Of a stretch of DNA of 53,986 nt, positions 1-53,986 are shown one piece after another (position 1 is the first letter of the stretch; each line of letters starts with the position of its first letter). Source of the DNA: an uncultured Allofournierella sp. (GTDB lineage: Bacteria; Bacillota; Clostridia; Oscillospirales; Ruminococcaceae); NCBI GenBank assembly GCA_944382775.1, contig CALWNI010000010.1, positions 1 through 53,986 of the forward strand, given 5' to 3'. The notes under the pieces were generated by a model. That model was given only the letters and a program-made list of their open reading frames with translations. It had not been told where the DNA came from and searched no databases. Position numbers and translations under genes: made by a program.

Positions 1-1
1 A

Positions 2-40
2 GTTTTTCTTTCTACATTATCGGCACAAGCCTTCTTTTGA
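2..40 (+). CDS. 3' end of a plus-strand gene cut by the window start (tentative)
   Basis: An open frame enters from the left edge and reads VFLSTLSAQAFF followed by TGA at 38-40. A terminator hairpin pointing the same way follows immediately, which is the main reason to think a real gene ends here. Twelve residues are too few to identify a product. The frame could be chance. Confidence 0.35.
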   Translation, partial: VFLSTLSAQAFF

Positions 41-67
41 ACCACGCGACTATCGCGTGGTTTTCTT
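40..67 (+). terminator. Terminator hairpin for the gene upstream of the window
   Basis: Arms ACCACGCGA and TCGCGTGGT enclose a 3-nt loop and are followed by TTTCTTT on the plus strand. The T tract lies on the plus-strand side, so it should stop transcription entering from the left. On the minus strand it could back up the bmpA terminator. Confidence 0.65.
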
Positions 68-72
68 TATAC

Positions 73-111
73 AAAAAGAGGACATTGGTCCTATGTGACG
101 AATGTCCTCTT
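73..111 (-). terminator. Terminator of the BMP lipoprotein gene
   Basis: Read on the minus strand, an 11-bp stem (AAGAGGACATT with AATGTCCTCTT) is followed by TTTTTGT. It sits 35 nt past the stop of the BMP lipoprotein gene, as expected for an intrinsic terminator. Confidence 0.8.
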
Positions 112-145
112 AGTAGGTTAGATTACTTGATTGTCTAACAAAACA

Positions 146-1258
146 TTACTGCCAATCAACAGTAACGTTGGTGGTTTCGGGATGAACGTCGGGATTGCTG
201 CTGTTGTCAACAACCAGAACGCCGTCTTTCAGCTGGTTGTAGATTGCAGCATACTTCTCTGCATTGAAGGTAGTGAACTTGCTGGTTTCCATGGGCAGAG
301 CAACACAATCTTCAGCTGCACCCAGAACGGTTTCCTTACCTGCGTAAGCCTCGCTCCACTTCCAGCCGTTGTCTACACAATCCTGCAAAGCCAGCTCAAC
401 AGAGTGAGCCAGAGCCTTGGTTGCGCTGGTGATAACCATTTCGCCGTCAGCGCTCTGGTCAACGTCAACACCGATAATCTTGCCGCCATTTGCAGAAGCC
501 TCAGCTGCGCTGATTGCAGAGCTGTAAATTGCGCCACCGCAAGCAAATACTACTTCGGTGCCGGCAGAGTACCAGCTATCCATCTTAGCCTTGATTTCGT
601 CGTTTGCTTCAAAAGAGCCGGAGTACCAGTACTTCATGTCAACCTGTACGCCCAGTTCCTTAGCAGCCTCGTTTGCGCCCTGAACAAAGCCGTAACCGTA
701 ACGGATAACAGCGGGAACCGCAACGCCGCCCAAGAAGCCCAACTTGGTGTAGCCGTCTTCTACAGCAGCGTAGCCAGCCAGGTAACCGGCCTGCTCTTCG
801 CGGTAGGTGATCAGTGCAGTGTTGCTTGCGGGCTCAGCCAAATCGCCGGTGCTTACGTCCAAAGCCAGGAACTGTACATCGGGATACTTAGCCTGTGCCT
901 GCTCCAGAGAGGGAGCAAACAGGTAGCCAGCCATAACAACAACCTTAGCGCCGTCTTGGATAGCCTGTTCGATAGCGTCCATACGGTCTGCATCGGTATC
1001 ATCAGCAGGACGGAAGTAGTTTGCCTTGATGTTGTTTGCAGTAGCAAAGCTGGAAACGCCTTCGTAGCTGTACTGGTTGAAAGAGTGGTCATCGATGTTG
1101 CCAACGTCGGTGATGAAAGCAATCTCGGTGTTACCGCTGGTCTGTGCATTTGCACCATTGCTGGTTGCGCTGTTGGTTGTGCCGCTGGTGTTACCGCCGC
1201 AAGCTACCATGGAAAATGCCATAGTTGCAGCCAATACGAGAGCAATCAGTTTTTTCAT
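146..1258 (-). CDS. BMP family nucleoside-binding lipoprotein (ABC transporter)
   Basis: This 370-residue protein starts with a lipoprotein signal: basic KK, a hydrophobic stretch, then the lipobox MVAC with the lipidated Cys at residue 20. A Ser/Thr/Asn-rich linker leads into a periplasmic-binding fold with IAFITDVGNIDDHSFNQ, the usual opening of the Med/BMP family (PF02608). Members of this family bind purine or pyrimidine nucleosides for an ABC importer. The neighbours cdd and deoD, which degrade nucleosides, fit that role. The permease and ATPase genes are not in the window, so it may be an orphan binding protein or its partners may lie elsewhere. The ATG is preceded by AGAAGGAGAC. It has its own promoter and a structured leader. 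Confidence 0.92.
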   Translation of the reverse strand: MKKLIALVLAATMAFSMVACGGNTSGTTNSATSNGANAQTSGNTEIAFITDVGNIDDHSFNQYSYEGVSSFATANNIKANYFRPADDTDADRMDAIEQAIQDGAKVVVMAGYLFAPSLEQAQAKYPDVQFLALDVSTGDLAEPASNTALITYREEQAGYLAGYAAVEDGYTKLGFLGGVAVPAVIRYGYGFVQGANEAAKELGVQVDMKYWYSGSFEANDEIKAKMDSWYSAGTEVVFACGGAIYSSAISAAEASANGGKIIGVDVDQSADGEMVITSATKALAHSVELALQDCVDNGWKWSEAYAGKETVLGAAEDCVALPMETSKFTTFNAEKYAAIYNQLKDGVLVVDNSSNPDVHPETTNVTVDWQ

Positions 1259-1300
1259 GATTTTGTCTCCTTCTCTGTTTCAGACATAATTACGTTAACA

Positions 1301-1325
1301 AGTCATGCTTCGCGAACTCATGACT
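1301..1325 (-). promoter_or_regulatory. Palindrome in the bmpA leader
   Basis: A 25-bp inverted repeat: outer arms AGTCATG and CATGACT around the inner palindrome TTCGCGAA. It lies in the 5' untranslated region of the lipoprotein gene, between the terminator-like hairpin and the ribosome site. It could be an RNA hairpin or a protein operator. No known riboswitch class was recognised. Confidence 0.6.
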
Positions 1326-1328
1326 CGC

Positions 1329-1358
1329 AAAAAGGGCAACGTTTCCATTGCCCTTTTC
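1329..1358 (-). terminator. Terminator-like hairpin between cdd and bmpA
   Basis: On the minus strand AAAAGGGCAA pairs with TTGCCCTTTT across an 8-nt loop, and the 3' arm ends in a run of five T. It lies about 80 nt past the cdd stop, so it can terminate cdd. It also lies downstream of the bmpA promoter, inside the bmpA leader, so it must also act on bmpA transcripts. Confidence 0.75.
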
Positions 1359-1372
1359 TCACTTGCGTTTTT

Positions 1373-1401
1373 ATTATACCGATTTATTCGATATATTTCA
1401 A
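1373..1401 (-). promoter_or_regulatory. Promoter of the BMP lipoprotein gene
   Basis: On the minus strand, -35 TTGAAA and -10 TATAAT are 17 bp apart. The predicted start is near 1366, giving a leader of about 105 nt with two hairpins before the ATG. Confidence 0.8.
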
Positions 1402-1436
1402 CAAAATGGTAGTTACAAAATGTTTACAGCAATCAT

Positions 1437-1847
1437 TTACTGTAGATTTAGCGGACCGAAGCCCAGGGGAAGCAACTGCCCCAGTGTCATTTCCACATAA
1501 TCGTCTTCGCTTTTTGCCATAATAATCGGCATATGGGGGCTGCAAAATTCATACAGCATTTGGCGGCATACGCCACAAGGCGAAGTTACCAATGTGTTGC
1601 GCTCGCCCTGTTTTGCGCCAACCACTGCCAACATGGAAAATTCTCTTGCGCCTTCGCTTACAGCTTTGCCCAGTGCGGTGCGCTCGGCACACTGGGTTGG
1701 AGTATAGGATGCACTTTCAATGTTACAGCCGGTAAACACGCGGCCGTCCTTTGCCAGCAACGCTGCGCCTACCGAAAAATGAGAATACGGCACATACGCT
1801 TTTTCGCGGGCTTCAAAGGCCAAGCGAATCAACTCTTTTTTATCCAT
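1437..1847 (-). CDS. cdd: Cytidine deaminase
   Basis: Deaminates cytidine and deoxycytidine to uridine and deoxyuridine in pyrimidine salvage. At 136 residues it matches the short homotetrameric bacterial type. The zinc site is complete: Cys53 and catalytic Glu55 in QCAE, then Cys91 and Cys94 in PCGVC. The N-terminal substrate segment VPYSHFSVGAAL and the GCNIE motif are present. It lies 3 nt downstream of deoD on the same strand, so the two are probably co-transcribed as a nucleoside salvage unit. Confidence 0.96.
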   Translation of the reverse strand: MDKKELIRLAFEAREKAYVPYSHFSVGAALLAKDGRVFTGCNIESASYTPTQCAERTALGKAVSEGAREFSMLAVVGAKQGERNTLVTSPCGVCRQMLYEFCSPHMPIIMAKSEDDYVEMTLGQLLPLGFGPLNLQ

Positions 1848-1850
1848 AAA

Positions 1851-2570
1851 TTAAATCTCCACGCCCAGGGCAATCTTCATCATATTGGTAAAGCTGGTCT
1901 GACGCTCTTCTGCGGTGGTTTCCTCGTGGCTGATAAAGCTATCGGAAATGGTCAGCAAGCAAGCGGCACGCTTACCCAGAACATTTGCATTGTGGAACAG
2001 TGCAAAGCTTTCCATTTCTACGGCAACGCAGCCCTTTTCGTCACGCAGAACTTCCCAGTAGGTGGGGTTTTTGCTGTCGTCGTGGCGGTAGAATACGTCG
2101 CTGGAGTGAATGGTGCCTTCTACCATGGGGATGCCCAGCTTTTCTGCGCTTGCACGCAGTGCGTTGCACAACTCTTCGCTGGGCTTCAAGGTGTCATCCT
2201 CGCAGCCGCTTTGAGTTTTAGCAAAGCTGCTTTCGGAGTAAGCGGCGGTAGCCATAACTACATCGTAAATTTTTGCTTTTTCGGTGTAAGAACCGGCAGA
2301 GCCAATGCGAATGATGTTTTCTACACCGTACTGGCTGTACAGCTCATAGGAGTAGATGCCGATGGAAGGCATGCCCATGCCGCTGCCCATTACGCTGATG
2401 GGACGGCCCTGGTAAGTACCGGTGTAGCCCAGCATACCGCGCACATCGTTAAACTGTACGGGGTTTTCCAAAAAGGTTTCTGCAATAAACTTTGCGCGCA
2501 GAGGATCACCGGGCATCAGCACGGTTTTTGCAATTTGACCTTTTTCTGCTTTGTTATGAGGGGTAGCCAT
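1851..2570 (-). CDS. deoD: Purine-nucleoside phosphorylase, DeoD type
   Basis: Phosphorolyses purine nucleosides to free base and (deoxy)ribose 1-phosphate. The 239-residue length is that of the hexameric DeoD family. Recognisable motifs are GDPLRAKFIA near residue 21 (phosphate binding), GSGMGMPS near 62, RIGSAGSY near 87, VEMESFALF near 183 and TISDSF near 205. The last carries the catalytic Asp in the SDS form common in Firmicutes rather than the SDH of E. coli. The ATG is preceded by AAAAAGGAGACTAT. fbp lies 64 nt upstream on the same strand with no clear terminator between, so fbp-deoD-cdd may form one transcript. Confidence 0.96.
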   Translation of the reverse strand: MATPHNKAEKGQIAKTVLMPGDPLRAKFIAETFLENPVQFNDVRGMLGYTGTYQGRPISVMGSGMGMPSIGIYSYELYSQYGVENIIRIGSAGSYTEKAKIYDVVMATAAYSESSFAKTQSGCEDDTLKPSEELCNALRASAEKLGIPMVEGTIHSSDVFYRHDDSKNPTYWEVLRDEKGCVAVEMESFALFHNANVLGKRAACLLTISDSFISHEETTAEERQTSFTNMMKIALGVEI

Positions 2571-2634
2571 ATTTATAGTCTCCTTTTTCTTTGATTGCTT
2601 TTTTATGCAAACAGCATTTGCTGTAGGCTTAATT

Positions 2635-4617
2635 TTATTCTTTTTCTTTAACCAAACCCATTTGATAGGCCTGTACCAAAAGTTTCAAATCCTGCACATT
2701 GGCAGCCAGTTTTCTGCCCTCGTCGGTATCGCCAACCAACATTCGCTTTTCTATGGTTTCAAATACATCCACCGTAGAAGCAATGTCCAGATTTTCTTCA
2801 ATTGCTTTTTCCACACTTTCAAAGGGCTGATGCTGGCGCAGGGTTAATCCACGGCTGTTGTACACCAAGGTATACCCTGCAATTCCTGTTTTATCGTGAT
2901 ACGCACGGCAAAAACCACCGTCAATCACAATAACTCGACCGCCGCCTTTCAGCGGAGTTTCTCCCTTTGCCGCCCGCACCGGAACATGTCCGTTTACAAT
3001 GTGGCTATGGGTTTGGTCCAGCCCAAACTCTGCCAAAATGGCACGGTCCATTTTTGAGTCGTTAATGTGGTGATAGTACGGATTTTTGGTTTCCACATGG
3101 GTTTCGGGGTCTGCCACAAACAGCCGTTCAAAGGTGGTCATCTTATCACGACCATACAGCGGCGAAAGTTTTCCACACCACAAGTACCACAAAAAATCAC
3201 AGCCGCTTTGGCGTTCTTCGCTGCCAAGCGGAGAGAAATATCCTCTTCTTGCTCGCTCGTCGCAATAGTCCATTAGGGCTCTGCCTGCATAGCCGTGCTG
3301 CTCAAAGGTTTCCACCGCAAAACTGCCGCTTTCGGTAAGGGGAACTGCACCATGAAACAGCAGATTGCCGTTTTCAATGTGATACACGCCGCCTTTGGCA
3401 AACAAAAAGCGTACATGCCGTTGCAACTTTTCGCTTTCGCAAAAACTGCGCTGCAAGGCTTCCATAACTTCTTGTTCCTGTCGGGTTAACTGCGCCGGGT
3501 CCGCCGGATTTACCGTTGGAAAATCGTCATCCAACAAGGGGTATCGCTTGCCCTCCACCTCAACGGTTCCGTTTTGGTAGTCGATGCGGCGCAAAAAGTC
3601 GCGGCCTTCCATTTCAAAATCCGGATTGCGGTCGATGACCTGACATTCCAGTTTAAACATAATCATTGCAATGGCTTTGTGCATACGGGCAGCCCGAATC
3701 ATATCGCCCCGCTGATAGTGGCTCTGCTTGTCGTTCAGTCTTGGATAAAAGTGATGCATATCACAATCCCGATATTCGGTTTCCGCAAACAGTGCCAAGG
3801 GGCGCAGGTTGATGCCGTAGCCATCTTCCAACGCTTCCAGATTGTTATATGCCAAGGTGGTACGCAGTACCGTTGCAATGCAGATGGGGCTGCCTGCCGC
3901 TGCACCCATCCATACCACGTCATGGTTGCCCCACTGAATGTCCACCGAGTGATGGCTCATCAGCTGTTCCATAATCAAATCCGGACGGGGACCACGGTCG
4001 AAAATATCGCCCACAATATGCAATTTAAAAACCGCCAGGCTTTTAATTAACTTGCACAGTGCCTCGATAAAATCATCGGCACGTCCCACATCGATAATGC
4101 TGGCCAAAATTTCGTTGTAATAAAATTCCTTGTTGTGGTCTTCAAAATGGGCGTGGAGCAGCTCGTCCAAAATATAGGCGTAATTGGGCGGCAAGCGTTT
4201 GCGCACAAAACTGCGGGTATGCTTGGACGACACCATACGGCACACATCAATCAAACGGTATAAGGTTTGCCGATACCAGCCTTCCAAATCGGTTTGGCCT
4301 TTTTTCAGGGACTCAAGCTTTTTTGCAGGATAATAAATCAAGGTGGCAAATTCCGCCCGCTCTTCGGCGCAAACGGTAGGACCAAGCACCATGTCCACCT
4401 TTTCTTTAATAACACCCGAAGCACTGTTTACAATATGGGTAAAGGCTTCTGCCTCGCCGTGTAAATCGCTCATAAAATGTTCGGTGCCTTTGGGCAGCTT
4501 TAAAATTGCCTGCAAGTTGATAATCTCGCTGCATGCACTGGCAATGTTGGGGTACTCTCTTGCCAAAAGAGTTAGATACTTTAAATGTTTGCGCACCTCG
4601 GCAGCTTTGTTCTGCAC
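2635..4617 (-). CDS. fbp: Fructose-1,6-bisphosphatase, class III
   Basis: Gluconeogenic enzyme converting fructose 1,6-bisphosphate to fructose 6-phosphate. Its 660 residues are close to the length of B. subtilis Fbp, the prototype of class III. The metallophosphoesterase signature is intact: MSDLHGE (Asp51, His53), then GDIFDRGPRPD near residue 200 and WGNHDVVWMGA about 25 residues later. The start is a GTG, chosen because GGAGG lies 9 nt upstream and no ATG fits. The leader contains two copies of a 10-nt direct repeat. Confidence 0.96.
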   Translation of the reverse strand: MQNKAAEVRKHLKYLTLLAREYPNIASACSEIINLQAILKLPKGTEHFMSDLHGEAEAFTHIVNSASGVIKEKVDMVLGPTVCAEERAEFATLIYYPAKKLESLKKGQTDLEGWYRQTLYRLIDVCRMVSSKHTRSFVRKRLPPNYAYILDELLHAHFEDHNKEFYYNEILASIIDVGRADDFIEALCKLIKSLAVFKLHIVGDIFDRGPRPDLIMEQLMSHHSVDIQWGNHDVVWMGAAAGSPICIATVLRTTLAYNNLEALEDGYGINLRPLALFAETEYRDCDMHHFYPRLNDKQSHYQRGDMIRAARMHKAIAMIMFKLECQVIDRNPDFEMEGRDFLRRIDYQNGTVEVEGKRYPLLDDDFPTVNPADPAQLTRQEQEVMEALQRSFCESEKLQRHVRFLFAKGGVYHIENGNLLFHGAVPLTESGSFAVETFEQHGYAGRALMDYCDERARRGYFSPLGSEERQSGCDFLWYLWCGKLSPLYGRDKMTTFERLFVADPETHVETKNPYYHHINDSKMDRAILAEFGLDQTHSHIVNGHVPVRAAKGETPLKGGGRVIVIDGGFCRAYHDKTGIAGYTLVYNSRGLTLRQHQPFESVEKAIEENLDIASTVDVFETIEKRMLVGDTDEGRKLAANVQDLKLLVQAYQMGLVKEKE

Positions 4618-4643
4618 AGGAAACGCCCTCCTTCCGGGGGTAA

Positions 4644-4668
4644 AACGCTGAGCTTTCCAACGCTGAGC
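4644..4668 (-). repeat. 10-nt direct repeat in the fbp leader
   Basis: AACGCTGAGC occurs at 4644-4653 and again at 4659-4668, a 15-nt period, in the short untranslated stretch between the fbp promoter and its GTG start. Its function is unknown; it could be a binding site or chance. Confidence 0.5.
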
Positions 4669-4701
4669 CCTGTCGATACTCTCCCATCATACTGTTATTT
4701 A

Positions 4702-4710
4702 ATTATAACA
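4702..4710 (-). promoter_or_regulatory. Extended -10 promoter for fbp
   Basis: On the minus strand TGTTATAAT is a good extended -10 element. No convincing -35 lies 17 bp upstream. It would give a leader of roughly 80 nt. Confidence 0.5.
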
Positions 4711-4798
4711 CAATCCCCGCAAAATATGGTATAGTATTTTTAATTCTGTGCCATTGTGCATTGCAGTGGCGTATTATTCGTATTTTGGGAGGAAGGTT

Positions 4799-5695
4799 AT
4801 GTTAGATATTCCCGTTTCCTGCACCCTTTGCCCCCGTTTGTGTCATGCCGACCGCACCCAGCGTGCCGGTGTATGCGGTGCAGGCAATCGGCTTATGGTG
4901 GCACGGGCTGCGCTGCACCATTGGGAAGAACCCTGCATCAGCGGCAGCCAAGGCAGCGGAACCGTATTTTTTTCCAATTGCAGCTTAAAATGCTGTTATT
5001 GTCAAAACTATAAAATCAGCCACGAAGGTTTGGGCAAAGCCATTTCCCCCGAGCGGCTGGCTCAGATTTTTTTAGAGCTGCAACAAAAAGGCGCACACAA
5101 CATCAATCTGGTTACCGCCACCCAGTGGCTGCCCTGGATTCTGCCCGCATTGCAGCAGGCCAAGCAGCAGGGGCTAACCCTGCCCATCGTTTACAACTCC
5201 AGCGGATACGAAACCCCGGAAACCGTTCGCATGTTAGCAGACTGGGTGGATATTTGGCTGCTGGACGTGAAATATGTTTCCCGTGAACTGTCCGGGCTTT
5301 ATTCCCTTGCACCCAATTATTTTGATGTTTGCAAGCCTGCGGTGGAGCAGGCATTGCAGCAAACGGGTGCCCCTGTGTTTGATGCAAACGGGCTACTGCA
5401 GAAAGGTGTAATTCTGCGGCACATGGCATTGCCCGGTGCTCTGCAAGACAGCAAGGCGGTGCTGGACTTTATGGCAAGCCTGCCCAAGAATCGCTTTATC
5501 CCCAGCCTGATGAGCCAGTACACCCCCTTTTACAAAGCAGATGCCCACAAGCATCTGAAACGCCGCATTTCCACATGGGAATACGGTCAGGTTGTGGACT
5601 ATGCCATTCAGCTGGGGTTAACCGAAGGCTACATGCAGGAAAAAAGCAGTGCCAAAGAAGAATATACTCCACCGTTTGATTTGGAGGGCGTATGA
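4799..5695 (+). CDS. PflX-like radical SAM protein (COG1313 family)
   Basis: A 298-residue iron-sulfur protein. The N terminus has a four-Cys cluster (CTLCPRLC, then Cys in GVCGAG) typical of the PflX/COG1313 group. The SAM-binding 4Fe-4S motif follows as CSLKCCYC near residue 68. The family resembles pyruvate formate-lyase activases, but its substrate is not established and no glycyl-radical enzyme is nearby. The ATG at 4799 is chosen over in-frame starts upstream because GGGAGGAAGGTT precedes it. The stop overlaps the next start (ATGA), so the two genes are translationally coupled. Confidence 0.9.
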   Translation: MLDIPVSCTLCPRLCHADRTQRAGVCGAGNRLMVARAALHHWEEPCISGSQGSGTVFFSNCSLKCCYCQNYKISHEGLGKAISPERLAQIFLELQQKGAHNINLVTATQWLPWILPALQQAKQQGLTLPIVYNSSGYETPETVRMLADWVDIWLLDVKYVSRELSGLYSLAPNYFDVCKPAVEQALQQTGAPVFDANGLLQKGVILRHMALPGALQDSKAVLDFMASLPKNRFIPSLMSQYTPFYKADAHKHLKRRISTWEYGQVVDYAIQLGLTEGYMQEKSSAKEEYTPPFDLEGV

Positions 5696-7578
5696 TTTCT
5701 GTTATAATTTGTTTTGGATATCTTTTGATTTTTTTAGCCGCCGGATTATCGGTAAGCCGTTGGATTCAGCCCACCGCTTCGGTTGCGGTTCACACGGTTT
5801 TTTCTGCCGGATTCGGTCTTGTCTTTTTAACCGGATTGCCTGCTTTGTTTGCCTTGGTATTTGGTTTTCGGCTTTCGGCTGCTTTATTGGCTGGGCTTGT
5901 GGCACTCATCCTTGCCTGCCGGCCTTTCCTTGCTTCCCGTTTGTTCCGTGGGCAGCCCCAAGGCTCGCTTACATGCACCAAGGGCAGCCCTGCATTTTGG
6001 CTGTGCGTTCTGCCATTGCTGTTCTTTACGGTATGGCTGCTGCACACGCATACCCTTTACTGGAAAGACGGCGGCTATTGGTGCGGGCAAAGTACCTACA
6101 GCGACCTGCCCATGCACCTGAACTTTATCAAAAGCATTGCAGAACAGGGCTTGTTTCCCCCTGTGTTCCCCATGCTTGCAGGACAAGAACTGTATGGCTA
6201 TCCCTTTTTGTGTGAGAGTGTTTCTAGCGTGTTCTTGCTGTTTGGTGCCAGCTTAAAATTTGCCTGCATTCTGCCGCAGGTTGTGGCATTGGTTGCTGTG
6301 TTTGGCGGCGGCTGGGTTCTTGCCGATGAACTTTTGGGCAGCCATATCAAAGCGACCCTTGCTTATTGGCTGTTCTTTTCGGGCAGCGGCTTTGGGTTTG
6401 TATACTTCATCAATGGCGACTGGCAAAACTTTACCCGCATTTTCACCGCCTATTATGAAACGCCCACCAATTATGTACAAGAAAACATTCGTTGGGTCAA
6501 CCCCATTGCCGACCTGCTGGTGCCGCAGCGTGCCACCCTGTTCGGCTGGGCGTTCCTTTTCCCCTGTTTGATTCTTCTGGTTCGTTTTGCCTTCAAGAAC
6601 GAGCTACAACTATGGCCTGCGCTCATTCTTATGGCGGCTTGTATTCCGCTGGTGCAAACCCATTCGGCATTGGCGTTGGTGCTCATCTGTTTGGTTTTGT
6701 TCCTTCGTGCTGTTTTGCAGTACAAGACCAATCCCAAAGCACTGGCCGCCTGGGTTCGGTTTGGTGTGGGCACTGCACTGGTTTGGATTCCGCTTGTTTT
6801 TACTCAGATTATCCCCCACACCCAAGAGGGCAGCGGATTTTTGCGCTGGCATTTTAACTGGGCAAACGAAGGGGATTTTTACCTTTGGTTCTACATAAAA
6901 AACATTGGCATTGTGTATCTGTTGCTGATTCCGGCCTTTGTACACGCCAAAAAGAACCTGCGCTGGCTTTATGGCGGCGGCCTTTTGATTTTGCTGATCA
7001 GCGAATTTATTGAATTTCAGCCCAACAATTACGACAACAACAAGTTGCTGTACATCTGGCATCTCCTAGGCTGTATTCTGGTTGCCAACCTGCTTGTAGA
7101 CCTTTTGCAGCGCATTCCTGCCAAAAAATTGCAGGCGGTTGCGGCGGCGTTTGTGGTGTTCTTGGGCACCTTTGGCAGTGTTCTCACCTTGGGACGTGAA
7201 GCCGTAAGCCACTACCAACATTTTAACAGCGACGCCATTGCGGTTGCCGATTATGTGGAAGAAAACACCGACCCACTGGGCCGTTTTTTAACCGGAACCC
7301 AACTGCTTAATCCGGTATTAAGCCTTGCAGGTCGTTCTATTTTGTGTGCCTCCAGCACATGGCTGTATTTCCACGGCATGGATTACAGCGTGCAAGAGCA
7401 AGCAGTAGCGCAGCTTTATGAATTCCCCAGCCAAGAAGCTTTGGCACAATGGGACATTGCCTATGTGATGATTTCCAACGCCGAACGCAACGATTACACC
7501 GTAAATGAAGCATGGTTTCAGCAAAACTGCATCTTGCTGTTCCAGCAGGGCGAATATACCATTTATCAAGTTGCTTAA
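5692..7578 (+). CDS. Large polytopic membrane protein, GT-C glycosyltransferase-like
   Basis: A 628-residue protein with a dozen or so hydrophobic helices across residues 1-470 and a shorter C-terminal soluble part. An Asp/His-containing loop (YSDLPMHLNF, near residue 140), after the early membrane segments, recalls the first extracytoplasmic loop of GT-C transferases that use polyprenyl-phosphate sugars. The C-terminal segment (about 490-628) resembles the soluble tail of such proteins. I infer a cell-envelope glycosyltransferase; the donor and acceptor are unknown. It starts within the stop codon of the radical SAM gene. Confidence 0.7.
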   Translation: MISVIICFGYLLIFLAAGLSVSRWIQPTASVAVHTVFSAGFGLVFLTGLPALFALVFGFRLSAALLAGLVALILACRPFLASRLFRGQPQGSLTCTKGSPAFWLCVLPLLFFTVWLLHTHTLYWKDGGYWCGQSTYSDLPMHLNFIKSIAEQGLFPPVFPMLAGQELYGYPFLCESVSSVFLLFGASLKFACILPQVVALVAVFGGGWVLADELLGSHIKATLAYWLFFSGSGFGFVYFINGDWQNFTRIFTAYYETPTNYVQENIRWVNPIADLLVPQRATLFGWAFLFPCLILLVRFAFKNELQLWPALILMAACIPLVQTHSALALVLICLVLFLRAVLQYKTNPKALAAWVRFGVGTALVWIPLVFTQIIPHTQEGSGFLRWHFNWANEGDFYLWFYIKNIGIVYLLLIPAFVHAKKNLRWLYGGGLLILLISEFIEFQPNNYDNNKLLYIWHLLGCILVANLLVDLLQRIPAKKLQAVAAAFVVFLGTFGSVLTLGREAVSHYQHFNSDAIAVADYVEENTDPLGRFLTGTQLLNPVLSLAGRSILCASSTWLYFHGMDYSVQEQAVAQLYEFPSQEALAQWDIAYVMISNAERNDYTVNEAWFQQNCILLFQQGEYTIYQVA

Positions 7579-7582
7579 CAGC

Positions 7583-7620
7583 AAAAAGGGACAGGGCTTT
7601 AAATGCCCTGTCCCTTTTTT
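7583..7620. terminator. Bidirectional terminator between convergent genes
   Basis: AAAAAGGGACAGGGC pairs with GCCCTGTCCCTTTTT across a 7-nt loop, with A and T tracts on both sides. It serves the membrane protein gene on plus and the methyltransferase gene on minus. Confidence 0.9.
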
Positions 7621-7627
7621 GATTGAA

Positions 7628-8737
7628 TTAGAAATACATGTAAACCTGACAAGGTAACATGCCGTTGTACAGTTTGCGGCGGCGATTTGCCTTTTTGCCC
7701 AGATGCTTTTCCAAGTCTGCATCGGCGGTAATAATGTACGCACCGGATACGGGATGTTCCTCCAATGCTTTGCCCAGAGTGGCAGCCAGCTTTGCAGCGG
7801 TTGCCAAATCGCCCAGGCGTTCGCCATACGGCGGATTGGTCAACACAATCATTTCGGGGCGGGGTGCAAAGTCCTTTACATCCGCCAACTCAAAACGACA
7901 GCGGTCGCCCACGCCTGCCAGCTTTGCATTCTGGGTTGCCAGTGCCACAGCTGCCGGGTCAATGTCATAACCAAAGCCTTCAAACGCAGCATCTTTGCGG
8001 ATTTCGCTCAATGCCTTTTCACGCTGCTGTGCCCAAATTTGCGGCGGGCAGAAGGTGTAATGCTCCGCAGCAAAGCGACGGCGCAAACCCGGTGCAATGT
8101 TCAAGGCTTTTTGTGCTGCCTCAATTACCATGGTACCACTGCCACAGAAGGGGTCTGCCACAATGGAATCTCTCCGCACACGGCCCAAGTCGGCAATGGC
8201 AGCCGCCAAGGTTTCCTTAATGGGTGCGCCGGTGGCATTGCGGCGGTAGCCACGCTTATGCAAGCCATCGCCAGAGGTATCCAGCATAATCTCCACCACA
8301 TTTTTGCGGATGGAGAAACGGATTTTATACAGTGCGCCGGTTTCGGGCAGCATCAAGGTTTTATGGCCTTTTTTCAGCCGTTCTACCACAGCCTTTTTTA
8401 CAATACTCTGACAAGCCGGCACGCTGGACAAGGTACTGGACAAGCTGGAACCCTTTACGGGGAACTGTGCATCGGCAGGAATCAGCTCTTCCCAAGGAAT
8501 GCTTGCCACACCGTCGAACAATTCGTCAAAGGTGGTGGCAGTGTAGGTTTTCAGCAAAACCAGCACACGCTCGGCACAGCGCAAATTCAGGTTTGCCGCT
8601 GCAATGATATCTGCAGGGCCGGAAAACGCAATGCGGCCGTCGGTAACTTTTACATCTTCGGCACCCAAACGGCGAACCTCAAAGGCTACGGTGCTTTCGG
8701 TGCCAAAATAACAGGGTGCAATTAAATCAAACTTCAT
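7628..8737 (-). CDS. THUMP-domain class I SAM RNA methyltransferase (RlmL/YpsC-like)
   Basis: A 369-residue protein resembling the N-terminal (RlmL) half of E. coli RlmKL and B. subtilis YpsC, which methylate a guanine N2 in 23S rRNA. Residues 1-150 form the ferredoxin-like and THUMP RNA-binding part. DPFCGSGT at 195-202 is the SAM-binding motif, and TNPPYG near residue 300 is the NPPY catalytic motif of N-methyltransferases. The ATG follows AAAGGAGTTTCCTT. It is monocistronic, with its own promoter and a bidirectional terminator. Family assignment is firm; the exact target nucleotide is inferred. Confidence 0.9.
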   Translation of the reverse strand: MKFDLIAPCYFGTESTVAFEVRRLGAEDVKVTDGRIAFSGPADIIAAANLNLRCAERVLVLLKTYTATTFDELFDGVASIPWEELIPADAQFPVKGSSLSSTLSSVPACQSIVKKAVVERLKKGHKTLMLPETGALYKIRFSIRKNVVEIMLDTSGDGLHKRGYRRNATGAPIKETLAAAIADLGRVRRDSIVADPFCGSGTMVIEAAQKALNIAPGLRRRFAAEHYTFCPPQIWAQQREKALSEIRKDAAFEGFGYDIDPAAVALATQNAKLAGVGDRCRFELADVKDFAPRPEMIVLTNPPYGERLGDLATAAKLAATLGKALEEHPVSGAYIITADADLEKHLGKKANRRRKLYNGMLPCQVYMYF

Positions 8738-8814
8738 AAGGAAACTCCTTTTTTATGCGGTTTGCTCCCCAAGCCTTTGCCTGATACAAACCGGTGTACA
8801 ATGTCGTAGTGTTT

Positions 8815-8843
8815 ACTATAGCATAGGCGCATTTCGCGTGCAA
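8815..8843 (-). promoter_or_regulatory. Promoter of the RNA methyltransferase gene
   Basis: Minus strand: -35 TTGCAC, 17-bp spacer, -10 TATAGT. It is back-to-back with the promoter of the DUF4180 gene. Confidence 0.75.
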
Positions 8844-8862
8844 GCTGTTTTTTGATTTTTGT

Positions 8863-8891
8863 TTGCAGGTTTTCTCTTGTTGTGTTATAGT
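8863..8891 (+). promoter_or_regulatory. Promoter of the DUF4180 gene
   Basis: Plus strand: -35 TTGCAG, 17-bp spacer, -10 TATAGT. The predicted start near 8898 leaves a very short leader before the ribosome site TAGGAGG. Confidence 0.75.
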
Positions 8892-8921
8892 ATAAAAAAT
8901 TTTTCTATAGGAGGTTTTCTT

Positions 8922-9290
8922 TTGCATATTACAACGCATACGCAAAACGGTCATACAATCTGCATTGTAGACGGAACCGATAAAATAATTACCGACACCG
9001 GTTCCGCCTTATCGCTTGCCATGGATTTGCAATACCAGCATAATTGCAACCGAATTGCAATTGATAAATCGCTGATTTGCGAAGACTTTTTTATTCTTAG
9101 CACAGGGCTTGCCGGTGAAATTTTACAAAAATTCACAAACTATCACATTAAAATGGCCATTTACGGCGATTACTCACGTTATACCAGCAAGCCATTAAAA
9201 GATTTTATTTACGAATCCAACAAGGGCAATCAATTCTTTTTTGTGGAAACAAAAGAGCTTGCTCTGGAAAAACTGGCAAACGCCAAATAA
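8922..9290 (+). CDS. DUF4180 domain protein
   Basis: A 122-residue protein of the DUF4180 family. Recognisable parts are the early GHTICIVDG strand and the C-terminal DFIYESNKGNQFFFV segment. Biochemical function is unknown. The TTG at 8922 is taken as the start because AGGAGG lies 8 nt upstream and the promoter leaves no room for an earlier start. It is monocistronic between two divergent or convergent neighbours, with its own promoter and terminator. Confidence 0.8.
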   Translation: MHITTHTQNGHTICIVDGTDKIITDTGSALSLAMDLQYQHNCNRIAIDKSLICEDFFILSTGLAGEILQKFTNYHIKMAIYGDYSRYTSKPLKDFIYESNKGNQFFFVETKELALEKLANAK

Positions 9291-9323
9291 AAGAAGCCGC
9301 TTATAATAAGCGGCTTCTTTTTA
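9289..9323. terminator. Bidirectional terminator
   Basis: AAAAGAAGCCGC pairs with GCGGCTTCTTTT across a TTATAATAA loop. It is shared by the DUF4180 gene (plus) and the hibernation factor gene (minus). Confidence 0.9.
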
Positions 9324-9327
9324 TTGC

Positions 9328-9849
9328 TTAGTAGTTATCGGGAATCAGTACACCATAAGTACCGTTTGCTCTGCGATAAACAACCTGAATCTGGTCGTCT
9401 TCCATGTTGCGATACAGATAGAAGTTGTGGCCCAGCAGGTTCATCTGCAAAATTGCTTCTTCGGTGCTGCAGGGTTTTACGGCAAACCGTTTTTCACGGA
9501 TAACATCGTATTCCTCTTCGTGTTCGGGTTCCGCCTGCCATTCTACTGCGGCAGCGCGGGTCAGCTTATCGCCCAAACGCTTGCGGTTCTTTACCAGGCG
9601 GCGGGTCAGCAGTTCTACTGCATCATCCAGCGCATCCTCCATGCGTTCTGCCATTTTTTCAGCCCGGATTACAAGGCCTTTGTCGCGCACTGTAACTTCA
9701 ACCGTTTGTCCACTTTTTTCAACGGTAACAGTAACCTGTGCCTGGGCTTCGCTGGCGAAGAACTTATCCAGCTTGTCCAGCTTTGCTTGCGCCTTTTCTA
9801 CAAAACTCGGTTTTAAAGAAACCTTTCTACCAGTGCATGTGACCTTCAT
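9328..9849 (-). CDS. hpf: Ribosome hibernation-promoting factor, long form
   Basis: A 173-residue long HPF, which joins 70S ribosomes into inactive 100S dimers in stationary phase. Residues 1-100 are the HPF/YfiA RNA-binding domain, with basic residues in RAEKMAERMEDALD and LLTRRLVKNRKR. Residues 120-173 form the C-terminal dimerisation domain ending in the typical YRRANGTYGVLIP. The ATG at 9849 is preferred because AAAGGAGG lies 9 nt upstream and the protein then begins with the conserved strand MKVTCTGRKV. An earlier in-frame start would fall in a hairpin. Confidence 0.94.
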   Translation of the reverse strand: MKVTCTGRKVSLKPSFVEKAQAKLDKLDKFFASEAQAQVTVTVEKSGQTVEVTVRDKGLVIRAEKMAERMEDALDDAVELLTRRLVKNRKRLGDKLTRAAAVEWQAEPEHEEEYDVIREKRFAVKPCSTEEAILQMNLLGHNFYLYRNMEDDQIQVVYRRANGTYGVLIPDNY

Positions 9850-9867
9850 AAACCATTGCCTCCTTTT

Positions 9868-9915
9868 GAAGAATATCGAAAACAGCATTTTGTGCGTTTC
9901 GTGTTGATATTCTTC
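9868..9915 (-). promoter_or_regulatory. Leader hairpin upstream of the hpf ribosome site
   Basis: On the minus strand GAAGAATATC pairs with GATATTCTTC (10 bp), and CGAAA/TTTCG can pair further inside. The 3' arm ends right before AAAGGAGG. The structure could protect the mRNA or modulate ribosome access. Confidence 0.6.
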
Positions 9916-9929
9916 TTTTTGATGGTTAT

Positions 9930-9938
9930 ATTATATCA
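9930..9938 (-). promoter_or_regulatory. Extended -10 promoter of hpf
   Basis: TGATATAAT on the minus strand is an extended -10. The hexamer 17 bp upstream (CTTTAT) is a poor -35. Confidence 0.5.
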
Positions 9939-10024
9939 CATTTACACAAAAAATAAAGGGCAAAATCGCACTAAATTGTAAACACTTTATTAAGCAACTG
10001 TAACAAATTTTGGTTTTTGACAAC

Positions 10025-10055
10025 AAAAAAGACTCAAACCACTTGTATGGTTTGA
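10025..10055 (-). terminator. Terminator of the mazG-to-S1 operon
   Basis: On the minus strand GACTCAAACC pairs with GGTTTGAGTC and is followed by TTTTTTG, just past the S1-protein stop codon. Confidence 0.85.
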
Positions 10056-10064
10056 GTCTTTTTA

Positions 10065-10550
10065 TTAGCCACGTCGACGGGAATAACCGCCGCCACGACG
10101 ATTTTCGGTAACACGCTTTAAATCCGACATTTTTTCTTCGCTTTGGCTCTTGAACTTTGCCATCATGTCTTCAAAGCTCATGTCGCCCTGTGCCTGCTGT
10201 GCTTTCGGCTGCCATACACGGGGTGCATCGCTGCGACCGCCACGCTGCGGACGGCCTGCACCTGCGCCTGCACCGTTGGAGCGGGGAGCACGTGCCGGAC
10301 GAGGTTCCGGGGGCAAGGTGCGCTTAATCGAAAGAGCAATCTTGCCGTCTTCCCCAATGTTCATAACCTTTACTTTTACGGTTTGGCCTTCGCTTAAAAC
10401 CGTAGAAAGATCCTCAATAAAGCCGTTGGAAACCTCGGAAATGTGAACCATTCCGGTTTTGTTTTCGGGTAACGCCACAAATGCACCAAACTGTTTTACA
10501 CCGGTGATTTTACCTTCTAAAATTGCTCCTACCTCTAATTGTAACGCCAT
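10065..10550 (-). CDS. S1-domain RNA-binding protein (YabR-like)
   Basis: A 161-residue protein. Residues 1-75 are a single S1/OB-fold domain (GKITGVKQFGAFVAL, GMVHISEVS, KVKVMNIGEDGKIALSIK), as in B. subtilis YabR and other general-stress S1 proteins. Residues 80-115 are rich in Arg, Gly, Pro and Ala, and the last ten residues form an RGGG...RRRG tail; both are probably unstructured RNA-binding extensions. It ends the mazG-hup-rqcP-yabP-yabQ-divIC operon, the place yabR holds in Bacillus. Its exact RNA target is unknown. Confidence 0.88.
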   Translation of the reverse strand: MALQLEVGAILEGKITGVKQFGAFVALPENKTGMVHISEVSNGFIEDLSTVLSEGQTVKVKVMNIGEDGKIALSIKRTLPPEPRPARAPRSNGAGAGAGRPQRGGRSDAPRVWQPKAQQAQGDMSFEDMMAKFKSQSEEKMSDLKRVTENRRGGGYSRRRG

Positions 10551-10616
10551 GTAACCCCTATTTCTCCTATTACTTATATTATATTATGAAAAGGCTACTT
10601 GCCTTTTGCATCGTAG

Positions 10617-10916
10617 TTATTTGCCCGTAATGTCTACAAATACCCGTTCATTGGGCTTTGCATACCCCAGCTTATCCCGCGCAACGCGTTCAATCAGTTC
10701 TTCATCACTGCCCGACTCCAACACGCGAGAAAGTTCGTCGTTTTGTGCCTGCTGGTTTTCCAACTGCTGCTGCAATGTTTCCAGCTGCTGTTTTTTAGCG
10801 GAAATTTCAACCTGATTGAAAATCATACCAACAACCAGATAACCGCCCAACAGCAAAACACCGCCGCGCACAATTAGCCCGGAAAGTGTAGCTTTCTTTT
10901 TTGTTGTCTTTGCCAT
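10617..10916 (-). CDS. divIC: Septum formation initiator DivIC (FtsB-like)
   Basis: A 99-residue bitopic protein: basic N terminus (KTTKKK), one membrane helix at about 12-33, a coiled coil at about 35-65 rich in Gln and Leu, and a C-terminal KLGYAKPNERVFVD segment typical of PF04977. It is part of the DivIC/FtsL/DivIB divisome subcomplex at the septum. Its place directly after yabQ and before the S1 gene is as in Bacillus. The internal ATG at 10916 is chosen because GGGTGGGAAAG lies just upstream and the protein then has normal length. Confidence 0.88.
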   Translation of the reverse strand: MAKTTKKKATLSGLIVRGGVLLLGGYLVVGMIFNQVEISAKKQQLETLQQQLENQQAQNDELSRVLESGSDEELIERVARDKLGYAKPNERVFVDITGK

Positions 10917-10964
10917 GTCTTTCCCACCCTTTGCGGCATGCCGCCTGTTACACAAAACTTACTT

Positions 10965-11438
10965 TTAATTAGAATTATACAACACCTGGGCCTTTTTTTG
11001 CAACTGTTTTGTCTTTTGTTTTGCCGCCTTTTGTTTGCGCTTTTTTTGCACCTGACCAAATCGCCTTTTCAGCAGCCGCCACAGCGGGCGAACGAGAAAC
11101 AGCGTAAGCAACAAAAACGGCAGCGATAACAGCCATTGCACCAGCCGCTGCAATGCTCCGGTTGCGGGGGCCAGTACAAAAAAATACCCCAACATACCCG
11201 CCAGCAGCCCTGCCGCCATATACCAGCGCACTACACCACTGTAGCTGCGCCCTGCCGAAAAGCTGCAAAGCAACATTGCCGCCAGAAAAAAGCTGCTGAG
11301 ATCCAGCACAAAGCACACCACTTTTGTATGCCCCAAGAAAAACCGTGCTGTGTCGTACAGTGCCGCCAACAAAAAACCCAGCCCCAAACAGCATAGGGCA
11401 TCTGCCAAAACATACGGAACCGCAATATGCGCTACCAT
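10965..11438 (-). CDS. yabQ: Spore cortex protein YabQ
   Basis: A 157-residue membrane protein with four to five hydrophobic segments (residues 10-130) and a very basic Lys/Gln-rich tail. The segment DALCCLGLGFLLAALYDTAR with F..GHTKVVCFVLDLSSF matches the YabQ family. YabQ localises to the forespore outer membrane in B. subtilis and is needed for cortex formation. The ATG at 11438 lies 4 nt past the yabP stop; an earlier in-frame start would overlap yabP by 68 nt. Identification rests on motif and synteny. Confidence 0.85.
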   Translation of the reverse strand: MVAHIAVPYVLADALCCLGLGFLLAALYDTARFFLGHTKVVCFVLDLSSFFLAAMLLCSFSAGRSYSGVVRWYMAAGLLAGMLGYFFVLAPATGALQRLVQWLLSLPFLLLTLFLVRPLWRLLKRRFGQVQKKRKQKAAKQKTKQLQKKAQVLYNSN

Positions 11439-11442
11439 TGGC

Positions 11443-11751
11443 TCACCGTGCCATACGTCGGAAAAATCCGCCGACGCTTTGGCTGGGTTCCGAATATTGC
11501 AAGTAGTCAATTTGTCCGGAAATTTTCAGCTCGCCGGTTTGAATGGAAAGCTCGCTCACTTGAATGCCACGGCCGCCAATGGTTAAAATACCCTTTTGTG
11601 TTTCCAGTGTGGCACCCTGTTCATCGTAACTCACAATTCGGGTAATTCCCGTTGCTGTAATGGAATGCCGCTCTTCCACAATAATATTGTGGGGCAGCTT
11701 TGCGGCGGTTTCTGCCGTGGTTTGCAATTGTTCAAAACGTTTTCCCTGCAT
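11443..11751 (-). CDS. yabP: Sporulation protein YabP
   Basis: A 102-residue soluble protein with NIIVEERHSITATGI and GILTIGGRGIQVSEL, typical of the YabP/YqfC family. In B. subtilis YabP takes part in spore coat assembly. The start at 11751 is chosen from the family length (about 100) and an AGGTG site. Earlier in-frame starts would add about 27 basic residues and overlap rqcP. It lies between rqcP and yabQ, the conserved order. Confidence 0.88.
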   Translation of the reverse strand: MQGKRFEQLQTTAETAAKLPHNIIVEERHSITATGITRIVSYDEQGATLETQKGILTIGGRGIQVSELSIQTGELKISGQIDYLQYSEPSQSVGGFFRRMAR

Positions 11752-11821
11752 TTTTACACCTGCTTTTTTGTCCCGTTTGTGAATCGGGTTTTTGTGCAGT
11801 ATATGCAGGCAGCGGTCTTTT

Positions 11822-12067
11822 TTATTCCTCAATCAGCTGGTACATCTCACGGGCTACATCTTTGCCCAGCGGCGCTTGGGTTGACAGCACCTTTACCTTA
11901 ACGGGACGGTTGCCAAAGGTAATTTCAATCACATCGCCCTCTTTTACCGCATAGCTTGCTTTTACCAAGCGACCATTTACTATAATACGCCCTGCATCGG
12001 CCACCTCGTTGGCTACGGTACGACGTTTGATTAAACGGCTCACCTTTAAATACTTATCAATACGCAT
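11822..12067 (-). CDS. rqcP: S4-domain ribosome quality-control factor RqcP (YabO)
   Basis: An 81-residue protein that is almost only an S4 RNA-binding domain: MRIDKYLKVSRLIKRRT at the start and GRIIVNGRLVKASY in the middle. RqcP works with RqcH on stalled 50S subunits during alanine tailing of nascent chains. The ATG at 12067 has AAAGGAGTG 6-7 nt upstream and gives the family length. It lies between hup and yabP. Confidence 0.92.
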   Translation of the reverse strand: MRIDKYLKVSRLIKRRTVANEVADAGRIIVNGRLVKASYAVKEGDVIEITFGNRPVKVKVLSTQAPLGKDVAREMYQLIEE

Positions 12068-12196
12068 AACATTCACTCCTTTGGTTAAAACAAAATCCCG
12101 CCACCAAAAGCCCAACACCGGGCCCGGCAACGGGATTAAACCATACACTTTGCCCAGGGTATGCCCTTTGCACAGCTTTACATCGGTTTAAAAAAC

Positions 12197-12472
12197 TTAC
12201 TTAGCAACAGCGTCTTTCAGAGCCTTGCCAGCCTTGAAAGCGGGGGTAGTGGTTGCAGGAATGGTGATTTCCTCTTTGGTGCGGGGGTTGCGGCCCTTGC
12301 GAGCGGGACGCTCACGGGTCTCAAAGGTGCCAAAGCCTACCAGAGAAACCTTATCGCCCTTAGCCAGAGCAGCGGTGATAGCCTCTACAGTAGCGTTAAC
12401 AGCCTGCTCAGCGTCTTTTTTAGAAAGGCCAGCGTTCTCTGCGACCGCAGCAATCAGTTCAACTTTAGTCAT
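12197..12472 (-). CDS. hup: HU family DNA-binding protein
   Basis: A 91-residue [24 protein letters not shown] (helix pair 1-40), the [20 protein letters not shown] strand and arm with the DNA-intercalating NP, and the basic C terminus. It bends and compacts DNA. GGAGG lies 9 nt before the ATG at 12472. It sits between mazG and rqcP, an insertion relative to the Bacillus order and common in Clostridia. Confidence 0.96.
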
Positions 12473-12512
12473 TTTAAATTTACCTCCAGAATGATTTATC
12501 AGTACAAAGACC

Positions 12513-13316
12513 TCAGGTCTTTGAGGACTGCTCTTGTTTGGCCTGCTGCCAAAACTCGTTGCGCTGTTCATCGCTTACATCTTGCAAGCAAGTTCCTTGC
12601 GATGCAGCCATTTCTTCACAGCGAATTACCTGCTGCATAAATGCATCCGATGCTTGGGTTAGGGCCTGCTCGGGGTCTTGCTTTAGACTGCGGCACAATG
12701 CGGTTGCCGCAAACAGCACATCCCCTACCGGCGGCACGGCTTGTCCCTGCTGCAATGCAGATTCCAGCTGTGCAATCTGCTGTTTCAGTGTTTGCAGCGC
12801 ATCTTGCGGATTTTCACAATCAAACCCATAGGCCGCTGCACGCTTTTGCAGCTTTGCCGCACGCATCAAGGCAGGAAAACTATGGGGAACACTCTCCAGC
12901 CTATCTTTTGCGGTGGCTCTGCCCTTTTCTTTGTTTTTCAGCAGCTCCCAGTTTACCAGTGCTTCGCCGCTGGTAACTGCGCCCATTTCGCCAAACACAT
13001 GGGGGTGACGGTACACCAGCTTTTTGCAGATTCCATCGCATACCTCATCAAAGGTAAACCGACCGGCTTCTGCTTCCATCTGGCTGTGCAGTGCAACCTG
13101 CAACAGCACATCGCCCAGCTCTTCTTGCAGCAAATGTGCATCCTGCCGGTCAATGGCATCAATTACTTCGTAGGTTTCTTCAATAAAGTTCATACGAATG
13201 CTTTGGTGTGTTTGCTCCCGATCCCACGGGCAACCGCCTTGCGGATCGCGCAACAGCGAAACAATCTCCACCAAATCTTGCATGGTATAGTGTTCTTTGG
13301 GCTGAAATTTTACCAT
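12513..13316 (-). CDS. mazG: Nucleoside triphosphate pyrophosphohydrolase MazG
   Basis: A 267-residue protein hydrolysing NTPs to NMP and pyrophosphate, thought to clear aberrant nucleotides. The N-terminal MazG domain carries [11 protein letters not shown] and the metal-binding EETYE...EELGD pattern; the C-terminal half is a second, more diverged MazG-like region. B. subtilis YabN has an extra N-terminal methylase domain that is absent here. The ATG at 13316 is 9 nt from GGAGG; an in-frame TTG lies 9 nt earlier but is too close. It is the first gene of a seven-gene operon. Confidence 0.94.
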
Positions 13317-13350
13317 AAAACACAACCTCCCCCAAATTACGGCTTTTCAT

Positions 13351-13379
13351 ATTTTACCCTAGTTAAAGCCCCATTTCAA
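13351..13379 (-). promoter_or_regulatory. Promoter of the mazG operon
   Basis: Minus strand: -35 TTGAAA, 17-bp spacer, -10 TAAAAT, about 35 nt before the mazG ATG. Confidence 0.8.
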
Positions 13380-13403
13380 GCCCTTTTGCCCTATTTTTGG
13401 CTC

Positions 13404-13424
13404 AGGAATGCGGTTTTCATTCCT
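13404..13424. repeat. Palindrome upstream of the mazG promoter
   Basis: AGGAATG and CATTCCT face each other across 7 bp, about 25 bp upstream of the -35. No T tract follows, so it is not a terminator. It may be an operator. Confidence 0.5.
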
Positions 13425-13507
13425 TGCAATAGAAAACTGTGCTATTTTGGCTTATTTTTCTATGAAAAACATGAATTTTCGCAGCCTTTGTGCAGAAATT
13501 CGCCCAC

Positions 13508-13545
13508 AAAAAAACGGAACAAACGCCAGTCTGTTCCGTTTTGTT
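13508..13545 (-). terminator. Terminator of the zinc-ribbon protein gene
   Basis: Minus strand: AAAACGGAACA pairs with TGTTCCGTTTT and runs into TTTTTTTG. Confidence 0.85.
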
Positions 13546-13565
13546 TGATTTTTTGTCGGTATTTT

Positions 13566-13994
13566 TTACAGCTGTGTGCCGCAATGCTTGCAGAACAAAG
13601 CGTCTTCCTCCACCAATGCACCGCACTGGGGGCATACCTTTTCGGTTTCGGCGGCAGGCTCTTCCTGCTCCATGGTATAGGTGTAAACCAGGGGGCTGTT
13701 TGCGGATTCTGTTGCAGTTTGCTCTGCCTCGCGCTTTTTCAGCTCCTCAATTTCCTCTTCAATGCGAGAGATAGCCTCAACGTATTTTTTCACCAGCAGG
13801 TCATTTTCTTCGCCGTTTTTCGCCAGGCTGTACACCAAAGCACCCAGCTGACGCTGTGTCTTGTGCAAACGGGTTTGTGCGTTCAGCAAATCAACCTGCT
13901 TTTTGCCCTTGTTTGCCAAATCCACAGCGGTCTTTTTTGCGCTATCGGCCAGTTGTGCGCCGGTGGCTAAGATTTTATCAAAATCAATATTCAT
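13566..13994 (-). CDS. Coiled-coil protein with C-terminal zinc ribbon
   Basis: A 142-residue protein. Residues 1-95 are helical with a probable coiled coil (residues 70-90: AISRIEEEIEELKKREAE). Residues 120-140 form a zinc ribbon, CPQC and CKHC spaced by 12 residues. There is no signal peptide or membrane segment. Function unknown; such zinc-ribbon proteins are common singletons in Clostridia. It has its own strong promoter and terminator. Confidence 0.85.
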   Translation of the reverse strand: MNIDFDKILATGAQLADSAKKTAVDLANKGKKQVDLLNAQTRLHKTQRQLGALVYSLAKNGEENDLLVKKYVEAISRIEEEIEELKKREAEQTATESANSPLVYTYTMEQEEPAAETEKVCPQCGALVEEDALFCKHCGTQL

Positions 13995-14047
13995 AATGTT
14001 ACACCTCTTTTTAGCTTTATAAGCGAAGCGATATGTGTTGTGGTTTC

Positions 14048-14076
14048 ATTATACTGCACCCCACACAAGGATGCAA
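14048..14076 (-). promoter_or_regulatory. Promoter of the zinc-ribbon protein gene
   Basis: Minus strand: -35 TTGCAT, 17-bp spacer, -10 TATAAT, a near-consensus promoter. It lies immediately past the uridine kinase-like stop, with no terminator visible between. Confidence 0.85.
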
Positions 14077-14082
14077 TGTACC

Positions 14083-15009
14083 TTATCCCAAAAACTCATG
14101 CAGCATCGAGTTTTCCGGCATGAGGGCAAAATCCATGGGGGTTACCAAGGCAAAATTGCCTGCCAACGCATTTAGGCGTTCTGCTTTTGGGTGATGATCC
14201 GGCAATTTGCCTGCCAGCTGGGTGACAAAGGGTGCCAGCAAACAAATTTCGTAGCTGAACGAGGTATCCAGCAAAAGCTGTGCTTCGGTTTTGAACACCT
14301 TGATGAACTGATCCTCGCCGGCGCAAACCTGGTCCCACATGGAGAGGGTTTTTTCCAAACTGTGGCCACGGAACTTATAATCTCGCACCATGCGCCGTGC
14401 CAAACGGATATCCCGTGTTGGCAGAATGCGCTGCCCTTTATAACTGTATTCTTCCCGCAGGCCTGCGTAGATTTTATAGATTCCATTTTTAGGCAAATTC
14501 ACAGTGAGCAGTGGATTCAATGCATGGATGCCTTCCACAATGCAGATACCGCCGTTCAGCTCCAGCGGAATGCGCTCGGCTTTGCGGTTTTCGGTTAAAA
14601 AGTCAAATTCGGGCAAATCGGTACGGCCGTTTTGAATCAGCTCCAACAGGCATTTTTGAATTTCTTCCACATCCAAAGCGGTGATGTTTTCATAGTCTTT
14701 GGTGCCGTCCGGCAAACGGGGGTAGCTGTCTAAATTTTTATAAAAGTTATCCAAACTGATAACCTGTGTATGGCTGCCACGCTGACAAAGCGCAGCGGCC
14801 AATTTGTGGGCTGTGGTGGTTTTGCCCGATGCGGAAGGGCCGGTTAGCATAACCACCTTGCAGCCGCTTGCCAAAACCTCGCTGGCAGCCGCCTGAATGC
14901 GTGCCTCGTACTCATCTTCGCAATGCTTTACAAAGCTTTGCGGGCTTTCGGCTGCTGTATTAACCAAGCTGATTTCAACCAGTCGTTTGGGAATCCAGAT
15001 AGCGGGCAT
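14083..15009 (-). CDS. Uridine kinase-like P-loop nucleoside kinase
   Basis: A 308-residue member of the phosphoribulokinase/uridine kinase family. The P-loop GPSASGKTT is at 57-65, DNFYKNLDSYP follows near 87, EFDFLTENRKAE near 135 and VEGIHALNP near 158. It is longer than canonical Udk (about 210 residues) because of a 50-residue N-terminal extension and a longer C terminus. The clostridial proteins of this type often carry a TGS/ThrRS-like N terminus, and here that part is short. The start overlaps the end of hemZ by 35 nt but has GGAGTGAG 8 nt upstream. The substrate is presumed to be uridine or cytidine. Confidence 0.85.
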   Translation of the reverse strand: MPAIWIPKRLVEISLVNTAAESPQSFVKHCEDEYEARIQAAASEVLASGCKVVMLTGPSASGKTTTAHKLAAALCQRGSHTQVISLDNFYKNLDSYPRLPDGTKDYENITALDVEEIQKCLLELIQNGRTDLPEFDFLTENRKAERIPLELNGGICIVEGIHALNPLLTVNLPKNGIYKIYAGLREEYSYKGQRILPTRDIRLARRMVRDYKFRGHSLEKTLSMWDQVCAGEDQFIKVFKTEAQLLLDTSFSYEICLLAPFVTQLAGKLPDHHPKAERLNALAGNFALVTPMDFALMPENSMLHEFLG

Positions 15010-16423
15010 AAAATTCGCTCACTCCTTCTTTTCGCTGAAGAATCACGTCAAATCCTTCGATATACTCGGTGGGATACTTATAATTGAAAATTCGTTCAAT
15101 GCGATCCCCATCGGGTTGGCACAACTTTGTGCTGGCACCTGCTCCTGCAGCTAAAATCGAGTGAACTTCTTCCATAATATAAATATTGTAATACCCTTCG
15201 TAACCCGGCTTGCACCAACCGGTGTTTTCCAGATTTTTCAGCGTATTTTTTTGACGGTACAAATAATATGGCTGATACCCTGCCTGTGCCAGTGCCTCGC
15301 ATGCATCCACCATTTCTGCCACATCCGCATAGGCTTCTTCTCGGTTTTCAATCACCAGATTGGAAGCACGCTTCAAGGTCAATGTATGTACCGTAATGTT
15401 TTCGGGGTCCATTTCAATGGCGATTTTCAGGCTTTGCTTAAAGCCTTCCACCGTGTCACCCGGCAGGCCGGCAATCAAATCCATATTGATATTTGTATGC
15501 CCTGCTGCCCGTGCCTGTGCAAAACAGCGGCGGATGTCTTCTGCGGTGTGCTTGCGACCAATGTTCACCAGCACATCGTCTTGGAAGGTTTGGGGGTTGA
15601 TGGAAATACGGGTTGCGCCGTACTCCTTTAACACCTGCAATTTTTCCTCGTCGGTACAGTCGGGTCGGCCTGCTTCCACGGTGTACTCTTCCAGCTGGCT
15701 CAAATCAAAGCACTCCCGTACCGTTCCCATCAGCTGGCGCAGCTGGTCTGCGGACAAGCTGGTGGGGGTACCGCCGCCAATGTAGATGGTTTTGAGGGAT
15801 AAGCCGCATTGCTCGGCCTGCTGCTTCATGGCACGCACTTCTTGGCACAGTTTATCCACATAAGGCTGTACCATGGTTTGGTCACGACCCAGTGTGCGGG
15901 ACACAAAGCTGCAATAACTGCAACGGGACGGACAGAACGGAATGCCGATGTACAGGCTGTAATCGGTTGGTTTGCGGCTTGCCAAGATGGGCCGCTGTAA
16001 ATCTGCAATGCTTTTTGCCAGTTGATACTTTTCCTTTGTGCAGTCAAAGTCCTGGCAGAACAGGGCCTCGATTTGCTCATCGGTGTAGCCTGCGGCGCGC
16101 TTATCGTGAATGATGCGTACCGGGCGTACGCCGGTTAATTTGCCCCAAGGCAGCCGCATTCCCGTTGCTTCGGTAAGCAGATTGTACACCAAGGTGGACA
16201 GCGCAAATTCCAGCTGTTCGGGTTGTTCGGGCAAGGGTGCCGTGCAGCATTTGCACACACCATTTTTACGCAGTGCTGCCACCATTTTATACTTGCCTGC
16301 CCAAGCAAATACCATATCTTCTTTGCGGCAGTATGCCTTTGCGGGGGTTGCCCCCGGGAAAAACATGCGGGCGATGTTTTCCGGCTCGTAAGCCGAAGAT
16401 AAGCCCTTAATATAAATTTGCAT
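14975..16423 (-). CDS. hemZ: HemZ-type coproporphyrinogen dehydrogenase-like radical SAM protein
   Basis: A 482-residue radical SAM protein in the HemN/HemW/HemZ group. The cluster motif is CPSRCSYC (Cys164, 168, 171), followed by YIGGGTPTSLS near 215. The long N-terminal part before the cluster is typical of HemZ (B. subtilis HemZ is about 500 residues). Without other haem genes here, a role in haem synthesis is uncertain; related HemW proteins are haem chaperones. It lies 9 nt downstream of the metallo-beta-lactamase-fold gene in a long run of same-strand genes. Confidence 0.88.
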   Translation of the reverse strand: MQIYIKGLSSAYEPENIARMFFPGATPAKAYCRKEDMVFAWAGKYKMVAALRKNGVCKCCTAPLPEQPEQLEFALSTLVYNLLTEATGMRLPWGKLTGVRPVRIIHDKRAAGYTDEQIEALFCQDFDCTKEKYQLAKSIADLQRPILASRKPTDYSLYIGIPFCPSRCSYCSFVSRTLGRDQTMVQPYVDKLCQEVRAMKQQAEQCGLSLKTIYIGGGTPTSLSADQLRQLMGTVRECFDLSQLEEYTVEAGRPDCTDEEKLQVLKEYGATRISINPQTFQDDVLVNIGRKHTAEDIRRCFAQARAAGHTNINMDLIAGLPGDTVEGFKQSLKIAIEMDPENITVHTLTLKRASNLVIENREEAYADVAEMVDACEALAQAGYQPYYLYRQKNTLKNLENTGWCKPGYEGYYNIYIMEEVHSILAAGAGASTKLCQPDGDRIERIFNYKYPTEYIEGFDVILQRKEGVSEFYARYLDSQTTG

Positions 16424-16432
16424 GAATGCTCC

Positions 16433-17023
16433 TTACATGAAAAAATAGGGGTTTGTTTCTTTTTCTTGCCCCAAGGTGGTAAATTCGCCATGACCCGGCA
16501 AAACGGTGGTATCATTCGGCAGGGGCAAATTTTTGATTTTTTGAATGGTTTCCCGTTGCTTTTTGGGGTCGCCGCCGGGCAGGTCGGTACGGCCCACCGA
16601 GCCGGCAAACAGGGTATCGCCTGCAAACAGCAAACCACCACATTCAATCAGCCAAGAACCTTCGGTATGGCCCGGTGTGTGCCATGTGGTAAAGGTGGCT
16701 TCGTCCACCTGAATCACGCCGCCGTCCTCATATTGTTCGTAGGTACCACGCAGGGGCTGAAGCTCCAATCCGCTTGCATCGGCCGAATCCAGATAAACCT
16801 TGCAGTTCCACTTTTCTTTCAAGGCTTCCACGCTGCAAACATGGTCATGGTGCCCATGGGTCAGTAAAATATGGGTGAGGGTTGCGTTTTTTTCTTTTAA
16901 AACCGATTCAATTTGTTCCACACCGGGTGCAGGGTCCACTGCAATGGCGTTGCCTGCATCGGTTACCACCAAAAAGCTGTTGGTATAGTACGGCGCAGGG
17001 CCGTGTAAATGATATACCTGCAT
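16433..17023 (-). CDS. Metallo-beta-lactamase-fold hydrolase (glyoxalase II-like)
   Basis: A 196-residue metallohydrolase with THGHHDH (His56, His58, Asp60, His61), a later HTPGHTEGS and an AGDTLF metal bridge Asp. The short form lacks the extra C-terminal domain of true glyoxalase II. These YqgX-like proteins hydrolyse thioesters, but the natural substrate is unknown. It lies 24 nt from dtd. Confidence 0.9.
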   Translation of the reverse strand: MQVYHLHGPAPYYTNSFLVVTDAGNAIAVDPAPGVEQIESVLKEKNATLTHILLTHGHHDHVCSVEALKEKWNCKVYLDSADASGLELQPLRGTYEQYEDGGVIQVDEATFTTWHTPGHTEGSWLIECGGLLFAGDTLFAGSVGRTDLPGGDPKKQRETIQKIKNLPLPNDTTVLPGHGEFTTLGQEKETNPYFFM

Positions 17024-17047
17024 TTGTTTTCCTCTCTTTTCTTTGTG

Positions 17048-17497
17048 TTACCATTCATCGGTATCCACAACAATGGTCACCGGGCCATCGTTTACCATGC
17101 TAACCTGCATGTCGGCACCAAATTCGCCATGCTTTACCTGGCTAAGACCCTGTTGTGAAATTTGCTGTAAAAACAACTCATAGGCATCGGTGGCCAGCGG
17201 AGGTTTGGCTGCCGCCACAAAACTGGGCCGTTTGCCCTTTTTGGTGGAGGCATACAGGGTAAAATTGCTGACCACCAAAGCGGAATAGCCCAATTCCACC
17301 GCGCTTTTGTTCATCTTGCCCTCTTCGTCGCAAAAAATGCGAAGATGGGCACACTTTTCTGCCAACTTGGGCACGATATCCAGTGTATCGGTATCTTTAA
17401 TGCCCAGCAGAATCATAAGGCCGGGGCCAATGGTACGGGGTTCGCCGCCGTTTACCGTTACCGATGCACCGGTTACACGCTGTATTACTGCTCGCAT
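17048..17497 (-). CDS. dtd: D-aminoacyl-tRNA deacylase
   Basis: A 149-residue proofreading enzyme removing D-amino acids from tRNA. It opens with the typical [15 protein letters not shown]. The active-site pair is seen as SNFTLYA (usually SQFTL) near residue 77 and NDGPVT near 136. It follows rel on the same strand with a 30-nt gap, the usual rel-dtd pairing of Firmicutes. Confidence 0.95.
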
Positions 17498-17527
17498 TGT
17501 GCAATTCTCCTTTTGTGCAACAACAAT

Positions 17528-19705
17528 TTATACACGGGTTACGGTAATCACATCTCGGATATGGCGCAGTTTATTCAACACGCTGTTGAGATGCTCGGTG
17601 CTGGCAATGCCAACGGTTACCGACATGGAGGCACGGCCATTATCCACCGTGCGGGCATTCATGGCGTAAATGGGCACACGCATATCGGTAAGTGCCATTG
17701 CCACTTCGCCCACCAGACCTTCACGGTTCATTGCCACCATTTCCAAGCTGGCTTTGTAGTTCTCCTGCTTGGTATCTTCCCAATGGGCGTTAATCCAGCG
17801 GTCTTTATTTTCGGGGTCATTTACGCCTGCTTTGGCGTTGGGGCAGTCTTTTTTATGAATGGACACACCGAAACCACGGGTAATAAAACCAATGATTTCG
17901 TCGCCCGGCAAGGGGCTGCAACACTTGGCAAATTTGATGGGGCAGTTGTCAATGCCTTCCACCACAACACCGTCGCTGCCCTTGTACTTTTTCAAGGGAA
18001 TGTCCGCCAATGCTGGGGCAGTTTTTTCTTCGCTGGCTTTCAGCTTGGTATATTCTTCCTTGATTTTGCCCAGCAAACGGCTCAACTGCAAGCCACCGTA
18101 TCCCAATGCAGCATACATTTCCTCCGCCGAGTTCAAACGCTGGCGGCGGGCAATTTCTGCCATAAACTCATCCCATTTGTCATCGGGAATGGTAATCAGG
18201 TTGCGGCGCAGCTCTTTTTCCAGCGCAGCACGGCCTTCCTGAATGTTTTCTTCACGGCGTTCCTTTTTAAACCAGTTGCGGATTTTGTTGCGGGCCTCGC
18301 TGGTGGTAACAATCTTCAACCAGTCACGGCTGGGGCCCTTGTCTGCCGGGCCGGTAATGATTTCGATAATTTCGCCGGTTACAACCTTATGGTCAATGGA
18401 TACCATGCGGCTGTTTACCTTTGCACCAATCATGCGGTTGCCCACCGCCGAGTGAATGGCGTAGGCAAAGTCGATGGTAGTTGCGCCTGCGGGCAGGTTG
18501 ATTACGTCGCCCTTGGGGGTAAAGGCAAACACTTCTTCCGGCAGCAAATCGCCTTTGATGTCCTGCAACAAGCTGCCTGCATCTTCGTTTTCACGCTGGC
18601 TTTCCAACAGCTGGCGTACCCATGCCAAACGCTCTTCCAGCTTATCACGGCTGCCGCCCTGAATGCCGGCTTTGTATTTCCAGTGAGCGGCAACGCCGTA
18701 TTCTGCCATCTGGTCCATCTCGTGGGTGCGAATCTGCACCTCAAAGGGGATGCCCTCGTGACCAATGACCGTGGTATGCAGCGACTGGTACATATTCGGC
18801 TTAGGTGTGGAAATGTAGTCCTTGAAGCGGTTGGGCAACGGATGATACATATCATGGATAACCCCCAGTGCATTGTAGCACTCTGCCACGGTATCTAAAA
18901 TGATGCGCACTGCATACACATCATAAATTTCTTCAAAGTCCCGATTTTGCATGTACATTTTGCGGTAGATGCCGTATACACTCTTTACACGGCTTTTCAT
19001 TACCGCTTCGGGCATGCCGTTTTCCGCCAAGCGGCCACGAATTACCTCGGCAATGTTGGTTACAAACTCTCTGCCGCCGTTTTCTGCCAGCAACTCACGG
19101 ATATGCTCGTAGCCAATGGGGTCCAGATAGCGCAGGCTGCGGTCTTCCAGTTCTTCCTTAATGTTGCTGATGCCCAAACGGTGGGCAATGGGGGCATATA
19201 CCTCCATGGTTTCCAGTGCCTTGTCACGGCGTTTTTGCTCGGGCCATGCATCGCCTGTGCGCATATTGTGCAAGCGGTCGCACAATTTAATAATCATAAC
19301 ACGCACATCTTGGCTCATTGCCATGAGCATTTTGCGCAGGTTTTCCGCTTGTTGTTCTTCCACCGAAGAAAATTTAATCTTGGTCAGTTTGGTAACACCG
19401 TCTACCATGTGGGCCACATCGGCACCAAACATGGACTGGATGTCCTCCAAACTAACCGAAGTGTCTTCCACCACATCGTGCATCAATGCCGCTGCCAGAC
19501 TTTCGGTGTCCATACCCATTTCCACCAGCAGCATTGCCACATGAATGGGGTGGCAGATATAGGGTTCTCCCGAACGGCGGAACTGGCCTTGGTGCGCTTG
19601 TTCTGCCACCTTATAGGCCTTGTCCAGCATTTCTATATCATACGAGCGGCCGCTTTCTTCCACCACTCGTTTTAAATCATCGTATACTACATACTGCCCC
19701 GTCAT
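17528..19705 (-). CDS. relA: Bifunctional (p)ppGpp synthetase/hydrolase Rel
   Basis: A 725-residue long RSH protein. The HD hydrolase domain (about 20-200) retains His52, His76 and Asp77 in LMHDVVEDT, so hydrolysis should work. The synthetase domain (about 240-370) has RFKDYISTPKPNMYQSLHTT, with the RFKD motif of bifunctional enzymes. The TGS domain begins near 395 (VFAFTPKGDVINLPAGAT), then helical and zinc-finger regions (CCSPLPGDEIIGF), then a C-terminal ACT domain. It sets ppGpp levels in response to starved ribosomes. It lies 4 nt downstream of recJ. Confidence 0.97.
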   Translation of the reverse strand: MTGQYVVYDDLKRVVEESGRSYDIEMLDKAYKVAEQAHQGQFRRSGEPYICHPIHVAMLLVEMGMDTESLAAALMHDVVEDTSVSLEDIQSMFGADVAHMVDGVTKLTKIKFSSVEEQQAENLRKMLMAMSQDVRVMIIKLCDRLHNMRTGDAWPEQKRRDKALETMEVYAPIAHRLGISNIKEELEDRSLRYLDPIGYEHIRELLAENGGREFVTNIAEVIRGRLAENGMPEAVMKSRVKSVYGIYRKMYMQNRDFEEIYDVYAVRIILDTVAECYNALGVIHDMYHPLPNRFKDYISTPKPNMYQSLHTTVIGHEGIPFEVQIRTHEMDQMAEYGVAAHWKYKAGIQGGSRDKLEERLAWVRQLLESQRENEDAGSLLQDIKGDLLPEEVFAFTPKGDVINLPAGATTIDFAYAIHSAVGNRMIGAKVNSRMVSIDHKVVTGEIIEIITGPADKGPSRDWLKIVTTSEARNKIRNWFKKERREENIQEGRAALEKELRRNLITIPDDKWDEFMAEIARRQRLNSAEEMYAALGYGGLQLSRLLGKIKEEYTKLKASEEKTAPALADIPLKKYKGSDGVVVEGIDNCPIKFAKCCSPLPGDEIIGFITRGFGVSIHKKDCPNAKAGVNDPENKDRWINAHWEDTKQENYKASLEMVAMNREGLVGEVAMALTDMRVPIYAMNARTVDNGRASMSVTVGIASTEHLNSVLNKLRHIRDVITVTRV

Positions 19706-19709
19706 AACC

Positions 19710-21743
19710 TTATCCCTCCAACGCCTTTAATATCGGTGCGGAAAATAAATCCTTTTTCTCCGCCACCGGGATGGGCGCATATTTCTTTGCCCCACCTGTT
19801 TCGCACACTTCCACCAAACCCAGCTGGGTTAATGCCATAAGGCCAACCAGGGTTTTGCCGGTATGCTCTGCCCCCAGCTTTGCAAAAACCGGCTGCAAAT
19901 CCTGTGCCCACACCGTGCCCTCTTGAATCATGCGATAAATTGCCACAATATGGCTACGCTGCGGCAGCAACATGGTGCGGTTTTGGGGTGAAAGCTGCAT
20001 ACCGTGGCAGAAGGCATCAAAAATTGCGGCCTGTTTTGCCACGGTATCCGGCAAACCTGCCGGGCGCAGTTCTTTAATGCGACCGGACAGCTGCGGCCCG
20101 TTTTTGCCTTCGTAAACCGACAAGGTGATGGCTGCATCCACCCGATCGCCAATCTGATAGGGCAGTTCGTTTACACTGATGCCAAAATAAGCTGCATAAA
20201 AGCTGGAGGCCCCTTGCCGCAAACGCAAACGACAATGTCTGCCGTCGCTCACAGGGTATACTCCTTCCACCATTGCATCTTGCAACAGGAACAAGGGGGC
20301 AGGGTTTCCGTTTCCGCAGGGTGCCAGATAATCCAGCCCCTGTACCTCGGTTACACTCAAACGATCCAGCTGAACGGCAACATCCAGTTCCAACGGCGGA
20401 CACTCCAACACGGGATATTCCTTTGCCGCAAATTCATTTAAGGCAACGCGTAGTGCCTCAATGTTTTCCTGTTGAATGGACAAACCTGCCGCCAGTGCGT
20501 GGCCGCCGTAACGCATTAACAGATTGCCACAGGCACAAATGGCTTTGTGCAGGTTAAAGCCCGGCACACTGCGGCCGGAGCCTTTGCCCTCGCCGTTTTG
20601 CAGACTGATGACAATGACAGGCTTACCGTATCGCTCTACCAAGCGGCTTGCCACAATACCAATTACCCCTTGGTGATAGTTTTCACCCCATACCAAAATA
20701 ACACGGTCGTTTTGCCGTGCAGGGTCGGCGGTGAGTTGAGCTTCGGCTTCCGCCATAATCTCCTGTTCTGCCTCTTGCCGTGCCTGATTGTTTGCCACCA
20801 GCTGCTCGGTGAGCTGTTCGGCACGCTCGTAGTCTTCGCAAAGCAGCAACTGCAACGCCGTTACCGCCGAATCCATGCGGCCTGCCGCATTCAATTTGGG
20901 CGCAATGGCAAAGCTGATGCTCTCGCTTGTTACGGGTTTATCCCCCAAGCCGCAGGCTTCCAGCAACGCCAAAAGACCCGGCCGTTCGGAATGCTGCATT
21001 GCCTGCAAGCCATGTTTTACAATGGTACGGTTTTCCCCTTTCAGCACCATCACGTCTGCCACCGTGCCAACTGCCGCCAAGTCGCCGCAAAAATCCAGCA
21101 GGGCTTCCGGCTCGCAGCCGTCCAATGCAGCGCACAGTTTAAAGGCTACCCCTGCACCCGAAAGGGTTTTACAGGGACTTTCGTCATCGGCACGGGCCGG
21201 GTCTACCACGGCAACGGCATCGGGTAACACCTCGCCCGGCAGGTGGTGGTCGGTGATGACCAAATCAATGCCCAGCTCCTTTGCCCGTGCGGCTTCCGGC
21301 ACAGCGGTAATGCCGTTATCCACCGTGATAATCAGCTTATAGCCTTTTTCCGCCAAGCCTTCCAGAATGGCGTTGGTCAGGCCGTAGCCATCCTCTTCTC
21401 GGTTTGGCAGTTTGCAGCGCACATTTGCCCCCATACCCCGCAAATGGGAGTACAGCAATGCTGTAGCGGTAACACCGTCCACATCGTAATCGCCAAAAAT
21501 TACAATGGGTTCTTCGGTGTCAATGGCCTGTAAAATACGATTTACGGCCTTGTCCATATCTTTCATTAAAAAGGGGTCAGAAAGCGGTGCATCTTGTGCG
21601 AGAAACTCCATGGCTGCCTGAGGTGTCGTCATACCCCGTGCAGTTAAGATGCGTGCCAACAACAGCGGTGCACCAATTGCCGCCGCCAAACGGGCTGCAA
21701 CTGCTTCATCCGGTTGATTGACTTGCCAGGCACGATAGGTCAT
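19710..21743 (-). CDS. recJ: Single-stranded-DNA exonuclease RecJ
   Basis: A 677-residue DHH-superfamily 5'-3' exonuclease in RecF-type repair. The catalytic motifs are GDYDVDG near 83, VDNGI near 140 and TDHH near 163; the DHHA1 domain follows with GGHALAAG near 410. The C-terminal 130 residues are an extension seen in Gram-positive RecJ. It sits between xpaC and rel with gaps of 4-5 nt. Confidence 0.96.
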   Translation of the reverse strand: MTYRAWQVNQPDEAVAARLAAAIGAPLLLARILTARGMTTPQAAMEFLAQDAPLSDPFLMKDMDKAVNRILQAIDTEEPIVIFGDYDVDGVTATALLYSHLRGMGANVRCKLPNREEDGYGLTNAILEGLAEKGYKLIITVDNGITAVPEAARAKELGIDLVITDHHLPGEVLPDAVAVVDPARADDESPCKTLSGAGVAFKLCAALDGCEPEALLDFCGDLAAVGTVADVMVLKGENRTIVKHGLQAMQHSERPGLLALLEACGLGDKPVTSESISFAIAPKLNAAGRMDSAVTALQLLLCEDYERAEQLTEQLVANNQARQEAEQEIMAEAEAQLTADPARQNDRVILVWGENYHQGVIGIVASRLVERYGKPVIVISLQNGEGKGSGRSVPGFNLHKAICACGNLLMRYGGHALAAGLSIQQENIEALRVALNEFAAKEYPVLECPPLELDVAVQLDRLSVTEVQGLDYLAPCGNGNPAPLFLLQDAMVEGVYPVSDGRHCRLRLRQGASSFYAAYFGISVNELPYQIGDRVDAAITLSVYEGKNGPQLSGRIKELRPAGLPDTVAKQAAIFDAFCHGMQLSPQNRTMLLPQRSHIVAIYRMIQEGTVWAQDLQPVFAKLGAEHTGKTLVGLMALTQLGLVEVCETGGAKKYAPIPVAEKKDLFSAPILKALEG

Positions 21744-21748
21744 TGATG

Positions 21749-22960
21749 TTACTCCTTCGGGTAAAAATTATCTTCCAGCGAAAATCCGTCTTGCGCCAAC
21801 ATGCTTTGCATGGCACTGATTTCGGTGGAAATATCCAATGCGGCATCACTCAAAAGTTCATCCCGCAGATTTTCAAATGCAATGTTTAGGGTATGCAGAA
21901 TGCCTGCAATTTCCAGGCGAATGCGGTCCGCCACATCGCCTTGCTGGCTTTTTACTTCATCGTAACGGTCCAGCAATTTCAGAATGGTAGGCATATAGTA
22001 ACGGGCAAATTTTCGCAACTTGGGCGTGCATTCGGGGTGACTCTGTAGCCATTCAAGCAAATCTTCGGTTTGCTCATACATACGGCAAAGTTCCTGGTGA
22101 ATCTGCAAATCTTGCTCGGTTGCCTTGATGTGCTGCTGCAAGGTTGCCAAAAACTGTTTGCCCTGCTGCAAAATTGTTTGTTCTTGCGGTTGGGTTGGCT
22201 GAGGTGTTTCCTGTTGCGATTCAGGCTCAGGCTGTGCTTTCTGCTGCTCTTGCAGGGCATAGTATTCTTTGATATCCCGATAAAACAGCTGTTCTTTTTC
22301 ATCCAGATAGCTGCCCAGCAGCCACCCCCGTTTAATTAACATGCGCAGGTCTTTGCGCACCAAGGGAATCGGTCGTTGCATCACATTGGAAAAATGCTCC
22401 AGCGATGCAACGGTTTGTTCGCCCATGCTTTCCAGATAGCGTCTGCGGCGAACCCGCAGCGACCGCAGCGAAAAGCACCGATTGCCCAATGCACCAAACC
22501 CAAAGGTAACGCACAGGATAATCACCCCTGCAATCCAATAGCCGGTATCCCCCGGCTGGGAAAAGGCGGCCAGTGCCACACTCAAGGCTGCAATGCCGCA
22601 GCCCCAAGCACACAACATACTAATTACACCGCTAAAAATCAGCAGGCCGTTTTTTACAGAATCCGAAAATCGTTGCGCCATACGATCGGCTTTTCGGGTT
22701 GCTTTGCGTACCGATTGTTTGGCTTGCTGTACTGCAACATTGTTCTGCTGTGTTTTTTCCAGCTCTTTTTGTGCTTTTTTCAGTTCTTTCAAACCTTCTT
22801 TGAGGCCACGCCCCACTTCGTAAGATACCGCTGCACCCAAATCGGAGATACTCTGGCAAAGTTCGTCCCAGTCTTCGCTTGTAAATGCACCAGACCCCTT
22901 TTTGTGGTGTTCTGTTTGCTTTTTGAAGCTGTTTTCATCAAAGGGTTCTTTGTTTGCCAT
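21749..22960 (-). CDS. XpaC-like membrane protein with coiled-coil and Gln-rich linker
   Basis: A 403-residue protein. Residues 1-95 are charged and helical (KELKKAQKELEKTQ). Two membrane helices lie at about 105-130 and 140-160. A winged-helix-like segment follows near 185-215, then a Gln/Pro/Glu-rich linker at about 235-260. The last 130 residues (RKFARYYMPTILKLLDRY, then ISAMQSMLAQDGF) match the XpaC family (PF10112). That family is named after a dye-hydrolysis phenotype and its function is unknown; TelA, its usual partner, is not nearby. It lies 5 nt before recJ. Confidence 0.78.
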   Translation of the reverse strand: MANKEPFDENSFKKQTEHHKKGSGAFTSEDWDELCQSISDLGAAVSYEVGRGLKEGLKELKKAQKELEKTQQNNVAVQQAKQSVRKATRKADRMAQRFSDSVKNGLLIFSGVISMLCAWGCGIAALSVALAAFSQPGDTGYWIAGVIILCVTFGFGALGNRCFSLRSLRVRRRRYLESMGEQTVASLEHFSNVMQRPIPLVRKDLRMLIKRGWLLGSYLDEKEQLFYRDIKEYYALQEQQKAQPEPESQQETPQPTQPQEQTILQQGKQFLATLQQHIKATEQDLQIHQELCRMYEQTEDLLEWLQSHPECTPKLRKFARYYMPTILKLLDRYDEVKSQQGDVADRIRLEIAGILHTLNIAFENLRDELLSDAALDISTEISAMQSMLAQDGFSLEDNFYPKE

Positions 22961-22990
22961 CGTATTCCTTCCTTCTATTTTTGTTATTGT

Positions 22991-24580
22991 TTACTTTGGT
23001 GCATACTGCTGCATCAGCGCACGGGCACAGCGCAAGCCGTCCACCGCTGCACTTACAATGCCGCCTGCATAGCCGGCACCTTCGCCACAGGGGTACAGAC
23101 CCGAAAGGCCGGTACACTGAAAATTCTCGCCACGCAGCAAACGCACCGGGCTGGAGGTTCTGGTTTCCAGGCCCGTCAACACCGCATCGGCGGCGGCATA
23201 GCCTTTCAGCTTGCGTTCAAAGGCCTGTAGGCCCACCCGCAAACTGCTTGTCAACTCCTCGGGCAACAAGCTGCCCAAATCAGCAGCCTGCACGCCACGG
23301 TCATAGGTGGGCTGCACACGGCCCAAATCCAAACGGCCTTGGCCCTTTAAAAAGCTGCCCACGGTTTCTGCCGGTGCTTGATATGCACCGCCGCCGACAC
23401 GGTACGCCGCCCGTTCCAGTTCACGCTGGAATGCAATGGCTTTCATGGGGTCGCCCGAAAAATCGCTGCCGTCCACGCTGACAACCACCGCCGCATTGGC
23501 ATTTTTGCCGTCACGGGCATGGTAGCTCATACCGTTGGTCAATGCGCCGCCCTCTTCGCTGGCCGATGCCACAACCTGACCACCAGGACACATACAGAAG
23601 GTATACACACAGCGGTTGCCCACATGGTGGCTCAGCTGGTACTCGCCACGGGGCAAGGCAGGATGTCCTGCGGCTTGGTGATACAAGCTTTTTTCAATCT
23701 CGGTTTGCAGGTGCTCTGCACGGAAGCCCACCGAGAAAGGCTTGCATTCCAGCGGTAACCCCTGTTCTGCCAACATGGCAAAGGTGTCGCGGGCAGAATG
23801 GCCCACCGCCAAAATCAAGGTTTCGCAAGCAATATCGCCCTGTGTGGTTTGTATGCCGGTCAACCGCCCGTTGCGATGCACCAGACCGGTCAAACAGGTG
23901 TTAAACTGCACCGTACCGCCCAACGCTTCGATTTCTTTGCGGATGGACAAAATTACCCCCCGCAGCAAATCGGTGCCCACATGGGGCTTTTGCTTGTAGG
24001 CAATTTCTGCGGGTGCACCGTGCTTTAACAGGGTTTGTGTTACAAAGCCGCACAGTTCATCGTTGATGCGTGTAGTGAGTTTTCCGTCCGAAAAAGTTCC
24101 GGCGCCGCCCTCGCCAAACTGAATGTTTGCATTGGGGTTCAACTGACCGGTGGCAGAAAAATGTTCCACCGCTTTTACACGCTCATCCAACGCAGGGCCA
24201 CGCTCCAACACAATGGGGCGATACCCTGCCCGTGCCAATGACAGTGCAGCGAACAAACCCGCCGGGCCCAGACCGCACACCACGGGGCGATGCTGCATGG
24301 TTTGCGAGCCAATCACAGGTGCAAATTCCACATGGCGGGCTATAGCAACGCAGGGCGCAGCCCCGACATAAGCCGGTTCTGCACCCTCGTTTTTCAAGGA
24401 AATCGCAATGGTGTACACCAGCACAGGCTTGCCGTGCCGTGCATCCACCGAAAGTTTTGCAACTCCGGTGTGTGCCACTGCGTTTTCTGCAATGCGTAAT
24501 GTTTTAAGCGCAACGGCGGTTGCCTGTTTTTCAGGCTGAGCCGCCCCAAGCGCAACTCGAATTCCTCTTACCAATAACAT
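22991..24580 (-). CDS. FAD-dependent dehydrogenase, COG2509 family
   Basis: A 529-residue flavoprotein. An N-terminal 90-residue ferredoxin-like domain precedes the FAD-binding GLGPAG at 103-108 with the following VLERG acidic end. IQFGEGGAGTFSDGKLTTR near 155 and GEGAGYAGGIVSAAVDGL near 505 are family hallmarks. The substrate is not known. It lies 9 nt downstream of cdaR. Confidence 0.88.
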   Translation of the reverse strand: MLLVRGIRVALGAAQPEKQATAVALKTLRIAENAVAHTGVAKLSVDARHGKPVLVYTIAISLKNEGAEPAYVGAAPCVAIARHVEFAPVIGSQTMQHRPVVCGLGPAGLFAALSLARAGYRPIVLERGPALDERVKAVEHFSATGQLNPNANIQFGEGGAGTFSDGKLTTRINDELCGFVTQTLLKHGAPAEIAYKQKPHVGTDLLRGVILSIRKEIEALGGTVQFNTCLTGLVHRNGRLTGIQTTQGDIACETLILAVGHSARDTFAMLAEQGLPLECKPFSVGFRAEHLQTEIEKSLYHQAAGHPALPRGEYQLSHHVGNRCVYTFCMCPGGQVVASASEEGGALTNGMSYHARDGKNANAAVVVSVDGSDFSGDPMKAIAFQRELERAAYRVGGGAYQAPAETVGSFLKGQGRLDLGRVQPTYDRGVQAADLGSLLPEELTSSLRVGLQAFERKLKGYAAADAVLTGLETRTSSPVRLLRGENFQCTGLSGLYPCGEGAGYAGGIVSAAVDGLRCARALMQQYAPK

Positions 24581-24589
24581 AGTTTTTCC

Positions 24590-25864
24590 TTAGCTCCCGG
24601 ATTTTACTGTAATGGAACATTCTACCGAATAGCTGCCCACTGCAAAGATTGTGCTGGAAGAAGGAACCGAAATGGTTGCCGACAGATTTTCTGTACCGGT
24701 TACCACCTGACTTTGACTTACATCCACCGTTGCCACAACACTGCTTGGCGAAAGCTTTTCCAGCTCTTCTTTGGGGCCAATCAAGGTAACATTGGTAATG
24801 CGTTTTGTGTTAACGCTCACATCGTAATTATCCGGCGCATTGATGGTGCGAATCTCGCTTACATTGATGGTGCGTTTTGTCATATTGCTGGTGTCAAAGC
24901 TTAGGGTAATGGTTTTCACATTATCTTTACTTTCTACGCCACGGGGCAGATTTACGGTTAGACTGTAGGATTTATCCAGCTCAAAGCTAGCCAAATCAAA
25001 ATCACTTACCGCCAACTCGCTCAAGTTTGCCAGGGTTTCGGGCGTACCGCTTACCACCATTGTCTGCTGCGACAAGGTATATTTCAAGCTGCTTTCGTCA
25101 AAGTTTTCCGGCTCGTTGATAAAGTTAATTTTCAGCGGCAGTTCTTTGGTTTGATAGATGTTGATGGTTACCTCTGCCATGGTTGTATCCATGGTTGCAT
25201 ATTGCAGCTGCAACACATTGCCGTTTGCATCCAGCGGCAACAGCTCTACGGTTTTCAACTTGCTTTCGGACATATCTTCCAAATCGCTGCTGGGTTGAAT
25301 CCGCGCCACCACCGAGGCAATTTTATCCACCTCGCTGGCAGGGCCGCGCACCGTTACGCTGGTGGGCGATGCCACGGTACCCTGCATGATATAGCCATCG
25401 GCAATGGTCAGGTTGTTGGCTTCCACCGTAATTTTAAAATCTTTTTCTTCCACTTGGTCAAACACAACGGTTACACGCTCGGGGCTAACCACCGTTGCAT
25501 TTACATTTAAACTGGTATTGCGCAGTTTCACACGCAGCGGCAGTTCCACCTCGCCGGCACCCGTTACCATGGAATAATCGGGGTAAACAATAAAGTCACT
25601 GGCTTGTGCCTTGGCAACCTCATAGCCATTGCCCGAAAGCTGAAGTTTTACCTTTACATCCGGATTGTTTACAATATCCAGTTGCTGGTTGGTATATGTG
25701 GTTGCATTGTAGGTAAAATCTACCGGAACATTGCTCAACGGTTGGTTGGAGTTGGGGTTAATCACAAGGGTTACCACCATCCACAAGGTCAAGGCAATGA
25801 GCAACGAAAGCGGGATCGTAACGCGCCGATCATCTAACAATGATTTATTTTTGTCCTTTTTCAT
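24590..25864 (-). CDS. cdaR: CdaA regulator CdaR (YbbR-domain protein)
   Basis: A 424-residue membrane-anchored protein: basic N terminus, one membrane helix at about 17-35, then roughly four YbbR repeats of about 90 residues outside the membrane. CdaR binds and modulates the diadenylate cyclase CdaA. It overlaps the 3' end of cdaA by 20 nt, so translation is coupled. The usual third gene glmM is missing here. Confidence 0.92.
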   Translation of the reverse strand: MKKDKNKSLLDDRRVTIPLSLLIALTLWMVVTLVINPNSNQPLSNVPVDFTYNATTYTNQQLDIVNNPDVKVKLQLSGNGYEVAKAQASDFIVYPDYSMVTGAGEVELPLRVKLRNTSLNVNATVVSPERVTVVFDQVEEKDFKITVEANNLTIADGYIMQGTVASPTSVTVRGPASEVDKIASVVARIQPSSDLEDMSESKLKTVELLPLDANGNVLQLQYATMDTTMAEVTINIYQTKELPLKINFINEPENFDESSLKYTLSQQTMVVSGTPETLANLSELAVSDFDLASFELDKSYSLTVNLPRGVESKDNVKTITLSFDTSNMTKRTINVSEIRTINAPDNYDVSVNTKRITNVTLIGPKEELEKLSPSSVVATVDVSQSQVVTGTENLSATISVPSSSTIFAVGSYSVECSITVKSGS

Positions 25865-26732
25865 TCTTTTTTCTCCAGAACGATTGTTTTTGTGGCTTTT
25901 CCTGTTCGGGTGGAACTAGGTCTTCCTGCAACAGGTTGAACAGATTTTGACGGTCTAGGCGGCGAATTAGCACGCCGTTTTTCGCCATGGAAATAATGCC
26001 GGTTTCCTCACTTACCACAACCACCACGGCATCCGAGTTTTCACTCATGCCCAGTGCGGCACGGTGGCGTGTACCCATATCCTTGCCGATTTCCAAGTTA
26101 TCTGAAAGCGGCAGAACGCAGCCGGCTGCTTTCAGCATGCCATCTCGTACCACCACAGCACCGTCGTGCAGGGGGGTGCCTTCATAAAAAATGGTGCCCA
26201 GCATTTCACGGTTCACATCACCGTTTAGCGGTGTGCCGGTGCGGATAATCTCCGAAAGATTGGTGTTGCGTTCCAAAACAATCAGCGCACCGGTGTTGGT
26301 GTCAGAAAGCTGTTCTGCCGCATCACAGATTGCCAAGCAAGCATTTTGCCATTGTTCCCGCAGGCCCGGGTCCATTTTGCGGTTTTTCAGCCATTTTGCT
26401 GCCCATTTATCGGTGCGGCCCATCTGTTCCAATGCACGGCGAAGTTCCGGCTGGAACAGAATAACCAACGCCAAAAAGCCGATTTGTATTACGCTTGTCA
26501 TAATCCATACCACGGTACGGAGATTCAACAAATAGGCAAACGCATAGAACAACACCACCACAATGGCGCCTTTTGCCAGTTGTGCTGCCCTTGTTTTGCG
26601 TACCACGGCAAACAACTCATACACAACAAATGCTACAATTAAGATATCCAAAATATTTTGGGGTTGCTGCCAGATTGAAGTTAAGTTGCTCAACACCTTA
26701 TCCAGCCAGCTGCTGTCAAACCCATTTAGCAC
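25845..26732 (-). CDS. cdaA: Diadenylate cyclase CdaA
   Basis: A 295-residue enzyme making c-di-AMP, which controls potassium and osmolyte balance and the cell wall. Three membrane helices lie at about 28-95, then the DAC domain with Asp190-Gly-Ala (LHDGAVVVRDG) and Arg222-His-Arg, both motifs intact. The start is a GTG with CAGGAGGT 6 nt upstream. It is first in a same-strand run of ten genes spaced by at most 30 nt. Confidence 0.95.
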   Translation of the reverse strand: MLNGFDSSWLDKVLSNLTSIWQQPQNILDILIVAFVVYELFAVVRKTRAAQLAKGAIVVVLFYAFAYLLNLRTVVWIMTSVIQIGFLALVILFQPELRRALEQMGRTDKWAAKWLKNRKMDPGLREQWQNACLAICDAAEQLSDTNTGALIVLERNTNLSEIIRTGTPLNGDVNREMLGTIFYEGTPLHDGAVVVRDGMLKAAGCVLPLSDNLEIGKDMGTRHRAALGMSENSDAVVVVVSEETGIISMAKNGVLIRRLDRQNLFNLLQEDLVPPEQEKPQKQSFWRKKNEKGQK

Positions 26733-26829
26733 AAAAAGACCTCCTGTTTTTCTTGCATTTCAACGTAAATGCGCAGATGATAGCGATTTTTCGCGGTATA
26801 AGTAAATCGCCTGACGGCACGCCGCTCTT

Positions 26830-27942
26830 TTATCGCACCAGTAAGGCAACTGCATGAACTGCAATGCCTTCGCCGGCACCGGTAAAGCCCAAACGCTCTT
26901 CGGTGGTTGCCTTTACGCTAACGGCATCCACCTCCACGCCCAGTGCAGCGGCCAAATTGCTGCGCATGGTTTGAATGTGCGGCGCCAATTTGGGTGCCTG
27001 GCAAAGAATGGTGGCATCCACATTGCCAATGCGCCAGCCTTGTTGTTGCAGCAGTGCCGCAACATGGCGTGCCAACTGCAAGCTGTCTGCCCCTTTGTAA
27101 GCAGGGTCGGTATCCGGAAAATGCTTTCCGATATCGCCCAGTGCTGCTGCACCCAGCAACGCATCCATCACGGCATGGGTCAAAACATCCGCATCGGAAT
27201 GCCCCAGCAGGCCTTTTTCAAACGGAATGTCCACACCACCTAAAATCAGGCGGCGGTTTTCCACCAGCTTATGTACGTCGTAGCCATGGCCAATTCGCAT
27301 TGTGTTGCCTCCTTTTAAATCTTCCGGCGTGGTAATTTTATAATTTTCATAATCCCCCGGTGTTAAACAAACCGGTTTGCCTGCACGCTCAAACAGCTGA
27401 CAATCGTCGGTAATGGATTCATCCCCATACTGTTCCAACAGAGTCAGATATTCTTGCCGATGGAAACACTGCGGTGTTTGCACCGCAAACAAGCCGGCCC
27501 GGTTTGGGGTATAGGTTACCATGGTGTTTTCTGCCTGCTTAATGGTATCTTTTACCGGTACGGCCGGCGCCGCTGCGCCCCATTGCTCTGCTGCCTGCAA
27601 AGCCTGTGTAATCACCGCATGGCTCACAAACGGGCGTGCTGCGTCGTGAATGGCAACAATTTCACCGGTTGCGGCTTTCACACCGTTTTGTACACTAATG
27701 GCACGGGTAGCACCACCTTGTACCATCTTTACCGGCTTTGTGCAGCCTTGTGCAACCTGTTTTGCCAGTGTGTCATCGGCACCGGTAACCAGCACAATGT
27801 CCTGTACCAACGGATGTGTTTCAAACGCCCGCAAGCTGGTTTGCAGCACTGTACCGCCGGGCAAACGATACGCCAATTTATTAAACCCCATTCGGCTGGA
27901 ACTGCCCGCCGCAACAATGACAGCGGTTACGGTTTTGTTCAT
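26830..27942 (-). CDS. ispDF: Bifunctional IspDF (MEP isoprenoid pathway)
   Basis: A 370-residue fusion of two MEP-pathway enzymes. Residues 1-213 are IspD, MEP cytidylyltransferase ([13 protein letters not shown] at the start, HDAARPF near 99). Residues 215-370 are IspF, MEcPP synthase ([34 protein letters not shown]). Single-gene ispD and ispF are usual in Firmicutes; IspDF fusions are best known in proteobacteria. An internal ATG at 27300 begins exactly at IspF and has a perfect ribosome site 7 nt upstream. A -10-like TATAAT at 27990-27995 precedes the gene without a good -35. Confidence 0.95.
27298..27316 (-). promoter_or_regulatory. Internal ribosome-binding site and start at the IspD/IspF junction
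   Basis: On the minus strand AAAAGGAGG (27316-27308) sits 7 nt before the ATG at 27300-27298, in frame with ispDF. The ATG begins the IspF domain and would give a 156-residue protein, the normal size of free IspF. Confidence 0.7.
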
Positions 27943-28091
27943 AAAATCAGATACCTCCCTTACGGGTTAATTGCATTATATTTCTTTTTATTATATCGTA
28001 TTATCCCTAAAAAATCTACCGACGGGGTATCTTTTCAAGCAGAATTCTGTTGCGATTTGGTGAAATTTATATTATGGTAGTTTTTATTGCA

Positions 28092-28121
28092 TAAAAAACT
28101 CCGGCTCATAGTGAGCCGGAG
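28092..28121 (-). terminator. Terminator of spo0A
   Basis: Minus strand: CTCCGGCTCA pairs with TGAGCCGGAG across 3 nt and is followed by TTTTTT. Confidence 0.92.
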
Positions 28122-28173
28122 CCGATTCTATGTATACACAAACAAAACATTCTTCCCTGGTAAAGCTGCTGCT

Positions 28174-28926
28174 TTATGCCTGCCGCTGCTTTTTGTCCAA
28201 ACGCATACGGTCACTAATCATTGCCACAAATTCGCTGTTGGTGGGCTTGCCGCGCAGATTGTGAATGGTATAGCCAAAATAGCTGTTTAGGGTATCCACA
28301 TCGCCGCGGTCCCAGGCCACTTCAATGGCATGACGAATGGCACGCTCTACTCGGCTGGAGGTTGTACTGTTTTGTCGTGCAATTTCCGGGTACAATCGTT
28401 TGGTTACTGCATTGATATAATCTTGGTCGGCAATGGTTAGTAAAATGGCATCCCGCAAAAATTGATAGCCTTTAATGTGGGCCGGAACTCCAATTTGATG
28501 CAAAATTTCCGTAACCCGAATTTCATCATTGCTTGTCCCAATTTGCCGTTGATGCGATTCTTTACCAATTGCTTTTAGTACCCGATTTGCCATAATTTGT
28601 TCGTCAAAGGGTTTTACATAATAAAATGCAAAGCCGCTGTCCAGCAGTTCCTGTTCCATCTGTTCGTTTTGAAAGGTGCCTGTTACAAAAAAGATGGCTT
28701 TGCCGCCCTGCGATTCATAACGCTGCTTTACTGCAATGGCATCTAAGGTGGGCATAAATACATCCATCAGCACAACTTGCGGCCGATATTTTTCCAGATA
28801 TTCCAATACCCGCTTGCCGTCGCGCTCGCAAACAAGGGTTTCCACCCCATTGCTTTTCAAGGCAGCATGGCAAGCATTGGTCACTCGTTCACCCATATCC
28901 GTCATTAAAAATTTGATTGTTTCCAT
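28174..28926 (-). CDS. spo0A: Sporulation master regulator Spo0A
   Basis: A 250-residue response regulator. The receiver (1-120) has the phospho-acceptor Asp55 (VLMDVFMP), Thr82 and Lys105 (VKPFD). In the acidic pocket Asp10 is present but the next residue is Met rather than the second Asp of B. subtilis Spo0A. The DNA-binding domain (about 140-245) is well conserved: HIKGYQFLRDAI, SRVERAIRHAIEVAW, GKPTNSEFVAMISD. spoIVB lies upstream on the same strand, the conserved spoIVB-spo0A order. RBS CAGGAGGA. Confidence 0.96.
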   Translation of the reverse strand: METIKFLMTDMGERVTNACHAALKSNGVETLVCERDGKRVLEYLEKYRPQVVLMDVFMPTLDAIAVKQRYESQGGKAIFFVTGTFQNEQMEQELLDSGFAFYYVKPFDEQIMANRVLKAIGKESHQRQIGTSNDEIRVTEILHQIGVPAHIKGYQFLRDAILLTIADQDYINAVTKRLYPEIARQNSTTSSRVERAIRHAIEVAWDRGDVDTLNSYFGYTIHNLRGKPTNSEFVAMISDRMRLDKKQRQA

Positions 28927-28974
28927 ACGTTCCTCCTGATTTTAGCTTTGTTTGTGATGTGATTCGTGTTCTTA

Positions 28975-28983
28975 TTTCAACAA
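28975..28983 (-). promoter_or_regulatory. 0A-box-like site in the spo0A leader
   Basis: TTGTTGAAA on the minus strand differs by one base from the Spo0A-box core TTGTCGAAA. It lies 6 bp downstream of the spo0A -10, so Spo0A bound there could act on its own gene. This is inference from one match. Confidence 0.4.
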
Positions 28984-28988
28984 TGGAA

Positions 28989-29017
28989 ATTTTACCATAT
29001 ATTTCCATGATATGCAA
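28989..29017 (-). promoter_or_regulatory. Promoter of spo0A
   Basis: Minus strand: -35 TTGCAT, 17-bp spacer, -10 TAAAAT. I did not find a clear sigma-H type promoter. Confidence 0.75.
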
Positions 29018-29280
29018 TACCTAATTCCATAATTTTCCACCTTTATTGGTAGTTTCATTTCTTCATGCTTTATCTTTGGCTTTTGCTGCTGTATTTATCA
29101 CCTTTTTGCCATAAACTCTGGTTCTCTGCCGTGATATGGTTATATAGAAAAGAATGCGGTAAGCTACTACTGTGTGTTATCTCCATTCATCCATAAAGAA
29201 AACCTCCACGCTTGTGTCTATTGTGGTAAAGCCAACCCTGCTAAGTTCAGCATCGAACTTTGGAAATCGTAATACCAACA
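29018..29280. other. Non-coding stretch between spoIVB and spo0A
   Basis: About 260 bp without a supportable gene, beyond the spo0A promoter. It holds a small palindrome near 29238-29258 (AAGTTC, 6 bp, GAACTT) and otherwise AT-rich sequence. I see no tRNA, known ncRNA or clear promoter in it. Confidence 0.5.
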
Positions 29281-29314
29281 ATGGGCGAAGATACGTTATC
29301 GGTATCCTCGCCCA
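29281..29314 (-). terminator. Probable terminator of spoIVB
   Basis: Minus strand: ATGGGCGAGGATAC pairs with GTATCTTCGCCCAT with one mismatch. The following T tract is weak, so termination may be partial. Confidence 0.6.
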
Positions 29315-29327
29315 TTTGTTTCTTTCT

Positions 29328-30542
29328 TCAGTTTTGTTCTGCCACGCTGTCCGCCGTTTTCAGCATATTCTCAGCAAAAATACCATATCCCCTTGTGGGG
29401 TCATTGACCAACACATGGGTTACTGCCCCCACCAGCTTTCCGTCTTGCACAATGGGGCTGCCGCTCATCCCCTGCACAATGCCACCTGTGGTATTCAGTA
29501 AATTGGTATCGGTTACACGCAGCACCATATTGCGGTTGGGGTCTTCTTCGGTAAGCGATACCTTTTCAATCTGCACGGTGTACCAATGTGGCGTGTTTCC
29601 GTCAATGGTGGTTAATATTTGAGCCTTTCCCTCATGCACTTCCTGTGCTTGCGCTACAGCCATATCTTCTCCTTTGGGCACGGTATAAAACGAACCGTAT
29701 ACCCCGGTGCTTCCGTTGGCGTCAATATCCCCCATGGCAATTTCACTGGTAAAACGGCCCTTCAGTTCGCCCGGTGTTCCGGCTGCTCCGCTTTCGTAAC
29801 CTGTAATGGTTACTGCCGCAATTTCGCCACTTCGTAATGCAATGCTTTCACCGGTATCCGCATCGCTAATCGAGTGCCCCAAGCCCCCATATACACCGGT
29901 GTTATTGTCCACAAAGGTCAGTGTACCAATGCCGGCAGAAGAATCCCGCACCCACATGCCTGCACGCCAGTTTCCGCTTTCCTTGTCCTGAATCGGTTGT
30001 AATGTGGTTTGTTGTGTCTGTCCATCTCGGCTGTATAAAACCTGTACCGAATTGCCTTGTGCCTGCTGAATGGCTGCGGCAACATCTTCGTTTGTGCTGG
30101 TTTGTACCCCGTCAATGGAAAGAATCCGATCACCCATTTTTAATCCTGCACTTTTTGCAGGGTTTGCACTTCCGCTGGTTTGTTTCACATCGGTAAAACC
30201 CACAATCATAGCACCTTGGGAAAACATTTTAATTCCAAAGGGCGTACCGCAAACCGTTACAACACGCTCGTTTACTACCACGGCGCGCACGGTTTTTATG
30301 GGAATATGCCCAAACGCCGAAAGGGTAACATTGTAACTATTCCCCGCAGGAACTGCACTTGCTTGCGCCACTCCGCTTTCTTGCATCGACTCCAGCCACG
30401 GCATTTGCGCCAGATACAGCGTTTGGCCTTGTGTAACTAAAAACGTATCGGGCAATTGATGATATAAATAACCCCATGCACCTGCCACCAGACTGGCTGC
30501 GCCTACTGTAACCGCCAAACAGCGTTTGATCCATGTAAACAT
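29328..30542 (-). CDS. spoIVB: SpoIVB signalling serine peptidase
   Basis: A 404-residue secreted protease that, in B. subtilis, is exported from the forespore and triggers pro-sigma-K processing. An N-terminal membrane anchor lies at about 7-30. A PDZ domain spans roughly 125-205 (KSAGLKMGDRILSIDGVQ). The S55 peptidase domain follows, with GGLGHSISD (His) and GMSGSPIVQDGKLVGAVTH (catalytic Ser). The ATG at 30542 is used because GAGG lies 6 nt upstream and the anchor then begins normally. Presence with Spo0A and YabP/YabQ suggests real sporulation capacity. Confidence 0.95.
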   Translation of the reverse strand: MFTWIKRCLAVTVGAASLVAGAWGYLYHQLPDTFLVTQGQTLYLAQMPWLESMQESGVAQASAVPAGNSYNVTLSAFGHIPIKTVRAVVVNERVVTVCGTPFGIKMFSQGAMIVGFTDVKQTSGSANPAKSAGLKMGDRILSIDGVQTSTNEDVAAAIQQAQGNSVQVLYSRDGQTQQTTLQPIQDKESGNWRAGMWVRDSSAGIGTLTFVDNNTGVYGGLGHSISDADTGESIALRSGEIAAVTITGYESGAAGTPGELKGRFTSEIAMGDIDANGSTGVYGSFYTVPKGEDMAVAQAQEVHEGKAQILTTIDGNTPHWYTVQIEKVSLTEEDPNRNMVLRVTDTNLLNTTGGIVQGMSGSPIVQDGKLVGAVTHVLVNDPTRGYGIFAENMLKTADSVAEQN

Positions 30543-30635
30543 TGCTCGTCCTCTTTTCCAACCAGTATTATGGTGTTTAGTATGCACTGTTTTTTATAAA
30601 ATAGCCGCTTTTGCATGGCATAATTAGAAAAAACA

Positions 30636-30664
30636 TTGACAACAATTGTTTTATCTGTTAAAAT
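30636..30664 (+). promoter_or_regulatory. Promoter of tRNA-Leu
   Basis: Plus strand: consensus -35 TTGACA, 17-bp spacer, -10 TAAAAT, ending 21 nt before the tRNA. Confidence 0.9.
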
Positions 30665-30685
30665 AACTAAGAATTCATTATATAT

Positions 30686-30770
30686 GCGGGTGTGGCGGAA
30701 TTGGCAGACGCGTTAGATTTAGGCTCTAATGGGAATTCCTGTGCAGGTTCAAGTCCTGTCACCCGCACCA
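30686..30770 (+). tRNA. tRNA-Leu (anticodon UAG)
   Basis: An 85-nt class II tRNA. The acceptor arm is GCGGGTG with CACCCGC, the anticodon stem TTAGA/TCTAA encloses the loop TTTAGGC with anticodon TAG, and a long variable arm follows (around GGGAATTCC). The T-loop is GGTTCAAGTCC. CCA is encoded. It reads CUA and probably other CUN codons. Confidence 0.96.
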
Positions 30771-30776
30771 AGTAAA

Positions 30777-30820
30777 AACCTCTTGTAGATTGGCGAATCT
30801 ACAAGGGGTTTTGTTTTGTT
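30777..30820 (+). terminator. Terminator of tRNA-Leu
   Basis: AACCTCTTGTAGATT pairs with AATCTACAAGGGGTT across GGCG, then TTGTTTTGTT. Confidence 0.85.
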
Positions 30821-30878
30821 AGTCCCAAAATCCTCCCAATAAAATATACTAAAAATGGATTTATTTGAGAAAATTCTA

Positions 30879-30907
30879 TTGACATAGATGTATATTAATG
30901 ATCTAAT
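30879..30907 (+). promoter_or_regulatory. Promoter of the 54-residue membrane protein
   Basis: -35 TTGACA, 17-bp spacer, -10 TCTAAT, about 30 nt before the ATG. Confidence 0.75.
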
Positions 30908-30935
30908 AACTTTACAGAAAGAAGGTTTATCTACT

Positions 30936-31100
30936 ATGCCAAAAAAGGTAAAAAACATTCCTTATCTTTCTTTATTTCTAAGTAATCTGGCACTTTGCAA
31001 AACAAATGGATTCAACTGGCTTGCTATTATTGCGCTTGTTTTATCCGGTATTGTATTGATATGGAATATATGGGATACTTTCATCGATAACAGCAAGTAA
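30936..31100 (+). CDS. Small single-pass membrane protein, 54 residues
   Basis: The basic start MPKKVKNIP is followed by two hydrophobic stretches (YLSLFLSNLAL and WLAIIALVLSGIVLIW) and a short polar tail. The ATG has AGAAAGAAGG 10 nt upstream and a strong promoter. No family was recognised. It is in an AT-rich patch beside tRNA-Leu, where small accessory genes are common. It could be a small membrane effector; function unknown. Confidence 0.65.
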   Translation: MPKKVKNIPYLSLFLSNLALCKTNGFNWLAIIALVLSGIVLIWNIWDTFIDNSK

Positions 31101-31147
31101 ACCCTTTTTCAGCAATTAGTATATATAAAGAATCCCGTGCACCGTTC

Positions 31148-31336
31148 TCATTTTCTTTTTATCAAATGAGAAGATGGCAGAAAATCAATATCCCCGTAAT
31201 ATGCAATGGCTTCTTTGACCATTAGCTCTTTGTGATATTGCATCACTTCTTTATCGTACAGATTGTGTTTTAACCACAACGAAACTCCATCTAAGTTTTC
31301 TGATTACAAAATTTCTTCTTTTGATTTATTAATCAT
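31148..31336 (-). pseudogene. Short gene interrupted by a nonsense codon
   Basis: On the minus strand an ATG at 31336, overlapping the stop of the preceding 81-residue gene, opens MINKSKEEIL and then TAA at 31306-31304. The same frame continues without further stops for 51 codons, with protein-like sequence (LDGVSLWLKHNLYDKEVMQY and KEAIAYYGDIDFLPSSH) to TGA at 31148. The likely ancestral protein was 62 residues. I read this as a CAA-to-TAA type nonsense mutation. Sequencing error or coincidental similarity are alternatives. Product unknown. Confidence 0.55.
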
Positions 31337-31574
31337 TCGTAAAATACACCCTTAAATCGAAATCTGATTGTACATATAATACATCTACCTGTTGGTCATT
31401 TTTTACCACTATATTTCCTTGAGGGCAGTAATATTTCTGCACCAATGAACCATCTACATCTTCTAAAAGAGGCTCTTTTGTAAGCAACATAATTCCTTGT
31501 TCAATTGCAATACATTGCTTTTTAAAAAGCAATGTATCTGCGCAATTACAAATCGTATAATCAAATATTTTCAT
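31329..31574 (-). CDS. Hypothetical protein, 81 residues
   Basis: A small soluble protein with no recognised domain; the composition is mixed, with Cys near residues 9, 11, 21 and 50. A weak ribosome site (AGGTG) lies 10 nt before the ATG. Its stop overlaps the start of the broken gene behind it, so the two look like a translationally coupled pair. I cannot assign a function. The AT-rich patch and pairing suggest an accessory module. Confidence 0.6.
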   Translation of the reverse strand: MKIFDYTICNCADTLLFKKQCIAIEQGIMLLTKEPLLEDVDGSLVQKYYCPQGNIVVKNDQQVDVLYVQSDFDLRVYFTND

Positions 31575-31635
31575 TATTCATTCACACCTACATAACCCTC
31601 ACACAATAAATCTTATAATAAAGGAGGCAAGCGGA

Positions 31636-31854
31636 TTGTTTGAAAGCATTCCCTTTTCATTTTATGCTTTCATAATATCACAATTCCTATTGAAAATGAA
31701 ACACACAATCAATTGGCTTTTATGCGCGCTTATTTTTTTAAACATTATCGACAGCAACTTTGTTGTTTTTTCTGTTTTGGATTTTATAAAACTGATCTTG
31801 CTTGTGCTATGCCTATATCTCAACAATCGAAAGGATACTACACCACATGAGTAA
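31636..31854 (+). CDS. Small hydrophobic membrane protein, 72 residues
   Basis: Begins at a TTG with AAAGGAGG 8 nt upstream. Two hydrophobic segments (about 8-18 and 24-55) suggest two or three membrane passes, and the tail NNRKDTTPHE is polar. The family is not recognised. Its stop codon overlaps the ATG of the following ribbon-helix-helix gene, so the two are coupled. Confidence 0.7.
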   Translation: MFESIPFSFYAFIISQFLLKMKHTINWLLCALIFLNIIDSNFVVFSVLDFIKLILLVLCLYLNNRKDTTPHE

Positions 31855-32029
31855 GACCTCCACAGAAGTAAAACGCCGTTACAATGAAAAGACCTATAAA
31901 CGCTGGTTTGCCGATTTAAGACTTGAAGACTTTGAGGAAATTGAGGCATTGCGTGGCGATATGAGCCGCGCACAATTTTTAAAACTTTTGTTGGAGCAAT
32001 ACAACAATCACGCTGTGCCCGATGCATAA
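31847..32029 (+). CDS. Ribbon-helix-helix (CopG/Arc-type) DNA-binding protein
   Basis: A 60-residue protein starting STEVKRRYNEKTYKR, the opening of many small Firmicutes ribbon-helix-helix proteins. A beta strand (WFADLRL) and two helices (EDFEEIEALR, SRAQFLKLLLEQY) follow. Such proteins are commonly autorepressors on mobile elements or antitoxins. It overlaps the upstream hydrophobic-protein gene by 8 nt. Function inferred from fold only. Confidence 0.7.
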   Translation: MSKTSTEVKRRYNEKTYKRWFADLRLEDFEEIEALRGDMSRAQFLKLLLEQYNNHAVPDA

Positions 32030-32071
32030 TGCTTTTTACATTTTAAAATCTCCTTTTCTTTCTCACCAAAT

Positions 32072-32117
32072 AAAAAATCCCCTTTGTAGCTGCATCTATC
32101 TACAAAGGGGATTTTTT
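32072..32117. terminator. Bidirectional terminator
   Basis: AAAAAATCCCCTTTGTAG pairs with CTACAAAGGGGATTTTTT across a 10-nt loop, between the convergent ribbon-helix-helix and rhodanese genes. Confidence 0.92.
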
Positions 32118-32137
32118 ATTGATTGTGCAATACAGGC

Positions 32138-32443
32138 TTACTCTAAAACACCGCTGTATTCAATAATTCCGCCCACATTGGTTGCGGTATAGCCTTGGCG
32201 CACCAGCCACGCTGCTGCTTGGCCGCTTCGGTTTCCACTATGGCAGTACACAAACAATGGAGTTTGTTTGGGAATATCAATCTCTGCCAGTTGTTCCAGC
32301 GGCAGATTCACGCTGCCGGGTACATGACCGTCGATAAATTCTTCCCGTGTTCTTACATCCAACAAAACAGACCCCGGTGTATCTTTCCACATCTGAACGC
32401 CTTCGTTTAAGTCCGGACGTTTTTCAAAAAACTGAAACATCAT
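32138..32443 (-). CDS. Rhodanese-domain protein
   Basis: A 101-residue single-domain sulfurtransferase. LLDVRTREEFIDGHVPGSVNLPL is the first half and the active-site loop CHSGNRS contains the persulfide Cys. It lacks a signal peptide. Small rhodaneses carry sulfur for varied acceptors; which one is unknown. ATG at 32443 with AGAGG 8 nt upstream; a second ATG follows directly. Confidence 0.9.
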   Translation of the reverse strand: MMFQFFEKRPDLNEGVQMWKDTPGSVLLDVRTREEFIDGHVPGSVNLPLEQLAEIDIPKQTPLFVYCHSGNRSGQAAAWLVRQGYTATNVGGIIEYSGVLE

Positions 32444-32596
32444 TCTTTCATCCTCTCCCGCTCTATCTGCTGCCACATCGGCAGTGATTTCTCTTTTTAT
32501 ACTTTACCAAATTTTCCAACCGCCGACTGTGACTAAGTTATAGTATGCCAACAAAAGCCGCTTTGTGTCGACCCTTGCAAGCGATTTTGTCGCAAC

Positions 32597-32628
32597 AAAA
32601 AGGCAGCAACGATTGCTTCATTGCCGCC
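32597..32628 (-). terminator. Terminator of coaBC
   Basis: Minus strand: GGCGGCAA pairs with TTGCTGCC (one G-U) and is followed by TTTTTG. Confidence 0.75.
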
Positions 32629-32637
32629 CTTGGTGCA

Positions 32638-33837
32638 TCAATTTGCTGCACGCATACTTAAAATTTTATCCGCAATTCGGCTTGCCACCTGTGCCTTGCT
32701 CATGCACTCCAGCTGTTGTTCCTGGTCTTTGGTAATTAGGATAACCACGTTGGTTCCTGCCCCAAAACCGGCCCCCTCTACCTTCAGGTTGTTGGCAACC
32801 ACCAAGTCCAGATTTTTCTTTTCCAGCTTTTTACGGGCATTTTCCAGCAGATGTTCGGTTTCCATGGCAAAGCCACACAAAAACTGACCTTCCGGCTTAT
32901 GCTCGCCCAGATATTGCAGGATATCTTGGGTGCGCTCTAAATGCAGCACACTTTCCTCTTCGGTCTTTTTGATTTTTTCCTGCGCCACCTGTGCCGGGCG
33001 GAAATCCGCCACTGCTGCCGCTTTGATAATTACATCTTGCTGCCGGCTGCGGCTGGTAACCGCTTCAAACATATCCTGTGCCGAACAAACGGGAACCACC
33101 TGCACAAAGGGCGGCGGCTCGATTGCCGTTTTTCCGCTTACCAAGGTTACCTCAGCACCCCGCAGCATGCAGTTTCGGGCAATTTCATAGCCCATGGTTC
33201 CGGAAGAATGGTTGGTGATAAAGCGCACGGGGTCAATGGCTTCCATGGTAGGGCCGGCGGTTACCAGCACACGCAGCCCCAGCATATCCTTGGGCAATGC
33301 CAAATCCCGCAAGATGTATTGCAACATGGTTTCGGGCTCGGGCATTTTGCCCATACCGGTATCACCACAAGCCAGATGTCCGCTAATGGGGCGGATGACC
33401 TCCATACCGTATTGTTCCAGCTTACGGATGTTATCCTGCACAATGGGATTTTCATACATTTGGGTGTTCATGGCAGGGGCAATCAATTTTTTGCATTTGC
33501 ACGCCAGCAAGGTTGTGGTCAACATATCGTCTGCCAAACCACCGGCTATTTTGCCAATGACGTTGGCGGTTGCAGGGGCAACCAACACAATATCGGCCCA
33601 TTTTGCCACCGATACATGCTCCACTTCAAATTCAAAATTTCGGTCAAAGGTATCAATCAGGCATTTGCGCCCGGTTAATGTTTCAAAGGTAATGGGGTTA
33701 ATAAAGTTTGTGGCGTTGCGGGTCATTAACACCTGCACCTGTGCGTGTTGTTTTACCAACATACTTGCCATAGTGGCCATTTTATAGGCGGCAATTCCGC
33801 CTGTTACCGCCAACACAACGTGTTTGCCTTGCAGCAT
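32638..33837 (-). CDS. coaBC: Bifunctional CoaBC (phosphopantothenoylcysteine synthetase/decarboxylase)
   Basis: A 399-residue fusion for two coenzyme A steps. The N-terminal CoaC flavoprotein (1-185) has TGGIAAYK, His in VEHVSVAKWAD, APAMNTQMY and the Cys in ACGDTGMGKM. The C-terminal CoaB part (190-399) has VTAGPTMEAIDPVRFITNHSSGTMG. It is divergent from an ECF S-component and coaX, which feed the same pathway. Confidence 0.96.
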   Translation of the reverse strand: MLQGKHVVLAVTGGIAAYKMATMASMLVKQHAQVQVLMTRNATNFINPITFETLTGRKCLIDTFDRNFEFEVEHVSVAKWADIVLVAPATANVIGKIAGGLADDMLTTTLLACKCKKLIAPAMNTQMYENPIVQDNIRKLEQYGMEVIRPISGHLACGDTGMGKMPEPETMLQYILRDLALPKDMLGLRVLVTAGPTMEAIDPVRFITNHSSGTMGYEIARNCMLRGAEVTLVSGKTAIEPPPFVQVVPVCSAQDMFEAVTSRSRQQDVIIKAAAVADFRPAQVAQEKIKKTEEESVLHLERTQDILQYLGEHKPEGQFLCGFAMETEHLLENARKKLEKKNLDLVVANNLKVEGAGFGAGTNVVILITKDQEQQLECMSKAQVASRIADKILSMRAAN

Positions 33838-33900
33838 ATCCGTTTTCTCCTTTCGGATGATACCAATCTGTTTTCTCGCAGGAATTGCGAGGCCTTTTAT

Positions 33901-33909
33901 AGTGTATCA
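33901..33909 (-). promoter_or_regulatory. Possible extended -10 of coaBC
   Basis: TGATACACT on the minus strand; no good -35 seen. Confidence 0.4.
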
Positions 33910-33947
33910 CAAAGCCGCTTGCTTTTGTATAACATTGTTTATTTTTC

Positions 33948-33977
33948 TTGCATTTCTCCCGTTGTAAATGATATACT
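33948..33977 (+). promoter_or_regulatory. Promoter of the ECF S-component/coaX operon
   Basis: -35 TTGCAT, 18-bp spacer, -10 TATACT. Confidence 0.7.
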
Positions 33978-34029
33978 AAACAGCGTATTGTATCCCGTTT
34001 GGGAATAATAACAAGGAGGAAAATTTCAT

Positions 34030-34680
34030 ATGAAACGGCAAGGTTCCACCCGCAGGTCGCAGGGCATTGTTCAGGTTGCACTTTTTGCAGCACTGATTAT
34101 TGTTATGGCAAGCATTCCCTTTTTGGGCTATATTCCGCTTGGGTTTACACGGGCGACCATCATTCACATTCCGGTAATTTTAGGTTCGATTTTGCTTGGC
34201 CCTCGCAAGGGTGCGGTTTTGGGTGGCATTTTCGGTTTGACCAGCTTGGCGGTAAACACCTTTACCCCCAACGCAACCTCGTTTGTTTTTTCGCCCTTTT
34301 ACAGTTTGGGCGATGTACATGGGAACTTTGCAAGTTTGATTATCTGCCTTGTACCCCGTATTCTAACCGGTGTTATTCCGTATTTTGTCTACCGTTTCGT
34401 TTGCCGCATTTTGGGCGATACCTCAACAAAAAAGCGTGTAGCCCTGGGCATTGCCGGCTTTTGCGGTGCCATGACAAACACGCTGCTGGTTATGAATCTG
34501 ATTTACCTATTTTTTGGGGATAGCTACGGTGCTGCAAAAGGCGTTGCAGGCAATGCCATTTATCCACTTATCCTTTCCATTATCGGGATTAACGGCATTC
34601 CCGAAGCCATTGTTGCAACCCTTCTGGTTGCAATCATTGGGCAGCCCTTGCTGCGTTTTACCGCCGCAAAACACACTTAA
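34030..34680 (+). CDS. ECF transporter S-component, likely for pantothenate
   Basis: A 216-residue membrane protein with about six helices. The N terminus VQVALFAALIIVMASIPFLGYIPLG and the GPRKGAVLGGIFGLTSL loop are typical of ECF S-components, including the Ala/small-residue helix that contacts EcfT. Position 21 nt before coaX and divergent from coaBC makes pantothenate the likely substrate (inference). EcfA/EcfT are not in the window and are probably shared. RBS AAGGAGG. Confidence 0.85.
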   Translation: MKRQGSTRRSQGIVQVALFAALIIVMASIPFLGYIPLGFTRATIIHIPVILGSILLGPRKGAVLGGIFGLTSLAVNTFTPNATSFVFSPFYSLGDVHGNFASLIICLVPRILTGVIPYFVYRFVCRILGDTSTKKRVALGIAGFCGAMTNTLLVMNLIYLFFGDSYGAAKGVAGNAIYPLILSIIGINGIPEAIVATLLVAIIGQPLLRFTAAKHT

Positions 34681-34701
34681 TGATCCATAAGGAGCCTTTG
34701 T

Positions 34702-35472
34702 ATGATTCTTGCACTGGATGTAGGCAATACCAACATTGTAATTGGCTATTTAGAGTCCGAAACCAACATTGTTTTTGTGGAGCGACTCTCCACAAATTTA
34801 TCCAAAACCACATTGGAGTACGCCATTCAGATTAAAAATGTTCTGGAGATGTACCATGTATCGCCCGACACCATGGAAGGCGTTATTATTTCTTCGGTTG
34901 TGCCCCCCATTACCAACATGATTTGCGATGCCATTCGCAAGGTAACCGGCATGGAGCCTTTGGTGGTTGGCCCCGGCATTAAAAACGGGCTGCATTTAAA
35001 GATGGACAACCCTGCACAGGTTGGCAGCGATTTGGTTGTGGATGCCGTTGCCGGTATTCAGGACTATCCGGTTCCGCAGGTTATCATTGATATGGGCACT
35101 GCCACCACCATGTCGATTATCGACCACGAAAAGGCATACATCGGCACCATTATCTTGCCGGGCATTAACAGCTCGTTGGACGCTTTGGTCAGCCACACAT
35201 CCCAGCTGCCCAAAATCAGCTTGGAAGCCCCCAAACGCTTGATTGGTAAAAACACCATCGAGTGCATGAAAAGCGGTATTATTCACGGCAACGCCTCTTG
35301 TTTGGACGGCATGATTGACCGCATTCAGGAAGAACTGGGTCAGCCGGTTACGGTAATTGCCACCGGCGGATTGGCCAGTGTTATTGTTCCCCACTGCCGC
35401 CACAAGATTATTGTGGACGATGCGCTTTTATTAAAAGGCCTGTTGCTGATTTATCGCCGCAACCGCGAGTAA
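34702..35472 (+). CDS. coaX: Type III pantothenate kinase
   Basis: A 256-residue ASKHA-fold enzyme phosphorylating pantothenate, the first committed step to coenzyme A. Motifs: LALDVGNTNIVIGYL (phosphate 1), GLHLKMDNPAQVGSDLVVDAVAG near 95, IDMGTATTMS near 130, PGINSSLDALVSHTSQLP near 155. Type III kinases need K+ or NH4+ and are not feedback-inhibited by CoA. Confidence 0.96.
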   Translation: MILALDVGNTNIVIGYLESETNIVFVERLSTNLSKTTLEYAIQIKNVLEMYHVSPDTMEGVIISSVVPPITNMICDAIRKVTGMEPLVVGPGIKNGLHLKMDNPAQVGSDLVVDAVAGIQDYPVPQVIIDMGTATTMSIIDHEKAYIGTIILPGINSSLDALVSHTSQLPKISLEAPKRLIGKNTIECMKSGIIHGNASCLDGMIDRIQEELGQPVTVIATGGLASVIVPHCRHKIIVDDALLLKGLLLIYRRNRE

Positions 35473-35493
35473 GCGTTTTGTACAATATTGCAT

Positions 35494-35529
35494 AAAAAAA
35501 CCGTACCGGAAATTCCGGTACGGTTTTTT
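35494..35529. terminator. Bidirectional terminator
   Basis: AAAAAAACCGTACCGG pairs with CCGGTACGGTTTTTT. Shared by coaX (plus) and purF (minus), which converge here. Confidence 0.92.
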
Positions 35530-35530
35530 G

Positions 35531-36919
35531 TTATACTTTATGACCATACAAAGGCGTAACGTATTCACCGCTAAAGCATGCAGTGCAAAGGCCGGTATTG
35601 CCGCAGGCCTGTTTCAAGTCCTCAATGCTCATGAATCGCAGCGAGTCTGCCCCCAGTACCTTTGCCAGAATATCCGGCTCCAGCGAGGCACTGGCAAGCT
35701 CTGCCCGTGTGGACATATCCACCCCGTAAAAACAGGGGTACTTAATGGGTGGAGCCGCAATGCGCAGATGCACCTCGGTTGCGCCTGCTTGCCGCAACAA
35801 TGCCACAATGCGCTTAGAGGTTGTACCGCGCACAATGGAATCGTCCACCAGAACCACACGCTTTCCGCGTACAACAGGCACATTGGCCGAAAGCTTTAAT
35901 TTTACCCCCAAATCACGCTGTGCCTGGGTGGGTTGAATAAAGGTTCTGCCCACATAACGGTTTTTGATAAGGCCCATTTCATTGGGTAAACCGATGGCCT
36001 CGCTGTAACCTGCCGCCGCAGACAGCGAAGAATCCGGCACACCCACCACAATATCGGCTTTGAACAGATGCTCTAAATCTTCCTGTGCCAGCAAACGACC
36101 ACATTCACGGCGTACGCCATGCACATTCTGACCTTCCAGAACCGAGTCGGGACGGGAGAAATAGATGTACTCCATAGCACACAGATTTTTTTCGGTTTCG
36201 TCGGTATAAAAATAGCTTTCGATGCCATCGGCCGAAAGTTTTACAATCTCGCCGGGTTGAATGTCCCGCACCAGCTGTGCGCCCACAATGTCAAAGGCAC
36301 AGCTTTCACTGGAAACACACCACCCGTCGCCCTGTTTTGCCAGCGACAACGGACGCAGACCACTTTTATCTCGAATTGCATAGAGGTTTTTTTCGGTTAA
36401 AATCAAAAAGGCAAAGGCACCGTCCAAACGGCGGCAGGCTTTTTTGATTTTTTCCAGCAAAGGCCCTTGCTGCCCTTGCAGCAGGTGCAGAATAATCTCA
36501 CTGTCAGAGGTGCCCCAAAAGATGCTACCCTTATCTTCCAGCTCTTGGCGCAGTTCGGCTGCATTTACAATCTGGCCGTTGTGTGCCACCGCCAATGCAC
36601 CGCAGTTGGCACGGCGTGCCACAATCGGCTGCACATTGGCCAACTCGCCGCCGCCGGCGGTGCCGTAACGCACATGCCCAATTGCATTTTTGCCCTTCAG
36701 CTCATCCAAATCGCTGGAATGGAATACTTCGGTTAACAGCCCCTTGCCTTTGTGGCAGTGAACGGTTTTTCCGTCTGCTGTGGCAATGCCTGCACCCTCT
36801 TGCCCACGATGCTGCAACGCATGCAGACCAAAATAGGTCAAATGCGCTGCATCGGGCTGGCGGTACACGCCAAATACGCCACATTCCTCATGCAAACCTC
36901 GATCCAAATATTCTCCCAT
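35531..36919 (-). CDS. purF: Amidophosphoribosyltransferase (4Fe-4S type)
   Basis: A 462-residue enzyme for the first step of purine synthesis. A 12-residue propeptide precedes the catalytic Cys13 (EECGVFG). The PRPP-binding motif is VVLVDDSIVRGTT. The four cluster Cys of the B. subtilis enzyme are seen: CAMEYIYFSRPDS, YPCFYGVD, and the CxxCF pair in LCTACFSGEYVT, so it should be oxygen-sensitive. The ATG at 36919 follows GGAGG by 9 nt. It lies about 90 nt downstream of purA with no terminator visible. Confidence 0.96.
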   Translation of the reverse strand: MGEYLDRGLHEECGVFGVYRQPDAAHLTYFGLHALQHRGQEGAGIATADGKTVHCHKGKGLLTEVFHSSDLDELKGKNAIGHVRYGTAGGGELANVQPIVARRANCGALAVAHNGQIVNAAELRQELEDKGSIFWGTSDSEIILHLLQGQQGPLLEKIKKACRRLDGAFAFLILTEKNLYAIRDKSGLRPLSLAKQGDGWCVSSESCAFDIVGAQLVRDIQPGEIVKLSADGIESYFYTDETEKNLCAMEYIYFSRPDSVLEGQNVHGVRRECGRLLAQEDLEHLFKADIVVGVPDSSLSAAAGYSEAIGLPNEMGLIKNRYVGRTFIQPTQAQRDLGVKLKLSANVPVVRGKRVVLVDDSIVRGTTSKRIVALLRQAGATEVHLRIAAPPIKYPCFYGVDMSTRAELASASLEPDILAKVLGADSLRFMSIEDLKQACGNTGLCTACFSGEYVTPLYGHKV

Positions 36920-37007
36920 TGTGGTATACCTCCGTCCGGTCATGCCGGTTCGCTGCGTCAAATACATCAAACCGGCGCGTTACTGTTCGTATGCCAAGCG
37001 TTGCTGC

Positions 37008-38297
37008 TTACTCGCGTACCAAATATGCATCACGGGCAGCACCCACCGATACATATTTGATTTTGCAGCCAACTGCTTTTTCAATGTATTCTACATATTC
37101 TTTTGCAGCCTGAGGCAGGCTTTCCCATGTGCGGCATGCGCTAATGTCGCAGTGCCAACCGGGCAGATATTTTACCACCGGCTGTGCGTTATCCAGCGCT
37201 TCGCCCATGGGGAATCGTTCAATTTCTTTGCCGTTTACCAGATACTTTTCTACTACGGGAATCTGCTCCATGTAGCTCAGTACATCCAGCAGGGTCAGTG
37301 CCAGTTCGTCGGCACCCTGGCAGAATACGCCGTAACGGCTTGCAACCACGTCAAAGGGACCTACACGACGGGGACGGCCGGTGGCAGCACCAAATTCATG
37401 ACCGGCTTCACGTAGGGCGTTCTTCTCCTCTTCGGTCATTGCCAGCTCGGCGGTAAAGGGACCCTCGCCCACGCAGCTGGAGTATGCCTTCATGATGCCG
37501 ATGCTCTTATCCAGCTTATGACCGGGAATACCTGCGCCGATGGGTGCATAGCTGCCGATTACGTTGGAAGAAGTGGTAAAGGGATAGATGCCGAAGTCAA
37601 TGTCGCGCAATGCGCCCAGCTGTGCTTCAAACAGAATCTTCTGCCCCTCTTTGTCTGCCTTGTCCAAAAATTCGCCGGTGTCGCAGATGTAGTCCTTAAA
37701 CAGTTCGGAATACTTCTGGCACCATGCCCACATCTCTTCCAAATCGATGGGCTTTGCGCCGTAGATGCCTTCCATGGTCAGGTTCTTCCACTCAATCATG
37801 GTAGCCAAACGCTTTTTGACGCTCTCGTCCAGATTCAGCAAATCACCCATGCGCAGGGTTTTCTTCATGTATTTATCGCCGTAAGAGTAGGCAATGCCGC
37901 GGCGGGTAGAACCAAACTGGTTGCCGCTTTGTGCCAAGCGGTCCTCTTCCAGGCCATCTTCTGCCACATGGTAGGGCATACAAATGGTTGCACGGTCGCT
38001 GATTTTCAGGTGGCTGGGATTGATGGTAACCCCTTGTGCCTGCAACGATGCAATCTCTTTTTCCAGGTGGGCAGGGTCGATTACCATGCCGTTGCCCATA
38101 ACGCACACAATATCCTCGCGCAGAATGCCGCTGGGCAGCAGGTTTAATACAAATTTGCCTTCCGGGGTAATTACGGTATGGCCTGCATTGTTGCCGCCTT
38201 GATACCGTACTACGATGTTGTATTCTTGGCTTAGCAAGTCTACCATGCGGCCCTTGCCTTCATCGCCCCAGTTGATTCCAGTGATTGCAGTTAACAT
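37008..38297 (-). CDS. purA: Adenylosuccinate synthetase
   Basis: A 429-residue GTP-dependent enzyme making adenylosuccinate from IMP and aspartate. N-terminal GINWGDEGKGRMVDLL, then NNAGHTV and the ATGRPRRVGPFD loop are all present. The ATG at 38297 has AAGGAG 10 nt upstream; an in-frame ATG 54 nt earlier lacks a ribosome site. The leader of about 140 nt contains a terminator-like hairpin. Confidence 0.96.
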   Translation of the reverse strand: MLTAITGINWGDEGKGRMVDLLSQEYNIVVRYQGGNNAGHTVITPEGKFVLNLLPSGILREDIVCVMGNGMVIDPAHLEKEIASLQAQGVTINPSHLKISDRATICMPYHVAEDGLEEDRLAQSGNQFGSTRRGIAYSYGDKYMKKTLRMGDLLNLDESVKKRLATMIEWKNLTMEGIYGAKPIDLEEMWAWCQKYSELFKDYICDTGEFLDKADKEGQKILFEAQLGALRDIDFGIYPFTTSSNVIGSYAPIGAGIPGHKLDKSIGIMKAYSSCVGEGPFTAELAMTEEEKNALREAGHEFGAATGRPRRVGPFDVVASRYGVFCQGADELALTLLDVLSYMEQIPVVEKYLVNGKEIERFPMGEALDNAQPVVKYLPGWHCDISACRTWESLPQAAKEYVEYIEKAVGCKIKYVSVGAARDAYLVRE

Positions 38298-38389
38298 ATT
38301 CGCATTGCTCCTTTGTTTTTTGGCTGGTTCGCCCCAAACCTCTTGCCCCATTTACATGCTGCAAGCAGACGAGCTTTACACAAACAAAA

Positions 38390-38427
38390 ACGTTCACAAT
38401 GGGCTATGCAAAGCACTTTGTGAACGT
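38390..38427 (-). promoter_or_regulatory. Terminator-like hairpin in the purA leader
   Basis: On the minus strand ACGTTCACAA pairs with TTGTGAACGT and runs directly into TTTTTGTTTG, starting about 10 nt after the predicted transcription start. An upstream GTGAA could pair with TTCAC of the first arm, which would break the hairpin. It looks like an attenuator. Confidence 0.65.
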
Positions 38428-38443
38428 CTGTATTCACTTTAAA

Positions 38444-38472
38444 AGTGTATCATTCCACCCGCTTAGTGTCAA
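38444..38472 (-). promoter_or_regulatory. Promoter of purA
   Basis: Minus strand: consensus -35 TTGACA, 17-bp spacer, -10 TACACT, with the TG of an extended -10. Confidence 0.85.
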
Positions 38473-38509
38473 TGCGTTGCCACGGATTTTCCCCACATTC
38501 CATAAAACG

Positions 38510-38559
38510 CAAAAACACAAAAACAACCTTTTTGTACAACTGACAAAAAGGTTGTTTTG
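38510..38559 (-). terminator. Terminator of the glycosidase/GtrA operon
   Basis: Minus strand: AAACAACCTTTTTGT pairs with ACAAAAAGGTTGTTT and is followed by TTGTGTTTTTG. Confidence 0.75.
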
Positions 38560-38614
38560 CAAAGTGACAAAGTATTACTTTTTATTCGAGGCTTCGTTCC
38601 TAACGGTTCAAGCG

Positions 38615-39115
38615 TCAATTTTTCGGCATAATCCAAAACTTCATGGCAGGATAGCTCAATACAACCTGCACCACAATGTTTACCACGTTAGCCAATGTGG
38701 GTGCAAAGCCTTGGGCAACGCCCATGTTTACAAAGAAAGCCTGGCTGTATGCAGGCAGTGCAGACGATACCACCACCAGCACCACGGCCAACGCAATGTA
38801 CTTGGGTACGGCTTTGCCAAAGGCTGCGTTGGATTTAAACACAAAGTTCTTTTGCACAAAAAAGTTTACGGTTTGTGCCGCAGCGGTTGCCACCAAAAAG
38901 CTTAAAAAACCACACAAGCCCAAATCGCTTTGTACATTGGTATAGTTAAAAATCAAAAACTGAAAGGGCTGGTTTGCAAATGCCGAAAACACAAACCCGG
39001 TGCACAGCCACATTACCACAAAATTGGTTACGGTGGCGCAGTTGGATAACACATTAAACAGGATAAACTCCCACAGGTTGGGGTGGGTATCAATCCATTT
39101 TTTTACTGCTGTCAT
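38615..39115 (-). CDS. GtrA family membrane protein
   Basis: A 166-residue protein with four hydrophobic helices, characteristic of GtrA (PF04138): EFILFNVLSNCATVTNFVV at the start and TVNFFVQKNFVFKS in the middle. GtrA proteins are thought to flip polyprenyl-linked sugars or act beside glycosyltransferases. The ATG at 39115 follows AAAGGGGAA. It lies 24 nt past the conventional GH3 gene. Confidence 0.88.
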   Translation of the reverse strand: MTAVKKWIDTHPNLWEFILFNVLSNCATVTNFVVMWLCTGFVFSAFANQPFQFLIFNYTNVQSDLGLCGFLSFLVATAAAQTVNFFVQKNFVFKSNAAFGKAVPKYIALAVVLVVVSSALPAYSQAFFVNMGVAQGFAPTLANVVNIVVQVVLSYPAMKFWIMPKN

Positions 39116-39138
39116 GGACAAGTTCCCCTTTACTTTTG

Positions 39139-41553
39139 TTATTGTTTGGATGCCTTGGCGGCTTTTCGTGCTGCAAAAAAGCTTTTGCACAAACGGCCGA
39201 ACCCTTTGCAGAACGACCCGTTTACCATGGTAACAATGGCCCGTGCCATATCCATGGTAACCATACCGCCCGTCATTTTGGCAATACCACGGAACGGCAT
39301 GTTATAGATGAACAAAATGTTCAAATCCGGCTCACCTTTGGCAATGCTCTTATCTTTTAAATGGGTTAAAATTTTGTACACCAGGCGTGCCAAGCCGCTT
39401 TTTGCATAGTACATCTGGCAAATGGCATCGTTAATGCCCAACAAACCGGTATGGTCCCAATCGGATTCGGGAATGGGATGCCCCAGCAATGCCTCAAATT
39501 CCGCATCGCTTACTCGGGTAATGTTACCACTGTAATAGCTGGGCATCTGCGCCACATGGTAGGGGCATTCGGCATCGTCGCCTTTTACCGCCAAATCCTG
39601 TGTTAAACGGATATCCGCCACGCTGGCACCAATCATAATCTGGTAACAGTTGGTTTCCACCTGCCATGCGTTGGTTTTCACGTTGAAATAACGGAAGGTT
39701 TTGTCGTCAAAGGGAATCACCACACGCTTGCTTTCGCCTGCTTTTAAGAATACCTTTGCAAAGCCCTTTAACTCTTTTGCCGCACGGAATACCCGTGCAT
39801 TCTTGCAGCCCACATACAGCTGTACTACCTCGGCACCGTCGTATTTACCGGTATTGGTCAAGGTAAAGGCGGCCTGCTGCTGTGTTACCTCCAAATCGCT
39901 GTAGGCAAAGGTGGTATAAGACAAGCCATAGCCAAAGGGGAAACGAACCGCCACGCCTGCGGTTTCGTAATAGCGGTAGCCCACATACAGACCTTCGCGG
40001 TATTCACTGGTGCGCTCCAAGCCCGGATAATACGCTGACGAGGGATTTTGCTCGCACTCCATGGGATAGCTTTCGGCCAGCTTGCCGCTGGGATTTACCT
40101 GACCCACAAGCACCCGCAATACGGCACCTGCGCCTGCCTGACCGCCCAGATAGCCATGCACCAACGCTTTGCAGCTGTTGAGCCAAGGCAGTTCCACCGG
40201 GCTGCCGGCAGACAGTACCACCACCACATTGGGGTTTACTTCGGCAACGGCTTTAATCAGCTGAATCTGATTTTCCGGCATGCGCATATGTTCACGGTCC
40301 ATACCTTCGGTTTCGCTGATTTCGGTAAGGCCTGCATAAATCAGTACCACCTTTGCCTGTTTTGCCAGTTCTACCGCCTCTAATTTCAAGGCTTCGTCCT
40401 GTTTGTTGTTGCGCTGATAGCCCTGTGCATAGCCCACCAGCTTGAGCGGAACTTCACCCAGCACATCCAGGGCACTGTCCAAACGGGTGGGATTCACCAC
40501 GCTGGAACCTGCACCCTGATAGCGGGGCTTTTGTGCAAAATCGCCGATGACCGCCACTTCGGTGCCCTCTGCCAGGGGTAGAATGTTTTCCTCGTTTTTC
40601 AAAAGCACAACGGTTTCTTCTGCGGCTTTTGCTGCCAAATGGTGGTGGGCTTGTTTATCAAAGGGTTTGGTGCCATGTGCAGTTGCATCCTTGGTTTCAA
40701 ATACCAGCTTCAAAAACTCATCCACACGCTGGTTCAGCAGTTCTTCGCTTAATTTTCCCTGTTTTACCGCTTCGATCAGTTCACGGTCGCCATCGCCGCC
40801 GGTGCCCGGCATTTCCAGATGGCTGCCCACCCGAACGCCTTCCACATGGTCGTTGGAGCCGCCCCAGTCGGTAACCACTGCCCCTTGATAGTTCCAGTCC
40901 TTTACCAGAATATCTTGCAGCAGATGTTCGTTTTCGTTGGCATACACACCGTTGACTAAGTTGTAGCTGGTCATAATGGTTTTGGGCTGGGATTCTTTTA
41001 CGGTAATTTCAAATCCGGTTAAGTAAATTTCCCGCAGGGTGCGTTCGTCCAGTACGCTGTCGTTTGCCATACGGCGCAGCTCTTGGCTGTTTACCGCAAA
41101 ATGTTTGGGGCAAGCTGAAATTCCGTTGGACTGCACGCCCCGTACAAATGCCGCCGCCATCTTGCCGGACAGATACGGGTCTTCGGAAAAATACTCAAAG
41201 TTACGGCCGCAAAGAGGGCTGCGCTTGATGTTTAAGCCAGGGCCCAGCAACACGTTTACCCCAAGGCAAACCGCCTCTTCGCCCACCAGTTTACCAACCT
41301 GTTCGCTCAGTTCGGGGTTCCAGCTGTTGGCCATGGTTGCAGCGGTGGGCAGGCAGGTTGCCGGCTCGCTGGCGTTTAAGCCCAAGTGGTCGCCTTCGCC
41401 CAGCTGCTTACGCACACCGGTGGGACCGTCTGACAAAAAAATGCTGGGAATACAAAGCCGCTCAATGGGTCTTGTGGACCAAACATCACGACCGGACAGC
41501 AGGCTGCACTTTTCTTCCAATGTCATTTGGGAAATCAATTCTTTATACTTCAT
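39139..41553 (-). CDS. Glycoside hydrolase family 3 (beta-glucosidase-like), conventional order
   Basis: An 804-residue cytoplasmic GH3 enzyme without signal peptide. The TIM-barrel half is first: LSDGPTGVR, KRSPLCGRNFEYFSEDP, CPKHFAVN and the catalytic nucleophile Asp229 in VVTDWGG. The second half has AVEETVVLLKNEENILPL-type sequence, FGYGLSYTTF and a fibronectin-like domain. A 130-residue C-terminal extension (HPIPESDWDHTGLLG, NMPFRGIAKMTGG) is an addition seen in some clostridial homologues. The ATG at 41553 follows AAGGAG by 10 nt. The exact sugar is unknown. Confidence 0.92.
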   Translation of the reverse strand: MKYKELISQMTLEEKCSLLSGRDVWSTRPIERLCIPSIFLSDGPTGVRKQLGEGDHLGLNASEPATCLPTAATMANSWNPELSEQVGKLVGEEAVCLGVNVLLGPGLNIKRSPLCGRNFEYFSEDPYLSGKMAAAFVRGVQSNGISACPKHFAVNSQELRRMANDSVLDERTLREIYLTGFEITVKESQPKTIMTSYNLVNGVYANENEHLLQDILVKDWNYQGAVVTDWGGSNDHVEGVRVGSHLEMPGTGGDGDRELIEAVKQGKLSEELLNQRVDEFLKLVFETKDATAHGTKPFDKQAHHHLAAKAAEETVVLLKNEENILPLAEGTEVAVIGDFAQKPRYQGAGSSVVNPTRLDSALDVLGEVPLKLVGYAQGYQRNNKQDEALKLEAVELAKQAKVVLIYAGLTEISETEGMDREHMRMPENQIQLIKAVAEVNPNVVVVLSAGSPVELPWLNSCKALVHGYLGGQAGAGAVLRVLVGQVNPSGKLAESYPMECEQNPSSAYYPGLERTSEYREGLYVGYRYYETAGVAVRFPFGYGLSYTTFAYSDLEVTQQQAAFTLTNTGKYDGAEVVQLYVGCKNARVFRAAKELKGFAKVFLKAGESKRVVIPFDDKTFRYFNVKTNAWQVETNCYQIMIGASVADIRLTQDLAVKGDDAECPYHVAQMPSYYSGNITRVSDAEFEALLGHPIPESDWDHTGLLGINDAICQMYYAKSGLARLVYKILTHLKDKSIAKGEPDLNILFIYNMPFRGIAKMTGGMVTMDMARAIVTMVNGSFCKGFGRLCKSFFAARKAAKASKQ

Positions 41554-41747
41554 AGCATCGATGCTCCTTATCGTATTGGATTCATAAACCGAAAGAAACC
41601 AGACCATTCCTTGCAGTCTGGGTATTGGTCGATTGCCACAAAGCGAATTGCCAGCAATTCGCTCTCTGGAAATCGGCCCATGGGGCAGGGCTAAAAAAGC
41701 CCTGCCCCAGACCGGTTTCTATGCGATTTTACAACCGCATTGTTGTG

Positions 41748-44684
41748 TTATTCTTGGGTTTGTGCTACGGGCACAACGTCCATATCCTTTTTGCGTGCAT
41801 ACGCTTTTACAACACGTACTTCCAGTACTACAAAGCCAATTGCCAGCAGTACATCCACTGCAATGGCAACCATCTGCCATGCCATCAAGCCACTGCTCAG
41901 ATTTTCAGCCTCATAAGCACGGCTGTTTACTACGGTGTACAAAATGTTTTTGCAAGCTTGACGCATTGCCAAAACACCGCTTGCGCTCGTGGTATCCTTC
42001 ACATGGTTGGTGGCGGTATCATAAGCAACCAGCATGCAGTCGGTACCGTTGCGGATAGCCTGGTCTGCGTTCATGTAGCCGTATACGCCAAAGTAGTCGG
42101 TCAGAACAAAACCTTCAAAGCCCCATTCATCACGCAATACCTTGTTCAGCAGCTCGTCAGATGCGCCTGCCCATTCGGTGCCAATGTAGTTAAAGGAAGA
42201 CATAACGGCCTTTGCGCCGCCCTCTTTTACGCTAATTTCAAAGGGCTTCAGGTAAATTTCACGAATGGCCTGCTCGTTGGACCAGGTGCACAGCATATCG
42301 GTACGCTTTTCTTCCTGGTCGTTCAAAGCAAAGTGCTTGATGTAAGCATAAACGCCGTACTCTTCTGCACCGATGACTGCTTTTGCGGCAATTTTGCCGG
42401 CCAAAACACCGTCTTCGGAGTAGTACTCGAAGTTACGGCCTGCAAAAGCGGCACGGTGGGTGTTCATAGCAGGAGCGTACCAGCCGGAAACGCCCATTTC
42501 GTCTGCCATTTTACCAATGCACTCGCCAAATGCCTGTGCAACATCCTCGTTCCAGGTGGATGCAATCATAACTGCACTGGGGAAACCAATGGAACCAACC
42601 TTGGTGAAGTTGTTGTTGATGGAAGCAGGGCCGTCGCAGTCAATGGTTCCTACCTTGCCCACGCTGGCAGCGGCACTGGTCTGATAGCCGCCAATGGCAA
42701 TCAGTTTATCCATTTCGCTGATGGTCAGCTGATCCAGCAGGCTTTCCCACTGCGGGTCGTCGTAAGATGCCCCACGCAAATCTTGCAGCTGCAAACCATT
42801 CTTTGCGCCGGTGGTGGGCATCTGGTCAGCATCGTTGTTGTACTGGGTTGCATCGTAGTTGGAGTTGTTGATAAAGGTTGCCTTTGCAGCCTCGGAGATT
42901 TCCAGGCTTGCAGGTGCGGCGGTTGCCTGTGCGTAGTTTTCAAAACCGTTTGCACGGGACAGATAGGTAACATCGCCGGTTGCATAGTCAAACTGGTTGG
43001 TTGCAGCCACTGCATCGGTGCTGCGGGCGTTGTTTTCGCCGTATACTACGGTTTCGCTCACATTGTAAACGCGAGAATCCAAAACGGTATGCGAATCGCC
43101 ATTGATGCTGATGATGTAATCACCGGCTTCCAAAACATAGGCCTTGTTGGTCTTTTCGTCGTAAGAAGCCATATCCTCGGCGTTAAAGGTTAAGGTCAAA
43201 GTTTGAGAAGCACCGGGCTCCAGTACATCGGTTTTATCAAACGCAATCAGGTTTGCGGTTGCTTTTTCAATACCGCCGTTGGTGTACGGGGGATTGTAGT
43301 AAACTTCCACAACCTCTTTGCCTGCCACGCTGCCGGTGTTGGTTACGGTTACGTCAACCGAAATGGTGCCATCCTGCACCTTCAAATCACTCATGGTCTG
43401 GGTAAAGGTGGTGTAGCTCAAACCATAGCCAAAGGGATATTGAACGGTTGCATTGTAATCAATCAGACCTTCGGCCGCTGCGGTTTCATAGAAACGATAG
43501 CCCACATAAATGCCCTCGTTGTAATTTACAAATGCAGGGGTAAATACTTCGGTATTGCCGGTAAAGCCGCTTTGCTCTACCACAAACTCGCTCATATTGG
43601 TGTACTCAAACTTACCAAAGTTGTTCCACCAAGGGGTAGCGGTCAGGTCTTTTACAAAGGTATCTGCGGTTTTGGCAGAGGGGTTCACGGTACCTGCCAG
43701 AATGTTGCCCAGTGCATTAAAGCCGGTTTGACCGGGGCCGGGGCACCACAAAACGCCCTTGATTTGGCTGTATTCATCCACAAAGCCCAGCTCCATGGTG
43801 TTTGCGCCGTTGTAAACAACCACTACGTTTTCAAAGTTGCTGCAAACCAAAGCCAGCATATCCCGCTCGCTTTTGGACAGCTGCAAGTAGTGTTCGCCTG
43901 CCTCAAACTCGTTATATGCAGTGGAGTTGTTGGTAAAGCTGCTGTTGCGGTATGTACTGCCATCTTTCCAGCTGCCGTCGATAACCGCAGCCATATCGGT
44001 GGGCAGGTCGGCATTTTCGCCGCCGGGACGGGTAATTACAACCACAGCAGTATCAGAAAATGCTTTTGCGTTATCCATCATCTGCTGGGTGTAGGTATCC
44101 ACAGGAGGTTCGGGCAAGGTCCAGTCTTGCTCCCACATGCCCAGAACGGGACGATCTGCACGATAAGCGGTGTAAAAATCGCTGAGTTCGCTGTTCAGCT
44201 CAAAGCCTGCATTCTGCAAGCCCTCCAGCAAGGTTACGGTGTGGTAGGCATCGTTCATTGCACCGGAACCGGTACCGCCGTACAGCGGATTGGTGGATGC
44301 CCAGCCAAACACATTCAGCTTGCTGTTTTGGCTTAAAGGCAACAGGCCGCCGTCGTTTTTCAGCAGCACAATGCCCTCTTCTGCCACCGAAGCACAAAGC
44401 TCCTGTGCTTCCACGGTGGTTTCTTCGGTAATGGTGCCGTTGCCGGTTGCCAAAGAAATCAGCGAAGACATGGGAATAAAGCAAATCAGGTTAACAGTAA
44501 CAACCAAAGCCAGCAAAATGGCCATGCCTGCTTGGCTGCGAATCAAAAACTTTTTGCTTTTGGGCAGCTTAATGCAAGCCACCATTGCAATCAGTGCCAA
44601 AACCAGCACAACCGCAAATCCAATCAGATAGGGTGCGCAGGTCATTAAGACGTTTTTGACGTCTTCCATATTGATTGATAACAT
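41748..44684 (-). CDS. Membrane-anchored, domain-permuted glycoside hydrolase family 3
   Basis: A 978-residue protein. Two membrane helices (about 15-38 and 50-76) come first. The GH3 C-terminal half is next (GIVLLKNDGGLLPL near 104, then HFGYGLSYTTF-type sequence near 425 and a fibronectin-like domain). The TIM-barrel half is last (DCDGPASIN, GRNFEYYSEDG, IKHFALNDQE, and the nucleophile Asp863 in VLTDYFG). A third membrane helix (about 934-955) and a basic tail end the protein. The inverted order is known in some GH3 enzymes of Ruminococcus and Butyrivibrio. The three anchors hold the enzyme on the membrane, probably outside. RBS GGAGG, 7 nt from the ATG. Confidence 0.92.
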   Translation of the reverse strand: MLSINMEDVKNVLMTCAPYLIGFAVVLVLALIAMVACIKLPKSKKFLIRSQAGMAILLALVVTVNLICFIPMSSLISLATGNGTITEETTVEAQELCASVAEEGIVLLKNDGGLLPLSQNSKLNVFGWASTNPLYGGTGSGAMNDAYHTVTLLEGLQNAGFELNSELSDFYTAYRADRPVLGMWEQDWTLPEPPVDTYTQQMMDNAKAFSDTAVVVITRPGGENADLPTDMAAVIDGSWKDGSTYRNSSFTNNSTAYNEFEAGEHYLQLSKSERDMLALVCSNFENVVVVYNGANTMELGFVDEYSQIKGVLWCPGPGQTGFNALGNILAGTVNPSAKTADTFVKDLTATPWWNNFGKFEYTNMSEFVVEQSGFTGNTEVFTPAFVNYNEGIYVGYRFYETAAAEGLIDYNATVQYPFGYGLSYTTFTQTMSDLKVQDGTISVDVTVTNTGSVAGKEVVEVYYNPPYTNGGIEKATANLIAFDKTDVLEPGASQTLTLTFNAEDMASYDEKTNKAYVLEAGDYIISINGDSHTVLDSRVYNVSETVVYGENNARSTDAVAATNQFDYATGDVTYLSRANGFENYAQATAAPASLEISEAAKATFINNSNYDATQYNNDADQMPTTGAKNGLQLQDLRGASYDDPQWESLLDQLTISEMDKLIAIGGYQTSAAASVGKVGTIDCDGPASINNNFTKVGSIGFPSAVMIASTWNEDVAQAFGECIGKMADEMGVSGWYAPAMNTHRAAFAGRNFEYYSEDGVLAGKIAAKAVIGAEEYGVYAYIKHFALNDQEEKRTDMLCTWSNEQAIREIYLKPFEISVKEGGAKAVMSSFNYIGTEWAGASDELLNKVLRDEWGFEGFVLTDYFGVYGYMNADQAIRNGTDCMLVAYDTATNHVKDTTSASGVLAMRQACKNILYTVVNSRAYEAENLSSGLMAWQMVAIAVDVLLAIGFVVLEVRVVKAYARKKDMDVVPVAQTQE

Positions 44685-44861
44685 CTTATTTCCTCCTTAA
44701 CATGTGCAAGTATGAATCCCTTTTCATTGCGCGTGTGTGTTCTTGCTCTCTTTTTTGTTCAAATAGGCAGACCCTCCTCTGACTCTGCTCTTTCACAAAA
44801 TTAGGTAACGTATCTTTGCTGCAAAGTTTGCGTTTGCACGCTCTTTGCATTTTATGCATGG

Positions 44862-44870
44862 ATTGTATCA
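44862..44870 (-). promoter_or_regulatory. Extended -10 promoter of the GH3 operon
   Basis: TGATACAAT on the minus strand, with a poor -35 (CGTAGA) 17 bp upstream. This fits a promoter needing an activator. The leader to the ATG is about 170 nt and contains small palindromes (e.g. CTTTGCTGCAAAG at 44814-44826). Confidence 0.6.
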
Positions 44871-44899
44871 TATCCCCTATTCTTTCTACGCAATTTTTC

Positions 44900-44928
44900 A
44901 CAAACGGTTCATTTTACGCACAAACGGA
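44900..44928 (-). promoter_or_regulatory. Candidate LytTR operator: 9-bp direct repeat
   Basis: On the minus strand TCCGTTTGT (44928-44920) and ACCGTTTGT (44908-44900) are direct repeats 11 bp apart. Both fit the LytTR repeat pattern [TA][AC][CA]GTTN[AG][TG]. The proximal copy ends about 10 bp upstream of the -35 of the GH3 promoter, the usual place for an activating LytTR regulator, and such a regulator is encoded next door. Confidence 0.65.
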
Positions 44929-44950
44929 ATTACCCTTTATACAAAATAAC

Positions 44951-45003
44951 AAAACAAAACCACGCCAATTTGTGCCTATTGCTCAAAAGCGTGGTTTTGT
45001 TTT
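44951..45003 (-). terminator. Terminator of the two-component operon
   Basis: Minus strand: ACAAAACCACGC pairs with GCGTGGTTTTGT, followed by TTTGTTATTTT. It separates the regulator pair from the GH3 genes. Confidence 0.8.
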
Positions 45004-45009
45004 ACACTG

Positions 45010-46329
45010 TTATTTTTTGTTTTCCGGAATGGGAATCAAAATTTTCATATCAAACCAATGGTCTTGGGCCGTAATTTTTACACTGCCGTTATACTTTTGC
45101 ACCGTATAGCGAATGCTTTTAATGCCAAAGCCGTGGTAGCTTTTTTCTTGTTTGGTGGTTACAGGTACTCCCTCTTCAAACTGCAACGGATGTTCAAAGT
45201 AATTTTCAAACCGAATCAACAAAAAGCCCTTTTGTGCCGCTGCTGTTACATGAATCAGTCGCTTTGTTTTGTCTGAAATTGCAAGGGCAGATTCAATGGC
45301 ATTGTCCAGTGCGTTGCCAAACACCGTACAGATATCCCGCACATCCATAAAAGAAAGCTGTGCTCCGTCTGCCACGCAGGTTAGGTAGATGCCGTGCTTT
45401 TGGCAATACAAACTTTTGCTGGTAAGCACGGTATCCAACACCGCATTGCCGGTTTTGTTTTGCGCTTCGTATGCTTTGATGTCCTCTTCCATTTCGTCCA
45501 GCCATTCGTTGCGCTTGTTAGGGTCATGTTCTGCCCGCAGCGCCGCAATTTGGTGCTTTAAATCGTGGTATTTGCGGTTTATGACCTCAATGCTTTCCCG
45601 CGATTGGCGATACTGTATGTACTGATTTTGCAGCACATTGTGAATGGAGTCCAATTCATACCGCATGTTCAGCTCTCTGCGCTGTACATGGTAGGCATAC
45701 AAAATTGCCAAACCGCCCAGATCCACCATGGTTCGGGTGTTAAAAATATCGGTAATAAAACGGCTGCTGAACGGGGTGTTTGTGTAGGCATAACTAAGGT
45801 TGCTTATAAAAAACACGGTAATTCCGATTACCACTGCGCTGCACAGCTCTCTGCCCGTTACCTTCATGCGATATTCCGTGTTGTTGTGGCGGTGCTCCAG
45901 ATAATACATAAACCCAAAAACAACACCGTATACCAAAACCAAACAGGCAAGGTTTACCAAAATCCCCTCTGCCTGAAACCGCACAACGCCGTAGTAATAA
46001 AGCTGCCATTCCAGTGCAGCGGCAAACTCTGCCAAGATGAACGCCCGCATGCAGCTATACCATGCGTCTGCCGCACTTACATTGGCGCACAGATACAAAA
46101 ACACAAACATCAGCCCAACGGCAACGGCCATGCAGGGCATCCAGAACATCAGTGGTACGGCGGCGGTTGCAACCAAAAAGGACGCTTGCACCCCCAGCAT
46201 ACCAATACAAACCCCTGCCAGCTTCCAGCCCTGTATGCGCAGCGGAAACTGTGTAATGTACACCAAACACGCCAGCCACTCAGCCAATGCCGTATAAATG
46301 CGGGGAATATCCTGTACTGCCGTGTTCAT
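45010..46329 (-). CDS. GHKL-domain sensor histidine kinase (AgrC-like)
   Basis: A 439-residue kinase. Residues 1-215 hold six or seven membrane helices with short loops. A dimerisation helix leads to YHDLKHQ (phospho-accepting His255). The GHKL ATPase part has FGNALDNAIESAL (N box) and YHGFGIKSIRYTVQKYNG (G box). This HPK10 type pairs with LytTR regulators, often as peptide-pheromone receptors. No signal-peptide gene was recognised nearby, so the signal is unknown. The start overlaps the end of the regulator gene (ATGA). Confidence 0.92.
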   Translation of the reverse strand: MNTAVQDIPRIYTALAEWLACLVYITQFPLRIQGWKLAGVCIGMLGVQASFLVATAAVPLMFWMPCMAVAVGLMFVFLYLCANVSAADAWYSCMRAFILAEFAAALEWQLYYYGVVRFQAEGILVNLACLVLVYGVVFGFMYYLEHRHNNTEYRMKVTGRELCSAVVIGITVFFISNLSYAYTNTPFSSRFITDIFNTRTMVDLGGLAILYAYHVQRRELNMRYELDSIHNVLQNQYIQYRQSRESIEVINRKYHDLKHQIAALRAEHDPNKRNEWLDEMEEDIKAYEAQNKTGNAVLDTVLTSKSLYCQKHGIYLTCVADGAQLSFMDVRDICTVFGNALDNAIESALAISDKTKRLIHVTAAAQKGFLLIRFENYFEHPLQFEEGVPVTTKQEKSYHGFGIKSIRYTVQKYNGSVKITAQDHWFDMKILIPIPENKK

Positions 46330-47036
46330 TTCATCACCTCGCCCATATAATCGGCCAGGGCTTCCATAAAATCGTTTTTGCGGGCACGGCTAATTAAAAG
46401 TTCACTGCCGTTTACAATGGCACAGCCGTCCCGCACCGCCTCCACATGGGCAAGGTTCACCAAGTAGCCCTTGTTGCATCGAAAAAAGCCCAATGTATCC
46501 AACTTTTCCTCTGCATCCCGCATGGTTCCGGTGGAAACATGCTGCCCCTGTGCGGTGTAAAAAATCAGGTTATGCCCCTGGCTTTCAATGTAGTAAATGC
46601 CGTCAATGTCCAGCTTTTGGGTGCCGCCTTTGATGGTAATTGCCATATAACGGCTTGCCCGCTTTTTCATGCGACCAATGGCCCGATTCAGCCGCTGGGA
46701 AAAAGCAAAATAGCTCACCGGTTTCAGCACATAATCCAATGCATCCACCGCATACCCCCGAATGGCGTACTGCACCATGTTGGTGATAAACATGATCACC
46801 ACTTCGGGGTCTACTTTGCGAATTTCTTCGGCTGCGGTCATGCCGTCCATAAATTTCATTTCCACATCCAGCAAAATTAAATCGTACTTGGCTGTGTACC
46901 CTTCTACAATTTCATCGCCGTCCGAAAAAATCGAAAGTTCAAATTCTTCTCCGTTTTCTTGTGCATAGCGATGCAAAAAATCTTGCAGCTGCGCCGCATA
47001 AGCAGCTTCATCTTCCACAATTGCAATCCGAATCAT
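46326..47036 (-). CDS. LytTR-family response regulator
   Basis: A 236-residue regulator. The receiver (1-120) has Glu8-Asp9, phospho-acceptor Asp57 (LILLDVEM) and Lys in VLKPVSYF. The LytTR DNA-binding domain (about 135-235) is clear: IESQGHNLIFYTAQG, FRCNKGYLVNLAHVE, ISRARKNDFMEAL. It is the first gene of the two-component operon and probably controls the GH3 genes immediately downstream. Confidence 0.95.
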   Translation of the reverse strand: MIRIAIVEDEAAYAAQLQDFLHRYAQENGEEFELSIFSDGDEIVEGYTAKYDLILLDVEMKFMDGMTAAEEIRKVDPEVVIMFITNMVQYAIRGYAVDALDYVLKPVSYFAFSQRLNRAIGRMKKRASRYMAITIKGGTQKLDIDGIYYIESQGHNLIFYTAQGQHVSTGTMRDAEEKLDTLGFFRCNKGYLVNLAHVEAVRDGCAIVNGSELLISRARKNDFMEALADYMGEVMK

Positions 47037-47073
47037 AGCCGCGGCTCCTTGTATTTACGCAGTTTTTCTTTTT

Positions 47074-47103
47074 ATTATACTGGAACATTTACCCCATTTA
47101 CAA
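47074..47103 (-). promoter_or_regulatory. Promoter of the two-component operon
   Basis: Minus strand: -35 TTGTAA, 18-bp spacer, -10 TATAAT. No copy of the LytTR repeat was found here. Confidence 0.65.
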
Positions 47104-47314
47104 GGTTGTTATTCCTGTAACTTACTTGCCAAAATTTTTTATTAAATATAAGGTATGAATTTTAATAAATTTCTAAAACCCTCTTGATTTTCTTACTAAA
47201 ATGTTGCAAAATTAGAACAAATATATAAAAATTATTCCATAGAATATTGCACAATTTGCATACAGCGAAATTTGTGTGGCAATAAATTGCAACCAATAGC
47301 GAGGTATACCATTT

Positions 47315-47734
47315 ATGATGATTTCCACCAAAGGCCGCTATGCTTTGCGGGTAATGATGGATTTGGCCAAAAGTCCACCGGAAGAATACGTTGCCCTGGG
47401 CGGCATTGCCGAGCGGCAAGGTATTTCCATGAAGTATCTGGAGGCCATTGTTTCTTTGTTAAACAAAGCCAACTTTTTAGAAAGCCGCCGCGGCAAATCC
47501 GGCGGTTATCGTTTGGCACGGGCACCGCAAAACTACACCGTGCGCGACATTCTTCACGCAGCCGAAGGCGAACTTTCGCCCGTAAACTGCCGCGAATGTT
47601 CTGACGGCGACTGCCCCCGTGCTGACCAATGCACCACCCTTCCGCTGTGGCAGCAGCTGGACCAGCTGGTTGAAAATTTTCTGCAAAGCGTAACTTTGCA
47701 AGACATGCTGGACGGCACCCTGCCCCGCCTGTAA
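47315..47734 (+). CDS. iscR: Rrf2-family iron-sulfur cluster regulator IscR
   Basis: A 139-residue winged-helix regulator: STKGRYALRVMMDLA, then SMKYLEAIVSLLNKANFLES and SRRGKSGGYRLAR. Cys92, 95, 100 and 106 could hold an iron-sulfur cluster (three are usual). It precedes iscS-iscU and probably represses them when clusters are plentiful. The upstream region is very AT-rich and I could not place its promoter with confidence. Confidence 0.93.
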   Translation: MMISTKGRYALRVMMDLAKSPPEEYVALGGIAERQGISMKYLEAIVSLLNKANFLESRRGKSGGYRLARAPQNYTVRDILHAAEGELSPVNCRECSDGDCPRADQCTTLPLWQQLDQLVENFLQSVTLQDMLDGTLPRL

Positions 47735-47740
47735 TCCCCC

Positions 47741-47779
47741 CTGCACGCTGACAAAAAACGCGTGCAGTTTTGTGTTTTT
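47741..47779 (+). terminator. Terminator of iscR
   Basis: CTGCACGC pairs with GCGTGCAG across 11 nt, then TTTTGTGTTTTT. It separates iscR from iscS, which has its own promoter. Confidence 0.75.
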
Positions 47780-47783
47780 CCTA

Positions 47784-47812
47784 TTGACTTAATGGGAATT
47801 TAGTGCTATTAT
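47784..47812 (+). promoter_or_regulatory. Promoter of iscS-iscU
   Basis: -35 TTGACT, 17-bp spacer, -10 TATTAT. It is a likely IscR target, but no site was proven. Confidence 0.8.
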
Positions 47813-47855
47813 TAACTCGCACCGATGGGCATTGCCCAGCGATACAATAGTTTCA

Positions 47856-47892
47856 CTGCATATTACCAGAGCAATATTGCAGTTTTATTTTT
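47856..47892 (+). promoter_or_regulatory. Terminator-like hairpin in the iscS leader
   Basis: CTGCATATT pairs with AATATTGCAG (one bulge) and is followed by TTTTATTTTT, ending 1 nt before the AGGAGG ribosome site. A second hairpin GGGC-ATT-GCCC lies at 47827-47837. Confidence 0.55.
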
Positions 47893-47903
47893 AGGAGGAA
47901 GTA

Positions 47904-49097
47904 ATGAATCGGATTTATGCTGATAATGCGGCCACCACCAAAATGAGCCGCCATGCCACCGAGGTCATGCTCGATGTAATGGAGAACACCTACGCCAATC
48001 CTTCCAGCCTGCATACTCCCGGCCAGCTGGCTGCGGTAAAACTGGCCGAAAGCCGCCAGAAAATCGCCAGCATCTTAAACTGCGAGCCCCGTGAAATCAT
48101 CTTCACTTCCGGCGGCAGCGAGGCCGACAACCAGGCTATTTTGTCTGCCGCTGTAATTGGCGAAAAAAAAAAAAAAAAGCATATCATTTCTACCAAGTTT
48201 GAACACCATGCCGTGCTGCACACCTTGAAAAAGCTGGAAAAGCAGGGCTTTGAGGTCACCTACCTGGATGTACATTCCAACGGCATTGTTCGTGTAGAAG
48301 AGCTGGAGGCTGCCATTCGTCCCGACACCATTCTGGTTACTGTTATGTATGCCAACAATGAAATCGGCACTATCCAGCCCATTCGTGCCATTGGCGAGGT
48401 TTGCCGCAAGCACGAAGTACTATTCCATACCGACGCCGTACAGGCTGCCGGTCATCTGCCGCTGGACGTTCAGGCCGACAATATCGACATGCTGAGCCTG
48501 TCTGCCCACAAGTTCCACGGCCCCAAGGGCGTTGGTGCTTTGTACGCACGCAAGGGCATTGCCATCAGCACTTTGATTGAGGGCGGCGCACAAGAGCGCA
48601 ACCGCCGTGCCGGCACCGAAAACCTGCCCGCCATTGTTGCTATGGCTGCCGCATTGGAAGATGCTGTTGCCAATATGGAAGAGAACAACAAGTATGTTTC
48701 TTCCCTGCGTGATAAGCTGATTAACGGCTTGAGCAGCATTCCCCACTCCACCCTGACCGGCGACCGTGAAAACCGTTTGCCCGGCTGCGCCAGCTTCTGC
48801 TTTGAAGGCATCGAAGGCGAGGCTCTGCTGCTTTTGTTAGACCAGAAGGGCGTTTGCGGTTCCTCCGGTTCTGCCTGCACCTCCGGTTCTTTGGACCCCA
48901 GCCATGTACTTCTTTCGATTGGCTTGCCCCACGAGGTTGCACACGGCTCTTTGCGTTTGACTTTGTGCCCTGAAAATACCCCCGAAGAAATGGACGTTAT
49001 TATTCAGGCTGTTACCGATGTAGTTGCTTACCTGCGCTCCATCTCTCCTGTTTGGAACGACTTGCAGAAAGGAAAGAAAGAATATGTTATACAGTGA
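47904..49097 (+). CDS. iscS: Cysteine desulfurase IscS/NifS
   Basis: A 397-residue PLP enzyme taking sulfur from cysteine. IYADNAATT opens the protein; Lys203 in SAHKFHGPKG binds PLP; Cys325 in SSGSACTSG carries the persulfide. Residues 87-92 (Glu and five Lys) are encoded by an unbroken run of 16 A at 48163-48178, in a surface loop. Its 3' end overlaps iscU by 14 nt. Confidence 0.96.
   Translation: MNRIYADNAATTKMSRHATEVMLDVMENTYANPSSLHTPGQLAAVKLAESRQKIASILNCEPREIIFTSGGSEADNQAILSAAVIGEKKKKKHIISTKFEHHAVLHTLKKLEKQGFEVTYLDVHSNGIVRVEELEAAIRPDTILVTVMYANNEIGTIQPIRAIGEVCRKHEVLFHTDAVQAAGHLPLDVQADNIDMLSLSAHKFHGPKGVGALYARKGIAISTLIEGGAQERNRRAGTENLPAIVAMAAALEDAVANMEENNKYVSSLRDKLINGLSSIPHSTLTGDRENRLPGCASFCFEGIEGEALLLLLDQKGVCGSSGSACTSGSLDPSHVLLSIGLPHEVAHGSLRLTLCPENTPEEMDVIIQAVTDVVAYLRSISPVWNDLQKGKKEYVIQ
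48163..48178 (+). repeat. 16-A homopolymer tract inside iscS
   Basis: Sixteen consecutive A in frame, encoding part of Glu plus Lys codons, written almost only as AAA. Such tracts cause polymerase slippage. Confidence 0.95.
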
Positions 49098-49545
49098 TAA
49101 GGTCATGGACCACTTTTTAAATCCCCGCAACCTGGGCACCATTGAAGATGCTGACGGTGTTGGCGAAGTTGGCAACGCCAAGTGCGGCGATATCATGAAG
49201 ATTTATCTGAAAATCGACAACGATATCATCACCGATGTTAAGTTCAACACCTTTGGCTGCGGCAGTGCGATTGCTTCCAGCAGCATGGCCACCGAGATGA
49301 TTAAGGGTAAATCTGTCAGCGAAGCTTTGAGCCTGACCAACAAGGCAGTTACCGAAGCTCTGGACGGTCTGCCCCCTCAGAAAATCCACTGCTCTGTTTT
49401 GGCAGAAGAAGCCGTACAGGCTGCCATTGCCGATTACCGCACCCGCAACGGATTGCCTGTAGATGACATTCCCAGCTGCAACGGTTGCTGCAGTGGCTGT
49501 TCTCATGAGCACGACCACCACCATCATATCGACGACGAAGAGTAA
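49084..49545 (+). CDS. iscU: Iron-sulfur scaffold protein IscU with Cys/His-rich tail
   Basis: A 153-residue scaffold. Cluster ligands Cys34, Cys59 and Cys103 with Asp36 and His102 are in the usual motifs (NAKCGD, FGCGSAIASSS, KIHCS). After residue 130 the protein has an extra tail with four Cys (SCNGCCSGC) and then six His and acidic residues. The ATG lies within the end of iscS; AAAGGAAAG is the ribosome site. Confidence 0.95.
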   Translation: MLYSDKVMDHFLNPRNLGTIEDADGVGEVGNAKCGDIMKIYLKIDNDIITDVKFNTFGCGSAIASSSMATEMIKGKSVSEALSLTNKAVTEALDGLPPQKIHCSVLAEEAVQAAIADYRTRNGLPVDDIPSCNGCCSGCSHEHDHHHHIDDEE

Positions 49546-49552
49546 TTTTTCG

Positions 49553-49610
49553 GCCTCCCCTAAGGCGGTATTCCATTGCTGTAATGGCCATCGCCCGGGG
49601 AGGCTTTTTG
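49553..49610 (+). terminator. Terminator of iscS-iscU
   Basis: GCCTCCCC pairs with GGGGAGGC around an internal hairpin (CCATTGCTGTAATGG), followed by TTTTTG. Confidence 0.85.
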
Positions 49611-49652
49611 TTTGAATTTGTTGGTTGTACCAAGCTATGCGGAGGTTTTACC

Positions 49653-50861
49653 ATGAAGTACGATTTCACCAGCATAATCGACCGCCACGGAAAGGACGCT
49701 TCCGCCGTGGATGATTTTCCGCTGAACGGTGTATCCGTTTCACCCGAGTTCAGCCCCATTCCCATGTGGGTTGCCGATATGAATTTTGCCACCGTTCCCT
49801 CGGTTTCTGATGCCATGATGCAGCGGATGCAGCATCCCTTGTACGGTTATTTTAGCCCCAGCGATGCCTATTATCAGGCAATTATCGACTGGCAAGCCAA
49901 CCGAAACGGGGTAACCGATTTGCAGCCGCAACACATCGGCTACGAAAACGGCGTACTGGGCGGCATCATCAGCACGGTAAATGCGCTGTGCTCGCGGGGT
50001 GATTCGGTGCTGTTGCACTCGCCCACCTATACCGGCTTTACCCGTGTTTTAACCAACAACGGTTACAACATTGTACATAGTCCCCTTGTGCTGGACGAAA
50101 ACAACATTTGGCGCATGGACTTTGCGGATATGGAGCAAAAGATTCAACAACATCGGATTCATATGGCCATCTTCTGTTCGCCCCACAACCCCTGCGGCCG
50201 TGTTTGGGAATCGTGGGAAATCGAAGCTGCCATGGATGTATACCGCCGCAACGACGTGTTTGTTATTTCCGATGAAATCTGGTCTGACCTGATACTGCCC
50301 GGGTTCCGCCATACCCCCACCCAGTCCATTTCCGAAGATGCAAAACAGCGCACCGTTGCCATGTATGCACCTTCCAAAACCTTCAACCTGGCCGGCTTGA
50401 TTGGCAGCTATCACATTGTCTACAATCCTTGGCTGAAAGACCGCCTGGAAAAAGAAAGTTCGCTGTGCCATTACAACAAGATGAATGTGCTTTCCATGCA
50501 CGCTTTGTTGGGGGCTTACTGCGAACAGGGTGCCGAGTGGGTGGACGAACTGCGGCAGGTGCTTGCCCAAAACGCCGACTATGCCTATAACTTCATTCAA
50601 ACCAATTTCCCCGGTGTTACGCTGGCAAAACCACAAGGCACCTATATGCTGTTTTTGGATTGTACCGAATGGTGCAGCACCCACGGCATTTCGTTGGATG
50701 AACTGCTGCGGCGTGGCGTTTCGGTGGGTGTTTTGTGGCAGGATGGCCGCCCCTTCCACGGGGCCTGCTCCATTCGTATGAACCTTGCCCTGCCCCATAG
50801 TTTGGTGCAAGAAGCATTCGACCGCTTAAAGCGTTATGTCTTTTTGCCGTCACAAACCTAA
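49653..50861 (+). CDS. MalY/PatB-type PLP enzyme (cystathionine beta-lyase-like)
   Basis: A 402-residue fold-type I aminotransferase. Its opening MWVADMNFATVP is characteristic of MalY/PatB C-S lyases. CSPHNPCGRVW and Lys242 in APSKTFNLAGL (PLP Schiff base) are present. It probably cleaves cystathionine or cysteine conjugates. The ATG at 49653 follows GCGGAGG; an in-frame start 69 nt earlier falls within the isc terminator. It neighbours cysteine-using iscS. Confidence 0.9.
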   Translation: MKYDFTSIIDRHGKDASAVDDFPLNGVSVSPEFSPIPMWVADMNFATVPSVSDAMMQRMQHPLYGYFSPSDAYYQAIIDWQANRNGVTDLQPQHIGYENGVLGGIISTVNALCSRGDSVLLHSPTYTGFTRVLTNNGYNIVHSPLVLDENNIWRMDFADMEQKIQQHRIHMAIFCSPHNPCGRVWESWEIEAAMDVYRRNDVFVISDEIWSDLILPGFRHTPTQSISEDAKQRTVAMYAPSKTFNLAGLIGSYHIVYNPWLKDRLEKESSLCHYNKMNVLSMHALLGAYCEQGAEWVDELRQVLAQNADYAYNFIQTNFPGVTLAKPQGTYMLFLDCTEWCSTHGISLDELLRRGVSVGVLWQDGRPFHGACSIRMNLALPHSLVQEAFDRLKRYVFLPSQT

Positions 50862-50871
50862 TTGGTTTGTG
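50851..50871 (+). terminator. Weak hairpin after the C-S lyase gene
   Basis: CACAAACC pairs with GGTTTGTG across 5 nt, overlapping the stop codon. The T tract is poor, so read-through into the transporter genes is possible. Confidence 0.4.
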
Positions 50872-50905
50872 TTGGTTTACATCACTTGTTACAGGAGAAG
50901 AATCT

Positions 50906-51562
50906 ATGGCAGATTTATGGATGCAAATCCATGCCTATTTTTCGCAAAACACAACCGAATATCTTGCCTATCTGTGGCAACATGTTAGCATTAGCTTGCT
51001 TTCGCTGGCGGTTTCCTGCTTGATTGGCATTCCGCTTGGCTACCTATGCACCCGCAACCGCCTGTTAAACCGCTGCATTACCGGTATTTTTCAGGTACTG
51101 CGCATCATTCCCAGTTTGGCAATTTTAATTTTACTCATTCCCGTTATGGGTACCGGTGTTGCGCCATCCATCACTGCGTTGGTGCTGTTATCGGTTCCGC
51201 CCATCTTAATGAACACAACCGTCGGGTTTGCCGGCGTACCTGCTTTTATGAACGAAACTGCCTGCGCCTTGGGTATGACTGAATCCCAGCAATTCTGGCG
51301 GGTGCAAGTTCCCTTAGCACTGCCTAAAATTTTGACCGGCATGAAAATTGCCATGGTTGAAATTATTGCAAGTGCTACCTTAGCCGCTAAAATCGGCGCA
51401 GGAGGGCTTGGCAGTTTAATCCTTACCGGCATCGGCCTTTTCCGTACCGACCTTTTGCTGATTGGCGGTGTTTCGGTTTCTCTGTTGGCCATTTTGTCGG
51501 GGCTTATGTTTCAACTGTTATCCCGTTGGTTGTTTCCCTATCAACCAGCAAAAAACAAATAA
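50906..51562 (+). CDS. OpuC-like ABC transporter permease
   Basis: A 218-residue permease with about five or six helices. EFAA-type coupling loop is seen near residues 128-150 (MNETACALGMTESQQFWRVQVPLALPKILTG). Belongs to the quaternary-amine (betaine/choline/carnitine) import family. First of four transporter genes. ATG at 50906 with AGGAGAAG. Confidence 0.9.
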   Translation: MADLWMQIHAYFSQNTTEYLAYLWQHVSISLLSLAVSCLIGIPLGYLCTRNRLLNRCITGIFQVLRIIPSLAILILLIPVMGTGVAPSITALVLLSVPPILMNTTVGFAGVPAFMNETACALGMTESQQFWRVQVPLALPKILTGMKIAMVEIIASATLAAKIGAGGLGSLILTGIGLFRTDLLLIGGVSVSLLAILSGLMFQLLSRWLFPYQPAKNK

Positions 51563-51581
51563 ATTTATCAGGAGTTTTTCT

Positions 51582-52490
51582 ATGAATCGTTTTAAACGTA
51601 TCCTTGCATCGGTGCTTTGCCTTGGTGTGATCGCTTCTTTTAGCGGCTGTGGCAACACTTCCACTTCTTCCGCCTCTTCCGAAAAGCCCACCATTCGCGT
51701 GGGTTCCAAAGATTTCACCGAAGGCTTAATTGTTTCGGAAATCTACGCTTTGGCTCTGGAAAAGGCAGGCTATCCCGTAGAACGTGTGTTTGACATTTCC
51801 GGCTCTTTGGTTCACACCGCTTTAACCAGCAATCAGATTGATTTGTACCCCGAATACACCGGCACCGGTTTGCTTTCGGTTCTGGGTATGGACTTAATCA
51901 CCGATCCCCAACAGGTATATGACACTGTAAAAGAAGAATACGAAAAGCAGTTCCAAATCACCTGGTTGGACTACGCCCAAGCCAATGACGGACAGGGCAT
52001 GGTAATCCGTACCGATGTTGCACAAAAGCTGGGTATCTCCACCATTTCTGACCTGCAAGCCCATGCCAGCGAGCTTCGTTTTGCTTCTCAGGGTGAATTT
52101 GATGTGCGTGCCGACGGTCTGCCCGCATTGGAAGCCATGTATGGTGCTTTTGATTGGAAATCCACTAAGGTATACGACGGTGGCCTGAAGTATCAGGTTT
52201 TGGCAAACGATGAAGCAGACGTAACCGTGGGCTACACCACCGACGGTGCTCTGGCAGATACCGACACCTACACTTCTTTGATTGATGACAAGCAGGTTTG
52301 GCCTCCCTACAATCTGGCTCCCATCGTGCGGGATGACGTTTTGGAAGCATCGCCTGAAATTGCCGATGTTTTAAATGCAGTAAGCGCAAAGCTGGACACC
52401 GCTACCCTTACCCAGATGAACGCCAAAGTCGATGTGGAAAAGCAGGAGTACGAGGACGTAGCCGCCGAATTTTTCAATTCCATTCAATAA
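51582..52490 (+). CDS. OpuC-like substrate-binding lipoprotein
   Basis: A 302-residue lipoprotein (lipobox FSGC, Cys23) followed by the OpuAC/OsmF-type binding fold: IRVGSKDFTEGLIVSEIYALALE, YPEYTGTGL and YTTDGAL. Likely substrates are glycine betaine or related compatible solutes. ATG at 51582 with CAGGAG. Confidence 0.92.
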   Translation: MNRFKRILASVLCLGVIASFSGCGNTSTSSASSEKPTIRVGSKDFTEGLIVSEIYALALEKAGYPVERVFDISGSLVHTALTSNQIDLYPEYTGTGLLSVLGMDLITDPQQVYDTVKEEYEKQFQITWLDYAQANDGQGMVIRTDVAQKLGISTISDLQAHASELRFASQGEFDVRADGLPALEAMYGAFDWKSTKVYDGGLKYQVLANDEADVTVGYTTDGALADTDTYTSLIDDKQVWPPYNLAPIVRDDVLEASPEIADVLNAVSAKLDTATLTQMNAKVDVEKQEYEDVAAEFFNSIQ

Positions 52491-52505
52491 CCAACAGGGG
52501 GAACT

Positions 52506-53276
52506 ATGGCTCAGGCAGCAATTACATTTGAACACGTTAGCAAACAATTCAACCAATGCGGATATGCCGCCGTTGACGATGTTTCCTTTACCGTTGAACA
52601 GGGCGAATTTGTTACCATTTTAGGTTCTTCGGGCTGTGGCAAAACCACGCTGCTTAAAATGGTAAACCGCCTGTATCAACCGGATGCAGGCAAAATTCTG
52701 CTGTTTGGCAAAGACGTCGCCAAAACCGATGCAGTTCAGCTGCGCCGCAGCATTGGCTATGTAATTCAGCAAATCGGGCTGTTTCCGCACATGACCATTG
52801 AAGAAAACATTGCCACTGTGCCGCAGCTGCTGCACTGGGAGAAAGCCACCATTTCCAAACGAGTAACCGAATTGCTGGACTTGGTTGGCTTACCGGCACA
52901 AGAATTTCGCAATCGCTACCCTGCCCAGCTTTCGGGCGGTCAACAGCAACGGGTTGGGCTGGCACGCGCTTTGGCAGCTCAGCCGAAAATCATGTTGATG
53001 GACGAACCCTTTGGTGCCATTGATGCCATTACCCGCATGGGGCTGCAAGACGAACTACTGGCCCTGCAAAAAGAGTTAAACAAAACAATCTTGTTTGTTA
53101 CCCATGACATTAACGAGGCATTTCGTTTGGGCAATCGGGTCATGATTATGAACCAGGGGCGCATTTGTCAATTTGACACCCAAAAAAACATCTTGGAGAA
53201 CCCTGCCGACGCTTTTACCAAGGCACTAATTGACTCGGCAAAGGCACAGCAGCGTTTTTGGGAGGACTTCACATGA
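52506..53276 (+). CDS. OpuC-like ABC transporter ATPase
   Basis: A 256-residue ATPase: Walker A LGSSGCGKTT at 39-48, signature LSGGQQQR near 145, Walker B IMLMDEP near 160 and switch His in THDIN. It lacks the C-terminal CBS domains of full-length OpuCA (about 380 residues), so osmosensing through CBS is not expected. Its stop overlaps the next start. Confidence 0.93.
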   Translation: MAQAAITFEHVSKQFNQCGYAAVDDVSFTVEQGEFVTILGSSGCGKTTLLKMVNRLYQPDAGKILLFGKDVAKTDAVQLRRSIGYVIQQIGLFPHMTIEENIATVPQLLHWEKATISKRVTELLDLVGLPAQEFRNRYPAQLSGGQQQRVGLARALAAQPKIMLMDEPFGAIDAITRMGLQDELLALQKELNKTILFVTHDINEAFRLGNRVMIMNQGRICQFDTQKNILENPADAFTKALIDSAKAQQRFWEDFT

Positions 53277-53905
53277 TTGCTTTTTGGGAAAAACAGCACG
53301 ACAAACTGCTTGCTGCTTTATGGCAACATCTGCAACTGGTGGGCATTACCCTGTTGTTTTCCTTGGTAATTGCAGCTGCTCTCACCCTTTTGGCATTGTA
53401 CAGCCGCAAGGTTGGCGAGGGGCTGATTCAGCTTTTTTCGGTTTTGTATTCCATTCCAAGCATGGCGCTGTTTGCTTTTTTCATTCCCATCACCGGCCTG
53501 GGCACCACCACCGCCATTCTTGTGCTGACCGGCTACAACCAGTATCTGCTTTTACGCAACTTTATCGAAGGACTTTATGGGGTGGATGCTGCTGTGGTAG
53601 AAGCTGCCCAAGGGCTTGGCATGAATACCCTGCAACTGCTTGTGAAAATTCGCCTTCCCCTTGCACAAAATGCACTGTTTACGGGCATTCAGCTTGCGGT
53701 TGTTTCCACCATTAGCATTGCCACCATTGCCGCCATGGTAAATGCGGGCGGTCTTGGCACAATTTTATTTGATGGGCTACGCACCCTAAACATTTATAAA
53801 ATTGTATGGGGCAGTTTGCTGTGTGCCGGTTTGGCACTGTTTGTAAATGGTATTTTCACCTTGGTGGAGCGTTATACTGCACGCCGCATTTCCGCAAAAC
53901 ACTAA
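53273..53905 (+). CDS. OpuC-like ABC transporter permease (second)
   Basis: A 210-residue permease similar to the first in this operon (VVEAAQGLGMNTLQLLVKIRLPLA coupling loop near 110-133). Start overlaps the ATPase stop (ATGA) with GGGAGG 7 nt upstream. Two permeases, one ATPase and one binding lipoprotein complete the importer. Confidence 0.92.
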   Translation: MIAFWEKQHDKLLAALWQHLQLVGITLLFSLVIAAALTLLALYSRKVGEGLIQLFSVLYSIPSMALFAFFIPITGLGTTTAILVLTGYNQYLLLRNFIEGLYGVDAAVVEAAQGLGMNTLQLLVKIRLPLAQNALFTGIQLAVVSTISIATIAAMVNAGGLGTILFDGLRTLNIYKIVWGSLLCAGLALFVNGIFTLVERYTARRISAKH

Positions 53906-53910
53906 CAACA

Positions 53911-53954
53911 AAAAAGGTGTCATACCCCGTTTTGCAGGATATGACACCTTTTTA
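53911..53954. terminator. Bidirectional terminator
   Basis: AAAAAGGTGTCATA pairs with TATGACACCTTTTT across 15 nt, with A and T tracts on both sides. Confidence 0.9.
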
Positions 53955-53986
53955 TATTGCGATTTTTTGCAGGCGATTCATTGCAT
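53952..53986 (-). CDS. 3' end of a minus-strand gene cut by the window end (tentative)
   Basis: On the minus strand a frame enters from the right edge and ends AMNRLQKIAI then TAA, right at the bidirectional terminator. The bidirectional form of the terminator supports a convergent gene. Too short to identify. Confidence 0.35.
   Translation of the reverse strand, partial: AMNRLQKIAI

Follow-up and report, generated by a model that had tools for sequence, protein, structure and literature searches.

A predicted LytTR-type operator in front of glycoside hydrolase family 3 genes and its conservation among relatives of an uncultured Allofournierella

The window, that is, the whole 53,986-nucleotide stretch of DNA that was analysed, comes from an uncultured Allofournierella sp. 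and carries on its minus strand a regulator and a sensor kinase gene followed by two glycoside hydrolase family 3 (GH3) genes and a gene for a GtrA-like membrane protein (Table 1), with the regulator operon adjoining the GH3 operon on its upstream side, as the earlier note had described. The PF00072 and PF04397 matches of the regulator both lie over their cut-offs, which places it among the LytTR-family response regulators. The kinase possesses a hydrophobic N-terminal half with near-invariant residues, and its H255 lies within the sequence KYHDLKHQ. The hairpin behind the kinase gene has a folding energy as low as which none was obtained in 200 shuffles and is likely a terminator between the regulator and the GH3 transcription units; it was not in the list of the terminator pattern scan.

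Both enzymes contain the N- and C-terminal GH3 domains and are family 3 members. In the first of them, designated here as GH3perm, the order is permuted, the C-terminal domain coming first and the N-terminal domain last, and hydrophobic stretches are found at residues 20-38, 52-70, and 929-959. The positive-inside rule is a guide to membrane topology, and the basic loop that joins the first two stretches together with the basic C-terminus accordingly suggests that the catalytic part is extracellular. Residues D863 and E223, which we take to be the nucleophile and the acid/base, respectively, are invariant in 18 orthologues. The same scan found no hydrophobic stretch in the second GH3 enzyme, and no anchor was seen. 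The GtrA-like gene has an 86% identical neighbour in locus L103. Among the features of a polysaccharide utilisation locus a regulator and GH3 genes are present, while a transporter is absent among the three genes 3' of the site described below. An Rfam search of 44600-47400 gave no match.

Table 1. Features of the operator region and of the adjoining genes in the window
Feature	Position	Strand	Basis
9-mer 1, TCCGTTTGT	44920-44928	-	sequence
9-mer 2, ACCGTTTGT	44900-44908	-	sequence
Predicted operator half-site 1, CCGTTTGTGC	44918..44927	-	conserved in orthologues
Predicted operator half-site 2, CCGTTTGTGA	44898..44907	-	sequence and motif search
Extended -10, TGATACAAT	44862..44870	-	TGnTAnnnT form in 35/36 orthologous regions
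-35 position with 17-bp spacer, CGTAGA, poor	44885..44890	-	promoter comparison
LytTR response regulator (REC + LytTR)	46326..47036	-	PF00072 59.3 bits, PF04397 63.8 bits
GHKL sensor histidine kinase	45010..46329	-	GHKL ATPase domain PF14501
Hairpin and T-rich tail 3' of kinase gene	44950..45005	-	-27.4 kcal/mol, z -5.0
GH3perm, predicted operator target	41748..44684	-	GH3 domains, permuted order
Second GH3 enzyme	39139..41607	-	GH3 domains, same strand, presumed same operon
GtrA-like membrane protein, presumed third gene	38615..39190	-	Pfam 24.8, just under cut-off 26.1
Terminator-like hairpin after GtrA-like gene	38520..38558	-	pattern scan

Between the kinase gene and GH3perm the earlier note had read two direct 9-mers resembling LytTR half-sites, and their coordinates, direct orientation, and distance of 11 bp were verified on the minus strand. 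The unit under conservation is CCGTTTGTGC, which is offset by one base from the 9-mers as first written, and the conserved repeat core is C[CA]GTTTGTGC with starts 20-21 bp apart. The end of 9-mer 2 lies 9 bp from the -35 position that a 17-bp spacer gives, close to the previously claimed distance of about 10 bp. The good extended -10 and poor -35 were found as well, the best -35 match over spacers of 16-18 bp being 2/6. The site matches the geometry of LytTR-type operators adopted from the accessible part of PMC6193735, in which direct repeats of some 9 bp, separated by 11-13 bp, stand close upstream of the -35 position. In the window scan no repeat pair above threshold was located before the promoter of the regulator itself, as had also been noted. 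The pattern-based promoter scan, which returned 12 promoters in the window and 11.4 in shuffles, did not list the promoter of this operator.

The single word CCGTTTGT occurs 9 times in the window, where 2.9 occurrences are expected, while the exact repeat pair at the observed spacing occurs once in the 1.93 Mb of the organism's own assembly. At up to 3 mismatches the assembly contains 46 pairs and the control 76, which leaves only near-exact pairs as informative. A degenerate pattern of two 10-mers spaced by 10 bp, with at most 2 mismatches allowed, gave 4 matches versus 0 in the control in the own genome, where the GH3 operator alone had 0 mismatches, and 17 versus 2 in 7 genus genomes; with 11-bp spacing the 7 genus genomes gave 19 versus 24, i.e., no excess. 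A motif built from 11 loci not titled Oscillospiraceae, Fournierella, or Gemmiger gave the operator the top rank in the window, though the lead was modest, with a score of 20.7 versus 17.3 for the next site and 16.4 in the reversed window. Two further pairs of the window score 20.8 and 22.0 in the motif scan, both without a -10.

The relatives, which were retrieved by the regulator protein alone, comprise 197 family genomes, 7 genus genomes, and 80 named loci, the latter being the best 80 of 200, each up to 20.7 kb; counts over these 80 leave out L086-L093 and L100-L102, which include duplicates. A Gibbs-type motif search, in which the motif was not supplied beforehand, was applied to the regions before GH3perm in 36 cases, comprising the window and those loci whose GH3perm has 60% identity or more, with L168, L164, L170, and L171 excluded by gap size. 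It returned C[AC]GTTTGTGC-N10/11-C[AC]GTTTGTGC with scores of 532-590, versus 227-259 in all 12 shuffled data sets. Reversed regions, which scored 484.6, were rejected as a control because the backward repeats are found there. In 34 of the 36 regions the score exceeded all 200 dinucleotide shuffles of the same region, the motif being trained on these very regions, and the exceptions were L135 (4/200 as high) and L136 (1/200). A TGnTAnnnT -10 was placed 29-31 nt past repeat 2 in 35/36, and by eye the flanks vary while the repeats and the -10 are constant. Since the loci are related these counts are not independent, the effective number being about 22.5 of 36.

All seven genus genomes retain the operator before GH3perm at up to 2 mismatches. 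The scan of orthologous loci proposed in the earlier note detected the site together with its -10 in 61 of the 80 named loci (best 80 of 200), including 33 of 34 training and 28 of 46 non-training loci; the number reached 68/80 when a score of at least 20 without a -10 was also counted, and 12/80 had no site at either threshold, in some cases because contigs end or other genes follow. In a whole-locus scan of 2.12 Mb on both strands, with a threshold of score 16 or more plus a -10 at 28-32 nt and with some loci present twice, 85 sites were revealed versus 0 in reversed sequences; at a score of 20 or more regardless of the -10 the reversed control gave 1.

Loss of the repeats in relatives that keep the operon, named in advance as the outcome that would speak against an operator, is not the rule but does occur. 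The uncultured Flavonifractor MAG L135 (12015-12237) keeps the regulator, kinase, GH3perm, GH3, and GtrA genes and lacks the tandem repeats, and L072 (2949-8089) has the regulator (53%), kinase, GH3perm (65%), and GH3 (57%) in the usual order where the canonical operator was not found; L179, a weaker case, has at most a weak repeat pair. Taken together, the repeats and the -10 are, as judged from sequence, a broadly conserved LytTR-type operator for glycosidase genes.

Taking as the target the longest ORF that starts within 900 bp of a site, the 72 sites with a -10 (best 80 of 200 loci) precede GH3perm in 52 cases and GH3 in 11, the regulator gene in a single case, and other genes in 8, so that the main downstream gene is of GH3 type in 63/72, including relocated GH3 genes. 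In L118 and L119 (Roseburia) a GH3 gene upstream of the regulator has its own site in addition to the site before GH3perm, and in L122 the GH3 and GH3perm genes are swapped in position with a site before each. In G137 the degenerate pattern has a second match with 0 mismatches on a different contig, at a distance from the regulator gene. This match is followed 31 nt on by TGGTAGAAT, and downstream of it lie a small lipoprotein-like ORF and a gene whose product contains a GH3 N-terminal domain. The site thus moves together with the GH3 gene. A small lipoprotein-like ORF is also found between the site and GH3perm in L127.

The non-GH3 targets include GtrA in L120 and L185 (Pfam over cut-off), chemotaxis receptors in L150 and L156 (Pfam) and in L162 (by likeness), and ORFs cut by contig ends with an exported-protein-like start in L153 and L161. 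In L142 (5975-8459) a strong operator stands before a Tat-signal FAD-binding protein in the place of a glycosidase. The regulator gene is preceded by an operator and -10 in L181 (Kineothrix, 9736-9766), the sole case in the best 80 of 200 loci, and by a match without a -10 in L138. The promoter of a pyrophosphatase-like (DHH/CBS/DRTGG) gene in four genus genomes (L224-L227), which has a similar repeat pair, is at most a possible second target because its -10 spacing fits poorly.

Anywhere in the 80 loci (best 80 of 200) matches to the kinase were found in 79, to GH3perm in 65, some of them only 30-40% identical, to GH3 in 57, and to either GH3 in 67. Two loci have unusual gene content. The locus of the Hespellia MAG L160 (4067-7946) has an orthologue of the regulator but lacks any match to the kinase, and the operator lies about 45 bp past the regulator stop, followed by a permuted GH3 gene. 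In Lacrimispora xylanisolvens ASCUSBR21 (L148, 12171-15013) the match to the permuted GH3 is broken into three pieces, which is not so in the sister strains.

Several related regulators are accompanied by other repeat words. In five loci where a GH78-type gene follows the kinase (L166, assigned by Pfam, and L169, L172, L174, and L176, assigned by the same protein start) the pair reads CGGATTRTGC, and TATAAT lies 31 nt on with TG directly before it, not TGn. The own-genome paralogue L067 (G000:C9:19523-19552) contains an exact GACCACTTA-N12-GACCACTTA pair, which adjoins a paralogous LytTR/GHKL pair and precedes genes for a GH2 and a permuted GH3 enzyme. This repeat pair was first spotted by eye and tested afterwards: when up to 2 mismatches were allowed, the 7 genus genomes contained 2 real sites, both with 0 mismatches and located only on own contig 9 and contig 65 of G200, versus 2 inexact control sites. 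In paralogous loci of G137 and G198 a GH3perm gene is preceded by ACAGGATACG pairs.

A general tandem-repeat scan of 27 whole paralogue loci gave no excess (6 versus 7 in the control), and a stricter one on the GH2-type loci found nothing. When the scan was confined to the 500 bp past the kinase gene and the -10 requirement was relaxed, a pair was present in 7 of 27 paralogue regions, versus a mean of 0.2 and a maximum of 2 in 50 mononucleotide shuffles and 1 in reversed regions. Only four of these pairs look clean (L067, L069, L106, and L107), and a clear pair is absent from most of the other regions among the 27 scanned.

The regulator tree was built from 48 hand-picked rows, in 41 of which the operator class was assigned by hand, while L105, L068, L104, L135, L137, L179, and L183 were left without a class; L094 and L095 entered the CGGATT class by the second half-site alone, and the next gene of L094 is by eye GH2-like, not GH78. 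On this tree the four operator classes require 3 changes, the minimum possible, and the canonical class has 87/71 support, with a program warning of long branches. Operator class follows regulator clade. The canonical rows inspected share the LytTR loop ES[QLV]GH[NSKR]L, which from the AgrA structure we take to contact DNA; the loop differs in the GH78-type rows, in the ACAGGATACG rows, and in L135, where it reads ESRDHEL.

The description of the sensor pair as AgrC/AgrA-like stands as far as architecture is concerned but does not extend to the rest of an Agr system: no agrB lies beside the pair, and no repeats for autoinduction were found at its own promoter in the window. Three LytTR genes and a single AgrB match are present in the own assembly (84% complete), and the AgrB match lies on contig 7 by another LytTR gene. 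That contig 7 locus (L233, 1237-4146) looks like a genuine agr operon with a LytTR regulator, a kinase, AgrB, and an AgrD-like 55-aa ORF recognised by eye. Concerning the kinase of the GH3 locus, 15 residues of the sensor half, e.g., W18, W108, Q109, and R199, are kept in at least 95% of 77 sequences, and the mean identity, computed on 77 of 82 sequences, is 41% in the sensor half versus 60% in the kinase half. We take the near-invariant sensor residues to suggest that the signal is probably a single conserved small molecule and not a variable peptide.

We hold it to be highly probable that the site is the operator of the adjoining LytTR regulator and switches on the GH3 operon, since the pair and its spacing are kept in many bacteria with the same sensor pair, which makes it very probably the regulator's seat. 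In the proposed mechanism the GHKL kinase would detect an extracellular cue and phosphorylate the regulator, a dimer of which would occupy the two repeats, 20-21 bp apart on one face of the DNA. From its place just upstream of the poor -35 the dimer may recruit RNA polymerase to the extended -10 and so switch on a presumed operon for a membrane-anchored, probably extracellular GH3, an anchor-less second GH3, and the GtrA-like protein. Activation of the LytTR-family kind agrees with the spacing, with where the repeats lie, and with the poor -35, and dependence of the promoter on an activator is very likely.

It is improbable that another factor, such as a global or sugar-responsive regulator, binds the repeats and that the LytTR pair is a mere neighbour. 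Some sites do lie away from the regulator gene, e.g., the second site of G137; however, the loci were fetched by the regulator alone and 68/80 of them (best 80 of 200) have the site, the operator class changes with the regulator clade, and repeat length, spacing, and position match the LytTR-family operators as given in the accessible part of PMC6193735. There is likewise little probability that the regulator binds and represses, or acts both ways, for which AgrA provides a precedent, being able to repress when its site lies immediately downstream of the promoter (accessible part of PMC4227749), and which the 4/6 -35 matches in 5 of 35 orthologous promoters would suit. The sites discussed here lie upstream of the -35 position and not over the promoter, and the best -35 match over the 35 promoters averages 2.54/6, equal to shuffled spacers, while the extended -10 is kept in 35/36; an unconserved -35 beside a conserved extended -10 suits an activator. 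Chance repeats or functionless ancestral intergenic sequence, which the over-represented single word might recall, have next to no probability given shuffled and reversed controls far below the real data, constant repeats and -10 between flanks that vary by eye, and conservation already seen in distant genera. Direct activation by the LytTR regulator is therefore retained as the preferred reading.

LytTR regulators are best known from virulence and bacteriocin control. The present regulator resembles the AgrA/ComE type in being a REC-LytTR protein, with ComE as its best solved relative, and in its operator, whose direct repeats, each about 9 bp long, are separated by 11-12 bp and lie just upstream of the -35 position, but it differs in its glycosidase targets, in the lack of an adjacent AgrB, and in having no site in the window before its own gene; the repeat sequence differs from the Agr-type word too. 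The LytTR Regulatory Systems HdrRM and BrsRM, as described in the accessible part of PMC6193735, possess direct repeats separated by 11-13 bp, in many cases at a distance of 10 bp from the -35, and an extended -10 is noted there for hdrRM, so that repeat spacing, closeness to the -35, and the extended -10 are shared. In contrast to those systems, where the partner is an inhibitory membrane protein, the partner here is a GHKL kinase (PF14501), which sets the pair outside the LRS class, and autoregulation was not seen in the window.

The glycosidases are indeed a target class unlike the usual ones, as the earlier note had proposed, yet they are less new than it implied. In Butyrivibrio proteoclasticus three LytTR response regulators each lie near a secreted GH3 with a C-terminal TMH (PMC2914790, 2010), the same association of a LytTR response regulator with a membrane-anchored GH3 as here; in its accessible part that study reports the neighbourhood only, in one species, with no operator or further targets given. 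Among the Gram-positive polysaccharide utilisation loci of Roseburia, Ros-7 comprises RR[LytTR], HK, and a chemotaxis transducer (accessible part of PMC5320581), i.e., a LytTR regulator and kinase with glycosidases as at the present locus, where the three genes include no transporter, unlike the Roseburia loci; no operator is described in that part of the source. In Cellulosilyticum a LytTR gene is linked to cellulase genes, according to the accessible part of PMC5733062. No description of an operator for GH3-linked LytTR pairs was found in the open-licence full texts searched. Thus the neighbourhood is partly known, whereas the operator, the promoter geometry, the movement with GH3, and the clade-specific variants are new as far as the literature search reaches.

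The variant operators raise the idea of a private operator code, to which we give an even chance, in which paralogous GHKL/LytTR pairs of Bacillota would each have their own tandem operator and glycosidase operon with no cross-talk. Under such a code C[CA]GTTTGTGC would serve GH3, CGGATTRTGC GH78, GACCACTTA GH2 and GH3, and ACAGGATACG other GH3 genes, all as 9-10 bp tandem repeats with similar promoter geometry, and several glycoside-sensing circuits might run in parallel in one cell. If the code is true, the chemotaxis receptor and Tat-signal flavoprotein targets that the canonical circuit has acquired in some species would point to glycosides or their aglycones, not a peptide, as what is sensed.

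In summary, sequence alone suffices to name, for glycosidase genes in several bacterial families, a putative regulator together with its operator and a fixed architecture of the promoter, and the paired motif is a ready search pattern for regulons. The natural operator/regulator sets would provide material on how LytTR domains change their DNA specificity, and LytTR regulators would thereby be placed in carbohydrate use.
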